Assembly: GCA_037178625.1 (NCBI GenBank)
Contig: CM074130.1
Location: 620,001-684,000, forward strand
DNA: 64,000 nucleotides
Source: Skeletonema tropicum
Lineage: Eukaryota; Bacillariophyta; Thalassiosirophyceae; Thalassiosirales; Thalassiosiraceae
Reading direction: 5' to 3'
Made by a program: the position numbers and the translations under genes. Below, piece after piece: positions 1-64,000 of the stretch (within the stretch, counting starts at the first letter, position 1; the number at the start of each line of letters is the position of its first letter). The notes under the pieces were generated by a model, which did no database searches, was not told the DNA's origin, and saw only the letters and a program-made list of their open reading frames with translations.

Positions 1-426
1 AGGAGACATACTCCGAATCTTCGACCGTGATGATTTTGTAGTATCGACAATGGTGGTGGAGACATCCTCATAGGAACATAGCGATGCCAAATTATTGTTA
101 TTATTAATGTTGTGAGTGTGAGTGTGGTCGCTTCCATTGCTGTTGGTGCGACGATGTTGATGTTGTCGAATGGTAGATGAAGATGATCGGGTCGGTGTTC
201 TACTGGTAGTAACTGCGGTGGTGGTGGCGGCCAAGGGGGAGGGGGAACGATTCTTTTTTCGTGGTAAAAATCGACGTGCTGGTGAGGGAGAGGATGCGGC
301 TTGAGCAGTTGTCGCCGCTGTTGTTGATGATGATGATGCCTTGGTGCGTGATTTACTACGACCACGACGTGTCGGAGGGAGGGCAGTATTCCCTCCTCCG
401 GGTGATAGCGGTGGATTCATCATCAT
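1..426 (-). CDS. Array ORF, copy 1 (partial, cut by window edge)
   Basis: This is the amino-terminal part of the disordered array protein described at 1573-2706. The start codon run (three ATGs) is at 426 and the frame is open to base 1. It belongs to the long unit type, which reads SSSSTIRQHQHRRT at the variable site. Confidence 0.6.
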   Translation of the reverse strand, partial: MMMNPPLSPGGGNTALPPTRRGRSKSRTKASSSSTTAATTAQAASSPSPARRFLPRKKNRSPSPLAATTTAVTTSRTPTRSSSSTIRQHQHRRTNSNGSDHTHTHNINNNNNLASLCSYEDVSTTIVDTTKSSRSKIRSMSP

Positions 427-1572
427 CGTCAGCTAGATATCTCTAGCAGAGGTGGAATGGTTGATTACAATATACTACTTTTGTCATGTGCTATCTGGTA
501 CATAAAATTCAACAGTGTTGAGATGGGTTTTTGATGCATTCCTGCATGCCGTGAAACAAAGAAAGTCCGTGGAAGCAAAATTTAAATTCTGTCGTGTAAG
601 GACCAATTTATGTAGAACCTCGCGAATTGACGACTTCGCAAGTATTGTACAATGGGAATTGGTAGTTAAAGGCTGAAGTGGCCCTTTATTTGATCTATTT
701 AGAGGAGTCTCATCTTTTGTGGTGTGGCCCGGGAGGAAAATGGACCAGCCAAAATTGCGAATCAGCATGCCAATGGATAAGTATCTAGCTAGAAGGCATT
801 TCACAGGAAAGAATGGATGCAAGTAATGTGCTGTAGAGCAACAAGAATGAGTTAAACAGTGGGTGAGATGTGAGGGTGAGCGGGCTTGCTTGTAGATAGT
901 CTCCAGCTCCAGCTAGCTAGCAATACAATGACAGCAGCAGCAACCAAATAAAAATAATGATGCCAGTGGATGTAATGATGATGAAGCCGCCACCGCCAAG
1001 GATGATGAATGGATTCGCAGTCGAGCGAAGCGAGGCAGTGGAAGTATGAAAGTCAAACTACCATCGCCTAGAGCGAGTGAGCCGGAGGCGAGAGGGAGCT
1101 GATGGACGAGAAATACAAACAACATTGACAATATTGACTGCGGTGGTGAAAATAATCATGTTAAAGCGAGTGAGCCGTGAGGCGAAGGAGTTGTTGATTG
1201 GAATGCTGTCGTCATTTTTGACGTTATTGGTGATAATGATGATATTGACGGCGGTGGAAATCTCTCTCCATCTCTCTTCTTTTGAAAATTGGATGCGAAG
1301 TGAGCGCAGCGAGCTGAGCATTTCCATTGAGAATAGAAGGATTCTAGGGGTCGCTTTGCTTGACTCGATTGACAAAAGATCGATACTTGGGCTTGATACT
1401 TGATACTACAACCAATCGATAGAGCGCAATGAGAGCTTTCCAAATCACTACTCACTCAGCGTCTTCGTACGTCCGCTTCAAGAGAAGATAGAGGAAAAGG
1501 TCAATACAATTTAGATGTATCGGATTGGAGTTCAAGCTAAGGCAAGTAAAAGGAGAGAAGATATCTAATTTA

Positions 1573-2706
1573 TTATGCAATTGGTGTATGAGAGCTTTCC
1601 AAAACACTACTAATCGCCTCCATACGATAAATACAAGCCAAGATATCAAAGGAGCTATCATTTATCGTAATGCTATAAAAGTCGCTTATCCTTACTACAC
1701 TATCTGAACCTGAACATCCGTCACTACATATTTGGTTGATTGTCATATTATACATGTAATGATCTCTCCAACAGCAACTGGTACCCCGTGAGACGAACGG
1801 TGTAATGTGAATTTTGTCGTCTGCTTGTTTGGCGCTACCACTGGTCACTCGTTGTTGCTGTTGCTGCTGTTGACCTAATTTGCTTCGAGACGGACTCGGC
1901 TTTGACATGGTATGAGTCACCGTCAGCGGGACAAAGTCCACTGCCTTTGCTTTCGCTGCTGCACCCTCCCCCTTCTCTCTCGACTGATTCCGTGGTGCAG
2001 AATTCGCACGAGCAGCAACAGCAGTACGTGACGATGATTTGGTACTACGAGAGAATGATCTTCCAGTGGACATTACCCCCCCTCGCCCTCCTCCCCTACT
2101 ACTTTTACTACTTGTTCGATTTGGAGAGGATAAGGAGAGTGCTGCTGCTGCTGATTTGGCAGATGATGATCTGCTCGGTGAATTTTCATAACTCTTTGTC
2201 ACTTTACTATTCCGAGTGGCAGTATTATTACTCGCAGTATTGTTCGTTGCAGCAGCGGTAGTGGAAGTGGTATTAAGTCGAGATAACAATTTGGCAGGAG
2301 ACATACTCCGAATCTTCGACCGTGATGATTTTGTAGTATCGACAATGGTGGTGGAGACATCCTCATAGGAACATAGCGATGCCAAATTATTGTTATTATT
2401 AATGTTGTGAGTGTGAGTGTGGTCGCTTCCATTGCTGTTGGTGCGGCGATGTTGTCTACCATATGATCGGGTCGGTGTTCTACTGGTAGTAACTGCGGTG
2501 GTGGTGGCGGCCAAGGGGGAGGGGGAACGATTCTTTTTTCGTGGTAAAAATCGACGTGCTGGTGAGGGAGAGGATGCGGCTTGAGCAGTTGTCGCCGCTG
2601 TTGTTGATGATGATGATGCCTTGGTGCGTGATTTACTACGACCACGACGTGTCGGAGGGAGGGCAGTATTCCCTCCTCCGGGTGATAGCGGTGGATTCAT
2701 CATCAT
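1573..2706 (-). CDS. Array ORF, copy 2: disordered Ser/Thr/Ala/Arg-rich protein, 377 aa
   Basis: No known family is recognised. The frame starts at three successive ATGs (MMMNPPLSPGGG), with an in-frame TAG a few codons upstream. Residues 1-300 are low-complexity and basic: repeated RSPSP/SPSP and SKSR-type dipeptides, an Asn run, HTHTH, a Gly-Arg patch (RGGGRGG) and a seven-residue Gln run near residue 280. This composition is typical of intrinsically disordered, possibly nucleic-acid-binding or Ser-phosphorylated proteins. After about residue 300 the character changes (ITPFVSRGTSCCW onward), and a GT in CACGGGGTACCAG could be a splice donor, so the last 75 residues may be intron or 3' sequence. 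No signal peptide or membrane segment is seen. Expression is not shown by the sequence. The length of the frame and conservation of its phase across copies support coding. Confidence 0.5.
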   Translation of the reverse strand: MMMNPPLSPGGGNTALPPTRRGRSKSRTKASSSSTTAATTAQAASSPSPARRFLPRKKNRSPSPLAATTTAVTTSRTPTRSYGRQHRRTNSNGSDHTHTHNINNNNNLASLCSYEDVSTTIVDTTKSSRSKIRSMSPAKLLSRLNTTSTTAAATNNTASNNTATRNSKVTKSYENSPSRSSSAKSAAAALSLSSPNRTSSKSSRGGGRGGVMSTGRSFSRSTKSSSRTAVAARANSAPRNQSREKGEGAAAKAKAVDFVPLTVTHTMSKPSPSRSKLGQQQQQQQRVTSGSAKQADDKIHITPFVSRGTSCCWRDHYMYNMTINQICSDGCSGSDSVVRISDFYSITINDSSFDILACIYRMEAISSVLESSHTPIA

Positions 2707-3852
2707 CGTCAGCTAGATATCTCTAGCAGAGGTGGAATGGTTGATTACAATATACTACTTTTGTCATGTGCTATCTGGTACATAAAATTCAACAGTGTTG
2801 AGATGGGTTTTTGATGCATTCCTGCATGCCGTGAAACAAAGAAAGTCCGTGGAAGCAAAATTTAAATTCTGTCGTGTAAGGACCAATTTATGTAGAACCT
2901 CGCGAATTGACGACTTCGCAAGTATTGTACAATGGGAATTGGTAGTTAAAGGCTGAAGTGGCCCTTTATTTGATCTATTTAGAGGAGTCTCATCTTTTGT
3001 GGTGTGGCCCGGGAGGAAAATGGACCAGCCAAAATTGCGAATCAGCATGCCAATGGATAAGTATCTAGCTAGAAGGCATTTCACAGGAAAGAATGGATGC
3101 AAGTAATGTGCTGTAGAGCAACAAGAATGAGTTAAACAGTGGGTGAGATGTGAGGGTGAGCGGGCTTGCTTGTAGATAGTCTCCAGCTCCAGCTAGCTAG
3201 CAATACAATGACAGCAGCAGCAACCAAATAAAAATAATGATGCCAGTGGATGTAATGATGATGAAGCCGCCACCGCCAAGGATGATGAATGGATTCGCAG
3301 TCGAGCGAAGCGAGGCAGTGGAAGTATGAAAGTCAAACTACCATCGCCTAGAGCGAGTGAGCCGGAGGCGAGAGGGAGCTGATGGACGAGAAATACAAAC
3401 AACATTGACAATATTGACTGCGGTGGTGAAAATAATCATGTTAAAGCGAGTGAGCCGTGAGGCGAAGGAGTTGTTGATTGGAATGCTGTCGTCATTTTTG
3501 ACGTTATTGGTGATAATGATGATATTGACGGCGGTGGAAATCTCTCTCCATCTCTCTTCTTTTGAAAATTGGATGCGAAGTGAGCGCAGCGAGCTGAGCA
3601 TTTCCATTGAGAATAGAAGGATTCTAGGGGTCGCTTTGCTTGACTCGATTGACAAAAGATCGATACTTGGGCTTGATACTTGATACTACAACCAATCGAT
3701 AGAGCGCAATGAGAGCTTTCCAAATCACTACTCACTCAGCGTCTTCGTACGTCCGCTTCAAGAGAAGATAGAGGAAAAGGTCAATACAATTTAGATGTAT
3801 CGGATTGGAGTTCAAGCTAAGGCAAGTAAAAGGAGAGAAGATATCTAATTTA

Positions 3853-4986
3853 TTATGCAATTGGTGTATGAGAGCTTTCCAAAACACTACTAATCGCCTC
3901 CATACGATAAATACAAGCCAAGATATCAAAGGAGCTATCATTTATCGTAATGCTATAAAAGTCGCTTATCCTTACTACACTATCTGAACCTGAACATCCG
4001 TCACTACATATTTGGTTGATTGTCATATTATACATGTAATGATCTCTCCAACAGCAACTGGTACCCCGTGAGACGAACGGTGTAATGTGAATTTTGTCGT
4101 CTGCTTGTTTGGCGCTACCACTGGTCACTCGTTGTTGCTGTTGCTGCTGTTGACCTAATTTGCTTCGAGACGGACTCGGCTTTGACATGGTATGAGTCAC
4201 CGTCAGCGGGACAAAGTCCACTGCCTTTGCTTTCGCTGCTGCACCCTCCCCCTTCTCTCTCGACTGATTCCGTGGTGCAGAATTCGCACGAGCAGCAACA
4301 GCAGTACGTGACGATGATTTGGTACTACGAGAGAATGATCTTCCAGTGGACATTACCCCCCCTCGCCCTCCTCCCCTACTACTTTTACTACTTGTTCGAT
4401 TTGGAGAGGATAAGGAGAGTGCTGCTGCTGCTGATTTGGCAGATGATGATCTGCTCGGTGAATTTTCATAACTCTTTGTCACTTTACTATTCCGAGTGGC
4501 AGTATTATTACTCGCAGTATTGTTCGTTGCAGCAGCGGTAGTGGAAGTGGTATTAAGTCGAGATAACAATTTGGCAGGAGACATACTCCGAATCTTCGAC
4601 CGTGATGATTTTGTAGTATCGACAATGGTGGTGGAGACATCCTCATAGGAACATAGCGATGCCAAATTATTGTTATTATTAATGTTGTGAGTGTGAGTGT
4701 GGTCGCTTCCATTGCTGTTGGTGCGGCGATGTTGTCTACCATATGATCGGGTCGGTGTTCTACTGGTAGTAACTGCGGTGGTGGTGGCGGCCAAGGGGGA
4801 GGGGGAACGATTCTTTTTTCGTGGTAAAAATCGACGTGCTGGTGAGGGAGAGGATGCGGCTTGAGCAGTTGTCGCCGCTGTTGTTGATGATGATGATGCC
4901 TTGGTGCGTGATTTACTACGACCACGACGTGTCGGAGGGAGGGCAGTATTCCCTCCTCCGGGTGATAGCGGTGGATTCATCATCAT
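3853..4986 (-). CDS. Array ORF, copy 3 (377 aa)
   Basis: Same product as copy 2 (1573-2706). This is the short 2280-bp unit type, with TRSYGRQHRRT at the variable site. No difference from copy 2 was seen. Confidence 0.5.
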   Translation of the reverse strand: MMMNPPLSPGGGNTALPPTRRGRSKSRTKASSSSTTAATTAQAASSPSPARRFLPRKKNRSPSPLAATTTAVTTSRTPTRSYGRQHRRTNSNGSDHTHTHNINNNNNLASLCSYEDVSTTIVDTTKSSRSKIRSMSPAKLLSRLNTTSTTAAATNNTASNNTATRNSKVTKSYENSPSRSSSAKSAAAALSLSSPNRTSSKSSRGGGRGGVMSTGRSFSRSTKSSSRTAVAARANSAPRNQSREKGEGAAAKAKAVDFVPLTVTHTMSKPSPSRSKLGQQQQQQQRVTSGSAKQADDKIHITPFVSRGTSCCWRDHYMYNMTINQICSDGCSGSDSVVRISDFYSITINDSSFDILACIYRMEAISSVLESSHTPIA

Positions 4987-6132
4987 CGTCAGCTAGATAT
5001 CTCTAGCAGAGGTGGAATGGTTGATTACAATATACTACTTTTGTCATGTGCTATCTGGTACATAAAATTCAACAGTGTTGAGATGGGTTTTTGATGCATT
5101 CCTGCATGCCGTGAAACAAAGAAAGTCCGTGGAAGCAAAATTTAAATTCTGTCGTGTAAGGACCAATTTATGTAGAACCTCGCGAATTGACGACTTCGCA
5201 AGTATTGTACAATGGGAATTGGTAGTTAAAGGCTGAAGTGGCCCTTTATTTGATCTATTTAGAGGAGTCTCATCTTTTGTGGTGTGGCCCGGGAGGAAAA
5301 TGGACCAGCCAAAATTGCGAATCAGCATGCCAATGGATAAGTATCTAGCTAGAAGGCATTTCACAGGAAAGAATGGATGCAAGTAATGTGCTGTAGAGCA
5401 ACAAGAATGAGTTAAACAGTGGGTGAGATGTGAGGGTGAGCGGGCTTGCTTGTAGATAGTCTCCAGCTCCAGCTAGCTAGCAATACAATGACAGCAGCAG
5501 CAACCAAATAAAAATAATGATGCCAGTGGATGTAATGATGATGAAGCCGCCACCGCCAAGGATGATGAATGGATTCGCAGTCGAGCGAAGCGAGGCAGTG
5601 GAAGTATGAAAGTCAAACTACCATCGCCTAGAGCGAGTGAGCCGGAGGCGAGAGGGAGCTGATGGACGAGAAATACAAACAACATTGACAATATTGACTG
5701 CGGTGGTGAAAATAATCATGTTAAAGCGAGTGAGCCGTGAGGCGAAGGAGTTGTTGATTGGAATGCTGTCGTCATTTTTGACGTTATTGGTGATAATGAT
5801 GATATTGACGGCGGTGGAAATCTCTCTCCATCTCTCTTCTTTTGAAAATTGGATGCGAAGTGAGCGCAGCGAGCTGAGCATTTCCATTGAGAATAGAAGG
5901 ATTCTAGGGGTCGCTTTGCTTGACTCGATTGACAAAAGATCGATACTTGGGCTTGATACTTGATACTACAACCAATCGATAGAGCGCAATGAGAGCTTTC
6001 CAAATCACTACTCACTCAGCGTCTTCGTACGTCCGCTTCAAGAGAAGATAGAGGAAAAGGTCAATACAATTTAGATGTATCGGATTGGAGTTCAAGCTAA
6101 GGCAAGTAAAAGGAGAGAAGATATCTAATTTA

Positions 6133-7266
6133 TTATGCAATTGGTGTATGAGAGCTTTCCAAAACACTACTAATCGCCTCCATACGATAAATACAAGCCA
6201 AGATATCAAAGGAGCTATCATTTATCGTAATGCTATAAAAGTCGCTTATCCTTACTACACTATCTGAACCTGAACATCCGTCACTACATATTTGGTTGAT
6301 TGTCATATTATACATGTAATGATCTCTCCAACAGCAACTGGTACCCCGTGAGACGAACGGTGTAATGTGAATTTTGTCGTCTGCTTGTTTGGCGCTACCA
6401 CTGGTCACTCGTTGTTGCTGTTGCTGCTGTTGACCTAATTTGCTTCGAGACGGACTCGGCTTTGACATGGTATGAGTCACCGTCAGCGGGACAAAGTCCA
6501 CTGCCTTTGCTTTCGCTGCTGCACCCTCCCCCTTCTCTCTCGACTGATTCCGTGGTGCAGAATTCGCACGAGCAGCAACAGCAGTACGTGACGATGATTT
6601 GGTACTACGAGAGAATGATCTTCCAGTGGACATTACCCCCCCTCGCCCTCCTCCCCTACTACTTTTACTACTTGTTCGATTTGGAGAGGATAAGGAGAGT
6701 GCTGCTGCTGCTGATTTGGCAGATGATGATCTGCTCGGTGAATTTTCATAACTCTTTGTCACTTTACTATTCCGAGTGGCAGTATTATTACTCGCAGTAT
6801 TGTTCGTTGCAGCAGCGGTAGTGGAAGTGGTATTAAGTCGAGATAACAATTTGGCAGGAGACATACTCCGAATCTTCGACCGTGATGATTTTGTAGTATC
6901 GACAATGGTGGTGGAGACATCCTCATAGGAACATAGCGATGCCAAATTATTGTTATTATTAATGTTGTGAGTGTGAGTGTGGTCGCTTCCATTGCTGTTG
7001 GTGCGGCGATGTTGTCTACCATATGATCGGGTCGGTGTTCTACTGGTAGTAACTGCGGTGGTGGTGGCGGCCAAGGGGGAGGGGGAACGATTCTTTTTTC
7101 GTGGTAAAAATCGACGTGCTGGTGAGGGAGAGGATGCGGCTTGAGCAGTTGTCGCCGCTGTTGTTGATGATGATGATGCCTTGGTGCGTGATTTACTACG
7201 ACCACGACGTGTCGGAGGGAGGGCAGTATTCCCTCCTCCGGGTGATAGCGGTGGATTCATCATCAT
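6133..7266 (-). CDS. Array ORF, copy 4 (377 aa)
   Basis: Same product and short unit type as copies 2 and 3, with TRSYGRQHRRT at the variable site. Confidence 0.5.
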   Translation of the reverse strand: MMMNPPLSPGGGNTALPPTRRGRSKSRTKASSSSTTAATTAQAASSPSPARRFLPRKKNRSPSPLAATTTAVTTSRTPTRSYGRQHRRTNSNGSDHTHTHNINNNNNLASLCSYEDVSTTIVDTTKSSRSKIRSMSPAKLLSRLNTTSTTAAATNNTASNNTATRNSKVTKSYENSPSRSSSAKSAAAALSLSSPNRTSSKSSRGGGRGGVMSTGRSFSRSTKSSSRTAVAARANSAPRNQSREKGEGAAAKAKAVDFVPLTVTHTMSKPSPSRSKLGQQQQQQQRVTSGSAKQADDKIHITPFVSRGTSCCWRDHYMYNMTINQICSDGCSGSDSVVRISDFYSITINDSSFDILACIYRMEAISSVLESSHTPIA

Positions 7267-8412
7267 CGTCAGCTAGATATCTCTAGCAGAGGTGGAATGG
7301 TTGATTACAATATACTACTTTTGTCATGTGCTATCTGGTACATAAAATTCAACAGTGTTGAGATGGGTTTTTGATGCATTCCTGCATGCCGTGAAACAAA
7401 GAAAGTCCGTGGAAGCAAAATTTAAATTCTGTCGTGTAAGGACCAATTTATGTAGAACCTCGCGAATTGACGACTTCGCAAGTATTGTACAATGGGAATT
7501 GGTAGTTAAAGGCTGAAGTGGCCCTTTATTTGATCTATTTAGAGGAGTCTCATCTTTTGTGGTGTGGCCCGGGAGGAAAATGGACCAGCCAAAATTGCGA
7601 ATCAGCATGCCAATGGATAAGTATCTAGCTAGAAGGCATTTCACAGGAAAGAATGGATGCAAGTAATGTGCTGTAGAGCAACAAGAATGAGTTAAACAGT
7701 GGGTGAGATGTGAGGGTGAGCGGGCTTGCTTGTAGATAGTCTCCAGCTCCAGCTAGCTAGCAATACAATGACAGCAGCAGCAACCAAATAAAAATAATGA
7801 TGCCAGTGGATGTAATGATGATGAAGCCGCCACCGCCAAGGATGATGAATGGATTCGCAGTCGAGCGAAGCGAGGCAGTGGAAGTATGAAAGTCAAACTA
7901 CCATCGCCTAGAGCGAGTGAGCCGGAGGCGAGAGGGAGCTGATGGACGAGAAATACAAACAACATTGACAATATTGACTGCGGTGGTGAAAATAATCATG
8001 TTAAAGCGAGTGAGCCGTGAGGCGAAGGAGTTGTTGATTGGAATGCTGTCGTCATTTTTGACGTTATTGGTGATAATGATGATATTGACGGCGGTGGAAA
8101 TCTCTCTCCATCTCTCTTCTTTTGAAAATTGGATGCGAAGTGAGCGCAGCGAGCTGAGCATTTCCATTGAGAATAGAAGGATTCTAGGGGTCGCTTTGCT
8201 TGACTCGATTGACAAAAGATCGATACTTGGGCTTGATACTTGATACTACAACCAATCGATAGAGCGCAATGAGAGCTTTCCAAATCACTACTCACTCAGC
8301 GTCTTCGTACGTCCGCTTCAAGAGAAGATAGAGGAAAAGGTCAATACAATTTAGATGTATCGGATTGGAGTTCAAGCTAAGGCAAGTAAAAGGAGAGAAG
8401 ATATCTAATTTA

Positions 8413-9561
8413 TTATGCAATTGGTGTATGAGAGCTTTCCAAAACACTACTAATCGCCTCCATACGATAAATACAAGCCAAGATATCAAAGGAGCTATCA
8501 TTTATCGTAATGCTATAAAAGTCGCTTATCCTTACTACACTATCTGAACCTGAACATCCGTCACTACATATTTGGTTGATTGTCATATTATACATGTAAT
8601 GATCTCTCCAACAGCAACTGGTACCCCGTGAGACGAACGGTGTAATGTGAATTTTGTCGTCTGCTTGTTTGGCGCTACCACTGGTCACTCGTTGTTGCTG
8701 TTGCTGCTGTTGACCTAATTTGCTTCGAGACGGACTCGGCTTTGACATGGTATGAGTCACCGTCAGCGGGACAAAGTCCACTGCCTTTGCTTTCGCTGCT
8801 GCACCCTCCCCCTTCTCTCTCGACTGATTCCGTGGTGCAGAATTCGCACGAGCAGCAACAGCAGTACGTGACGATGATTTGGTACTACGAGAGAATGATC
8901 TTCCAGTGGACATTACCCCCCCTCGCCCTCCTCCCCTACTACTTTTACTACTTGTTCGATTTGGAGAGGATAAGGAGAGTGCTGCTGCTGCTGATTTGGC
9001 AGATGATGATCTGCTCGGTGAATTTTCATAACTCTTTGTCACTTTACTATTCCGAGTGGCAGTATTATTACTCGCAGTATTGTTCGTTGCAGCAGCGGTA
9101 GTGGAAGTGGTATTAAGTCGAGATAACAATTTGGCAGGAGACATACTCCGAATCTTCGACCGTGATGATTTTGTAGTATCGACAATGGTGGTGGAGACAT
9201 CCTCATAGGAACATAGCGATGCCAAATTATTGTTATTATTAATGTTGTGAGTGTGAGTGTGGTCGCTTCCATTGCTGTTGGTGCGACGATGTTGATGTTG
9301 TCGAATGGTAGATGAAGATGATCGGGTCGGTGTTCTACTGGTAGTAACTGCGGTGGTGGTGGCGGCCAAGGGGGAGGGGGAACGATTCTTTTTTCGTGGT
9401 AAAAATCGACGTGCTGGTGAGGGAGAGGATGCGGCTTGAGCAGTTGTCGCCGCTGTTGTTGATGATGATGATGCCTTGGTGCGTGATTTACTACGACCAC
9501 GACGTGTCGGAGGGAGGGCAGTATTCCCTCCTCCGGGTGATAGCGGTGGATTCATCATCAT
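8413..9561 (-). CDS. Array ORF, copy 5 (382 aa, long variant)
   Basis: Same product as the other copies but from the 2295-bp unit. Fifteen extra bases keep the frame and replace TRSYGRQHRRT by TRSSSSTIRQHQHRRT. The long form fits the surrounding Ser-rich composition better and may be the older state. Confidence 0.5.
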   Translation of the reverse strand: MMMNPPLSPGGGNTALPPTRRGRSKSRTKASSSSTTAATTAQAASSPSPARRFLPRKKNRSPSPLAATTTAVTTSRTPTRSSSSTIRQHQHRRTNSNGSDHTHTHNINNNNNLASLCSYEDVSTTIVDTTKSSRSKIRSMSPAKLLSRLNTTSTTAAATNNTASNNTATRNSKVTKSYENSPSRSSSAKSAAAALSLSSPNRTSSKSSRGGGRGGVMSTGRSFSRSTKSSSRTAVAARANSAPRNQSREKGEGAAAKAKAVDFVPLTVTHTMSKPSPSRSKLGQQQQQQQRVTSGSAKQADDKIHITPFVSRGTSCCWRDHYMYNMTINQICSDGCSGSDSVVRISDFYSITINDSSFDILACIYRMEAISSVLESSHTPIA

Positions 9562-10707
9562 CGTCAGCTAGATATCTCTAGCAGAGGTGGAATGGTTGAT
9601 TACAATATACTACTTTTGTCATGTGCTATCTGGTACATAAAATTCAACAGTGTTGAGATGGGTTTTTGATGCATTCCTGCATGCCGTGAAACAAAGAAAG
9701 TCCGTGGAAGCAAAATTTAAATTCTGTCGTGTAAGGACCAATTTATGTAGAACCTCGCGAATTGACGACTTCGCAAGTATTGTACAATGGGAATTGGTAG
9801 TTAAAGGCTGAAGTGGCCCTTTATTTGATCTATTTAGAGGAGTCTCATCTTTTGTGGTGTGGCCCGGGAGGAAAATGGACCAGCCAAAATTGCGAATCAG
9901 CATGCCAATGGATAAGTATCTAGCTAGAAGGCATTTCACAGGAAAGAATGGATGCAAGTAATGTGCTGTAGAGCAACAAGAATGAGTTAAACAGTGGGTG
10001 AGATGTGAGGGTGAGCGGGCTTGCTTGTAGATAGTCTCCAGCTCCAGCTAGCTAGCAATACAATGACAGCAGCAGCAACCAAATAAAAATAATGATGCCA
10101 GTGGATGTAATGATGATGAAGCCGCCACCGCCAAGGATGATGAATGGATTCGCAGTCGAGCGAAGCGAGGCAGTGGAAGTATGAAAGTCAAACTACCATC
10201 GCCTAGAGCGAGTGAGCCGGAGGCGAGAGGGAGCTGATGGACGAGAAATACAAACAACATTGACAATATTGACTGCGGTGGTGAAAATAATCATGTTAAA
10301 GCGAGTGAGCCGTGAGGCGAAGGAGTTGTTGATTGGAATGCTGTCGTCATTTTTGACGTTATTGGTGATAATGATGATATTGACGGCGGTGGAAATCTCT
10401 CTCCATCTCTCTTCTTTTGAAAATTGGATGCGAAGTGAGCGCAGCGAGCTGAGCATTTCCATTGAGAATAGAAGGATTCTAGGGGTCGCTTTGCTTGACT
10501 CGATTGACAAAAGATCGATACTTGGGCTTGATACTTGATACTACAACCAATCGATAGAGCGCAATGAGAGCTTTCCAAATCACTACTCACTCAGCGTCTT
10601 CGTACGTCCGCTTCAAGAGAAGATAGAGGAAAAGGTCAATACAATTTAGATGTATCGGATTGGAGTTCAAGCTAAGGCAAGTAAAAGGAGAGAAGATATC
10701 TAATTTA

Positions 10708-11848
10708 TTATGCAATTGGTGTATGAGAGCTTTCCAAAACACTACTAATCGCCTCCATACGATAAATACAAGCCAAGATATCAAAGGAGCTATCATTTAT
10801 CGTAATGCTATAAAAGTCGCTTATCCTTACTACACTATCTGAACCTGAACATCCGTCACTACATATTTGGTTGATTGTCATATTATACATGTAATGATCT
10901 CTCCAACAGCAACTGGTACCCCGTGAGACGAACGGTGTAATGTGAATTTTGTCGTCTGCTTGTTTGGCGCTACCACTGGTCACTCGTTGTTGCTGTTGCT
11001 GCTGTTGACCTAATTTGCTTCGAGACGGACTCGGCTTTGACATGGTATGAGTCACCGTCAGCGGGACAAAGTCCACTGCCTTTGCTTTCGCTGCTGCACC
11101 CTCCCCCTTCTCTCTCGACTGATTCCGTGGTGCAGAATTCGCACGAGCAGCAACAGCAGTACGTGACGATGATTTGGTACTACGAGAGAATGATCTTCCA
11201 GTGGACATTACCCCCCCTCGCCCTCCTCCCCTACTACTTTTACTACTTGTTCGATTTGGAGAGGATAAGGAGAGTGCTGCTGCTGCTGATTTGGCAGATG
11301 ATGATCTGCTCGGTGAATTTTCATAACTCTTTGTCACTTTACTATTCCGAGTGGCAGTATTATTACTCGCAGTATTGTTCGTTGCAGCAGCGGTAGTGGA
11401 AGTGGTATTAAGTCGAGATAACAATTTGGCAGGAGACATACTCCGAATCTTCGACCGTGATGATTTTGTAGTATCGACAATGGTGGTGGAGACATCCTCA
11501 TAGGAACATAGCGATGCCAAATTATTGTTATTATTAATGTTGTGAGTGTGAGTGTGGTCGCTTCCATTGCTGTTGGTGCGACGATGTGATGTTGTCTACC
11601 ATAGATGATCGGGTCGGTGTTCTACTGGTAGTAACTGCGGTGGTGGTGGCGGCCAAGGGGGAGGGGGAACGATTCTTTTTTCGTGGTAAAAATCGACGTG
11701 CTGGTGAGGGAGAGGATGCGGCTTGAGCAGTTGTCGCCGCTGTTGTTGATGATGATGATGCCTTGGTGCGTGATTTACTACGACCACGACGTGTCGGAGG
11801 GAGGGCAGTATTCCCTCCTCCGGGTGATAGCGGTGGATTCATCATCAT
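10708..11848 (-). pseudogene. Array ORF, copy 6, frameshifted at the variable site
   Basis: This 2287-bp unit has 7 bases more than the short type, so the ORF is split. Residues 1-80 read normally from 11848, then change frame (SSMVDNITSSHQQQ) and stop at 11534. The rest of the frame (LASLCSYEDVSTT onward) is open from 11520 down to 10708. It is the only full copy in the array whose reading frame is broken. Confidence 0.7.
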
Positions 11849-12994
11849 CGTCAGCTAGATATCTCTAGCAGAGGTGGAATGGTTGATTACAATATACTAC
11901 TTTTGTCATGTGCTATCTGGTACATAAAATTCAACAGTGTTGAGATGGGTTTTTGATGCATTCCTGCATGCCGTGAAACAAAGAAAGTCCGTGGAAGCAA
12001 AATTTAAATTCTGTCGTGTAAGGACCAATTTATGTAGAACCTCGCGAATTGACGACTTCGCAAGTATTGTACAATGGGAATTGGTAGTTAAAGGCTGAAG
12101 TGGCCCTTTATTTGATCTATTTAGAGGAGTCTCATCTTTTGTGGTGTGGCCCGGGAGGAAAATGGACCAGCCAAAATTGCGAATCAGCATGCCAATGGAT
12201 AAGTATCTAGCTAGAAGGCATTTCACAGGAAAGAATGGATGCAAGTAATGTGCTGTAGAGCAACAAGAATGAGTTAAACAGTGGGTGAGATGTGAGGGTG
12301 AGCGGGCTTGCTTGTAGATAGTCTCCAGCTCCAGCTAGCTAGCAATACAATGACAGCAGCAGCAACCAAATAAAAATAATGATGCCAGTGGATGTAATGA
12401 TGATGAAGCCGCCACCGCCAAGGATGATGAATGGATTCGCAGTCGAGCGAAGCGAGGCAGTGGAAGTATGAAAGTCAAACTACCATCGCCTAGAGCGAGT
12501 GAGCCGGAGGCGAGAGGGAGCTGATGGACGAGAAATACAAACAACATTGACAATATTGACTGCGGTGGTGAAAATAATCATGTTAAAGCGAGTGAGCCGT
12601 GAGGCGAAGGAGTTGTTGATTGGAATGCTGTCGTCATTTTTGACGTTATTGGTGATAATGATGATATTGACGGCGGTGGAAATCTCTCTCCATCTCTCTT
12701 CTTTTGAAAATTGGATGCGAAGTGAGCGCAGCGAGCTGAGCATTTCCATTGAGAATAGAAGGATTCTAGGGGTCGCTTTGCTTGACTCGATTGACAAAAG
12801 ATCGATACTTGGGCTTGATACTTGATACTACAACCAATCGATAGAGCGCAATGAGAGCTTTCCAAATCACTACTCACTCAGCGTCTTCGTACGTCCGCTT
12901 CAAGAGAAGATAGAGGAAAAGGTCAATACAATTTAGATGTATCGGATTGGAGTTCAAGCTAAGGCAAGTAAAAGGAGAGAAGATATCTAATTTA

Positions 12995-14143
12995 TTATGC
13001 AATTGGTGTATGAGAGCTTTCCAAAACACTACTAATCGCCTCCATACGATAAATACAAGCCAAGATATCAAAGGAGCTATCATTTATCGTAATGCTATAA
13101 AAGTCGCTTATCCTTACTACACTATCTGAACCTGAACATCCGTCACTACATATTTGGTTGATTGTCATATTATACATGTAATGATCTCTCCAACAGCAAC
13201 TGGTACCCCGTGAGACGAACGGTGTAATGTGAATTTTGTCGTCTGCTTGTTTGGCGCTACCACTGGTCACTCGTTGTTGCTGTTGCTGCTGTTGACCTAA
13301 TTTGCTTCGAGACGGACTCGGCTTTGACATGGTATGAGTCACCGTCAGCGGGACAAAGTCCACTGCCTTTGCTTTCGCTGCTGCACCCTCCCCCTTCTCT
13401 CTCGACTGATTCCGTGGTGCAGAATTCGCACGAGCAGCAACAGCAGTACGTGACGATGATTTGGTACTACGAGAGAATGATCTTCCAGTGGACATTACCC
13501 CCCCTCGCCCTCCTCCCCTACTACTTTTACTACTTGTTCGATTTGGAGAGGATAAGGAGAGTGCTGCTGCTGCTGATTTGGCAGATGATGATCTGCTCGG
13601 TGAATTTTCATAACTCTTTGTCACTTTACTATTCCGAGTGGCAGTATTATTACTCGCAGTATTGTTCGTTGCAGCAGCGGTAGTGGAAGTGGTATTAAGT
13701 CGAGATAACAATTTGGCAGGAGACATACTCCGAATCTTCGACCGTGATGATTTTGTAGTATCGACAATGGTGGTGGAGACATCCTCATAGGAACATAGCG
13801 ATGCCAAATTATTGTTATTATTAATGTTGTGAGTGTGAGTGTGGTCGCTTCCATTGCTGTTGGTGCGACGATGTTGATGTTGTCGAATGGTAGATGAAGA
13901 TGATCGGGTCGGTGTTCTACTGGTAGTAACTGCGGTGGTGGTGGCGGCCAAGGGGGAGGGGGAACGATTCTTTTTTCGTGGTAAAAATCGACGTGCTGGT
14001 GAGGGAGAGGATGCGGCTTGAGCAGTTGTCGCCGCTGTTGTTGATGATGATGATGCCTTGGTGCGTGATTTACTACGACCACGACGTGTCGGAGGGAGGG
14101 CAGTATTCCCTCCTCCGGGTGATAGCGGTGGATTCATCATCAT
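12995..14143 (-). CDS. Array ORF, copy 7 (382 aa, long variant)
   Basis: Identical in kind to copy 5: a 2295-bp unit with the long variable site and an intact frame. Confidence 0.5.
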   Translation of the reverse strand: MMMNPPLSPGGGNTALPPTRRGRSKSRTKASSSSTTAATTAQAASSPSPARRFLPRKKNRSPSPLAATTTAVTTSRTPTRSSSSTIRQHQHRRTNSNGSDHTHTHNINNNNNLASLCSYEDVSTTIVDTTKSSRSKIRSMSPAKLLSRLNTTSTTAAATNNTASNNTATRNSKVTKSYENSPSRSSSAKSAAAALSLSSPNRTSSKSSRGGGRGGVMSTGRSFSRSTKSSSRTAVAARANSAPRNQSREKGEGAAAKAKAVDFVPLTVTHTMSKPSPSRSKLGQQQQQQQRVTSGSAKQADDKIHITPFVSRGTSCCWRDHYMYNMTINQICSDGCSGSDSVVRISDFYSITINDSSFDILACIYRMEAISSVLESSHTPIA

Positions 14144-15289
14144 CGTCAGCTAGATATCTCTAGCAGAGGTGGAATGGTTGATTACAATATACTACTTTTG
14201 TCATGTGCTATCTGGTACATAAAATTCAACAGTGTTGAGATGGGTTTTTGATGCATTCCTGCATGCCGTGAAACAAAGAAAGTCCGTGGAAGCAAAATTT
14301 AAATTCTGTCGTGTAAGGACCAATTTATGTAGAACCTCGCGAATTGACGACTTCGCAAGTATTGTACAATGGGAATTGGTAGTTAAAGGCTGAAGTGGCC
14401 CTTTATTTGATCTATTTAGAGGAGTCTCATCTTTTGTGGTGTGGCCCGGGAGGAAAATGGACCAGCCAAAATTGCGAATCAGCATGCCAATGGATAAGTA
14501 TCTAGCTAGAAGGCATTTCACAGGAAAGAATGGATGCAAGTAATGTGCTGTAGAGCAACAAGAATGAGTTAAACAGTGGGTGAGATGTGAGGGTGAGCGG
14601 GCTTGCTTGTAGATAGTCTCCAGCTCCAGCTAGCTAGCAATACAATGACAGCAGCAGCAACCAAATAAAAATAATGATGCCAGTGGATGTAATGATGATG
14701 AAGCCGCCACCGCCAAGGATGATGAATGGATTCGCAGTCGAGCGAAGCGAGGCAGTGGAAGTATGAAAGTCAAACTACCATCGCCTAGAGCGAGTGAGCC
14801 GGAGGCGAGAGGGAGCTGATGGACGAGAAATACAAACAACATTGACAATATTGACTGCGGTGGTGAAAATAATCATGTTAAAGCGAGTGAGCCGTGAGGC
14901 GAAGGAGTTGTTGATTGGAATGCTGTCGTCATTTTTGACGTTATTGGTGATAATGATGATATTGACGGCGGTGGAAATCTCTCTCCATCTCTCTTCTTTT
15001 GAAAATTGGATGCGAAGTGAGCGCAGCGAGCTGAGCATTTCCATTGAGAATAGAAGGATTCTAGGGGTCGCTTTGCTTGACTCGATTGACAAAAGATCGA
15101 TACTTGGGCTTGATACTTGATACTACAACCAATCGATAGAGCGCAATGAGAGCTTTCCAAATCACTACTCACTCAGCGTCTTCGTACGTCCGCTTCAAGA
15201 GAAGATAGAGGAAAAGGTCAATACAATTTAGATGTATCGGATTGGAGTTCAAGCTAAGGCAAGTAAAAGGAGAGAAGATATCTAATTTA

Positions 15290-16423
15290 TTATGCAATTG
15301 GTGTATGAGAGCTTTCCAAAACACTACTAATCGCCTCCATACGATAAATACAAGCCAAGATATCAAAGGAGCTATCATTTATCGTAATGCTATAAAAGTC
15401 GCTTATCCTTACTACACTATCTGAACCTGAACATCCGTCACTACATATTTGGTTGATTGTCATATTATACATGTAATGATCTCTCCAACAGCAACTGGTA
15501 CCCCGTGAGACGAACGGTGTAATGTGAATTTTGTCGTCTGCTTGTTTGGCGCTACCACTGGTCACTCGTTGTTGCTGTTGCTGCTGTTGACCTAATTTGC
15601 TTCGAGACGGACTCGGCTTTGACATGGTATGAGTCACCGTCAGCGGGACAAAGTCCACTGCCTTTGCTTTCGCTGCTGCACCCTCCCCCTTCTCTCTCGA
15701 CTGATTCCGTGGTGCAGAATTCGCACGAGCAGCAACAGCAGTACGTGACGATGATTTGGTACTACGAGAGAATGATCTTCCAGTGGACATTACCCCCCCT
15801 CGCCCTCCTCCCCTACTACTTTTACTACTTGTTCGATTTGGAGAGGATAAGGAGAGTGCTGCTGCTGCTGATTTGGCAGATGATGATCTGCTCGGTGAAT
15901 TTTCATAACTCTTTGTCACTTTACTATTCCGAGTGGCAGTATTATTACTCGCAGTATTGTTCGTTGCAGCAGCGGTAGTGGAAGTGGTATTAAGTCGAGA
16001 TAACAATTTGGCAGGAGACATACTCCGAATCTTCGACCGTGATGATTTTGTAGTATCGACAATGGTGGTGGAGACATCCTCATAGGAACATAGCGATGCC
16101 AAATTATTGTTATTATTAATGTTGTGAGTGTGAGTGTGGTCGCTTCCATTGCTGTTGGTGCGGCGATGTTGTCTACCATATGATCGGGTCGGTGTTCTAC
16201 TGGTAGTAACTGCGGTGGTGGTGGCGGCCAAGGGGGAGGGGGAACGATTCTTTTTTCGTGGTAAAAATCGACGTGCTGGTGAGGGAGAGGATGCGGCTTG
16301 AGCAGTTGTCGCCGCTGTTGTTGATGATGATGATGCCTTGGTGCGTGATTTACTACGACCACGACGTGTCGGAGGGAGGGCAGTATTCCCTCCTCCGGGT
16401 GATAGCGGTGGATTCATCATCAT
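15290..16423 (-). CDS. Array ORF, copy 8 (377 aa, short variant)
   Basis: Last copy of the array, short type, intact frame. Its unit is cut at 16773, about 350 bp upstream of the start codon, so its promoter region could differ from that of the inner copies. Confidence 0.5.
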   Translation of the reverse strand: MMMNPPLSPGGGNTALPPTRRGRSKSRTKASSSSTTAATTAQAASSPSPARRFLPRKKNRSPSPLAATTTAVTTSRTPTRSYGRQHRRTNSNGSDHTHTHNINNNNNLASLCSYEDVSTTIVDTTKSSRSKIRSMSPAKLLSRLNTTSTTAAATNNTASNNTATRNSKVTKSYENSPSRSSSAKSAAAALSLSSPNRTSSKSSRGGGRGGVMSTGRSFSRSTKSSSRTAVAARANSAPRNQSREKGEGAAAKAKAVDFVPLTVTHTMSKPSPSRSKLGQQQQQQQRVTSGSAKQADDKIHITPFVSRGTSCCWRDHYMYNMTINQICSDGCSGSDSVVRISDFYSITINDSSFDILACIYRMEAISSVLESSHTPIA

Positions 16424-16773
16424 CGTCAGCTAGATATCTCTAGCAGAGGTGGAATGGTTGATTACAATATACTACTTTTGTCATGTGCTATCTGGTACAT
16501 AAAATTCAACAGTGTTGAGATGGGTTTTTGATGCATTCCTGCATGCCGTGAAACAAAGAAAGTCCGTGGAAGCAAAATTTAAATTCTGTCGTGTAAGGAC
16601 CAATTTATGTAGAACCTCGCGAATTGACGACTTCGCAAGTATTGTACAATGGGAATTGGTAGTTAAAGGCTGAAGTGGCCCTTTATTTGATCTATTTAGA
16701 GGAGTCTCATCTTTTGTGGTGTGGCCCGGGAGGAAAATGGACCAGCCAAAATTGCGAATCAGCATGCCAATGG

Positions 16774-17463
16774 GGACAGTCTAGTGGCAGCGCTTTTGGC
16801 CGCAGCGACTTCTTGAGGAGTTGAGGATACACATTCTTGTGCACTAATTGGCTTGCATTTTACATCATATGTAAAATCGGTACATACCAAGCTGCTCCAT
16901 ACATTCATAAATATTTATATAGGCATCACGAGCATTATATCTTTGATCTAACAGCACAATGCTTAGTAAAGTACGCTACTCGGGCGGAAATCCCATGGTG
17001 GTGATGTGCTCGAAGATCGATGGCGCCACTTTGGTACCGCTTCTTGGACGATTCCTACGTACATAAAAAAATCCACTTGATGGAGTCAAGGAGATGAGAC
17101 AGCTATGACTGTCACGGTGGATTCGAGACCGCGGCAGACGACATTTGTGTGACTCCGACTTTGAACTAATTCCTACGTAGAGGGTAGTTAGTGAGTTCGA
17201 CCAATAAAACACCCCTGAGACGGCAACACCCAACATATTCGTGTTCCCCAGACTCTTGCGAGTTAGAATATGCTGGGTGTTGCCGTCTCACTAGTTGGTT
17301 GTCAAAAGCATTCACCCCTAAAATATCTAGTGTATACAAACGGTATTAACGTTTTTGTGCGTGAGATCATTATGAGAACTATTATTGGATTTTGGGGAAT
17401 CTAGTTTTTTTTTTGCGCCAAGCGTCATTTCCACATCATCTTGTGCACTCATTCTTGCTAACC
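16774..17463. other. Array-flanking intergenic DNA with an LRR-gene leader fragment
   Basis: The first ~33 bases after the array break (ggacagt..agtggcagcg cttttggccgcag) match the leader directly in front of the LRR gene ATG at 23822, but here no LRR coding sequence follows. The remainder is AT-rich with no convincing gene. A 25-bp inverted repeat lies at 17216-17290 (separate entry). Confidence 0.6.
17216..17290. repeat. 25-bp inverted repeat (hairpin)
   Basis: The arm at 17216-17240 (tgagacggcaacaccc...) is the reverse complement of 17266-17290 with one mismatch, around a 25-base loop. It could be a mobile-element end pair or a transcript hairpin. Nothing else decides its role. Confidence 0.85.
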
Positions 17464-18834
17464 ATGGCAACAACCCCCAATTCTAGCCACAACAGAGATA
17501 GCGGTAGCCGCCGAAATGCGCCGGCTGGGGTGTATACTCCAGTGTCAGGTTCATCCGGGCAATTTGTTACTCCATCATCTTCAAAAACATCAAAACGTGG
17601 CAGAGAATCTGCAACAACTGTGGTGGCTCCACAGCGTCGTTCAACGAGAGGTCACAATAACTCGGCCCCAATGAAGCTAACCGCTCCTTCTCAATTATTC
17701 CGTAGTCGCGATACAGCAGTGTCATGCTTCAACTTCCCTCTTGATCCCAGTAATATTGATCACCTCAAAGTGATATGTTCTAAATGCAAGATGGTCTTGG
17801 GTGAAGCCAAAGACGGAATCCTCACCGAAGCAATAAAGAAGAAGAAACGTGCCGACAAACGAATGTGCGAACGGCCGTGGGACCTCAACAATAAATCACA
17901 TCGGGAGGCATCAAAAAGAAAGGCATATTTTGATTTTCATGAGCTCTTTGAAGAAGACGCATCAGCAGCAGAAGGGGATAATAATTCCAATGCGACACAG
18001 CCCCAAAAGAAGAAGCAACGAAGAAGGACTGCGCAAAAGCAACAAAATAATGGCACGCAACAACGTAATGCTCAGCCTATAATGTTTGACGAGGATGGTC
18101 ACTTCACAGATGATGCTGTTGAATTGCTTCGGACAAAATTAAACTCGATCCCGAATGACAATGATTTGAGAGTTGCACAAATGTTGATGAAATGGACTTC
18201 ACCTGTACTATTCGACCAAGATGGCCACCTTACCAACAATGTGGTTAAATTGTTTGAGAAACGATTGCAGACATCGCGCAAAGACGGGTTGAATCCAAAT
18301 GATAATGATTTGAGAGTTACAGGAATGTTGATGAAGTGGACTTTTGAAAGTAAAGATACAAAGCAGTACAATGCACCATTAGCTGTGTTGCCATCATTTC
18401 CTCGTATTAAATCTATGATTGTGGCATGCGTACCCCAATTGAATCATTCAGTAGAAGAGTCCACACGGCTACGCAACTTGCGGATGAGAACGTTTAGTAG
18501 TTGGATGGATTGTCTTAAGATGGCACACTTCGACCCAGATATGATGATTGATGCGTCGATAAGAAAGAGGAAAACTATCCCGAAGCCTTTCATAGTGAAG
18601 GAATTGAATAAAAATAGAATGAGTGCAGAGAAAACAATTGCAGCATTCGAATTTGCGAAAATTAGTTTCAAGCAAGGTGCAAGACTTGCGCAAGCGATAG
18701 ATGTAGAAACCCGTGAACCTGGAATGCCAAGAGGACTCCGTATATTTGCACCTACAAGCGAGCTTTATCGTACAAAGGGTAACTATGTCAAATTAGAATA
18801 CCGTCAATCTCATTGTCAAGCTATTAGTAACTGA
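17464..18834 (+). CDS. Uncharacterised protein, 456 aa, first part of a transposon-like two-frame gene
   Basis: The ATG at 17464 (accATGgca) is preferred to the upstream TTG. No family is recognised. Residues 1-80 are Ser/Thr-rich and disordered. A CSKC motif (ICSKCKMVLGEAKDG) lies near residue 105. Basic tracts KKKKR and KKKQRRR could be nuclear-localisation signals. A ~40-residue segment is duplicated: one copy begins MFDEDGHFTDDAVELL, the other LFDQDGHLTNNVVKLF, and both end in NDNDLRV..MLMKWT. Near the stop, the reading frame of the next ORF is open from about 18797 and its sense continues smoothly (VNLIVKLLVTDVPIAEW). The two therefore look like one gene with a single frame change between 18797 and 18834. 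A mobile-element origin is inferred from the neighbour and the setting, not shown. Confidence 0.6.
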   Translation: MATTPNSSHNRDSGSRRNAPAGVYTPVSGSSGQFVTPSSSKTSKRGRESATTVVAPQRRSTRGHNNSAPMKLTAPSQLFRSRDTAVSCFNFPLDPSNIDHLKVICSKCKMVLGEAKDGILTEAIKKKKRADKRMCERPWDLNNKSHREASKRKAYFDFHELFEEDASAAEGDNNSNATQPQKKKQRRRTAQKQQNNGTQQRNAQPIMFDEDGHFTDDAVELLRTKLNSIPNDNDLRVAQMLMKWTSPVLFDQDGHLTNNVVKLFEKRLQTSRKDGLNPNDNDLRVTGMLMKWTFESKDTKQYNAPLAVLPSFPRIKSMIVACVPQLNHSVEESTRLRNLRMRTFSSWMDCLKMAHFDPDMMIDASIRKRKTIPKPFIVKELNKNRMSAEKTIAAFEFAKISFKQGARLAQAIDVETREPGMPRGLRIFAPTSELYRTKGNYVKLEYRQSHCQAISN

Positions 18835-19477
18835 CGTACCGATTGCCGAGTGGAAGTCAAAACTTCCTGCATTCCCCAAAAGTCATCTCCTCTTCATTGG
18901 CCATCTTCTTGACCAGCTGACTATGTGGGGAACTCTTGGTGGTTTTGACGAGCAAAACATCGAAAGCGCCCATGCAATCTGGAACCAATTGATGCGTCAG
19001 ATGGGCGCTACTCGCGGGAAGGAACTCAAGAAGAAGGTGTTCATTCAGTATTACTTGAAGAGTGCTGAATTCATACAATCTAATATTTTGCGTTTGAAAG
19101 AGGAGTCAAAGCGTCCTAATAAATATGCTCCCCGACGTCCCAGAGCAGAAGATGTCGAAATCAATAATAGCGCTGTTGCAGAGAGACAAATTGATACTGT
19201 CGAGGTCGATGAAGGATCTTTAGTCGCAGACATCAATGGGGAGGTTGCTCTCCATCAACCTCTGATGGTATTCGATTCATCTACATCTGCAGAAGATAAT
19301 GGCGATGGCGCAGTCGGAAATGATGCTGATGAAACGGCGCAGGTGAAAGTATCGAAAGAGGATACGATGGTCAGCACTTGTCCTCATTGCAGTAAGCGCT
19401 TACTTAATGTGGCTCTCCGTGTTCACATGTTTGAGGCACATGGTGTTACTCTTTGTGCTGAAGCCGAACCTAGGTAA
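18797..19477 (+). CDS. Second part of the 17464 gene: carboxy-terminal domain with C2H2-like zinc finger
   Basis: The frame is open from 18797 to 19477. Its first ATG is at 18923, but coding character begins earlier (TDVPIAEWKSKLPAFP). It contains GGFDEQNIESAHAIWNQL, an E..H..N pattern that resembles the end of some eukaryotic transposase cores (inference only). It then has a basic and acidic linker and a terminal CPHCSKRLLNVALRVHMFEAH finger (C-x2-C-x11-H-x4-H). It is read as the tail of the upstream ORF after a one-base frame change. The DNA after it (to about 19670) still reads codingly in one frame (TKSYEAKNDAAKYVFIF), which may be another remnant of the same element. Confidence 0.55.
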   Translation, partial: NTVNLIVKLLVTDVPIAEWKSKLPAFPKSHLLFIGHLLDQLTMWGTLGGFDEQNIESAHAIWNQLMRQMGATRGKELKKKVFIQYYLKSAEFIQSNILRLKEESKRPNKYAPRRPRAEDVEINNSAVAERQIDTVEVDEGSLVADINGEVALHQPLMVFDSSTSAEDNGDGAVGNDADETAQVKVSKEDTMVSTCPHCSKRLLNVALRVHMFEAHGVTLCAEAEPR

Positions 19478-20283
19478 TCGATAATTATTAGTACCAAATC
19501 ATATGAGGCGAAGAATGATGCAGCCAAATATGTCTTCATTTTTGCATTGAAACGGCATAATGGCATAGATAGAGTAGACAGTAGTAACGAGTTGACGGAA
19601 GATATCGACATTGTGATGGGCTTCTCATCAGATTTTTGGATGTCACAGTTAGCGATAGTTAGCGATCACAAATGCTAAGGCGAATCCACCGTGCTATGCT
19701 GTATGTGGTTTGGCACTGGCCATACACAGAATTAAAATAAAATACAGTGAGGACACGATTGTTGCATGGTACCATGCATGGCCAGCTTATCATGCAGCAA
19801 CCGTGACCGCCTTCAACCATGCAACTTTGAAAAGTACAAGTACACAGTATTACTAGTAAATAACGGACGACGGACAGGACCATGACAGCCTTCCCAGTCA
19901 TGCAGCAACTGAAACCATGCAACTCAGAAACCATGCAACAATCGTGTCCTCACTGTAGATTAAATTGTCCCCGCCTAATCTACAGTGAAAAAAAATTATC
20001 CAGGATATTTCAATTTGAGGGGCCGAACAGCTGCTACCTTCTTGGAGTCGAAGAGCGCAAGCCCCCCTAACGCCAACCCAATTAAGACTCGGCAAACAAA
20101 ATATCCTAAGGGATATAATTATATAAACTATAGTGTGGAAGAGAAAGGTGTAAAAAATTATGCTCAACACAAATTTCACCCCACAGTTTTTGTATTTGCC
20201 CCAGTCTATTCTCACATTATCCAAAGTTTGAACTAACCAAAAAGCGAGAATGAGGCCTCTTTGGTGGGGAACATAACCCTCTA
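19478..20283. other. Intergenic DNA with inverted-repeat element
   Basis: Apart from a short coding-like stretch (19490-19677, plus) and the inverted-repeat element at 19745-19955, no gene is seen. A second 13-bp inverted pair (19950-19962 with 19977-19989) abuts the element's right end. Confidence 0.5.
19745..19955. mobile_element. MITE-like element with TA target duplication (Tc1/mariner-like ends)
   Basis: The termini 19745-19770 and 19930-19955 are perfect reverse complements. They begin CAGTGAGGACACG and are flanked on both sides by TA (19743-19744, 19956-19957). A CAGT end plus TA duplication is the pattern of Tc1/mariner-type elements. The interior (about 160 bp) has no ORF and contains further tgcatggt/accatgca inverted words. 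It is non-autonomous. Confidence 0.7.
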
Positions 20284-20852
20284 CAGTCGAGTAGCACGAA
20301 CAGTACCCCCCTAACTTTGCTTGTACCCCCCCTCCAAATCTCAGCCTAGTGTGAAGTTTTGTACCCCCCTCACCGACATAATTGTAGGGCTCTTATTAAG
20401 TAGGTAAACGCTTAGGTTAGGACCATTGAACACACATCTATCTTAATGAATACCTTACTACTTCTTTCTTTTGTGTTGAGGACAGGGAACGTCATGCTGA
20501 AGACAACATTTCTTGCACATTTTGCTCGAGCACATCTTGTTCCCTACAGCAGACTTGCATTAGACGCAAGTCACTTTACTGTTTTTCTTCACAATCTTGT
20601 AGTATGTTTGGAATTTATTGCACTGGTATGAATGGAACAGACTGACACTCCATTGCTTCATTTAATTCAGTAGTACACAAGATGCAATTCATAGTAGTAG
20701 CATGTGCAAAGTCCTCCTACATAGTGTGGTGGTGGTGGTGGTGGATGTCGACATAGAGGTGGTGATTTTCGAGTTGTACCCCCCCAAAACTCAGCCTAGC
20801 CAATATTTCTGTACCCCCCCCCCCCCCGGGTACTGTTCGTGCTACTCGACTG
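20284..20852. mobile_element. MITE-like element A, 569 bp, TA-flanked
   Basis: The 25-bp perfect terminal inverted repeats (20284-20308 and 20828-20852) start CAGTCGAGTAGCACG. TA lies on both sides (20282-20283, 20853-20854). The subterminal DNA has repeated tacccccc tracts and the words ccaaatctcagcctag and actcagcctagcc, which recur in element B at 36984. The central ORFs are short and unsupported. Confidence 0.8.
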
Positions 20853-21100
20853 TATGTACAAAAAATCTGGCTAGCTGATTCCTACCCATGTACTGCCCAC
20901 GTACAGAAACGTTACATACTGACGCGCTATTCTACGCTACATAGAGCTCGTCAGATTTCCGCAATAACTCTAAGCTTTGTCGAAGCTTGGATAGGACATC
21001 GGATTTTCATTTTCTCGACAATTTCCGTCTTCATTCCGTATCTGCTATCACTATATACTTATTTAATGTCATGAACATGAATGTAATGATGTTGTAAAAA

Positions 21101-21725
21101 TGGCAGAGGCGCCAGCCGATGATGAGATTTACGTCTACATGGGGGCGATCAAGAAGTGCCCCAACATGTTCGGTCAAATGTGGCGAAGGACTCGAAAGAA
21201 TAGGACGAGGCGCATTTGATAACTGCAATGCTCTCCATCGAATCGCCTTGCCATTGAAAGGCGATATGATCTCCGATAGCACTGTGAGAAACGACCTTAT
21301 TTTCCAACAATGATGTATTCCGTTCGTGTTCGTGCCCAAATCTTAGGTCAGTCGATCTAGGGGTCCACGAGACTGTTGCCTCGTTGCATCTGGATAGCTG
21401 GAGAATTGAAATGAAGAGAGAAATCAATCGAATTAGTCAAGTTCTATCTCACACCAATGTTGCCCAAAAAATACAGAAATAAAGCAGTGGTTGAGATCAG
21501 TCACCCGCCGACTCGAACACTAGAAAGCTGAGCTCAATAAATTATTGAAGGAGGCTACAACTCTACTGGAACTCGCTCTGTAGAAGGTCAATCTTGGTGA
21601 CAAAGAGGGAGGTGCACGAGAGATTGAGGGATTCCGAACGACGAGTGGACGAAGGAAGAGAGCAAGGAAAGAGATATGTGTCACGCCAGGTGTAATTATT
21701 GTGATCAAGAATGTGTTGCCATTTC
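21101..21725 (+). pseudogene. LRR (BspA-type) pseudogene
   Basis: Nucleotide similarity to the intact LRR gene at 23822 runs from the ATG (atggcagagg...gatcaagaagtgccc) through the carboxy-terminal region (gagactgttgcctcgttgcatctgg; ctggaactcgctctg). One base is missing in the ATGGGCGGCGATC segment (here ATGGGGGCGATC), which shifts the frame. The middle LRR repeats are deleted, so the amino end is joined almost directly to the CGEGLERIGRGAF repeat. Several stops follow. It is a decayed paralogue. Confidence 0.8.
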
Positions 21726-22198
21726 TCAAGATTTCAGAACGGTAAAGTTCAGAGTAAAATTCATGGAAGATGGAAGTGGAAGAGCTTTGCGAACTACATC
21801 GTGTGTTTCGTGCTATAATACTGAAATTCTTTCCACACACTGTGCCGTCATGAGTAGAAAGAGTAGTATTACTAACCGCGCTTGATACACGGCTTTAATT
21901 CTGCCTGTCAGTAGATGCGGATTGTCTACAATAAACCTAAATGTTCAAATGTTAGCAATATTGAGAGAGAGCACTTAGTCTGAAGATACTGTTGTATTGT
22001 TTGCCTCTTTGTTTTCAGACTTCAGATCAAACTAGTTTAAGCCTGTTTTAATCAGAGTTTGATGACTTTGACGAGTAGTCTACTCCGTTCATTGGTTGAA
22101 ACGACGATCCAGCCCAACATGTCGGGAAGAGGATTCTCATCGCCGCTTCTGATCGGATTTGGGTGCTTTTGCTGCCATTGCCAACTCAATTTATCTAA
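21726..22198. other. Intergenic, no gene seen
   Basis: AT-rich sequence between the LRR pseudogene and the 3' end of the RING gene. No ORF, RNA or repeat could be supported. Confidence 0.5.
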
Positions 22199-23611
22199 TT
22201 AAAATCCGGCATCCCACATCGTTGTTTCTGCCAAGGATTGTCTCACGGTTGGTGAATCCAAAAAGTCACCGCTCGTGCTCGAGCTCACGCTTATGATCTC
22301 GTCAGTCTCATCCGTGATGGTCTTTCCCATCGTCTTTGACTCGCCAGTCTCTTCTGTGATCGTCTTGCCCATAGTCTCTGACTCGTCAGTCTCTTCTGTG
22401 TCTGTGGCTGTGGTCTTTCCCAACGCCTTTGACTCATCAAGTGTCTCTTCTGTGATCGTCTTGCCCATAACCTTTGACTTCACCCTTCTTCTTGAAACTG
22501 CATTGCCATCACATCGCCTCATTATGTATTCTCGTAGGAAACAATCTACCACTTTGTTTTGTACGTCAAATGCTCTTTTAGTTCGACACTGTGGGCAGGT
22601 AACATACCTCACATTCGATTTTCCATCCGCCAAGAGACTTGCAAAACAGTTATCGACACACCCTTCACACAAAGTGTGAGAGCATGTGGCAGATTTGATT
22701 GGCAGACGGTTCTCACTGGACGCTCCTTTTTCTACTTCGTAAGGTTCGAGACATACACAGCATTTAGTATACTGATCCATAACATCACAAGTGGCATCGT
22801 GATTACTGTCCTGCAACTCATGGACTCCTCTTTTTCGTGATTGTTTGTTCAAAGCAGAATGCACTTCATTTAAATCTTCATCCAGTTTGTCAGCTGTAGT
22901 GACAAGAGCTGCTAGCTTGTTGAGTTGCTCAGACATCTGATCATTCTTCATCTTCAGCTGTTCATTGGCATGGGCAATTTGACTAGATAGTTGGTCGCTT
23001 TGGTGCAATAGTAATTCATTTTCTGCCAGGAGCTGCTCATTTGATTTGGATGCGTCAAGAGCCAATCGAGCATTTTCCGCCGTCAATTCGTCCAGTCGAG
23101 TGAAGAGCTTGTCATTTATCGCCTTCAACTCCCTATTTTTGTTTGCTTCGTCGATTACAGCTTGCCTATTTTCGGCAGTGATCTTTTCCAATTGGAGTAT
23201 CATAAATGATGTTGATCTACTGAATGCTTTGGTCGTTTTTGTTTTATCATCGTTATACTGCTTGCTCCTATGATCCATTTCTGAAATTTGTTCAGCTAAC
23301 TTGTTCATTTGACTCAACAGCTCATCACGTTTCAACTTCTGCTCGTTGCTGTGTTTAGAAGCTTTCGAGAGAGCAAGAGAGTTTTTTGTTGATAGATTTT
23401 CATGCTGTCTTTGTAACTGTTGCATCTGCTGCTGAAGATTGGCTAAGGTAGACGCAGCAGTAAGCCCATTTGTCTTCTGCTCCTGGTATTGGGTTCGATG
23501 CTGCACATGTGCGTTTTGATGCGGATGCATGTGTGGGTGGGTGTGGATCTGGAAGGCCAGAGTGAGGATGCACCTCTTGGTCCTGGCACTGGGTTTGATG
23601 CACATGTGCAT
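22199..23611 (-). CDS. Coiled-coil RING-finger protein (putative E3 ubiquitin ligase), 470 aa
   Basis: Order of parts: a His/Pro/Gln-rich leader (residues 1-50); a long heptad-like coiled coil rich in Leu, Glu, Gln, Asn (about 55-260); a C3HC4 RING finger (about 285-345) with CCVCLEPYEV, CSHTLCEGC and CPQC as zinc ligands; then a tail with four or five imperfect repeats of MGKTITEETxES. RING domains recruit E2 enzymes for ubiquitin transfer, and the coiled coil suggests dimerisation or scaffold binding. The target is unknown. The ATG at 23609-23611 gives the longest frame. The true start may be further in, because the leader is encoded by a CA-rich tandem duplication (23481-23670) that also lies upstream of the divergent LRR gene at 23822. 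Confidence 0.8.
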   Translation of the reverse strand: MHMCIKPSARTKRCILTLAFQIHTHPHMHPHQNAHVQHRTQYQEQKTNGLTAASTLANLQQQMQQLQRQHENLSTKNSLALSKASKHSNEQKLKRDELLSQMNKLAEQISEMDHRSKQYNDDKTKTTKAFSRSTSFMILQLEKITAENRQAVIDEANKNRELKAINDKLFTRLDELTAENARLALDASKSNEQLLAENELLLHQSDQLSSQIAHANEQLKMKNDQMSEQLNKLAALVTTADKLDEDLNEVHSALNKQSRKRGVHELQDSNHDATCDVMDQYTKCCVCLEPYEVEKGASSENRLPIKSATCSHTLCEGCVDNCFASLLADGKSNVRYVTCPQCRTKRAFDVQNKVVDCFLREYIMRRCDGNAVSRRRVKSKVMGKTITEETLDESKALGKTTATDTEETDESETMGKTITEETGESKTMGKTITDETDEIISVSSSTSGDFLDSPTVRQSLAETTMWDAGF

Positions 23612-23670
23612 TTTGATTCGGATGCACGTGCATGTGTGAATCGGATAAGCCAGGGTGAGGATGTTTCAAG
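23481..23670. repeat. Imperfect direct duplication of ~100 bp, CA/TG-rich
   Basis: Two copies begin near 23481 (ctggtattgggttcgatgc) and 23583 (ctggcactgggtttgatgc), and each runs to a ...ccag(a/g)gtgaggatg word. On the minus strand this encodes the His-rich RING leader. On the plus strand it lies upstream of the LRR gene. Confidence 0.75.
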
Positions 23671-23821
23671 TTCCCAGCCAAAGCGGGCAGAGCAACATAG
23701 CTCGACACCATTGTTTCAACCACTCCTAACAAAAAATGACTACAATACCCTCGAGAGGTCGAAAGAACGTCAGCGCTTCGAAAACGGGTGGACAGTGGAG
23801 TGGCAGCGCTTTTGGCCGCAG

Positions 23822-24808
23822 ATGGCTGAGGATGATGACGTTTTTGTCTTCATGGGCGGCGATCAAGAAGTGCCCAGACGTGTGAGACGGGCAAGAATTC
23901 ATAAATCAGTCAAAATAATTCCACGTAGGGCATTCCGTTATTGTGTCGATCTAACTGATGTGGAGTTTCACGATGAGATCGAATTAATTGAGGAGGAGGC
24001 ATTCAAACACTGCACCTCATTGAGGGGCCCAATTAGATTGCTGGGCGTCAAGATCGTCAAAGCGTGTGCATTCAAATTTTGTAACGATCTGACGGATGTA
24101 GAATTCGGTGACAAGCTTATAGCGATTGATTTTGCGGCATTTTATAGTTGCGTCTCATTGAAAACAATTAGTATGCCATCTGTTAAGGCTATTGGAGTGC
24201 AGGCGTTTGCTTTTTGCCGTCAGTTATCTGATGTGGAGTGCGGCGATGGACTTGAAACAATGGTAAAGGGCGCATTCGCTCGTTGCCGCTGTCTCAGACG
24301 CATCGCCTTACCATTGAAATGCAATATGATCGGCCCAAGTGTATTCCATGACTGTTCGCAGCTAGCAACAATTGATTTAGTGGGGGGGATCCATGAGACT
24401 GTTGCCTCGTTGCATCTGGGTAGCTGGAGAAATGAAATGACGGTTGAAATCAATCTAATCAGTGAAGTTCTATCCAAAACTACAGGGGGGAAGACTCTAA
24501 CAATACATCACTGGATGAAATCTGTCATCCGCCGGCTGAATCATTTCAGAGCTGAACACAAAGCAATGTTGAAAGAGGCTGCAACCCTGCTGGAACTCGC
24601 TCTTTGGAAGGTCAATCTTGGTGACAACCAGGGAGGATTCCTTGAGAATGAGGGAGTTAGAACGACGAGGGGGAGTCGGAAGAAAGCAAGGATAGCGGTT
24701 TGCGTCACTTCTGGTGCTAGTGTTGTGATCAAGAATGTCTTACCCTTTCTGTGTTTAAAATATGTGATTGGTGAAGGATATCCCCCTGTTCCGATGGTTA
24801 TTCCGTAA
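23822..24808 (+). CDS. BspA-type leucine-rich-repeat protein, 328 aa
   Basis: The ATG at 23822 (MAEDDDVFVFMGGD) is chosen over upstream in-frame starts because the same start segment is shared by the LRR paralogues. Six or so ~23-residue repeats follow the BspA (LRR_5) pattern: x-I-x-x-x-A-F-x-x-C-x-x-L-x-x-V/I-x-x. Examples are RAFRYCVDLTDVEF, EEAFKHCTSL, CAFKFCNDLTDVEF, AFYSCVSLKTI, AFAFCRQLSDVEC and GAFARCRCLRRIALP. A helical tail with WRNEMTVEINLISEVL follows. There is no signal peptide or membrane anchor, so it is likely intracellular. BspA-type LRRs are protein-binding scaffolds, and the ligand is unknown. It lies head-to-head with the RING gene, about 210 bp apart, so a shared promoter is possible. 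Confidence 0.85.
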   Translation: MAEDDDVFVFMGGDQEVPRRVRRARIHKSVKIIPRRAFRYCVDLTDVEFHDEIELIEEEAFKHCTSLRGPIRLLGVKIVKACAFKFCNDLTDVEFGDKLIAIDFAAFYSCVSLKTISMPSVKAIGVQAFAFCRQLSDVECGDGLETMVKGAFARCRCLRRIALPLKCNMIGPSVFHDCSQLATIDLVGGIHETVASLHLGSWRNEMTVEINLISEVLSKTTGGKTLTIHHWMKSVIRRLNHFRAEHKAMLKEAATLLELALWKVNLGDNQGGFLENEGVRTTRGSRKKARIAVCVTSGASVVIKNVLPFLCLKYVIGEGYPPVPMVIP

Positions 24809-24827
24809 AGTAATCATATCCAATTCA

Positions 24828-24945
24828 TATATATGGAGTTTTACGACGGCTCAGCATTATTATAGCTGCATCTGCATAGAAGCGCAAAGAAAATTTTTGG
24901 GCGTCGAAGTTGTCAAAGTGAGGCATTCTATAATTCATGAAGGGT
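24828..24945 (+). pseudogene. LRR gene fragment
   Basis: Short similarity to the LRR repeats just upstream (gagttttacgacgg; tttttgggcgtcgaagttgtcaaagtg...gcattc against ttgctgggcgtcaagatcgtcaaagcg). No open frame is kept. It is likely a leftover of a tandem LRR duplication. Confidence 0.5.
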
Positions 24946-24989
24946 TGGTGCTGTCCTTCAACTTCAACGCTCTTTCACATACATGGACG

Positions 24990-26033
24990 TTATGCCCTTT
25001 TCTTCTTCTTAACACGCTTCAACTTCTTCATTCCAAATCCTTTTATTACCTCTTTAGAAGCATCTTTCACTCTCTTCTCTTCAACTTCTTCTAGTACTGG
25101 CTCCGATAATTCCTTCATCATAAGCAACTGTCCAGTAGTACCAGCATTCATAGCAAGACGACTCGTGTCAATATGGATCGTTTGCCCCACAGTTGCCTCT
25201 AAATTCAACGGTGCAACTCCTCCACCGACGGAAGAAGAACTCACATCGTCAACATAGACATAATTCAATTTTTCATAAAATCGTCTCGCCATGACATTAT
25301 CCTCTTCGACATGCAGCAAGAGACACCGCGTTCCCATATCCCATGCAGATTTCTCTATAGCACTCATTAGGCTGGATCCTACCCCAAGACGACGCGATGA
25401 AGATGACGTTACTACATCTGTTACGTATCGTAATAGATTGCTGTTGTCAATTATATTGTCTGAATGAACAATCACATCTTTCAGTTCAATCCGACTCAAC
25501 TCTGCTGCACCAACTGAAGCATCCTCGTAATCATTATAGTAATAGTTGCTGTTGCTGTCACCATCATGATCATTCCTTCGTTTCTTGGCTAAAAACACCA
25601 TTGCTCCATCCATACATCTCTCCTGATGTATCTCCATCGTTGCCAATCGAAAGTTATGTATCGAAGGAGGATTTGGATCATTTGCCATCCATTCTTGGTA
25701 TCGCATGTCGGCTAGGGATAGTACGTCTTGATTGGAGTTGATTATTGATACTTTTACATTGTTTTGAATGATGTTTGTGGTGGTGGTGGTTGTAGTGCAT
25801 GTTGATGGTGAATTGAATGTCGATGTGGATGAGTAGTTTATGGATGTGCAGGATGTACGTTGTTGACTGGTACTTCTTGTTGACACTGTTCTTGCTTTAT
25901 TCGTCTGACACTGCCTTTTATGACTATGATTATGATTACATGAGAATGCCTCTGTGCGCAAAACATGGGTTGAACATTGAAGCAAGAGATGCAACAGGAG
26001 CAATGACAGCGGCTGATGTTGTTTGTTCATCAT
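24990..26033 (-). CDS. GNAT-family N-acetyltransferase, probably plastid-targeted, 347 aa
   Basis: The start is the double ATG at 26033, giving MMNKQHQPLSLLLLHLLLQC, a hydrophobic ER leader. It is followed by a TEAFS motif and a Ser/Thr-rich basic stretch. This matches the bipartite plastid presequences of diatoms (signal peptide, AF-type cleavage motif, transit peptide). The GNAT core begins near residue 100. Motif A, SRRLGVGSSLMSAIEKSA, is the acetyl-CoA pyrophosphate-binding R-x-x-G-x-G/A segment. Motif B is EEDNVMARRFYEKLNYVYV. A lysine-rich tail (KKLKRVKKKKRA) ends the protein. The family transfers acetyl groups from acetyl-CoA to amines. The substrate here could be protein N-termini or lysines in the plastid, but this is not determined. 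Confidence 0.8.
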   Translation of the reverse strand: MMNKQHQPLSLLLLHLLLQCSTHVLRTEAFSCNHNHSHKRQCQTNKARTVSTRSTSQQRTSCTSINYSSTSTFNSPSTCTTTTTTTNIIQNNVKVSIINSNQDVLSLADMRYQEWMANDPNPPSIHNFRLATMEIHQERCMDGAMVFLAKKRRNDHDGDSNSNYYYNDYEDASVGAAELSRIELKDVIVHSDNIIDNSNLLRYVTDVVTSSSSRRLGVGSSLMSAIEKSAWDMGTRCLLLHVEEDNVMARRFYEKLNYVYVDDVSSSSVGGGVAPLNLEATVGQTIHIDTSRLAMNAGTTGQLLMMKELSEPVLEEVEEKRVKDASKEVIKGFGMKKLKRVKKKKRA

Positions 26034-26776
26034 CGTGAAAGCTACACCCCTTCCAAAATGACAGCACAAAGATATGACAGGATGGCAATATGTAAATGAT
26101 GTGAAGTCAACTTGCGGTCAAGTTGCTATATCCGAATGATGGATGGTGATGAGTATCCGCCGCGAAACAATCTCTGTGCGTGCATTAGTTCAAACTGGCT
26201 GCGCTCGAGCGCATTGGCATTGTTTGAAATTTTGAAGGCCAGTGCACACAAAAAGATCAAAGCAGCTGGCAAAGAAGCGTCTTGGATTATTTCCTACACA
26301 CGCCAAGTAGGTACGTGGTCGGGCGGTATCTTTTCAGAGACAGGTGTCTCCATTGGGAATCTCCAGTCTCATTTCTCCTGTCTATCGGTACCTTTTTTCG
26401 GTTCTCCGAGTACGTCACAAGCTCAAATTCGACACACGATGATAGATCACGTCGTCTCTCTCTTCCTTCGCTTTATGTTGCAGTTTGAAACGCTTCGAGG
26501 AAGACACGCGCCGGCGATCAGTACTACGCACGGTATCAATGCATTTACTGAAGTATTGCAGTGAGTAGTTGGAGATATCGAAGAGTGGACTCGTTGTAGT
26601 ATCATCGTATCGAATACTCGGTGATCACATCATACATCATATCAATTGCATTCTTTGAAAGCGTAAGATTTCAACTCTTGATTTCAAATACAAACGTTAA
26701 AGACAAAGCATATTTCAAAAGCGTTATACCGTTACTACGATTAGAGTCCAACACAACGAACAACCTCTACGCAACA
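26034..26776. other. Divergent intergenic region between GNAT and GH16 genes
   Basis: This is the ~740 bp shared upstream region of two divergent genes. A frame at 26112-26564 is open but starts with TTG and shows no family resemblance, so it is not called. No clear core-promoter motif was identified. Confidence 0.4.
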
Positions 26777-29112
26777 ATGAAGCATCTCAGCCTCAGCCTC
26801 CTCAGCAGCATGGCCACCCTAGCCACCTCCTCCTGGATCGACGAAGACACCCCCACCGCCCTTCGCACCACCAAATCCCTCGTCGACGGATCAACCTACC
26901 ACCTTGTCATGTCCGATGAATTCAACGTCCCCCACCGTACCTTCACGGACGGTCACGACCCCACATGGACAGCACTCGATAAATCCGATGATGACTACTC
27001 CGCCTCCGGTGGAGGGTCACTCCACTTTTACAACTCGACTATGGTTACCACCACACCAGATGGGATGCTTACCATCCAATCGATATTGGAGGATACCACC
27101 TGGACACATTTAGATGTTGTCACGAAAGAGCAGGTGACGAAAACGACACATTTTAAGAGTGGGATGATTCAATCGTGGAATAAATTCTGTTTCACGGGGG
27201 GGATTGTCGAGGTGGATGTGATATTACCCGGTGAACCTGACATTGGTGGATTGTGGCCGGCCATGTGGTTACTTGGGAATTTGGGTAGGGCGACGTATGA
27301 GGCTTCGACGAATAATTTGTGGCCGTGGAGTTATGATAAGTGTGATAGGAAGAAGCAGGATAGTCAGAGTATTAGTGCTTGTGATAAGGCGAATCACTTT
27401 GGGTTGAATAAGGAGCAGGGACGTGGTGCGACGGAGATTGATATTTTGGAGTTGATGGGTGGAGATTCGGGGGGGAAGGCTTTGCCGGCGACGGAACCGC
27501 CGATTATGTTGCCTTATGCTGATATGACTTTGCAGGTGAGTAGCTCTCTCTCTCTTGTGTGTCTGTGTGTTGTTTTTGGATGTTTGTGCTGTGCCGTGAG
27601 CACACATTGTGTGATTAGATCTGAACTTTGCAACTCACTCCCTACTCTTCATCTATCTTCTATTACCAACTCATCAACAGGTTGCTCCCGGTATTCCAGA
27701 TAATCGACCACAATCGGGCTCCCAGCCCATTCGTTCGGTAGACCACTCTCATTCAGGTTACGCCACATCCGTTGCCCAAAAGTGGTATGACAATCTCACC
27801 GTGGCGGGTAATACCTCCCTCAACCCCTTCTTTTATGGAACGTATTTAGGCGAAACCAAAAAGAATGAACCGGTCACTCGAACCAAAAAGCAAGCCTTTC
27901 AGGCTGACGCCGTCGGGGCCATGAAACAATTGGTTCCCGAACATTTTAAGACCCCACACACCTTCCGTTTGGAATGGCAGCCTGGTCGTGGGGGGAGGTT
28001 GGATTGGTTTTCCAAATCGTACAAAAAAGTGGATGAGGACGGTACAGTATTTCACATGGAGGGTGATGGAAAGGGTCAGGATTGGGAACATTCGCTGCAT
28101 ATTCCTGACTTTGCATTGGATGAGGCCATGGGATCGAAAATTCCAGAGGAACCGAGTTATGTCATTTTCAATACTGCCATATCGTCCACGTGGGCTTTCC
28201 CCTACAACGTGCCAGATTGGTGCCCCAAATGCTATGATTGTTACAACCCCAAATGTCAGTGCTCCTTCAACCCAGGCTTTTGTAGCATGATGAAGACTGG
28301 TAAGGTAGCGTTGAAGATTGATTCGGTCCGTGTTTATCAGTCGAGGGATGACAATGCCCATCCTGGCAGTCCCTCACACCGTGGGATGTGATCCTGTAGA
28401 ATTCCCACTCGTGAGTATATCAAAGGATTCGAGTACAGGTACATGCGGAATCCACCATTTGTTTTAGAAGATAAGCACCCCTTGAGAGATGTAAAGACCG
28501 GAGGTGGTACATGCAAAATTGATGCTGATTGTGGTGGCGGAGGTGCCGAGACAGAAGAGGTCGATGAAGACTGGGAGATGCCTGGTAAAACTATGGAAGA
28601 AGTCCTTGATTTAGATGCAAAGGGTGGTGAATCGAGCATCAGAGAAAATCAGAATCCTTTGGCATATTTAAAAGATGATGACTACAAGATACAAACACAA
28701 CCTAAGGAGAGAAGACTTGCTGGGGGAGAATTCAAAAAGTACCCTTGTCAAGCCTCCCGTCTCGACAGAGGCAGTCGTGACGGCTGAAAAGGACGAGAAA
28801 GTAGTATTCTCTCCCAACCGCAAACCCAAAGGACAGTGTGTCGAAGCAACTGATGTTGGATTGTTTGGCATGAAGACAGAGTCAAGAAAACAATGCAAGT
28901 GTAATGAGGGATACACCGGCCCGCATTGTCTTTCGGTAGATAAATACGACGACAAACCCGGAGCCCAAGCTATGAAGAAGAACATTGAATTCCTTTTTGA
29001 GCACAGGGCGAACCCATACTTAACCAAGTTCCACATAATGATTGGTGGAATATTTGCGGGTGTCTTCCTTGCCTTTATGGTGGTCGACAATCTAACCAGA
29101 AGAAGAAAATGA
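26777..29112 (+). CDS. GH16 beta-glucan-associated membrane protein (SKN1/KRE6-like), with intron and frame breaks
   Basis: Exon 1 is 26777-27535 and exon 2 starts at 27681. The intron 27536-27680 is gtgagt...caacag. The ATG at 26777 opens a signal peptide (MKHLSLSLLSSMATLATSSW). The GH16 catalytic motif E-I-D-I-L-E is at residues 220-225 (E220 nucleophile, E225 acid/base). GLWPAMWLLGN and WPWSYDKCDR are typical of the SKN1/KRE6 branch, which works in beta-1,6/1,3-glucan assembly in the secretory pathway. In diatoms this may relate to chrysolaminarin or wall glucan (inference). Near the end, conserved sequence (TVGCDPVEF, then TREYIKGFEYRYM) appears in alternating frames, with breaks near 28375, 28404 and 28740. 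An EGF-like segment (CKCNEGYTGPHC) and a terminal membrane helix (IMIGGIFAGVFLAFMVV) complete it. The three one-base breaks are either assembly errors or damage. Confidence 0.85.
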
Positions 29113-29989
29113 ATGTGATATGTGAATTTTGGAAATAGAATATGTGTTGTTTTGCTAATAATAGGCGAAGTCTTAACGCCACGCTATCAGATGATAGATA
29201 ATAAGTATCTAAGCACAAACTGAATCTTGTAATTGGTTTGGTGACCTCATCTTAACTCTGATAGTACACCTGAGCAATTCCGAAAGCTGCGACGCAAAGG
29301 ACTCGTAAAAGTATCCTGATGTCAATTGTCCAAGCAGGTTTCCATACAATTGTTGCATCTCAGCATACTTTCCACCCTTACATCATTCAACGCTCTTAAT
29401 CTATTCGCATTACTACAGGAAAATGGGGCTTTGCTTTTAACTGTTCTGGAGTCACTGAGAATGATTTGAAGCGGTTCAAGTACATAGGGAGCAAGTGGAA
29501 GAGGAGCTGCAACTGGTGGTGAGTCCAGCTGTTCTATTCTTTGCTGCTCTCTACGCTTGTGTTCACATTCTTGTTTTAGCAGGCTGATACAATACAGCAG
29601 GCTCAGTGTAGGTGCTAGAGTAGAATGTTGGTGTGGGTGCTAGGTAGAGAGTAGAATCTTGCAGAATAGCAGCAAATTTTATGAGACACTGGAATCCTCG
29701 AATATTCACGCGAAAACACACCAGTTGAGTACCGTATTCGGGATTTGTACTATTCCTCCCGTGGGCTGGGGCTCCTTCCTTGTCAAACTTTTTCCTTCTC
29801 GGGCCGGGTTTTGAAGTGTGGAGCCAACGATGAGCCTCGATAGATATGATGCACACGACGAGCCGGGCTACGTTGATAGGATGCAGCGAATGAGCTATTT
29901 ATGAATCGGTTGAGGAGCAATATTGTAATCGTTCATGGGTTGGTATTGTAGTATAAAGAAGCAGCATTTAAATAACAGCAATTCACGCA
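29113..29989. other. Intergenic, no gene seen
   Basis: About 880 bp without a convincing frame. A minus-strand ORF at 29563-29856 has no family features and was not called. Confidence 0.4.
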
Positions 29990-32651
29990 ATGGTGGTCAA
30001 GATTCCGATAAACAGAGGCATCAAAAGTACCTCCGAAAAGACATTAATAGATTCACCAGGCACCAAAACAACCATGGTTACAAACGAAAACGAACGTGCA
30101 TGCAAATTTGGAGCAGCAGCGGCATCAGCAGCTAAGAAAAAGAAGAGACGTTCAAATTCAAATCATACCTTTTCTTCTAACAATAACGAAGGTGATGTTG
30201 GAGACAACAGCAGTATCAGCAGCAAAAGTAGCATGAATAGTGCGTACAGTATTGATCGAGATGTACGTGATGGAATAATAAATGATGTAAAGTCGACAAC
30301 TACTGCAGCTGCCGCTAATACTACCGCAGCTGCTGCGTCGACGAAGGTCTTATCATCAGAGGATTGTACTTTGACTATATGCTCTCCATCAGATCAGTCG
30401 AGAGATCAGATTGATCATCCCTATTCTTCATCTGATACATTATTGATAGGCGTGAGTGCTGTTTTATGTGAAATGTACTTTAAATTATCAGGTCTTCTTT
30501 CTCATGCCTTTTTTGTTCTTTTGTTCGATGATATTATAGGAGCCTTTACCACATCAACATCTACACACTTCAAGGTCTCTCAGTTTCACACTTCGAAGGG
30601 CCTCTTCGCCTACTCCGTCCACCACAAGTTTAGACTGGAAGTTCTCTGGCAGTATGGAAAATTTCTTTGAGGAGAACGATCGAGCTGCGGGACTCTCTCC
30701 TATCAATAATGATACCGAGAAGATTAATGCAGAGGGATGCTCACTCGAACTCGAACAGTGTCAATTAGAATCGTTTGACAGCGCTGAAAGTAAATTGCTG
30801 CTGCGTGAGAATAGTAACGGCGATGGTAGTGGGACGTCTAATTCAACGCTCAAGATTGCAAACAGATCAACGGGCCGAATGCCGCTGCCGAGCCCAAGTG
30901 ACTATGCGTCGTTGCCCGCCAGCAGCAGTCACGTTGCTACTACTCAACTCGAGCCTGCATCTACATCAATCAACGATATTTTCCCAGCAGACAGCAAAGG
31001 AACCAAACCTCTTCATTTGGCTAGAAAGAGTGAAGGAACATATTGCAATATATTTGCGTCGTCGCCTTCAGCTTTCTTAACCATTCAACCGGCAAACTCG
31101 TTTAGCGACCTCTTATCGTCGCCTACGCCAAGCAACGAAGAGCACCCTGAAACCATCCAATCAAGAGCTACTCAGGCTGTAACAACCAATTTGGAAGTCA
31201 GAGAATCTGATAAGCTGCTTCACAACGATATAATGCAGACATTAAAACATTCTATTGAGTCCGAGCTACAACTTGCAATTCCCCTTGGGAGCAACTCGGG
31301 AGGACATAGGCGATTTGTCATCGATGGACCGTTGAAGACGTGCACCAATTCTAGTACTGATCGTATTATTGCTGATGGCAAAGAGACGGCATTCTATCAG
31401 TTTCTTCAAATGTTATCACCTGCGTTTGAGGGATGCACCTTTCTATTGCCATGGCTGAGAGCGTCAGAAACAAAGTCCAAAGTCAACGTGAGTTTATACG
31501 GAAGCTTCGAACTCAACCAAGGCACGCTATTTAGAACAATGCCAACTGGACCGTCGGAAAGTGATTTGGCAGCAGCCAAGAAAAGAATTCAGTCTGCAAT
31601 ATGTGCATTCGGTGGAACAATCCATAGCAAGTTGGAGGAGCAACATCCGCCCGTCGAAAAAGTGGTTTCTGTCTCAATACAGAACTCGAAGTCGTCAATC
31701 TTTCGGAGTTGCAGCGATAATGCATCGAAGCCCTCTTCGTCTTTGTCGACACCGAAACGGAAGAGAAAAAACAAAAGTGTTTTGCGGAGAGAGAAATACG
31801 AGAAGAAGCTTCGTGATCAATACTTTGAGAACGGGAACCGCCTTTCGTGGGATGTTCAGCACAGCATTAAACTGACACTGAGTGGCGCTAAAACCTTTGA
31901 CGAAGAGGATAATAGCGACAGTCTATCTACCAAAGCTTCAACGAACACAGATAAAGATGTGGAAACGAACCGACCGACCAAGTACAAGTGTACACTTTGT
32001 GGTGCCCTGAAGAAGAAACACGTCTGTACAAACCAACCAACCATCCTTCGAAGTATTGGCGTGAACGTGTACCCAGCTGTGAATGCATACACCGCTGATG
32101 AGCCTGGGTTATTGACCTGTGCTCTATCAGAAATGAATAATTTCATTACATCGAGCAGCAATGGGATTTGTGGACTTACAACGGAAGAGGTTGGAAGTGA
32201 ATTTAACAAAGTACCATCTCAAATTCAAGTGACATCATCCAAGTTTGTAAAGCCACACCTGCGTAAGACCATTATTGGATCTGACCCGTCTAAAGCAGAA
32301 GAGGAGAACCACGACTTGGTCTTTCAACCAAGTATGGAGATCACAAATGACCAGTATCTCAATGTTAATTCAATACCAACGGATAGAGACTACACATACC
32401 CCGCTGTCCCACTAACATTTGGCCAGCGAAAATCTATGAGCGATGCATTACTATCAATGTCAAAGCCGATACCAGAACTTACAAGAGCATGCGCTTTAAT
32501 ACTGAAAGATGCTAGGAAGAAGAATCAGTGGGATCAGGCAGTGGCAGAGTTGATGGCGCAAGTTCTTTGTATATTGAAGTGTAGCTCTTCAAAGGATTAT
32601 TCATTGGAGGGATTGAAACGATATTTAACGGAGTTTGCCATTTCGTGCTAG
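29990..32651 (+). CDS. Uncharacterised 857-aa protein with a CxxC...HxC motif
   Basis: Exon 1 is 29990-30451 and exon 2 is 30540-32651. The 88-bp intron (gtgagtgctg...atattatag) joins two open frames in phase. The start may be 29990, or the better-context ATG at 30074 (accATGgtt). Residues 1-350 are Ser/Thr/Asn-rich and disordered, with a basic patch (KKKKRR). A folded-looking segment around ETAFYQFLQMLSPAFEGCTF follows. Next is a basic tract (PKRKRKNKS) and a short cysteine motif YKCTLCGALKKKHVC, then SIGVNVYPAVNAYTADEPG. Cys motifs of the type C-G-x-x-K-K-x-H-V-C appear in unknown stramenopile proteins (recollection, not checked). The nuclear-type basic tracts and zinc-knuckle-like motif suggest nucleic-acid binding. 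The function is unknown. Confidence 0.75.
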
Positions 32652-33250
32652 ACGAAAGAAGGAATAGAGTACAAATGCGAACAACGAAGTTGATCGCGAG
32701 GCTAAATTTACATTGAGATTTAAATAATTCAAGTATTCTGAAAACTTGCTGTGTATTATCTATTCTCGCCCGACTAGAGATAACTACTTTGTTGCACTAA
32801 AGTAACTCCTTGCTTCTAAACCTGCGCAACAAGTAAATAAGTAAGCAGTGTGTCCAATGTACCTCCTAACTAAACTCCATATTATTACATGTATCAATCA
32901 AACGGTTCAGCTATCTGTATATAAGATGCTCTCATGCTCATTCTTTCAGAGCTTCCAACTTTCGATCAAGTCTCCCGATGCCCGACCTTGGCGAGACACA
33001 TGACAGCATCTTTTACATTTGATACATGACGTATTACATTCTCATTCATATTTCCCACAAAATCAAGTACAAGTACTACCTGAAAATACGCCATTTCTGC
33101 ACCAAAGCGTTTGCTATCCACTACGTGGACCAACACGTAACTCTTAAAATAATCTATCTATCACCTGTCTATCTATGTAAACTATGCGTATGCATCTCCC
33201 ATCTATCAAGAGACTCACTCTTTTATCGATTATAATGAAGAGCTGTACTA
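32652..33250. other. Intergenic, no gene seen
   Basis: AT-rich 600 bp downstream of the 857-aa gene. The only frame (33026-33235) lacks coding character. Confidence 0.4.
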
Positions 33251-33796
33251 CTAAGTAGAGCAGCTACACCTCTGTATCACACCAACAACTGCATTACTCA
33301 GAGGGCCACGAACCAAGAAAATCCTATATGAATATATACTGTCCAAACGTCGAATCTTCTCGTTGTTCATTGATGACTTTGTCATTACAGAACTTTTTGT
33401 ACTCAGCACGTTGTGTCGATACCCATCGTCCGAGTCCAAGTCCAAGTCCAAGAGCAAGAGCCGAATTTTCTCTGATTTTAGTAGGGACGTGACAATTACC
33501 AAACTTTGCCGCATACTTATTGAAGGAGTTCGTTCTGTGTGCAAAATAGTAGAAGTAGAAAGAAGGTTGAACAGGAACGGAAGTATTTGTCAACCAAAGA
33601 GCAAGCATCACATATTCTCTCTCGAGTCCTTCCTTCTAGGTCTCTAGAGAGCACACCAACTTACATATTTCTCATCCCATCGAACTTGCCCCCTGCGTTT
33701 GGCCCACCGGAATCCAATGCTCTCGAGGCGTTCCAGCCTTTCATCCGTCAGAGTCGAGATGTTTCCATCATCGCGGTTCTTGTGTTCCATGCGTTG
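33251..33796 (-). pseudogene. Helicase-associated (HA) domain gene remnant
   Basis: Minus strand. An upstream exon at 33665-33796 has a clean acceptor (atatctag) and a gtaagt donor. It encodes the end of one HA repeat (TDERLERLESIGFRWAKRRG, then VRWDEKY). After an intron at 33535-33664 (ending gcacacag), the next exon continues NELLQ. A one-base break then leads to KYAAKFGNCHVPTK...LGRWVSTQRAEYKKF, a second HA repeat. A second break precedes RRLDSI. HA domains are ~70-residue helical, possibly DNA-binding modules, common in tandem in diatoms. The HA loop carries an expanded hexanucleotide (GGACTT-type) giving alternating Leu-Gly. Missing outer exons and two frame breaks suggest a decayed gene, though indel errors remain possible. 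Confidence 0.7.
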
Positions 33797-34046
33797 CTAG
33801 ATATAAGTATGTAAGAGGTCAAACAGGGTTCGTCAGATTAGGCTTGACGAGTTAGAATATCGGTACCGCACACAAAGATGTATCAAACTATAGAAGCAAA
33901 AGAGAGAGACCTACCTTATTCACCCATAACCCAAGTGAAGGATTTGGTGCATAAGTCTGCGGCACATGTCTGTGTTGCTGTTTATTCAAGCTGAAAAGGG
34001 TAAATGAAGTAATGAGCAAATGTCGAAAGGAGCGAATGATGGAACC

Positions 34047-34894
34047 TGCGAAGCTCGCGCAGCGAGCTGAGCACACCCATCCCACTCATGGTTGACAGCC
34101 CAAGGTGGAAATGGGTGAGACTTGCACTCAGTTTGCCATGCTTACTCAGATACTACAGATGTAGTATAGTTGAACAGTCCAGTGTCGTACAATGTCGATC
34201 GTAGTAAAATTAATTTAACCGCGTCAGCTTCTACCGGGGATTCGAACGCCCGATACATCAATTTACGTTTGATTGCTTTACCGTTAAGCTAATAGAAATA
34301 ACAACCATCAAATAATCTTACCTGTGGTTTATTGTAGAGCAGTCCATCTGTTGATGGGATAGAATGGAAGTGGGCTGATTTGATCTATCACCGGCCCATC
34401 AACGTCGTCAGTTGAGTGGTGCCGGTCTCGCATCGCATCTGGCCGAGTCAGATTTGTTCTCACAAAAGTGCACTTCATCTACTGCTCAACATACCACAAT
34501 CCGACGACTTACAACGACTCTACACGAAGGCAAAGAGACTATTTATAAGTCTCTCCACAATCGGAGGGCATTCGGCGAGTTCCCTTTATGGGAGTTCTGC
34601 TTATCGTAGGCGTCTGCTTCACCCTACTTACGCAATCCACAAAGTTTTTTGCCAAGGCCAAGGCTCTGAACAATGTATAGACTTTACAAGGGGTCCTTCA
34701 CAAATCGATATACTATAGTGTGGGCGGCTGCGATCGAGGCTGTGATCGAGCCGCTGATTCTTTGGGGGAATCTTTGATTTCGCTTCGTCTCTTCCACAAC
34801 TAATAGCATTTTACTAACCAATCCAGCTGTTTATTTTGGTCGCAACGATGGCATTAGTCCAAAGTCACTTGCTAGGCAGGCAATGGTGCTCCGC
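34047..34894. repeat. Left arm of an 848-bp inverted repeat
   Basis: Reverse complement of 35218-36065, with only a handful of mismatches seen (for example ctcttcc/cttcttc context, aacagctgg/aacatctgg, ttgagcag/tttagcag). The arms are separated by 323 bp. The outer edge begins tgcgaagctcgcgcagcgag and the inner edge ends atggtgctccgc. A tRNA-like sequence sits inside (34227-34298). No protein of known family is encoded. The frames in the two arms are copies of each other. Confidence 0.95.
34227..34298 (-). tRNA. tRNA-like sequence (left arm copy)
   Basis: Mirror copy of the tRNA-like sequence described at 35814-35885. It has a perfect A-box/B-box pair and the same defects (C at the position normally U33, an extra base in the T stem). 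Confidence 0.45.
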
Positions 34895-35217
34895 TACTTG
34901 GTGTTCAAACTTGTACTTAAAATCACATCCTTTCGTTTAGGAGACTTCACGCAAGATTTTTCAATCTGTATCAGGACAAGACATATCTAGATCCCAAGGC
35001 CGCGGGCTGATGTCTACCATTCCAACTCACTGCTGGGTTTCCCCACACAGTGAATGGCAGATTATCAGTTAACTAGACAGAGGTGATGAGTGATGGTGCT
35101 ATGGCGGTTTGCTGGGGGTTTGTCCAGTTGTGGTTCGTTTCGATGAGTAACCATAGCCGTAAAGTTGAGCGGAGCTCATGTGATACCGGAGTTCATGATG
35201 ATATCCTGCGAAGCTCG
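34895..35217. other. Spacer between the inverted-repeat arms
   Basis: 323 bp of unique sequence with no gene. Its right end carries cctgcgaagctcg (35205-35217), the same 13 bases that mark the outer edge of the left arm (34045-34057). Confidence 0.7.
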
Positions 35218-36065
35218 GCGGAGCACCATTGCCTGCCTAGCAAGTGACTTTGGACTAATGCCATCGTTGCGACCAAAATAAACATCTGGATTGGTTAGTA
35301 AAATGCTATTAGTTGTGGAAGAGAAGAAGCGAAATCAAAGATTCCCCCAAAGAATCAGCGGCTCGATCACAGCCTCGATCGCAGCCGCCCACACTATAGT
35401 ATATCGATTTGTGAAGGACCCCTTGTAAAGTCTATACATTGTTCAGAGCCTTGGCCTTGGCAAAAAACTTTGTGGATTGCGTAAGTAGGGTGAAGCAGAC
35501 GCCTACGATAAGCAGAACTCCCATAAAGGGAACTCGCCGAATGCCCTCCGATTGTGGAGAGACTTATAAATAGTCTCTTTGCCTTCGTGTAGAGTCGTTG
35601 TAAGTCGTCGGATTGTGGTATGTTTAGCAGTAGATGAAGTGCACTTTTGTGAGAACAAATCTGACTCGGCCAGATGCGATGCGAGACCGGCACCACTCAA
35701 CTGACGACGTTGATGGGCCGGTGATAGATCAAATCAGCCCACTTCCATTCTATCCCATCAACAGATGGACTGCTCTACAATAAACCACAGGTAAGATTAT
35801 TTGATGGTTGTTATTTCTATTAGCTTAACGGTAAAGCAATCAAACGTAAATTGATGTATCGGGCGTTCGAATCCCCGGTAGAAGCTGACGCGGTTAAATT
35901 AATTTTACTACGATCGACATTGTACGACACTGGACTGTTCAACTATACTACATCTGTAGTATCTGAGTAAGCATGGCAAACTGAGTGCAAGTCTCACCCA
36001 TTTCCACCTTGGGCTGTCAACCATGAGTGGGATGGGTGTGCTCAGCTCGCTGCGCGAGCTTCGCA
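35218..36065. repeat. Right arm of the 848-bp inverted repeat
   Basis: Partner of 34047-34894. Both arms have exactly the same length, so the two have not drifted by indels, which points to a recent origin or to gene conversion between arms. Confidence 0.95.
35814..35885 (+). tRNA. tRNA-like sequence, anticodon position GTA (Tyr) but irregular
   Basis: The acceptor stem pairs TTTCTAT (35814-35820) with GTAGAAG (35878-35884), with G-U ends. The D arm is GCTT/AAGC with box A TAGCTTAACGG. The anticodon stem is ATCAA/TTGAT around the loop ACGTAAA. Box B is GTTCGAATC. Oddities: the base before the anticodon is C, not T; the T stem (CGGGcG/CCCCG) needs a bulged C; and there is no intron, although nuclear tRNA-Tyr genes usually have one. 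It may be a decayed or organelle-derived tRNA, or the Pol III head of a SINE-like element. Confidence 0.45.
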
Positions 36066-36346
36066 CTACTACTGCAAGTTCAAGAAACATATATACTCAC
36101 CAGCTCATTAAACTTTTGATTCCAAATATTTTGATGAGTGGTTGTAGCTTTATTTGAAGTAAGATTTGGAAGAAGAGGTGGAGGGAGGTCTATGGAATCT
36201 TCCGCTCCATCGTTGTCATTGTTCTTCCGTGTCTACTGCAGACGTAGCCAGTGGAGGGTCGTTCAACTGTGTTAGTACTGGGTTCAATCTGTACTCATCA
36301 CCAAATTGATGCCTCATTGGTGACGATGGTGGATGTGGTACTGGAC

Positions 36347-36983
36347 TCAATGGACGTTGAAGATGTATCTGTTCATGGGAGGAAGGAGGGAACACTCTTG
36401 GAGAGGATGATGGCCATGTGGTAGATGTGGATAGGGGTTCTGAAAGAAGGTATCATTGAAAAGATCACTTCCTTGTTCGTTTTGTTCCAGCGGATTATAA
36501 TTCCAACTCTGACTCGGCCTCTTTCTATGTCCAGGCTCTTTATGGAGCTGAGAAGGATGTTGCTGGTGCTGTCTCATTATCATTGTACATGTTTGGCATC
36601 ATGCTAGTGAAGGCGGACGCAGAACGCTCCTCGTTCAACCCTTGCACTTGCAGATACTTATACGAATACGAGCTGTACTGGATGCGGATGATATTGATGT
36701 GCATGAGATTGCGATTGGAGAGAATAACGATGATCGGAATCGGATGTACGTCGTTTCTTCGCAGCAGGCACGATTCGTCCACAGTCAGCGTTGACTTATG
36801 CTGCTGCTAATGATGTGGCAGGAGGGGACAATCTTCTCGGCTTTTAGGGCTGGTTTGTTGTCGTTGTCGAAAATGGACTCCCATTCCCATGTTGTAAGTC
36901 TGTATCTATCATTACCGTCATCTTTATCCAGACCTGGATCTGGCCTCCGCCGAGTATGAGCTCCATCCCCGTTGCTGCCACTA
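36347..36983 (-). pseudogene. Decayed minus-strand gene, cut at its 5' side by MITE-like element B
   Basis: Coding-like blocks follow each other in different frames on the minus strand: GSNGDGAHTRRRPDPGLDK and TTWEWESIFDNDNKPALKAE (36810-36980), PAAKKRRTSDSDHRYSLQSQ (about 36660-36775), then MMPNMYNDNETAPATSF and a His/Gln/Pro-rich tail (QSWNYNPLEQNEQGSDLF) ending near 36347. The breaks look like small indels. The gene runs directly into the TA at 36982-36983, where element B is inserted. No family is recognised; the KKRR block suggests a nuclear protein. Confidence 0.45.
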
Positions 36984-37337
36984 CAGGGACCTACCGCGAA
37001 CTATACCCACCTACTCGGCTTATACCCACCCTCCAAATCACAGCCTAGCCAAAATATTTATACCCACCTCCTCCGGATTCAACTAGAGTAGTGGGCTCAA
37101 GTTGCTGCACTTGATTGTGTTCACCTGGCTAGTAGAGTCAACCTTCGTATATCATCGCAACAAGATCCAACGACTGCACAATTCGATCCAGCACTGCATC
37201 AACACACAACATCATGATGTCGTGGATTGTGGAGGGGTGGCGGGGTCTCTTGGGTGAAAACTCAAGTTATACCCACCTAGAGCAGGCTAGCCAAAATTTT
37301 TATACCAGGGGGGGGTATAGTTCGCGGTAGGTCCCTG
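36984..37337. mobile_element. MITE-like element B, 354 bp, TA-flanked
   Basis: The 25-bp perfect terminal inverted repeats (36984-37008, 37313-37337) start CAGGGACCTACCGCG. TA is present on both sides. Subterminal words (accctccaaatcacagcctag, split here as ccctccaaat / cacagcctagcc, and ggctagccaaaat) and repeated tatacccacc tracts match element A at 20284 in kind, so A and B are members of one family with diverged tips. Confidence 0.8.
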
Positions 37338-37396
37338 TATGCCCCTGAACCTCCCTGAACAGCTAGAAGTATGTACCTACCTGTCTGCAGTGCAGG

Positions 37397-37569
37397 AGGC
37401 CTTTGATAGGGGGCGAGAGGGTAGCCCCCCGATATTGAGGGTTCTGATAAGATTTTGAGCCATCTAAATCACGGGAGTTAGCTAACTACCCGCCCCCCCC
37501 TCTCGCAGGGGGGAAAATCGGGGGATACATCCCCGATAAAGGGTAGGCCAGCCCCCTATCCAAAGGCCT
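37397..37569. repeat. Small inverted-repeat element
   Basis: aggcctttgatagggggc (37397-37414) pairs with 37551-37569 with a single inserted base, and the inner gcgagaggg/ccctctcgc also pair. tatgtacc/ggtatgtac words lie just outside. It could be a foldback element. No ORF is present. Confidence 0.6.
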
Positions 37570-37679
37570 ATGAGGCCTAAGAGAGAGGTATGTACTGTGT
37601 CGGTGTCTTGTTTTTAGCCTTCAAAATTCAAAATGCATGCCGAGTTGGTGAACAAGACCTGCCCTCTACTTAGTATGGT

Positions 37680-38793
37680 ATGGCTATAATGTTATTCTTT
37701 TGGACGCTGCTGCAACTGCTTCTTTGCAATAATCATTATTTCCTCACACGTGTTGTTGCCGCTGAAACAACCATGCAGCCATCAAAACACTATTACTATG
37801 GGCCTTGGTCTCGAATCAGTCCGTCAACTCGCTGCGCTCCATGCTGCACATCCTACCAAAGGCGAGAAAAGTCCTGATGGAGATAATGTAACGACCATCG
37901 TCTACGTGACTATATTTTTATTATGCCGTAATCCAGTCAAAGCACAACAAGCAATTGACAGTCTAGCGGCTGCACATGAATGTCCAACAAATGTTAAGTT
38001 TGAGTTTGTACCATTTGATTCATCTGATCGATCATCAGTAGCAACTTCAATCGCAACTCTCTCACAAGCAATACCAGACGGACAAATAATTGATGGTCTG
38101 CTACTCAATGCAGGAGGGTTCACATCGGACCGCAACGGAACTCTCACGAAGAGTGGCACAACAGTAATTGCAGAGACAAATTTGATCGGTCATGCTGTAC
38201 TCGTCGATGGATTGATTCAATCCAAAAAACTACAGAAGGGCAGCCGCGTCATCTTTTCAGGATCAGAGGCTGGAATGGGAGAACCATTTGCAATTAAATG
38301 GGGGAATGATGTGGAGTACTATGTTAATATCCTCAATGGGAATGCGTACAAAACGAAGACGAATAAGAACAATTATAAGCCCCAAGATGGATACGGGCAT
38401 ATCAAAGGCATGCTTGCATTTTACGCCTCTGTAATGGCACGACGACATGATGGTATTTACTTCGCTGCCGTAAGTCCGGGATCAACAAAAGATACTTATT
38501 TAATGGACCAAGGATCATTCCCGAATGCACTCAAGTATTTGTTCAAGGGATTCATTTGTCTATCATGGACAGCATGGTGTTGATATCGGTGCTGGTAGGA
38601 TATATTGATGCACTTGGTGGATCATGATGGAGTAAGAGATGGATGGGGATATGAGAGCGGAACGTTCGTTTGTTCCAAGAAGGGTTACATTGGAGAAGTT
38701 TGTGATGCTACTAAGTTGAAGAAGGGCAAACCTTTTGGTGAGCAGGCAAAGCAAGATTTAGTATATGATGCTGTGCAATCCTTTCATGCATGA
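37680..38793 (+). pseudogene. Short-chain dehydrogenase/reductase (SDR), secreted type, frame broken
   Basis: The ATG at 37680 gives a signal peptide (MAIMLFFWTLLQLLLCNNHY...VVAAE). After MQPSK the frame changes to GLGLESVRQLAALHA, the end of the Rossmann TGxxxGxG region, whose first part is missing. CRNPVKAQQAI, DGLLLNAGG (the NAG motif), RVIFSGS and YGHIKG (the catalytic Y-x3-K) follow in one frame to 38583. The carboxy end (DHDGVRDGWGYESGTFVCSK to the stop at 38793) is in yet another frame. SDRs of this kind reduce or oxidise small molecules with NAD(P)H. The damaged cofactor motif plus at least two frame breaks favour a pseudogene, unless the breaks are assembly errors. Confidence 0.75.
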
Positions 38794-40209
38794 GTTGATG
38801 AGATGATGACACTTTAGAATAACGAATAATGAGACTGAACAGTAACTTATATAGTGAAGAACTCATAGCGGCAATAGATATGATTCATTATTTGTACAAA
38901 GCTGAACTTGATTATCATTATTCTTGATCGAAGAAGTCGTAAGCGTTGTTGATATCTTCCCTCATCATAATCAGCATTAGCTTGCTGTCATCAACAAAAC
39001 AGAGAATTTGGCCTCGAATCATCTAAGTCTTAGGTACAATAGCACCCAGCCATGTTGTTTGTTGCAAATGAATCGTTCCACGCATGTTGATCAACTTTAT
39101 GTATTGCTTACAATACTCTTTACGATTGCTTTCGAAGACATTTTGGATTTTTGATTTTTGGATACGACAATGAGAATGTCCGAAACAACTTTTACACAAA
39201 ACCAGTGACTCAGCGTTCATCGTCGCTTACACACTATAATTACGTGCACTGCTTCCTGCATGAGGGCCTCTAGGGCCCGAGTGCAGGAAAAGCGGGGCGC
39301 GTAATTGTGTATTCAATCCTATGTACAATCTCGCTGTATTTTAGCGAGTGCAGAATACACCCACATGCGTAGGAATCAATACAGTAGGCCCTCGTGTATT
39401 TTGACAAGTACCGGATTAAAAATAAAAAAAGTGGATTTAGTTTCAGTTCCCACGTAGCATCAGCCCTCAAATCAACGTAGGAACCGTCCATACGTACGTT
39501 CTAGACGTGAATTTTCTCAGGTACAGTTATAACCGCTCGGGTTTACAAAATTTAATCGCTGCAATAAGACAAAACTTGAGAACCGTTCAGACACTTTTCG
39601 TCGTGAAACGTGAATCAGCCTCCAAGTTTGACGTGATGAGATGTGGTCGCAACCTTGGTCGCAAGGCAATGCCTCATGCCGAACAGCCTAAGCATGATTG
39701 TGACCGAAGGCTCTATTGCAAGTTCATACACTCTGCTGTCATTTCATCTCTATGTGAGAAGACCGAAATATCAAAGTTAAGTTCTTGACTTCGTCCTACC
39801 TACTTACTCCTAGAAAAGTACCTACAGCATGTTGTGCGTGTTGTCTTCTCACGCAGCAAGGGCCGCTAGTCGTAAAATGAGATTTGGCAAAGGCCCAATG
39901 CACTTTAGATATTTCCGTTCGACAGTTCAGTACCACTCCACCTGAATACACCACTCACCTGCATCGAGGTAAAATACAGGAGTTTTGCATGGGGTTGAAT
40001 ACATCTGTCACGCACCCCCAACCACGACAACACGCAAACTCCTGTCGTACGATACTCCATCCACAAAAGAGTCTTCCGATGGTCTACTTATCGTGTTATT
40101 TCATAATTCGACAATACTATCTTCGACCGAGCTGAAGAGGCGACATATATCAGCAAGCGCAACAAGCCAACAAGCAACCGCACTTCTCACTCATCGTCGT
40201 CAAAGAAGA
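38794..40209. other. Intergenic, no gene supported
   Basis: Contains a GC-rich hairpin at 39253-39289 (ttcctgca ... tgcaggaa around gggcc/ggccc) and several short frames without family features, such as 39023-39220 (minus, LCKSCFGHSHC) and 39507-39788 (plus). None can be defended as a gene. Confidence 0.4.
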
Positions 40210-41142
40210 ATGTGCTCCTTGAACAGCAACGTAGCAGGATCAACAATGATGGATAATAGAGGCCAACTCACCGTAGCCCTCCCCCCTCATCAACCGATGC
40301 CCCTCGGCATCAAACTCCTCTTTTACGGCGTGCTCCCACTCGCCGTCCCCATCATCGTTTCCTACAAAATGCTCACAGACAAATCCTATCGATTGACTAC
40401 CACAAGTTTATTTTCATTGGTGAATGGTGCAACGAAAAAATCGTGTGCGGAGGAGTGGTACTTCCAAGATGTGGGACTGTTGCAGAAACTGTGGAGTCAG
40501 GCGTCTGCGGCTGCCTATATTCAAAAATCAGCGGACAGTAACAACGACAACACACCGCTGCTCGAATATCAAGTACGGGAAGGGTACTGCGGCAGCGCCA
40601 CACAAAGATGCATACTCAAAAGTTTGGGTTATCCTTCCAATTCGATTCCAGATCAAAAGGGGGGAGAGAGTAAGCCCGAGTTATGGTGTGAGCATGTCAA
40701 ACAGATTGCTAAGGAGTCTAGTAGTCATGATGACAATGAAGATACGCAGATTGAAACAACGGTTGTACGTGGTAGCGATGTGACATATGAGGAGTTTCTA
40801 TCGACATTAAGGCAGGGACTGAATAATCCAAATTGTCGGATAAGCTGCAACTATCTACGTTCTGCCCTGACTGGATTTGAGCTAACCGGCTTGTGGAAAT
40901 TTCATCCCTTATTCTTCATGATCAAACTCTATGGAGGACACTTTAGCCCAATCTTGGGTATGGTCGAACAAGATGTCGAAGAAGAGAAGGATAATCCATT
41001 CATTGCAATTTTTGATACCAATCACAAGTACAATGGAACATACTTTGTTCCGTGTAGGCGTTTGTATGAGGCTGTTTCTTCAATTGATGTGGGGAGTAAG
41101 AAGAGTCGGGCGATTATTTTGGTGGAGAAGAAAAGTGCATGA
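40210..41142 (+). CDS. Phytochelatin-synthase-like cysteine protease-fold protein (C83 family), 310 aa
   Basis: Counting from the ATG at 40210 (upstream in-frame starts are not ATG; 40246 is an alternative). A hydrophobic segment near residues 35-57 (GIKLLFYGVLPLAVPIIVSY) may anchor it in a membrane. The core has the papain-like triad of phytochelatin synthases: C127 in EGYCGSATQ, H244 in GGHFSPILGM and D269 in FIAIFDTNHKY, in the family order and similar spacing. The enzyme family condenses glutathione into phytochelatins, which chelate cadmium and other metals, or hydrolyses glutathione conjugates. A long charged insert (KESSSHDDNEDTQ) lies before the His. The membrane anchor and the sequence distance from plant enzymes mean the true substrate is open. 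Confidence 0.8.
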   Translation: MCSLNSNVAGSTMMDNRGQLTVALPPHQPMPLGIKLLFYGVLPLAVPIIVSYKMLTDKSYRLTTTSLFSLVNGATKKSCAEEWYFQDVGLLQKLWSQASAAAYIQKSADSNNDNTPLLEYQVREGYCGSATQRCILKSLGYPSNSIPDQKGGESKPELWCEHVKQIAKESSSHDDNEDTQIETTVVRGSDVTYEEFLSTLRQGLNNPNCRISCNYLRSALTGFELTGLWKFHPLFFMIKLYGGHFSPILGMVEQDVEEEKDNPFIAIFDTNHKYNGTYFVPCRRLYEAVSSIDVGSKKSRAIILVEKKSA

Positions 41143-42031
41143 TTGTGAAATTTGAGATGACAACTCCACGTAGCACGCAAGATAGTGAGTGATCGGGCGA
41201 ACTACACTTTCATTCAAACTATGTATGCCCTGAGAGTAACAGTAATAGATTTCTACAGCACACAGAACAATTTAACCTTAGGGGGAAATCTTCCATCTAC
41301 GGAGATGGCAACTATTGACGGCGCACCCCCAGCGTCTATGTCGAAATTTGGCGGCATAGTTCTCATTGCAAGCGGAAGATGAAATGGGGCAATTCATGGG
41401 AGAAGAGACCAATGCTATCCCTCTAGAGTTATACCGAATATGTCAGGCTTCAAAATGAAGCTTCTCCACCAATAGATACCTTATGAAATCAATCATCAAA
41501 ATCAGTCGCTCCATCTTAATTTCTCACGAACTAACTTCACCATTACACGCAATATCTTCATCTTCAAGTGACATATTTCAGGACGAAACCATTGCTGGAC
41601 CTATCGTCGTCATGGTCAATCTCTAGAACATTCCCTGACTCCACGCACCCTCTGACGTTACTGACATCACTTCTTCTTGAAAATCTACGATTATCTGAGT
41701 GAGCATTATCATCTTTCCGCTATGGTTGCACTTACCGGTCGAAAAGTGATGAGTGAGACCAGCAATGACATGGTATTACTTGAGGCGCGAGTCGAAGTTG
41801 CGGATGGGAGTCTTTCCCGCCAAGCCGTTCAACGCAAATGGGCTGGGGTTGTACGATAGGAATTAGTATTGTATCCCATTGCGAACTCAAAAACGGCCAA
41901 TTTCAATTCAAAAATGGATTCCAGCTTCCGGCCTGCTTCCGGCCGGCCCCGGGCCGGGTTAGCCCGGGTTCCACAATAAAACATACTCCTACTTTTATCA
42001 TTAACATGGTCGGGTTCCATAAACCATTAAC
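41143..42031. other. Intergenic, no gene seen
   Basis: Short frames only. A cluster of ccgg/cccggg palindromic words lies at about 41925-41970. Confidence 0.4.
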
Positions 42032-42868
42032 ATGGCAGACCACGCAACATCTTCCCTGTTAACCGATGATAGAGATGGCGCTGTCTTCCTCTACAAGGGC
42101 GGGCGGGCGCCTCAGCACATCACATGTGCACGGATCGACAAATCTGTGAAAATTATCGACGGCGAAGCATTCAGTAGTAATTCTCATCTGATATCTGTCG
42201 AGCTTCACGATAGTGTCGAACTGATTCGAATAATGGCATTTTGCAATTGCACTTCGTTGAGACGGATTAAATTACTGGGCGTGAAGGATATTGAAATGGG
42301 TGCATTTTACAATTGTGTCAGTTTGGCGGATGTAGAACTTGGTGACGAGCTAGAGACTATTGGAGACGACACTTTCGCTTACTGTAGCTCATTGAAACAT
42401 ATAACGATCCCATCTGCACGGACTATTGGGGTGTCTTCATTCAATAATTGCGAACGGCTGACAAGTTTAGATCTTCCAGAAAGTTTGGAGCGAGTTGGAC
42501 AAAATGCTTTGAAAAACTGCCCTTCTCTAAGACGCATCGCCATACCATTGAAAGACCAAGTGTTTGTTGGTAATGATACACTCAACTGTCCAAATCTATC
42601 CACAGTATCTCTTGTTGGTGGAATTCACACACTCATCGCCTCGTCACCTCTACAGCAGTGGAAAAATGAGATGACGGATGAACTCCGTCGAATCAATAAA
42701 GTACTGCCCAGGACTGCTCAATATGAAAAGAACGACGTAATACAGCGATGGGCAGGAGCGCTTCTCGTCAAAATACATAAATACAAGACGGAGCATAACA
42801 ATCATCGAATACTGATGGAGGCTAATGCAATGCTAGAACGTGCTCTTTTCATCCAGAGCCGCACGTAG
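42032..42868 (+). CDS. BspA-type leucine-rich-repeat protein, 278 aa
   Basis: The ATG at 42032 (aacATGgca) starts MADHATSSLLTDDRDGAVFL. The layout matches the gene at 23822: a charged start, an F/V-F-x-Y/M-x-G-G motif, then repeats GEAFSSNSHLISVEL, MAFCNCTSLRRI, GAFYNCVSLADVEL, DTFAYCSSLKHI, SSFNNCERLTSLDL, NALKNCPSLRRIAIP and a helical end (WKNEMTDELRRINKVL). It is intact, so it is the best-preserved family member here besides 23822. It probably acts in protein-protein interaction. No signal peptide is present. Confidence 0.88.
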   Translation: MADHATSSLLTDDRDGAVFLYKGGRAPQHITCARIDKSVKIIDGEAFSSNSHLISVELHDSVELIRIMAFCNCTSLRRIKLLGVKDIEMGAFYNCVSLADVELGDELETIGDDTFAYCSSLKHITIPSARTIGVSSFNNCERLTSLDLPESLERVGQNALKNCPSLRRIAIPLKDQVFVGNDTLNCPNLSTVSLVGGIHTLIASSPLQQWKNEMTDELRRINKVLPRTAQYEKNDVIQRWAGALLVKIHKYKTEHNNHRILMEANAMLERALFIQSRT

Positions 42869-43951
42869 CAGATAGCAGAGCTGGGATCGACGTAGAACAA
42901 CCTGTCCAGACAGGTGCAATATTATACGATCCAACCAAGAATCCAACATCGGGTATGCAACTGCTTCCCTGGACGATGCGTCAAGGTGTTGGAGGTATGT
43001 ATCGATGAAAATGATGCGAATGATTTGACTACAAGCGCAGTCGAAAGGAAGAAGAAAGTGGAAGTATTTGAGGCTGCCTTGAAAAGCCAGGAAATCACAA
43101 AGGCCCAACGCAGCGGAAACATTTCCATTCTATTCCTGCGGGAGGAGGCGTACCACTTCGTTACTTTGCCACAGTCCGCAAAAACGAAGACACTGCCCAC
43201 GGGGAAGATATTGCTCATCGTGGAAATGTACAACCTCTTGCGACAATGACTCTTGCCCAGAAGAAGGTACATCGAGGAAGAAAATCAACTCGCAATTGAG
43301 CCGCAATCTGATACACAGCAAGCAAAGCCAAGTGAGTGTGACTGGAATACAAAAGAGTGGTGACGTGAACAGTAGTGATAACGAAGCATGCAGCTGCTAG
43401 AGTAGACGCGTTGTTCGCCTTGGTCTCGTCACTTTTGCGGCCTAGAAAATTGAGACTTGGAGAATCTTGATTGATGTTGAGAATGTTGCAACAACGGGAG
43501 CTAGAAAATCCTTGACCTCCTTGACTCTATGTGAGAGGGTGAGAATATGTGCGAATCCCTGCCTTCAAAGTCGAGGTATTGTAGACTCTAACTTAAGAAT
43601 TGGTATCATTATTTTGCCACCGGGGCTTTGATACTCTTGGAGATAGGATGCCCTCCTCCAGCCCTATCCTCCTCTCCCTCTCCCTGCCTCCCACTCGCAG
43701 ATTTGCCCGCGGGTGTGTCCGCTCATTGGGGCGGGCAACTACGGTGGACGGGCAACTACGGAACACGGTAATTGTTATTGTCCGGACTTCCTGTGTCCGG
43801 ATTTTCTAGCGGGCAACTAGGTACTAACTGTCGATGGGTAAGTACTAAGGCGGGCCAAGGGCAAAGGCGGGCAACTACGCGGTGGACTCATCGCATTGCA
43901 CACCGCAAAAATCAAAAATCCTCTCAGAAAAATCTCAGCATAACAATATTC
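42869..43951. other. Intergenic, no gene supported
   Basis: A frame at 42914-43249 (GTG start, VERKKKVEVFEAALKSQ) has mild coding character but no family and no ATG in good context. The block 43700-43870 repeats the word gcgggcaacta(c/g) about five times. Confidence 0.4.
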
Positions 43952-46267
43952 ATGAACAACCAACAACAATCGAGACAATCAAGGTGGGGAGCACCATTAC
44001 CCACATCATCATCGGCATCATCTTCAGCTCCAATGGTGCCATCATCATCATCATCATCTCTTCCAGAAGCAGCAACCACTAATCGTCAAAAAATGTCAGA
44101 ATTTCCAAAGAATACTGCAACGGCACAGCGATCTTCACAAGGAGGCCATTGTGGTGATTCTTCTCCCCAACCACCACGTCGGGGCTATGACATGAGTAAT
44201 ATTGATTATCATGGTGGGACGATGACTTCCATATTATATATGTAGTGCATTTTCCAAAACTATTCATTATTTGTGCAAGAATTGTGTCTAATGCGACGAT
44301 TCCATCTTTTCCGAATTTTCTCCATCAATTATAATATAATGTATATCTACATCCAGAAAAAGAAGGATACCGACCAAGGTCTTTTAGTACCAACAGCAGT
44401 GGTGGTAGAGGAGGGGGTAAAGAATACTATAGTCGAAATTATGGAAGAGGGGGAGAAGGTGGTGGTAGATCAGAACAGTCGCGACGTCAACATAATGATT
44501 GGAAATGTCTGGAGGTGAATTCACAATGATGTCATATTATTCGCCACTATGATGTGTTCGTTTATTACCATCTTGTGTATACTGTGCACTTTTGAATTCT
44601 GCAATCATTTGCTTGTGTGCTGTGAAAAACGACAACCTGCTCTAGAACATCTTGTTGAGAAATAAATGGTCATCAGAGAGCCAACTGCTAACTTCACTCC
44701 TCACGTCTTTCTTCACCTCCTTCAGTGCGGAGTATATAATGATCCACGCGATGAATATTGCCGTCGTTGTAAGCGCAATTATGATCGCTACGAGCGTGAC
44801 GATCGGGATTGCCAGGATTGGAGGTGTTTGGAGGTGAATTCTTTCTTTCTTTGAACACCCTTGAAATTGATTTTTCTTGCTGTCATCATTTCGTTTTTGA
44901 TTCTGTTGTCTAATGGGAATGAAACATGATAATATGCCTACACGATACTCTATTTTTCTCAGTGTGGAATGTATAATCATCCTCATGATGACCGGTGCCA
45001 TCGATGTCATCAACTGCATTACTCTTCTTTAGAAGATGAGACGTCATCTCGCCCGAGAAAGAAGAATCGCCGAGATGACGACAGAGAAGGTGGCGGGGAA
45101 CATCATCAACATGATCAATACAAAGAATTACGTGACCGATTCAAACAACGTCAAAAACGTGACTGGCCGCCCTCATTTGATGCAGAAGGGGCATCTTACA
45201 TTTTTGACTCACGTTCTGGGATGTTTTACCATCCACCAAGTGACTTTTTCTATGATCCCAAGACCAAGTTGTATTACAGCAACAAGAAGGCGCAGTATTT
45301 TCACTTTGTTGGTGGAGAAGATGCCAATGCGATACCTTTTCTACCTGTGCAAGCGGGAGGAGGAGGAAATGTAGCAGCAACAGCGACAGTAGCAGGGGCG
45401 CTGGAAAGCTCGATTCCGGATCCCCTCGAAAAGAAAGATGCAGTACCAAACACAGAACAGAAGCCAAAGATTGCAATCAGTCTCAAAACAAAAGTGACAA
45501 ATCCTCCTGTTAAATCTCTCAATGAGGTCGCAGCCGTCGAGAAAAGTAAACTTAAGGAACAGAAAAAGGCGGCACGCAAAGACTCCTCCCATTTGACAGC
45601 AGAAACGTCTCCTCCTGTGATACCACAATCTCACAAGAAGCACGAAGAAGACATGGAGAAATGGTCTGGACGTGTGAAAGAATTGCACAAAGATGAGGAA
45701 AGCACTAACGCCAACGGTTCGTCGACCTCGAGAAAGATCAAAAGAACTGTAAGCGGTCAACCAATTTGTCTCCTGTGTAGGCGGAAGTTTGCCTCGGTGG
45801 AAAAGTTAGAGCAGCACGAGAAGTTATCCGCTCTGCATAAGGTAAATGTGGCCAAGAAAGCAGCAGCTGATGCCGAAAAGTCTTCTAAGAAGCAGAAGGA
45901 GGCAGAGGCTTTGTATAAGGATAGAGCGAAGGAGCGACGATTGATGCATGGCGATCTTGCATCGTCTCATTCATCGGGACCATCTTCTCGAGCTGAAGCG
46001 ATTCTTGCTCAAGCTGAAGGCAGCCGTGCATCATCTACTACTACAATGAAGACTACCGAAATCGTTCGTCCAGAGGATACGTTGGGCGACACGAATGTTG
46101 GGAACAAACTTCTGCAGAAGCTTGGGTGGAAAAGTGGAGATACACTCGGTCGGAAACAAGATGGCGATAATGATGCACAGCCTAAGGGAGGCAAAGATGC
46201 TGCAAGTAGTTTGAAGAGTGATTGGGAAAGAATTGAATCCCTTGCTCAAAGTGGAGGGCGTCGATAA
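43952..46267 (+). CDS. RBM5/RBM10-like splicing factor: RanBP2 zinc fingers, OCRE, C2H2 and G-patch, 610 aa
   Basis: Exons are 43952-44213, 44357-44514, 44726-44833 and 44963-46267. All introns are GT-AG and join in phase. Order of domains: Ser-rich start; a Gly/Arg-rich stretch; RanBP2-type zinc finger 1 (DWKCLE|CGVYNDPRDEYCRRC) and zinc finger 2 (DWRCLE|CGMYNHPHDDRCHRC), each split by an intron at the same codon; an OCRE aromatic-repeat domain (SYIFDSRSGMFYHPPSDFFY, then DPKTKLYYSN); a basic linker; a C2H2 finger (CLLCRRKF...HEKLSALH); and a G-patch-like end (VGNKLLQKLGWKSGDTLG). The RBM5/6/10 family controls splice-site choice in the nucleus, with OCRE binding spliceosomal Sm-tail proteins. 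No clear RRM is seen, unlike animal RBM5. The 3' end is 51 bp from the convergent MFS gene. Confidence 0.85.
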
Positions 46268-46318
46268 CGAGAAGTAGAAATGTAGAAAATATGTGTTCCT
46301 AATTATGAATTTTGATCA

Positions 46319-47791
46319 CTACTCCTTTCCACCCATTTCTTCTTTCGTTGTTGCTTCTATTGCAAAACCACGTCCAATTTGGTAGCAAAGAAATATACAA
46401 GGCAAACAAACCAAGAGGTACATAAGATTAGGGATAAAGAAATTCCCACCAAGAGAATTCACAGCAACATTTGACAATGGAATATTTAACGCTAGCCCTG
46501 CCAAGCCTCCACTTAGAATGAATATGCCACAGCCTTTCCCAAGCACATCTCCCCGTATAAACGCCGCAAGCGCCGAGAAAGTGACACTGAAAAGGAAACA
46601 TCTGTAAAATGAGTAGAATACAAATCCAAGTATCTGCACGGAGAGATTTGTCGATGAAACCTGCACGATGCCTTGACAAATGCCGAGGATATTACATGCA
46701 TGCAACCCTGCCGAATAGCCACACTTGCGCAATATCAAGTCAACGAAGGGCAATCCCAACACAGAAACTGGTGTCAGAAGGGTGAAGATTGACAGATAGC
46801 GGTGCCCATACTCATCATCACCCAGGTATGCTAAGAAATCACGTGTTGTCGTTAATGTCCATGTATTTCTTGCTTGATGAAATGCAAAGAATATACACAG
46901 CGTGATGTATTGACCCGACATCAACTGTTTTATCTGTGGACGATTTGCTATAAGAATGTATTTTTGCGTAGCTTCTTCTTCTTCTTCTTCTTCTTCTTCT
47001 TCTTCTTCTAATTCTTCTTCTTCATCATCATCGTCTATCATACTTTCTCGATGTTCCATTTCATCAACAACATCATGCACAGCTTCATCCATATCTTCCG
47101 TAACCAATCTCTGCGTCCTCTTCCCAATCTTCGTCCAACAAATGGCAGATGTTCCCACAACAAGAATATAAATTGCAAGGTATACAGCTGATACTATCGG
47201 GAGCGTCAATACTGTATTCGTTTCAACATACCAAAGAAGCAGATAGGTCACTGCTCCCGAATCTAACAAAGCATTCAATACTGAAATGACTCGATCTCTA
47301 TCCCGTCCCTCTTCGAATAACAGACCGGTTTGTACAGTATACAGCCCACTGAGCTGGGACATGAAGCCAATACAAAGAAATGACGGAAATAATAGTGGAT
47401 CTATGTGAAGTGATGTGGATAGGATGAGCAGGACGAGGCCCAGGGCACCAATGCCAAATGACACATTGAACATGATTGCAGGACCGTATCTATCAATTCC
47501 TGCACCCATGAGAGGGGTGAAGATCATGGTGGTGAGCATGGATGAGAACTGAACATTTAATAGCATGGTTGTTTGTGATGGACAGGGTTCTTCATTAACA
47601 TCAACAGTAGTAATTTCATCATCATCATCATCATTGCATCGATTCGAAAAGGCTCCTGCTTCTTCGAGCATGAGTTGGAACGGACCGTATCCGTAGAATG
47701 CACCGGTGTAGAATATCATGTAGAAACATGATGAGATGAGGAGTAGCCGTCGTTGATAGCCGTGGGGACCGACAATGATTGGAGCTGTCAT
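46319..47791 (-). CDS. Major facilitator superfamily transporter, 490 aa
   Basis: The ATG at 47789-47791 opens MTAPIIVGPHGYQRRLLLIS. About 12 hydrophobic helices are split 6+6 by a long cytoplasmic loop (residues ~225-275). The first-half loop signature is MGAGIDRYGPAIMF, equivalent to the MFS G-x-x-x-D-R/K-x-G-R motif. The central loop contains a run of about 14 Glu encoded by a (CTT)n tract at 46971-47010, likely variable in length. The overall plan resembles SLC43-like amino-acid transporters (tentative). The substrate is unknown. No frame breaks were found. Confidence 0.82.
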   Translation of the reverse strand: MTAPIIVGPHGYQRRLLLISSCFYMIFYTGAFYGYGPFQLMLEEAGAFSNRCNDDDDDEITTVDVNEEPCPSQTTMLLNVQFSSMLTTMIFTPLMGAGIDRYGPAIMFNVSFGIGALGLVLLILSTSLHIDPLLFPSFLCIGFMSQLSGLYTVQTGLLFEEGRDRDRVISVLNALLDSGAVTYLLLWYVETNTVLTLPIVSAVYLAIYILVVGTSAICWTKIGKRTQRLVTEDMDEAVHDVVDEMEHRESMIDDDDEEEELEEEEEEEEEEEEATQKYILIANRPQIKQLMSGQYITLCIFFAFHQARNTWTLTTTRDFLAYLGDDEYGHRYLSIFTLLTPVSVLGLPFVDLILRKCGYSAGLHACNILGICQGIVQVSSTNLSVQILGFVFYSFYRCFLFSVTFSALAAFIRGDVLGKGCGIFILSGGLAGLALNIPLSNVAVNSLGGNFFIPNLMYLLVCLPCIFLCYQIGRGFAIEATTKEEMGGKE

Positions 47792-48010
47792 TTAGACGTC
47801 TTTTCTGCAATGTTACTGAGCGCTGCGCTTCATTTGCGCTTGCACTGACGCTTTTTTCTTGGCGCCAAAAGTAATAAGAGCTTCTCAGTGCTTTAGTTCA
47901 TGTCATAGCCCTTAAAATGAACTGGTGTCTCACCCATCACCTCCACCCATCACCATCGTCGTCTCAGCATCATATCACATGGAGAGCAGAGCAGGGCAGC
48001 TGGCAAGAAG

Positions 48011-49234
48011 ATGACCACCTTTGCAGCGTCGTCCACCAAGAATATCCTTCTCCCAAAAGGAGGATATTATGTTGTTACTGCCGTTGCCATCACTATCATT
48101 TTGATAACAGCTGCAGCTACACCGTCGGCACTCGGCTTTACGACGCCGTTGACCTATGATACAAGACATGATGTGGAAAATCACCTGCAGAACAATCGTC
48201 GTCGACATACACCATCAGTCAATCACATACCACTCTTCCATTCCAAACGAAACGACAATAACAATAATTTCATAGAAACAACAACAACATCATCCACACA
48301 ATCAACATCCTCCAAAGAAGGGATACGACTCAACAAAGTCTTCAAGGCAACTCATTCACGACGTGCAGCCGACAAACTCATCGAAGAAGGTAGGGTTACT
48401 GTCAACGGAGTTCGTGTTCATGAAAAGGGGGGGTTTAAGGTTGTACCATTTCGTGATGTTGTTACATTGGATGGAAGGGTTGTGGAGGGATGGGAACGGA
48501 TTAATGCAATTTCGAGAGATGATGGTGGTAGGAATGATGATGATCATCAAATAATACGACAGAAGAAAAAACAAAGTCAAAATCAAAATGATGCATCCAT
48601 TAACGACAATCTACAAACATCATCATTTGAATATGTCAAATACTACAAACCAATAGGGGTAACCTGTACCACCGATCTTCGTATCAAAGATAATATCATT
48701 GATGCGATCCATCAAGATGGGTACATGGCCCGTCATCGAGTCTACCCCGTCGGAAGACTCGATAAGGAAACATCGGGGTTGATCCTTCTAACATCCGATG
48801 GGAGGATTGTCAATGCTGTTCTAAGAGGAGAGAGGAAGCAACCAAAGGTGTACAAGGTAAAGGTAGATGGACTATTGGAAGATCGTCACATTCAAAGACT
48901 GAGGGATGGAATCATCATTCGAACAGTTGCACAACGAAAAGGTCGGACAGAAGAAGAGAATACTCTTATTGCCAAAACGAAACGGTGTAAGGTTCAACGA
49001 ATAGGACCCAGTAGTGTCGAAATGACATTGGTCGAGGGACGGAATCGACAAATTCGGAAAATGATGGAAGCGTTGGGATTTCGTGTGGTACGGTTGCATC
49101 GTGTGGAGTTTATGGGGATACAATTGTCGAGAGGGTTGAATGAACCTGGAGATTGGGATTATTTGGATGAGGAGGAGATGGATCTTGTGAAGGATGCGTT
49201 ACGATCGGCGCAGCAAGATGACGATGATGATTAA
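48011..49234 (+). CDS. RsuA/RluB-type pseudouridine synthase, plastid-targeted, 407 aa
   Basis: The ATG at 48011 (aagATGacc) precedes a hydrophobic leader (YYVVTAVAITIILITAAATP) ending in SALGF|TTP, the diatom plastid-import type motif. Residues ~105-145 form an S4 RNA-binding domain (IRLNKVFKATHSRRAADKLI). The catalytic motif VGRLDKETSGLILLTSDG carries D251, the nucleophile of this family. The closing motif is EGRNRQIRKMMEALG. Enzymes of this branch convert one uridine in small- or large-subunit rRNA to pseudouridine, so the likely target is plastid rRNA. A His/Asn/Gln-rich insert separates the S4 and catalytic parts. Confidence 0.88.
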   Translation: MTTFAASSTKNILLPKGGYYVVTAVAITIILITAAATPSALGFTTPLTYDTRHDVENHLQNNRRRHTPSVNHIPLFHSKRNDNNNNFIETTTTSSTQSTSSKEGIRLNKVFKATHSRRAADKLIEEGRVTVNGVRVHEKGGFKVVPFRDVVTLDGRVVEGWERINAISRDDGGRNDDDHQIIRQKKKQSQNQNDASINDNLQTSSFEYVKYYKPIGVTCTTDLRIKDNIIDAIHQDGYMARHRVYPVGRLDKETSGLILLTSDGRIVNAVLRGERKQPKVYKVKVDGLLEDRHIQRLRDGIIIRTVAQRKGRTEEENTLIAKTKRCKVQRIGPSSVEMTLVEGRNRQIRKMMEALGFRVVRLHRVEFMGIQLSRGLNEPGDWDYLDEEEMDLVKDALRSAQQDDDDD

Positions 49235-49813
49235 GGACGGGTTTATAGATGAGATCTTAGATCTATGTAAGTACAAGTCCTATTTTCAATTTGATCATCG
49301 AATCAGTTAGATTTCTCTAGTCCTTTATCTTCCATGTGTCGTTGCCCAATTACTGACGACAGAAAGAAGCAAGAAAGCCCTATCTTGAGCATCTTCTTGT
49401 TCCTTCGCGTTTGCGGATGCGCCTACATCTTCCATCTAGAGGCAAACCACATCTGGATATCAACTAAAACCAACTACCACTACGGCGGTACAAAAGCCCA
49501 GACCCAACACCAACACAACTATCGGGAGAGAAATTTGCTTGTCAAACGGATCAGCCGGACTCAAGGCACTCTCCATCGTCTACAACGAAGACAGCGACCC
49601 ATAGAGTCCGAATTATCTCCTTTCAGGCACTACCACCAAACAAGAACCCCTTCTCATTACTCTTGGCTCAATTGCACAGATGAAACACAGTTGTCCAGGG
49701 ACAAACACCTATTCACCTAACTCCTTCCCAACATGACTGATACCACTCGACTTTTTTCGTTATGCAGCTTCTTTGACCACCATTGCCTTCGTGAATCAAT
49801 TCGAATCTCTTTT
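49235..49813. other. Intergenic, no gene supported
   Basis: A plus-strand frame at 49334-49720 is open, but it has no family likeness and covers no motif. The region lies between the pseudouridine synthase and the interrupted minus-strand frame. Confidence 0.4.
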
Positions 49814-49905
49814 TTAGTAAAAACGAAAGTTCTCTTGCCATCTATCCAGTAATGCTATCATGTCATAAGGACCCACGGTCACTGTTATTGTAGATTCTTG
49901 GTTGG
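49814..49905 (-). pseudogene. 3' end of a minus-strand ORF interrupted by the retrotransposon
   Basis: Reads ...NQESTITVTVGPYDMIALL and ends ENFRFY plus stop at 49814. The NQESTITVTV part is the target-site duplication. The same residues end the open frame on the far side of the element (57631-57864), so the two pieces form one frame when the insertion is removed. The host product is not recognised. Confidence 0.7.
49874..49905. repeat. Left target-site duplication, 32 bp
   Basis: cacggtcactgttattgtag... is identical over 32 bases to 57631-57662 and directly brackets the retrotransposon. Confidence 0.93.
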
Positions 49906-49998
49906 GAGAGATCGAGGGACAGCACTTGTTAAGATAACTAACTGAAGTAGGTAAACAACCTATAATAATAGAACTTGAGCCCAAAAAACCCCAACAAA

Positions 49999-50448
49999 AT
50001 GGACCGAAAGCAACCCAATCAACCGAACAAAAACTCTGAAAACGGTCGTCGCCAAAACCACCTATCGGAAAAAGGACGTGATGGTGGTAGAGGTGGACGA
50101 GGAGGAAGAGGAGGAGGACGAGGGGGTGGACGCTCCAGCGGGAAGGAGAGGCGTGGAACCAGTAAAGCACGACGTGAAGAAACTGGAAATCTCGTTACCC
50201 CCAAGGCGGAGGCGAAACCGAAAAGTTGGAATGAAGTGGTGAAGACTGGAACCAAAAGGTTGACAATCACTCCTATTCTAATGAAGTTTGAAAAGTCGGA
50301 AGACGTCAAAAATGTGATCGAGGAGGCGGGCACGGAAGCACCAGTATGGACAGTCCCTTCCCCGAAGAAGAAAGGATGTCAGTGCAAAAGCAAACCGAAA
50401 AAGAAGGGTGTAAACCGGATGGCAACAAGAATAGGTATGAAGTGTTGA
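49999..50448 (+). CDS. Retrotransposon ORF1, first frame (RGG-rich nucleic-acid-binding protein)
   Basis: ATG at 49999 (MDRKQPNQPNKNSENGRRQN). Residues ~30-60 form an Arg-Gly-Gly box, an RNA-binding feature expected of a LINE ORF1 protein. A segment (KSWNEVVKTGTKRLTITPIL) follows. The frame runs to 50448, but similarity in sense passes to the -1 frame (50346-51389) somewhere between 50350 and 50430. Confidence 0.7.
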   Translation: MDRKQPNQPNKNSENGRRQNHLSEKGRDGGRGGRGGRGGGRGGGRSSGKERRGTSKARREETGNLVTPKAEAKPKSWNEVVKTGTKRLTITPILMKFEKSEDVKNVIEEAGTEAPVWTVPSPKKKGCQCKSKPKKKGVNRMATRIGMKC

Positions 50449-51389
50449 GTGAGGAAGAGGATGAGGAAGAAAAAGTCGAAGTCGAAGTAGTGAAAACAAA
50501 GGAGGGTAAGAAGGAAAGAAAAGGGAAAGAACAACAATCGAATCATCAACAAAGCGGACAGAAGGAGATTTCCAAGAGAAAGAAAAACTCCAAGAAAAAG
50601 GTGAACACACCGAAGCAGGATGATACGATGACTGAAGAAAAATCGATTAAGTGGAAGGATAATACAACAAAACCACGAAATCAACAGAAGGGTGATAGTG
50701 GACCAGTAGAAGAGGCGCAACAGCAAGACACTGGAATCAAGCCTGACCAGAAAAAGTTTTCTGGTCACGACGTGAAGATGTGTCGAGTCTTCCAGATGGT
50801 AAGGGACTTAGCCGACCAGGGGAAGATGACGAAAAAGTGCGTGGAAAAACTGAACAAAACCGATCAGAATCATGTCTTAGTGAGTATGGCAACCACTAGC
50901 ATATTGGAGAGGACAGATGCATTTCACCCGGATGACGTAAAAGATTCAGAAACAGTGTTCCAATACCTAAGTACTTTATCCACGAAAAGTTTGCTCAAGA
51001 TTATCAATGATAGAGATGGGTTCGAGGAAACAAAGGCTCATGCCGACGAGATCGAACAGCAAAAGAAAAATGATACGATTGGACAGACTACTGAGCTACT
51101 TTGCAAAGAAACCGTGAATGACCTCATCAATCGCTCTGATGAGAGTTATATGGAGGAGAATGGGATGATACAACAAAGCCCTCGTGGACGGAGACGAGGC
51201 CAATCAATATCGAGCAGAAGACACGAACCCGAACGAGTCTCCTGCTTATCGCCGGATAAAGGAACCGAAGGAGGCCCTCACAATTCGGCGAAACCACCAC
51301 CAGAAAGTCTAAGAAATGGAACCACCGCACCTATCAATTCACGCACTGATCGATCAAAGTTAGAAGATCCAAACAAACGAGATGAGTAG
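50346..51389 (+). CDS. Retrotransposon ORF1, second frame (charged coiled-coil-like protein)
   Basis: Open from before 50346. Coding sense becomes clear at NKNRYEVLSEEEDEEE. It is very rich in Lys/Glu/Gln, then has a folded-looking helical region (VFQMVRDLADQGKMTKKCVE to LLKIINDRDGF) and a basic end. It overlaps the first ORF1 frame by about 100 bp (a -1 change: either a one-base lesion or programmed shifting). It ends at 51389, overlapping the ORF2 start by 8 bases (ATGAGTAG). Confidence 0.7.
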   Translation: MDSPFPEEERMSVQKQTEKEGCKPDGNKNRYEVLSEEEDEEEKVEVEVVKTKEGKKERKGKEQQSNHQQSGQKEISKRKKNSKKKVNTPKQDDTMTEEKSIKWKDNTTKPRNQQKGDSGPVEEAQQQDTGIKPDQKKFSGHDVKMCRVFQMVRDLADQGKMTKKCVEKLNKTDQNHVLVSMATTSILERTDAFHPDDVKDSETVFQYLSTLSTKSLLKIINDRDGFEETKAHADEIEQQKKNDTIGQTTELLCKETVNDLINRSDESYMEENGMIQQSPRGRRRGQSISSRRHEPERVSCLSPDKGTEGGPHNSAKPPPESLRNGTTAPINSRTDRSKLEDPNKRDE

Positions 51390-54300
51390 AGGAACTCAAG
51401 ACGTACTACGACCAGTGCAAAATTTAGAAGCGAGTGGAGACACAATACAACTTAGACAAAATGAAGATGGAGTAGTAAGATTCGGGTTTCAAAATATTAA
51501 CTCCATCAAAGTCCTGAGGACCAATACTCTACCAAACGAGATAGAGGTAGTCCATGACCTTGGGATTGATATATGCGGATACGTAGAAACGAACCGCCCA
51601 TGGACATCGAATAATAAAGGAATTTTTGATATGAATATGAGACGAATGTTTCAGAATATGGCTAACACTCAGTATGCGTCATTGCCACCAATAGACCATC
51701 GAATCAAATATCAGCCAGGAGGAGTCCTACAAACTATTACAGGCCACGTGACGGGACGAGTTCGGCATCAAGGGTCTGACAAGTATGGAAGATTTGCGTG
51801 GCATATTCTCCAAGGAAGCCGGGATGAAGGGATAGTTGTCATAACGGCGTATAGAGTATGTCAATCCTCAAATGCAGGGCCAAATACAGCATACACTCAT
51901 CAACAGTCTGCAATGATGAAAGATGGAGTAGTTAACCCTCGGCCGAGGAAGCAAATCCTCAACGACCTCACCAAGCTGATTGAAGAGAAAAGATCGAAGG
52001 GATATAGACCAATAGTAATGATGGATGCAAATGGAAGTACATTCTCGGATAAGGAATTTAGAGAGTTTCAACAAAATGCAGTTCTGGAGGACCCATTCTA
52101 TAGTAAGTTCGAGGAAATGCCACGGACTTACAATAGAGGAACGAAAAGACTTGATTACATCCTCATGGATGCAGGCCTTCAGCATGCGGTACGACATATT
52201 GGGTACCTAGGGTCTCATGAGGCTGTGCACTCCGATCATTCAATGGCGTGGGTTGACTTTGATGAGAAATTATTGTTCAGAGGCCTTATAAATCGCCCCC
52301 CAAATGCAATCAATAGGCAATTCACCCTACATCAAGAAGATAAGGTGGAGAAGTTCATGGACGAGCTAAGAAAAGGGATGGAGGACAAGAACATTCAACT
52401 TAAAGTTCCCATCCTAGTTGCGAAGTTCCATGAGGAAGGATGTACGACGGAGGCGAAGCGTGCATATAACGCATTGGATAAGGAATATACTGATATCATC
52501 AGGGCAACTCTGAAAAAGACATCACGTCGCCGATATGGGTACTTTCGCAGTCCGGAACTGACGTTGGCAGGGCAGAAAGTACTGCTGTATAAGGCAATGT
52601 TGGACTGCCAGCGTAGGCGAGCACCCCCAAGTGTAGGACTGACCAAACTTGCAGCAAGACTTGGATATGATCTGACGAGTAATTACGAGCAGATGAAAGT
52701 TAAAGATTTGAAAGTAAAGGTCAGGGAAGCACGTAAAGAGCTATGGGAAATCCAGAAGGATTGTGCAGAAAAGAGGATTGGATGGCTCGAAGTTCAAGCT
52801 CAATCATCAGCAAGAAAAGATGGCGGAAATTGGGAAGCTAAAATGAACGCAATGATACGAACGACAAGAGCAGCATCAACGAATCGGAAGCTTAGTATCC
52901 TCACAAAAGGGCAACGTGTTGGACTTGATCGCATAGACGTCCCGAGCCATGAGTGGTTGTACTCTGAAGATATGGAAGAATTGTACCATTATGATAAAGG
53001 AGTATTTGAAACGCATGCAGTCATACAACAAACGTCTCAAGGAAAACCAATCATGGAAAAAGAATTCTATGCCCACCATTCATTGAAGGTACCGGATAAG
53101 AATGCATATCCCGTCAAAGTAATTGTCCGAGAAAATGGGACAAATGAGACACTGAAGATAGATGAGATAATTGACAAATCACCGTTCCAATGGGAGGCAA
53201 TTACATCCCAAACGGCTATCGAAGGTAAAATACTACAACGGAACAAACGGCATTTGCAACAGGTAGCAATGGAAGGGGGGCCATCGACTCAACCCCCAGT
53301 ACAGCAATTGATAAGTGCGGAGGGAACTGAGGAGGTGAAGCAAATACTCGAAGGAAACTATCGAGTGGTAGACCCAACCACGAACGAAGAAATGGAGATT
53401 AGTGATACTCTAGCAGCGTGGATGAGTCAACTCAAACAAACAGAAAAAGAAGTAGCAATGGAGGAAACCGTGGGCTCAATAACTTCTGCTCAACTGCAAG
53501 AGGCATTCCGAAAAGCCAAAGAAAAGACTGCTTCTAATGGAGACCTACATTATACGGTGTGGAAAGCTATGGTAGCAGACAATGAGTTTGCAGATTGGTT
53601 GTCGATAATGATCAGCCTGCCGTTTATATATGGTTTCGCCCCTGAACGATGGAAGAGTATGACGGATGTAATGCTGGAAAAGAAAAAAGGTAACCGGCAG
53701 ATAAACCAACTCCGAATCATAGGGTTATTAGAAGCTGATTTCAACACGGCACTGAAATTTTTTGCAAGAGAGTTTTCAAAAAAGATGGAGTCTACTGGGG
53801 AGCTGTCAGACGAACAGTGGGGATCTCGGAAAGATAGAAACTCAATTGATGCAGCCATGATCAAATTGTTAACATTCGAAGCGGCACGAGCAAAGAAATC
53901 AACAATAGGCATGCTGTATTATGACTGTATAGCGTGTTATGATCGAATGCAGCCGTCATTGTCGAACATAGAAATGGCGAAAAGGAACTTCAGTGACGGG
54001 ATCTTGCGAGCAAGAGCGGAAGCACTACGTGGAATGAAACGCAATGTGAGAACCGGGCTCGGGGTATCGAATGATATATACTCAGAAGAACCAGGGGATT
54101 ATCAGATTTCAGGAGAGATCCAAGGAAAAGCAGACAATCCGGCGCTGTTTACGGCATGTAGTAGTGGGATCCTGAAAACGCACGCAGAATTGGCACCGGG
54201 CCTGGAATTACATGGTTGTTTCGGGGAACGGATGATGAAGCGTCATAACGTAAGCTACGTTGATGATAATGATGGAAATGTCTCTGCAGATTACGACAGT

Positions 54301-57300
54301 GAACGGCCACTGGATGAACTGATCGAAAGGATGAAATTGAGCTCTACGATGTGGAATGAGGTCGTACGATATTCAGGCCAATCACTTGCCTACCACAAAT
54401 GTGCGTGGCAGGCATTAGCGTGGCAAGTGGTACGAGGGGAACTAAAACCAATCATGGCAATAGATGAAACAATCCTCCTGGAGGATCATAAAGGTGCCAA
54501 GTCAGTGATACAGTTTAAGTCACCAAATCAACCGAATAAAGGGTTGGGATACCACTTGTGCCCCGATGGGAACCAGAAGCAAGAGTACGAGGTCATCATG
54601 GAGAAATTGAGGAGAATTTCCAAGTCTACGTCTTTGGGATTCTTGACAGCAAGTGAGACGAAGCAACTACTCTACCAACGATTGATGCCAACATTGGATT
54701 ACGTCCTCCACTTGACGTCATTCAGTAAGAAACAATGCAAAAAGATGGATACAATTGTACGGAATAACTTCCTCCCATATATGCACTTTAATAGGAACTC
54801 ACCAGAAGCAGTGCTCCGAGGTCCTATGGAGCAAGGAGGGATGGAAATCCCAGACATGTATTCGAGGCAAACTGAATTGCAGTCAGAGTATGTTGTCAAG
54901 CAGCTCCGAAATGGGAAGACATTGGCGGAGGATTTTCTCTTCACATTGGATGAATTGCAACTGCAGTCAGGCCTGATAACACCATTGTTTGAGTACAAAG
55001 AAAGGCTGACATATATGGACAATGGACTACTAGTGAGCTTGAAAAATCGATTAGCTGAGATAGATGCTACGATATGGATGGAAGATGCCACAATCCCAGC
55101 ACTGCAGAGGGAAGGCGATCAATCAATTATGGAAGCATTTATTCGACGGAAAATAAAGCCATCGATATTGAGAAAGCTCAATGCAGTCCGTATCTATATG
55201 CGAGTGATCACATTAGCAGACCTAGTGGTTGAGAATGGAGAATATATCGGAAATACAACGCTGGGGGGCAATTTTGTAGCGGGATCTGATTGGAGATGGC
55301 CGCAAATTCCATGCCCTCCGAAGAAGTGGTTCTCCTTGTTTCGTAGGTGTATACGAGAAACATTCTGCAATAGATTGGATAGTCGCCACCACCACACCAA
55401 TTCAATGGAACTTGACATACCACTTGGAAAGTGGTTTCCGGTGAAACGGAACACATGGTATGACTGCTACCGAGGTAAGGGGGTGATCTACAAACGAGGA
55501 GAGACAGCCACTGGTGAAAGCTTTATTCAGAAGCTAACAGAACAACCAGTGCAAAGTGGGTTCTACAAATATGAATGTGACGTCAACGCTATACCGCTAG
55601 AGTGTTATCCGATGAAAATGACAGAGGTAGATGAGGGTGTATGGACTCGCCGTCCGTATCAGATGGCACAACAGCAACAGCAGGAAGCTAAGCCTCCGGG
55701 ATACGTGACCGAAAATACACACCTACCAGGCACGGAAATGAAGCCAAAGAAGACAGGTAGTGATGGTTCTGTCCTTCGAGTGCACAATGTGGCAGCGGCA
55801 GCATGGATTATCCCAACTAATCAAAACGAGTATGTCAAGGCATGTTTTTTGATGACAAACGTCAGCTCAGTAAACTCGTACCGAGCTGAATTGGAAGGGT
55901 TGTATCGAGCGCTGTATCACATACAATATCTTGGCATAGAATTGGGGCCAGACGACGATATTACTCAATGGTTTGATAATGAGTCAGGTGCTTTTACGAG
56001 TAATCGGCCAATGAAGACAGGACGGGACACAATACAACCTGAAGGAGATCTTTTGATGGCAATACAGCATCTACGGCAGAAGTTACCATTTGGAGTAATT
56101 AGTCAGCACGTCCGGGGACACCAAGATACGGCCAAAAAGAAGACGGAACCGGACGAAAGTGACTGCGATTCATTAGAAACCACGGAAAGCGCATTGGGAA
56201 AAGAGAAAGACTTGGATGGATTGGATGACAACGCTATGATCAACATTGCGTGCAACGAATTAGCGGGAGAAACAACGGCAGCAGCAGCCATTGAGAATCC
56301 CATCCAACTACCACCTGAGCAAGAAATATTACAGATGCCGTATGAGGGATCAAAAGCAGTTTTACGAATAGGGAATAAGTGGATCACAGCTGGGATGCGA
56401 AGCCACGTCAACAAAGCGCGTCGTGAACCAATCCTCCGGAAATATATCAAGCGAAGACACGGATGGACGGACGAGCAATATGACAATGTGTATTGGATGA
56501 CGATAGGGGAAGTGAGACGGAAAAGTACCCTTAGCCAGCAGCGATTTACCTGCAAACTAATGCATGGCCTCCTCCCAGTGAATCACGTGAAGCAACATGA
56601 AACGCAAGTATCGCAGTGTCCGAACTGTCGGCAGTGTGATGACGAAACAATAGCACACGTGTTTCAATGTTCCCACCCGGATATGGCTGCGAAACGTGCT
56701 GCAATTATAGCAGCACTCCGGAAGAAAGGACTCCGGAAAATATCACGAAAAATACTACTCAGAGTGGCAAACTTGGTAGAACAATATGCAAACGGGGGCG
56801 AGATTCGAACCACATCAGAAGACCCGAGGATCCAGGAAGCACTGGAAGCACAACGTGACCTCGGGTGGGATGACTTCTTCAGAGGATATCTGGTAAAAGA
56901 ATGGTATCAAGCATTGGAGAGTACTCATCATGGGGACGCCCACCAGCAGTTTTATCAACTCCAAAAATTGATCTGGTATGAAGTTGCACTACCGCAGTGG
57001 CATGAGCGAAACAGACTAGCTCATGGAACTCAGTCATTTGACAAGCAAATAGAGAGTGCACATTTAGCAGAGCAATTGGTATGGTACAGTCAACATCGAG
57101 AGGAGATGCCGCCAGGCTTTCACCAACGGTGGGCAAATCATAGTATTGACGAAATAAGCAATATGGATTTGGCTACTAGGCGAATGTGGGTGCATCACCT
57201 CAAGATAGGCAGGCAAGCGGTCGAGATGCGAGCAGAACAGCGGAAGAAAAGTCAACGAACTTTATCGTTCTACTTAAATGCATTTGGCCCACCATTACCG

Positions 57301-57426
57301 CCACCTCAGCGGCAACGTGTGGCTGATGAAGCCGAGGAACACGCAAATAGAGTAGTATTGTATCGTGAGGAGGGACAGCCGACAATAGACGCAGTCCTCA
57401 ATGAACTCGAGGAATCGACGACGTAA
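51382..57426 (+). CDS. Retrotransposon ORF2 polyprotein: APE endonuclease, reverse transcriptase, RNase H, zinc finger (2014 aa)
   Basis: A single uninterrupted frame. The amino-terminal apurinic-like endonuclease has FGFQNINSIK, YVETNR (catalytic Glu), VMMDANG, RLDYILMD and SDHSMAWVDF. The reverse transcriptase has LYYDCIACYDRM (first catalytic Asp, D848), GEIQGKADNPALF, and SYVDDNDG (YVDD at 959-962). RNase H begins GSDGSV (D1461), followed by YRAELEG, WFDNESG and HVRGHQD. A C-terminal finger reads CPNCRQC...HVFQCSH. It nicks target DNA and reverse-transcribes the element RNA at the nick. At 2014 residues it is long for the class, with a large region between endonuclease and RT. All catalytic residues that can be recognised are present, so it may be active. 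Confidence 0.93.
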   Translation: MSRGTQDVLRPVQNLEASGDTIQLRQNEDGVVRFGFQNINSIKVLRTNTLPNEIEVVHDLGIDICGYVETNRPWTSNNKGIFDMNMRRMFQNMANTQYASLPPIDHRIKYQPGGVLQTITGHVTGRVRHQGSDKYGRFAWHILQGSRDEGIVVITAYRVCQSSNAGPNTAYTHQQSAMMKDGVVNPRPRKQILNDLTKLIEEKRSKGYRPIVMMDANGSTFSDKEFREFQQNAVLEDPFYSKFEEMPRTYNRGTKRLDYILMDAGLQHAVRHIGYLGSHEAVHSDHSMAWVDFDEKLLFRGLINRPPNAINRQFTLHQEDKVEKFMDELRKGMEDKNIQLKVPILVAKFHEEGCTTEAKRAYNALDKEYTDIIRATLKKTSRRRYGYFRSPELTLAGQKVLLYKAMLDCQRRRAPPSVGLTKLAARLGYDLTSNYEQMKVKDLKVKVREARKELWEIQKDCAEKRIGWLEVQAQSSARKDGGNWEAKMNAMIRTTRAASTNRKLSILTKGQRVGLDRIDVPSHEWLYSEDMEELYHYDKGVFETHAVIQQTSQGKPIMEKEFYAHHSLKVPDKNAYPVKVIVRENGTNETLKIDEIIDKSPFQWEAITSQTAIEGKILQRNKRHLQQVAMEGGPSTQPPVQQLISAEGTEEVKQILEGNYRVVDPTTNEEMEISDTLAAWMSQLKQTEKEVAMEETVGSITSAQLQEAFRKAKEKTASNGDLHYTVWKAMVADNEFADWLSIMISLPFIYGFAPERWKSMTDVMLEKKKGNRQINQLRIIGLLEADFNTALKFFAREFSKKMESTGELSDEQWGSRKDRNSIDAAMIKLLTFEAARAKKSTIGMLYYDCIACYDRMQPSLSNIEMAKRNFSDGILRARAEALRGMKRNVRTGLGVSNDIYSEEPGDYQISGEIQGKADNPALFTACSSGILKTHAELAPGLELHGCFGERMMKRHNVSYVDDNDGNVSADYDSERPLDELIERMKLSSTMWNEVVRYSGQSLAYHKCAWQALAWQVVRGELKPIMAIDETILLEDHKGAKSVIQFKSPNQPNKGLGYHLCPDGNQKQEYEVIMEKLRRISKSTSLGFLTASETKQLLYQRLMPTLDYVLHLTSFSKKQCKKMDTIVRNNFLPYMHFNRNSPEAVLRGPMEQGGMEIPDMYSRQTELQSEYVVKQLRNGKTLAEDFLFTLDELQLQSGLITPLFEYKERLTYMDNGLLVSLKNRLAEIDATIWMEDATIPALQREGDQSIMEAFIRRKIKPSILRKLNAVRIYMRVITLADLVVENGEYIGNTTLGGNFVAGSDWRWPQIPCPPKKWFSLFRRCIRETFCNRLDSRHHHTNSMELDIPLGKWFPVKRNTWYDCYRGKGVIYKRGETATGESFIQKLTEQPVQSGFYKYECDVNAIPLECYPMKMTEVDEGVWTRRPYQMAQQQQQEAKPPGYVTENTHLPGTEMKPKKTGSDGSVLRVHNVAAAAWIIPTNQNEYVKACFLMTNVSSVNSYRAELEGLYRALYHIQYLGIELGPDDDITQWFDNESGAFTSNRPMKTGRDTIQPEGDLLMAIQHLRQKLPFGVISQHVRGHQDTAKKKTEPDESDCDSLETTESALGKEKDLDGLDDNAMINIACNELAGETTAAAAIENPIQLPPEQEILQMPYEGSKAVLRIGNKWITAGMRSHVNKARREPILRKYIKRRHGWTDEQYDNVYWMTIGEVRRKSTLSQQRFTCKLMHGLLPVNHVKQHETQVSQCPNCRQCDDETIAHVFQCSHPDMAAKRAAIIAALRKKGLRKISRKILLRVANLVEQYANGGEIRTTSEDPRIQEALEAQRDLGWDDFFRGYLVKEWYQALESTHHGDAHQQFYQLQKLIWYEVALPQWHERNRLAHGTQSFDKQIESAHLAEQLVWYSQHREEMPPGFHQRWANHSIDEISNMDLATRRMWVHHLKIGRQAVEMRAEQRKKSQRTLSFYLNAFGPPLPPPQRQRVADEAEEHANRVVLYREEGQPTIDAVLNELEESTT

Positions 57427-57630
57427 ACAACCGTATGGTTGAACTAATCCTGGCCAGGAGACTATTTAGGTCTTCTGGCTTGGAGTGCGATCTGAGAAAC
57501 AGTTGTGGAGGCAGTATAGAGTACTATCAATGCTACCGACACAGCACACATGTTGGTTAGTCATAATTTCGCCCCTAGAGGGCTAATCAGACGTACTTTA
57601 AAATTTCTGTTATATTATTATTATTATTAT

Positions 57631-57662
57631 CACGGTCACTGTTATTGTAGATTCTTGGTTGG
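57631..57662. repeat. Right target-site duplication, 32 bp
   Basis: Identical to 49874-49905. It follows directly on the TTA tail of the retrotransposon. Confidence 0.93.
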
Positions 57663-58129
57663 CCCTTCGCATCTTCAGAACAGCCTCAACAGATGTGGGG
57701 TACGTCACTCCCAAGACCACACCTGCAGCATGTAAAAAGCACTTGTGCTGGAGCTTCCCAAGGCCAAGGCTTGTGTAGTACGGCTTTTGGTACTTATAGC
57801 TTGGATAGCTCAGGACACCATTTTTTTCTTTGTTATTCGCCGCTGGCATCCCGAGAAGTGGCAACAGGTGACATGATAAAACTCCATTGATCTATGCCCG
57901 ATCGACCCGCATTATCTTGCACATCATTGAGTTGTAGCCGAGTCGTCATCGAATCTAGAGTGTAATGAAACCACTTAGCTCCTCTCATCCAATTCACTCT
58001 CAGATACTCAACAAACAAACAGGCTACGGCCATCCCGGCAGATTGTGTCATCCAGCCAGTGCGCCGCAGGTCTATTTGACAACAAGAAGAGAACGATTGG
58101 AGATTAAAGAAGTGCAATAGTGGAAGCAC
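57631..58129 (-). pseudogene. 5' part of the minus-strand gene interrupted by the retrotransposon
   Basis: Two overlapping open minus-strand frames. 58129-57833 contains GWMTQSAGMAVACLFVEYLR and RLQLNDVQDNAGRSGIDQW. 57864-57631 contains YTSLGLGKLQHKCFLHAAG and TYPTSVEAVLKMRRANQEST. The second runs through the target-site duplication and continues, in frame, at 49873-49814. A frame change or small intron near 57840 joins the first to the second. The family is not recognised. The frame has coding character, but it could itself belong to an older repeat. Confidence 0.5.
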
Positions 58130-58714
58130 AAAGACCTTATGATATCATCTACAATGGTGTGTCTCCGTTACTAATATATGCATAACCAACTTAAGACTTG
58201 TGTTAAAATTCGACAGCGCGCTATCCTATCACCTGTTGCGTACCACCTTAAATTAAGTGGCCAGACATGCGCATCTCTGTCTCTGTAGGACGATCACAAG
58301 GAACTACCTATTTATTGGCTCATGGCTCCGCAGAGCGCGGCCACGGGCCACATAGTAATGAAAATCTTCTCTATGTTCACTTTGTCAATGAAAGACGCTG
58401 TCTTAACTTAACTCGTACGTGTCTACCCACGTAGCAAACGATCCTCCTCCAAAGCCAAAGCGATGGACAGTCAAATTATCATGTTCATCATCTAATCTAG
58501 TGGAATTTCAAGATGATAGATATCGGAATAATCGAGGACGAGGCTTTCCTAAGGATCTGTCCAAACAGCATTAGTCGGCAAGTTACAGTTCAGTGGCTTC
58601 CTCTCTAGCTGTAGAGAGCGGCCCATTCGGCAGCCATGGCGGCCACGGTTTTTGTGTGATATTTAGTTTGATGTGACCAATACCAGACCAACACTTACCT
58701 TTCATGTAAAGAAA
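58130..58714. other. Intergenic, no gene seen
   Basis: No frame, RNA or repeat could be supported between the interrupted gene and the palindromic minisatellite. Confidence 0.4.
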
Positions 58715-59011
58715 GTTTCACAAAAGTTGCAGATTTCATACAAGTTTGTTGCAGATTTCATACAAGTTTCACACATGTTGCACACATGTTTCAAAGTTTG
58801 AAACATGTGTGCAACATGTGTGCAACATGTGTGCAACATGTGTGAAACATGTGTGCAACATGTGTGCAACATGTGTGAAAGTTGCAGATTTCACACAAGT
58901 TTCACACATGTTGCACACATGTTTCAAAGTTTGAAACATGTGTGAAACTTGTGTGCAACATGTGTGAAACATGTGTGAAACTTGTATGAAATCTGCAACT
59001 TTTTGTGAAAC
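58715..59011. repeat. Palindromic minisatellite built from an 11-bp word
   Basis: The ends 58715-58747 and 58978-59011 are inverted repeats (gtttcacaaaagttgcag...) differing by one extra A. The interior consists of tandem 11-bp words (caacatgtgtg, aaacatgtgtg) on one strand and their reverse complements on the other. They turn around at two perfect odd palindromes centred near 58796 and 58929 (tttcaaagtttgaaa core). The whole 297 bp can fold on itself. Apparent ORFs in both strands are by-products of the repeats. Confidence 0.9.
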
Positions 59012-59050
59012 ATTTGAATCTCAGTTCAGTCTCCAACTTAAATTTCAGTA

Positions 59051-59414
59051 AGGGTGGTCAATGTTTTTTTCTGAATCTGAATCTGAAACGTTGGCCTTAG
59101 GAATTAGTATGTCTACGTACAGGGGGCTGGATTTGGCTTTGAGTGTGGTTGAGTGCCACTTATTTTTTAATCGTTGTTTTGGTGCCGCTTTGGTTAGGGT
59201 TATTTGAGTTTCTCCGAAATTAAACGTTTCAAATCAGAGCCAAAAACGCCACTTATTCTGAATCTGAAACGTTGACGTTCCTCCATGATGTGTTGCAAAT
59301 GTCACATCTTCAACAATTTTGATGCCGGATGATCGCGGATTGGAAAGAGGCATAAGTAAATCAGGAAGGTGAACGTTTCAGATTCAGATTCAGATAAAAA
59401 ACATTGACCACCCT
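59051..59414. mobile_element. MITE-like element, 364 bp, TA-flanked
   Basis: The termini agggtggtcaatg and cattgaccaccct are part of ~42-bp inverted repeats, with one or two differences, that include a doubled ctgaat unit. TA flanks both sides (59049-59050, 59415-59416). The interior repeats ctgaatctgaaacgttg and ccacttatt words. There is no ORF. Its ends differ from those of the CAGT-type elements, so it is a separate family. Confidence 0.78.
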
Positions 59415-59504
59415 TAGTGTCCCGATGACCGATGCATGACGTAAATCGATAATACTCCTCTCTCGATATATTATTAGATAAGTACTTCTACTTATGCAAC
59501 AACA

Positions 59505-60308
59505 ATGGCTCCATTTGCAGCGACGGCAGCATTTATCGCAGTGAATCAGGGAGGATTAATATTACTAGAGGGCAGCTTTGGAAGCAGCTACTCAAGAGGA
59601 GGCGTTGCTGCGATAGCGAAACGAAGATTTTGGTTTCCAACAAAAATATCAGCCCCAAAAAAAACATGTCGAAATAATCACAACATTTTATACGCTGCCG
59701 ACGAGGATGACACCCTCCCTCATGACGACAAGGTAGTAGAAAACGTGGCGAAACCATCATCACCACTAGCAATGGCTGCAGCTGATTGGTTGGAAGAGGA
59801 GGAAGATGAACTAGCAATGTATTGGGATCGATACGACGTTGCAAAGAAAAATAGTGATAGCAATAAGGAACAACCACAATCAGTGACACCAGCACAACCA
59901 CTCCAACCTGACAAAGATGAGGATACCACCACCGAAGAACGCCTCGATAGATATTTCCAAAGTAGAAATATCGACAGGGGGATGGAACGTCAACATTCTT
60001 CTCATATCAAACAAGCAATTGAAAAGAGTAAAAAAGCCTCCTCTGCAGATGAGGCAATCCAACTCCTCACACCCATACGACAATACTTACAATATAATAC
60101 GAAATTGGGTGGCAATGCCTTCTTTGAACTAGCGCAGGCATTGGATGCCAATGATCAAGTGGACGAGGCAACTGATATTTATGAACAATTGGCATCTAGT
60201 CCTCATGCGGAAATAAGGAGAAAGTCGAGAGAATTGTTGACAATGGGATCATCGCGGCGGAAGCGTACGTACAATAAAAGTGTGTGGAATTGGTTTTGGG
60301 ATGTTTAA
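59505..60308 (+). CDS. Conserved-looking helical-repeat (TPR-like) protein, 267 aa
   Basis: The ATG at 59505 (acaATGgct) is well placed. The first ~60 residues are Ala/Ser/Arg-rich with a mild hydrophobic stretch and AAIAKRRFWFPTK, possibly an organelle presequence (weak). A disordered acidic/Gln-rich middle follows. The end (about 175-250) forms paired helices typical of tetratricopeptide-like repeats (ADEAIQLLTPIRQYL; NAFFELAQALDANDQVDEAT, then IYEQLASSP). No enzyme motif is seen. A scaffold or assembly role, perhaps in the plastid, is inferred only from shape. Confidence 0.7.
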   Translation: MAPFAATAAFIAVNQGGLILLEGSFGSSYSRGGVAAIAKRRFWFPTKISAPKKTCRNNHNILYAADEDDTLPHDDKVVENVAKPSSPLAMAAADWLEEEEDELAMYWDRYDVAKKNSDSNKEQPQSVTPAQPLQPDKDEDTTTEERLDRYFQSRNIDRGMERQHSSHIKQAIEKSKKASSADEAIQLLTPIRQYLQYNTKLGGNAFFELAQALDANDQVDEATDIYEQLASSPHAEIRRKSRELLTMGSSRRKRTYNKSVWNWFWDV

Positions 60309-60398
60309 CGCTAACGTTATATAGGATGGGATAACAACAATACTCTGGATATGTAAATATTCATTCAATTCCTTCGTGAATGAGTACGATTTCTGATC

Positions 60399-62190
60399 TT
60401 AGGCAAGGTCAAGAGAGCTAAAACCATTTGGCCCAATGATCTTTTGATAATGAGAATTCTTGATGAATGGTTCTAATCGCTTCTCGGAATCTGGATAGGT
60501 AATCCTTGCTGTGATTGCCACACGATATCCTCGACGAGGGTCGGACGAAACGATGGGTTCATCCTCGTCTTTTTCATCCTTGGAAAAGAGAGGAGTGTGA
60601 AAAATGCCATGCTGTGCATGTCCCTGTAGTCCAGCTCGTTGAACGTGGATCATTCCATGAGTCGTTCGAATTCCACGGGCTGCCAGGTACAATGAATCAC
60701 CTTTAGGTTTGAAGTTGAGTAATGGCTTCCAAAGAACAAGCTCTTTTCCATTGTCAATCTCAGGGAGTTGGTAGTAAACAGTTGTAACAACGGGTTGATT
60801 CCGAATCATTGGCTCGTTCTTGGGCTTCAATGAAGTAATCGTATCTTGATGATAATGAAATCCAGATCTACGTAAATTCAACCCGAAAATGATCGTGTTG
60901 AAGCCTGGTTTGGGAGGTTTTTCGATGTGTATCATTTCGTAGACAAGATTGTGTCCGTGGCAAATCTTTTCAGTGAGCGGAGTGTGAGGTGAACCCTTGA
61001 TTAGTTTGAGCTTTCCTTCTTCTTGTCCTAGAACATATGGTCCGCCGAAGGAGCGGATGAATGCGTCTGATGCAATGGGTTGAGTCAAGATAGGTGATAG
61101 GTAAGAGTAAGAGACATGATGCAAGAAAGACCCTCTACTGTTCCGTGATTATACGCACCTGCTCCACGATGGCTCCAGAATTTTTCCGATTTCATCAATT
61201 CACGCATATTCTCGAGAGTCTCATCACTCCAAACATTAGTCACTCCGTGTACAGCGTCATCTAATACACCGCTCGCACGTGCCTTTTGATCACGCGACAT
61301 GGAAAGCTTGGGTAGCAAATCAATTGCACCCTGAACGTTCCACTGTGATGGTGGCTTCAACCCCGCATTCTCTTGCCACCATGCCTCATCATGTGCTGTG
61401 TCCAACACTCATTTTCTCCAGTATCGCCGGATCTGGTGGCCAACTAGCTGCCGATCCATCCTCATTCTTTTTCCATGGTAAGTTAGGCTGCTGACAAATA
61501 TCAATGGTGCACGTTGCTGCCGTTTCGGAATCCTGCGTGGTAATACCCGATGCATATTCTTTCACAGCTGCTTCATCAATGATACTACTCCGCTTGGCAT
61601 GTTTTGGTCTTGTCCGTCATTGAAGAAATGCGATGGAACAGTGTTTCAAAGTCATCTCTCTTGTCTTCATTTAGCAGTGTAACATTCACTGTAATGGATA
61701 ATGTTGCATCTGTTTGATCTTTAACAAGTCCATATTCCACCTTGATGATATTTTCATCTATTAGACTGGCAAGAATTGCCGCCTGCTCCCTGGCAACGTG
61801 GCCAACTTGCTGCTTCTGCGTCCCATTGTAGGCAGCGATGGCATTTTCATCATGTTCATTATCTGGTTGTCTCTGAAGCATGATTGTGGATTCATTATCA
61901 ATAGATTGGACATTTTCTTTGTAGAATTGCAGACCTCTTACTGTCAGATTGATGACGAAGGATGTTTGATCTTGTGAGAAAACGTGCCGGTCTGAGAATG
62001 GAAGTGCAGTATCTTTTGCTCCGACCGAGTGCTGCTTACGGGTATTTGAGCCATTTCCCTCGTCATTGCTACGCCTAGCTGCTGCTACCGTGTTGTCATT
62101 GTTGTCTTCATCCATGAATTCACGTGCTGTCAAGAAACCAAAGCCGCCGAATGACTTGCGCTTCTTGCTGCTGTTTTTGCCGCTGGACAT
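60399..62190 (-). CDS. HIRAN-domain plus AlkB-like 2OG-Fe(II) oxygenase gene (intron, two frame breaks)
   Basis: ATG at 62190. The first part, down to 61585, has a basic start and a HIRAN domain (FVINLTVRGLQFYKEN; LQRQPDNEHDENAIAAYN; VGHVAREQAAILASL). Near 61600 the frame changes and sense continues (HAKRSSIIDEAAVKEYASG, then WPPDPAILEKM). Near 61410 it changes again (LDTAHDEAWWQENAG). A 92-bp intron (61067-61158, gtgcgt...catcag) leads to the last exon, which ends at 60399. That exon has the iron ligands HQD in SGFHYHQDTITSL, a later His (GMIHVQRAG or QHGIFH) and GYRVAITARI (2OG-binding Arg). HIRAN binds DNA ends or single strands; AlkB-like oxygenases remove alkyl groups. A role in DNA or RNA repair is inferred. 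The frame breaks may be assembly errors. Confidence 0.65.
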
Positions 62191-62877
62191 TTTTCCGTGT
62201 GTGGTGTACTGTTTTATCTATTCGGCCGGAACGCCGCCGAGACCGCAGCGCCGCGAGCTTATGTTGGAGCAAGTCGTGTTAGACTATTATCTTAGTGACC
62301 TCGACGGCAGGGCACCCTTTCATTCTTTGACCTAAGGCCGAAGGCAACAACTTCTGGTATCGTTGCTTCTGCTATCTGCTACTTAGCTAGTTTTTTGCGT
62401 TGATTTTTGCTCTTGGCTCTTGTGACACACCGGTTGTCCCATCTGATGACGACTCCCATTTAAAGTATTTCCCGCACATCGCAGGACGAGGACCAAATAC
62501 AGAAATGCAAGTAAAGTTTACTGTTAAGGAGTGTGAGCAGCGCTTAGTCGAGCGTATCACGGCCGACGAAGAGAGCCGTGTTGCAAAGCCATGGTTGATG
62601 GTGATGGGGAAAATTTTGGAGTTTGTTGCATTGAGAGAATAAGCGAAGGTGGACAGTGGTCAAACAAATTACGTCACGACCGATGTCACATTCCACAACG
62701 TAAATAGATAATTATTTATTGATTGATGGCATTGGGGGCATGCATTATATCGAGGTGACGTACAATACTGCCAGAGTTGCAAACCGAAGGCCCTCTCAGA
62801 AGGCAAGAGTGACAACAGTTTGAAGAGAAATGTAGGTTCAAAAAGATGCTAAGAAGTTTTTATGAGAAATACTTGAC
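62191..62877. other. Intergenic with one small uncertain frame
   Basis: A plus-strand frame at 62400-62642 starts with TTG (first ATG at 62505) and reads codingly (TVKECEQRLVERITADEESR) without a recognised family. It may be a gene remnant. No other feature is seen. Confidence 0.3.
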
Positions 62878-63931
62878 TTACATCTGACTCATGTCAATCC
62901 CATCATCTTTAAGTAACTTCACCCAATCAGCCTTTTCTTCTTCGGTCCACTCCCTCCCATGCATTAGACGATGTATTGCCTGAATATTACAACGCATCTC
63001 TGGTTTACCACAACCGTGTTTCTCTTGTGCCTCTCTCCCAATCTTGGACTACGTGATCATTTATTTCGTCCATGGTTGGAATGACGGCTAGATTGATACT
63101 TGTCAGTTTATCATACTCTTCCCTCTCCTCACTGTGGACTCTCACACAGTAATCGTTGTACAGAGATTCCAACTCAACTGTAAACGCATCAAAAGACGCA
63201 TAGCCCAAGGATTCCAACGCTTTGAAAAGGTCTGCGTCATACACGTCATTGTAACCATCATCGCCTTCTTCAAGCGAGTTTAATGCTTTTACCCTGATTA
63301 CAGCTTGTTCGTCACCATAAAATGCAGCAGCTTTTAGGTGAAGAAGATTCCTTTTCTCGTCAAGCCAGCTGGGTTCCTCCGTATCAGCTACTCCTAATTC
63401 TTTGGATGAAAATTCAAATACCAACAATGTGTGCGTAGAAGCACACCCTACCTTGCCAAATTTTGCACTTGCCTTCATCATTAATGATCCCTTCTTATAG
63501 TCGACTGGGATGCCCAATTGATTGAAATCGAAATTAACATTAGCGCCCATGTAGATCATAGCGAGCAGCTTTAATGCATGTGGGTGGCCTAAGTAAGCCG
63601 CACGACATAAATTCTCCATATACTTTTTCTGATTGTTCAATGATACTTTGTTTTGATTATGTACATCGTTCTGACATTCAAGTAAATAATCCATAGTAAC
63701 GCTGTACAACGTCTCCGGACAAACTTGTGCATCAGTTTTCCCCTTCAGCTTAGCAGCTCTCCTCGCTTTGAACTCCTCTTTGCTTGAAGCGATCAAAACA
63801 CGGCAGAACGGGCACGTGAACGCAATATTTTTCCACGTCTTGGGATCATCCGTGCCCACATCGATTGTAAATGTATTTTCATCCGCACAGTATTCCGACT
63901 TCACTAACCACTGTAAATTGTCCTTCTTCAT
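62878..63931 (-). CDS. Sel1-like repeat protein with RING/CPFC remnant, 5' end probably outside or spliced
   Basis: The first in-window ATG at 63931 (MKKDNLQWLV) is directly preceded by a possible splice acceptor (attctcag|GCC), so an upstream exon with the first half of a zinc-binding domain is likely. Only one C-x2-C pair (CPFC) is present here. The middle has Sel1-type helical repeats (LCRAAYLGHPHALKLLAMIY; HLKAAAFYGDEQAVIRVKAL). Sel1 proteins are adaptor scaffolds. The frame stops at 63005, but one extra base there hides a sensible continuation (GCGKPEMRCNIQAIHRLMHG and EWTEEEKADWVKLLKDDG) to a stop at 62878-62880. It is most likely one gene with a single-base break. Confidence 0.7.
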
Positions 63932-64000
63932 GGCCTGAGAATGTGAATATTTGCAAGATTTACAAATAGATTTGAAAGCAACAGTGCGTAATGTCCAATC

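Follow-up and report, generated by a model that had tools for sequence, protein, structure and literature searches.

A diatom gene family that joins a HIRAN domain to an AlkB-like oxygenase and carries a RAD51-binding-like motif in its N-terminal tail

We describe a gene of the diatom Skeletonema tropicum that joins a HIRAN domain and an AlkB-like oxygenase in one protein, a reading supported by the transcript of a relative, by many related proteins, and by a fold predicted with confidence. The gene lies on the minus strand of the window, i.e., the whole stretch of 64,000 nucleotides that we analyzed (G000:C4:620001-684000, in a genome of 78.4 Mb and 125 contigs), and its features are collected in Table 1. 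An initial annotation of this DNA had placed it at 60399-62190, which is precisely the span from ATG to stop codon on the minus strand, and relatives align over its full length. The architecture recognized by that annotation stands; two frame breaks and an N-terminal motif resembling those that bind RAD51 had been overlooked. Our best explanation is that the protein would be a nuclear oxidative dealkylase acting at DNA 3' ends or single strands, in company with RAD51 by way of its tail. Taken as a whole, we give this explanation a probability of about 0.5.

Table 1. Features of the fusion gene, with positions in the window.
Feature	Position	Strand	Basis
Whole gene	60399-62190	-	ATG to stop; two breaks as assembled
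Basic cluster KKRK, nuclear-localization-like, N-terminal tail	62155-62166	-	Sequence
GFLTAREF, F-x-T-A motif, N-terminal tail	62116-62139	-	Likeness to the RAD51-binding FxxA motif
HIRAN domain	61681-61956	-	Pfam match; fold of relative P0001
First frame break, overlap of frames one and two	61585-61616	-	Frames, alignment to relatives, GT-AG enumeration
Second frame, encoding a conserved linker (LPWK, WPP)	61389-61616	-	Alignment to relatives
Second frame break, overlap of frames two and three	61389-61408	-	Frames, alignment to relatives, GT-AG enumeration
Third frame, conserved tryptophan-rich segment (WW, GLKPPSQW, HGVTNVW, FW) ahead of the oxygenase core	61159-61408	-	Alignment; model of P0001
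Intron GTGCGT...ATCAG, GT-AG, 92 bp, phase 1	61067-61158	-	Spliced reading matches P0001 and P0002 gap-free
Last exon, AlkB-like double-stranded beta-helix oxygenase	60402-61066	-	Model of relative P0001
HQD, predicted Fe(II) ligands (first His, Asp)	60843-60851	-	Conservation in alignment
QHGIFH, predicted distal Fe(II) His	60597-60614	-	Conservation in alignment
RVAITAR, Arg predicted to bind 2-oxoglutarate, and second Arg	60504-60524	-	Conservation in alignment

With the joined reading of the gene as a query, we retrieved 50 related proteins (7,999 candidates scored). Among them, P0001 is an MMETSP transcriptome protein labelled as complete, which is 88% identical to the query over 100% of its length and comprises both halves. 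P0002, from Skeletonema menzelii, is 82% identical; further relatives with a named source come from Thalassiosira profunda, T. exigua, Thalassiosira sp. AJA248-18, and Stephanodiscus triporus. Among the candidates scored, the closest named match is from Skeletonema and the next from Thalassiosira. The fusion is thus present in other diatoms, where the initial annotation had proposed to look for it, and relatives from metagenomes retain both halves down to around 35% identity. The gene models are uneven: that of P0012 (S. triporus) has the HIRAN domain and the HQD motif and stops before the distal histidine, and that of P0006 (T. profunda) diverges ahead of the arginine motif. A HIRAN motif and an HxD occur in one protein in 29 of the 116 collected proteins, 22 of which have the distal-histidine and arginine motifs as well; many of the remaining ones are fragments. 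For the alignment used below we kept 42 of the 50 proteins, having left out by eye P0009, P0010, P0011, P0013, P0043, P0045, P0047, and P0050 as fragments or damaged sequences.

The HIRAN frame meets a stop codon at 61585, as would be expected if the HIRAN domain and the oxygenase were two adjacent genes, transcribed separately, but a single frame holds both domains in the transcript of a relative, and motifs of both lie within one protein in the 22 of 116 cases just mentioned. We therefore reject this reading, which is very improbable. The single transcription unit seen by the initial annotation holds for the relatives, where the contrary outcome of two genes did not occur (the MMETSP transcript encodes both domains in one protein of 572 residues), while the window, as assembled, has no single open frame across the gene.

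The family has few connections to named ones. A profile search, with around 8,000 candidates scored, returned 78 proteins, among which there was no Pfam domain except HIRAN and no other family name. With the last exon alone as a query we obtained 60 matches among 186 candidates, and none belonged to a named family. Viral and prokaryotic origins were considered and set aside, since none of 24 pattern matches in viral contigs and none of 59 in prokaryote genomes was confirmed as a relative, in searches that used only two peptide patterns each and are weak tests. Among the matches listed in a structure search of BFVD, there are viral AlkB-like oxygenases and, separately, viral HIRAN proteins.

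The gene of the window consists of four frames on the minus strand (62190-61585, 61616-61389, 61408-61159, and 61066-60399). The first starts at 62190 with an ATG, codes for around 78 residues of tail and then for the HIRAN domain, and ends at the stop codon already mentioned. The two frame breaks are near 61600 and near 61400. The closest relatives, P0001 to P0004, are continuous across both sites and differ by few residues, and distant relatives are variable at the first. Mechanically, many GT-AG pairs reopen the frame (82 as single introns, sized 30-600 bases, and 452 as double ones, i.e., pairs of 30-200 bases), the shortest single intron that restores it being 299 bases long. We do not favor introns at these sites and read the breaks as indels, because the candidate introns would excise sequence that aligns with, and is kept as, protein in the relatives. 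As assembled, the copy in the window cannot encode the complete conserved protein; it is possibly a null allele or carries sequence errors.

A second copy is informative for part of the gene. The end of contig C87 (G000:C87:24731-25928) is 98.2% identical to window positions 59493-60687 over 1,198 columns and is apparently a second allele kept as a separate contig. Across the 1.2 kb that they share, we counted 18 single-base changes and one indel, which spans 3 bases and leaves the frame intact, and the 95 C-terminal residues of the C87 copy are all identical to those of the window (95/95). This contig cannot arbitrate the frame breaks because it stops inside the last exon, short of them. It is a serious possibility, if not the one we expect, that this strain has a pseudogene or null allele here while the family is functional elsewhere, which would be compatible with our best explanation. 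The two breaks speak for this, as does the C87 comparison, since an assembly with no frame-shifting indel there is not obviously indel-ridden; yet sequence errors may account for the breaks, the reading outside them shares 88% identity with a transcribed relative and has all predicted catalytic residues, and the 95 C-terminal residues are the same in the second allele, on a contig that ends before the breaks.

We made two further observations around the gene. A tandem array of 11/22/33-base units (ACATGTGTGCA-like) occupies window positions 58716-58991, beside the neighboring gene, and a similar array is found on C87, where the gap between array and neighboring gene is around 3.4 kb versus around 0.5 kb in the window. 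Within 62878-64000, the minus strand has a long frame of 331 amino acids that runs off the window and for which Pfam gives no match up to an E of 0.01. The frame at 62878-63048 looks like a continuation of it, perhaps across another frame break.

The HIRAN domain named in the initial annotation is confirmed by a match to Pfam PF08797 above the cut-off (63.8 bits, E 1.3e-17, cut-off 24.7; 65.4 bits in a six-frame search of the genome) and by the HLTF-like fold in the model of P0001. The profile is matched in 34 of the 42 relatives at E up to 1, and the nearest solved structures by sequence are those of the human HLTF HIRAN domain (E 6.5e-8). HLTF and Rad5 are fork remodelers of HIRAN-RING-SNF2 architecture, whereas neither SNF2 nor RING is matched in the 42 members of the fusion family at E up to 1. 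The only other HIRAN match of the genome adjoins SNF2, RING, and Helicase_C frames, i.e., it belongs to an ordinary Rad5/HLTF-type gene.

The residues lining the DNA pocket are partly conserved. Passages of PMC4666394 describe a DNA cavity flanked by Y72 and Y93 in HLTF and report that, among several mutants, only the joint change of N90 and N91 abolished function fully; they also dispute the specific recognition of 3' ends reported by others. In our alignment, the equivalent of N91 is conserved in 32 of 33 rows and an aspartate three residues later in 33/33, while N90 is variable and not kept. The position of Y72 has F, Y, or H in 31/32 rows (Phe in the window), and that of Y93 has H in 17, Y in 8, V in 4, F in 3, and I in 1 (Y or F in 11/33; His in the window). 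As the HLTF pocket residues are only partly kept, DNA binding by this half appears likely from sequence comparison, but not certain.

The AlphaFold2 model of P0001 (pLDDT 84.6) matches the structures of the HLTF HIRAN domain bound to DNA and of ALKBH2, ALKBH3, ALKBH5, FTO, and AlkB. Structure prediction, which the initial annotation had proposed for both domains, hence rejects neither in this relative: it yields an HLTF-like HIRAN domain and an AlkB-type double-stranded beta-helix. FTO is the best match by Z (16.1, with 212 residues aligned), tied with ABH2 by the criterion of the tool, since the gap is under 1, and ALKBH5 is the third by E-value. Tpa1 and Ofd2 are also among the matches (E 2.4e-6 and 7.3e-6). 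The FTO matches span residues 233-566 of the model and reach over the tryptophan-rich segment encoded by the third frame. Residues 1-70 have a pLDDT under 50, in keeping with a disordered tail. Modeled alone, the last exon gives a useless prediction (pLDDT 39), and we therefore take the segment that precedes it as part of the fold.

The motifs claimed for the oxygenase, HQD and a terminal arginine motif, are in place and conserved. The initial annotation had not named the second histidine of the metal site, which is best placed in QHGIFH. Among rows with a residue, the predicted H-x-D...H triad is invariant: 36/36 for the histidine and 36/36 for the aspartate of HQD (6 of the 42 rows being gapped), and 32/32 for the predicted distal histidine (10 of 42 gapped). 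The signature motif of AlkB is R-x-N-x-T-x-R. The family reads R-V-A-I-T-A-R in the window, with the first arginine in 30/31, the threonine in 30/31, and the second arginine in 29/32 ungapped rows; the position of the asparagine is an alanine in 30/31. The fusion oxygenase has the predicted fold, the H-x-D...H site, and the paired arginines in common with ALKBH2, ALKBH3, and E. coli AlkB. It differs from them by the change of this asparagine to alanine, by having no match to PF13532 (2OG-FeII_Oxy_2), by a family-specific tryptophan-rich segment before the core, and by the HIRAN domain in the same chain.

Profiles do not reveal this relationship. None of the 2OG oxygenase profiles of Pfam, PF13532 included, matches any of the 42 members with an E of 1 or less, and NCBIfam has nothing for five proteins of the family. 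The genome has 17 matches to PF13532 at E up to 0.1, counted exon by exon, of which 15 are above the cut-off and none is at the gene of the window. A comparison by hhalign with five single AlkB/FTO proteins of the same genome, a weak test, found no similarity. Because sequence profiles and hhalign give no link to AlkB, the link rests on fold and motifs, and judging from the model, the oxygenase half looks like an AlkB-like branch without a Pfam assignment.

Despite the highest Z to the model, FTO is not the ortholog of this gene. The fusion has no FTO_NTD match and no FTO-like C-terminal domain, and we reject orthology since a true FTO gene lies elsewhere in the genome. This clear FTO gene (L023, at G000:C9:852575-853393) has the only FTO_NTD match of the genome at E up to 0.1 (E 5.9e-78), with none at the gene of the window. 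The same evidence bears on whether the protein might be an AlkB-like demethylase of RNA or of marked, undamaged adenine, similar to FTO or ALKBH5, with the HIRAN domain as a mere chromatin anchor. The first rank of FTO by Z and the third of ALKBH5 by E-value point to such an activity, but the tie with ABH2, the separate FTO gene with the FTO_NTD that is unmatched here, and a chain that ends shortly past the arginine motif, leaving no space for an FTO-like C-terminal domain, make it unlikely.

A protein substrate has also to be considered, since ALKBH4 and ALKBH7 have such substrates. The enzyme might hydroxylate or demethylate a component of the fork or recombination machinery: its subfamily is not placeable by sequence, its motif-bearing tail suggests protein partners, and Tpa1 and Ofd2 are among the fold matches. 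We regard this as improbable given that the best oxygenase fold matches are nucleic-acid dioxygenases and that HIRAN is a DNA-binding domain. The phrase "damage-sensing demethylase" of the initial annotation is plausible; we infer both the substrate, be it DNA, RNA, or protein, and the reaction.

The disordered N-terminal tail of the family carries an F-x-[T/S]-A motif, a new observation of this work. In a diverse alignment of six members, the only invariant positions of the first 80 residues are M1, F15, and A18, the latter two within G-F-x-[T/S]-A. To quantify the motif, we took the 116 proteins together with the window, 117 sequences in all, and used the 37 that start with M and have a recognizable HIRAN motif far enough in. 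The pattern F-x-[T/S]-[A/G] is present in 29 of the 37 tails, versus a mean of 4.6 and a maximum of 11 in 2000 shuffles; several of the eight tails without it have short or doubtful starts. The following counts concern 36 tails, leaving out the window. When segments farther downstream in these proteins are taken instead, the pattern occurs in a mean of 0.85 of 36 (maximum 4). The consensus reads GFx[T/S]A, with two variable positions and then two mostly hydrophobic ones after it. Of the 28 FxTA tails, 15 have a basic cluster ahead of the motif (shuffles: mean 1.0, maximum 5). These statistics ignore relatedness, and 24 of the 28 motif-bearing tails join one cluster at 50% identity. Some tails have several copies, with three in P0006 and four, by F-x-[T/S]-[A/G], in P0039; these two resemble a small BRC-type array.

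According to the relevant part of PMC4855620, FxxA is the RAD51-binding motif of the BRC repeats (FHTA, FQTA, FSTA) and of RAD51 itself (FTTA), and its F and A are essential for binding. The RAD51 of this genome reads DFKTAADALEDRK at the FxxA position. Like the BRC repeats of BRCA2 and the oligomerization motif of RAD51, the fusion tails have F-x-[T/S]-A and then two mostly hydrophobic residues, but they differ by the absence of a BRC profile match: PF00634, which has only 29 positions, matches none of P0006, P0039, and P0110 at E up to 10, nor anything in a six-frame search of the genome. From this likeness, we consider the tail motif a putative RAD51-docking site.

Bringing these elements together, the mechanism that we favor would run as follows. 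The disordered tail, with its basic cluster and F-x-T-A, would bring a nuclear protein to RAD51-coated DNA, where the HIRAN domain would hold a 3' end or a single strand. The Fe(II)/2-oxoglutarate oxygenase of AlkB type would then oxidize a modified base, most likely removing an alkyl group (e.g., from m1A or m3C), and the removal of the lesion would let replication or recombination proceed. Of this, our analysis shows the fusion and its conservation, both folds as predicted for a relative, the conserved metal and 2-oxoglutarate residues, and the conserved tail motif, while we infer the nuclear location, the DNA substrate, the dealkylation, and the binding of RAD51. Several of the observations above weigh against the explanation, namely the missing profile link to AlkB, the alanine in place of the motif asparagine, the tyrosines and N90 of the HLTF pocket that are poorly kept, the dispute over 3'-end recognition, the relatedness of the tails, the BRC profile that does not match, and the two frame breaks of the window copy. 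There is a precedent for such coupling: in the part of PMC10816986 concerned, a direct interaction of ALKBH3 with RAD51C boosts the demethylation of 3'-tailed m3C DNA. By analogy, the elements would share one chain in the fusion. A more specific version, in which FxTA docks RAD51, the HIRAN domain reads the 3' end, and the oxygenase clears the lesions of the intervening single strand as a one-chain, recombination-coupled direct reversal, is tentative and rather doubtful in full.

The initial annotation suggested that this architecture is undescribed, and within the open-licence literature searched we found no account of a HIRAN-AlkB-like fusion. Nothing there pairs "HIRAN domain" with "oxygenase", and none of the works listed on AlkB in diatoms describes this fusion. 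The word "HIRAN" is absent from the main text of PMC3475032. Where passages of PMC7037221 and PMC7804152 speak of AlkB, they concern the PCNA-interacting motif of ALKBH2 or a reference on ALKBH2 and PCNA. In PMC7824862, "Hiran" is the name of an author. Hence, the HIRAN and AlkB-like modules are each known, while we did not find their fusion in the literature searched, and its oxygenase half is invisible to Pfam. If the one-chain, recombination-coupled version is true, one diatom polypeptide would unite what separate ALKBH3 and RAD51C do in humans. On our reading, the HIRAN domain would be able to steer chemistry beyond the work of helicases. The family offers a prediction that can be tested, namely that in an ecologically major group of algae a single protein ties the reversal of alkylation to DNA 3' ends and to RAD51.
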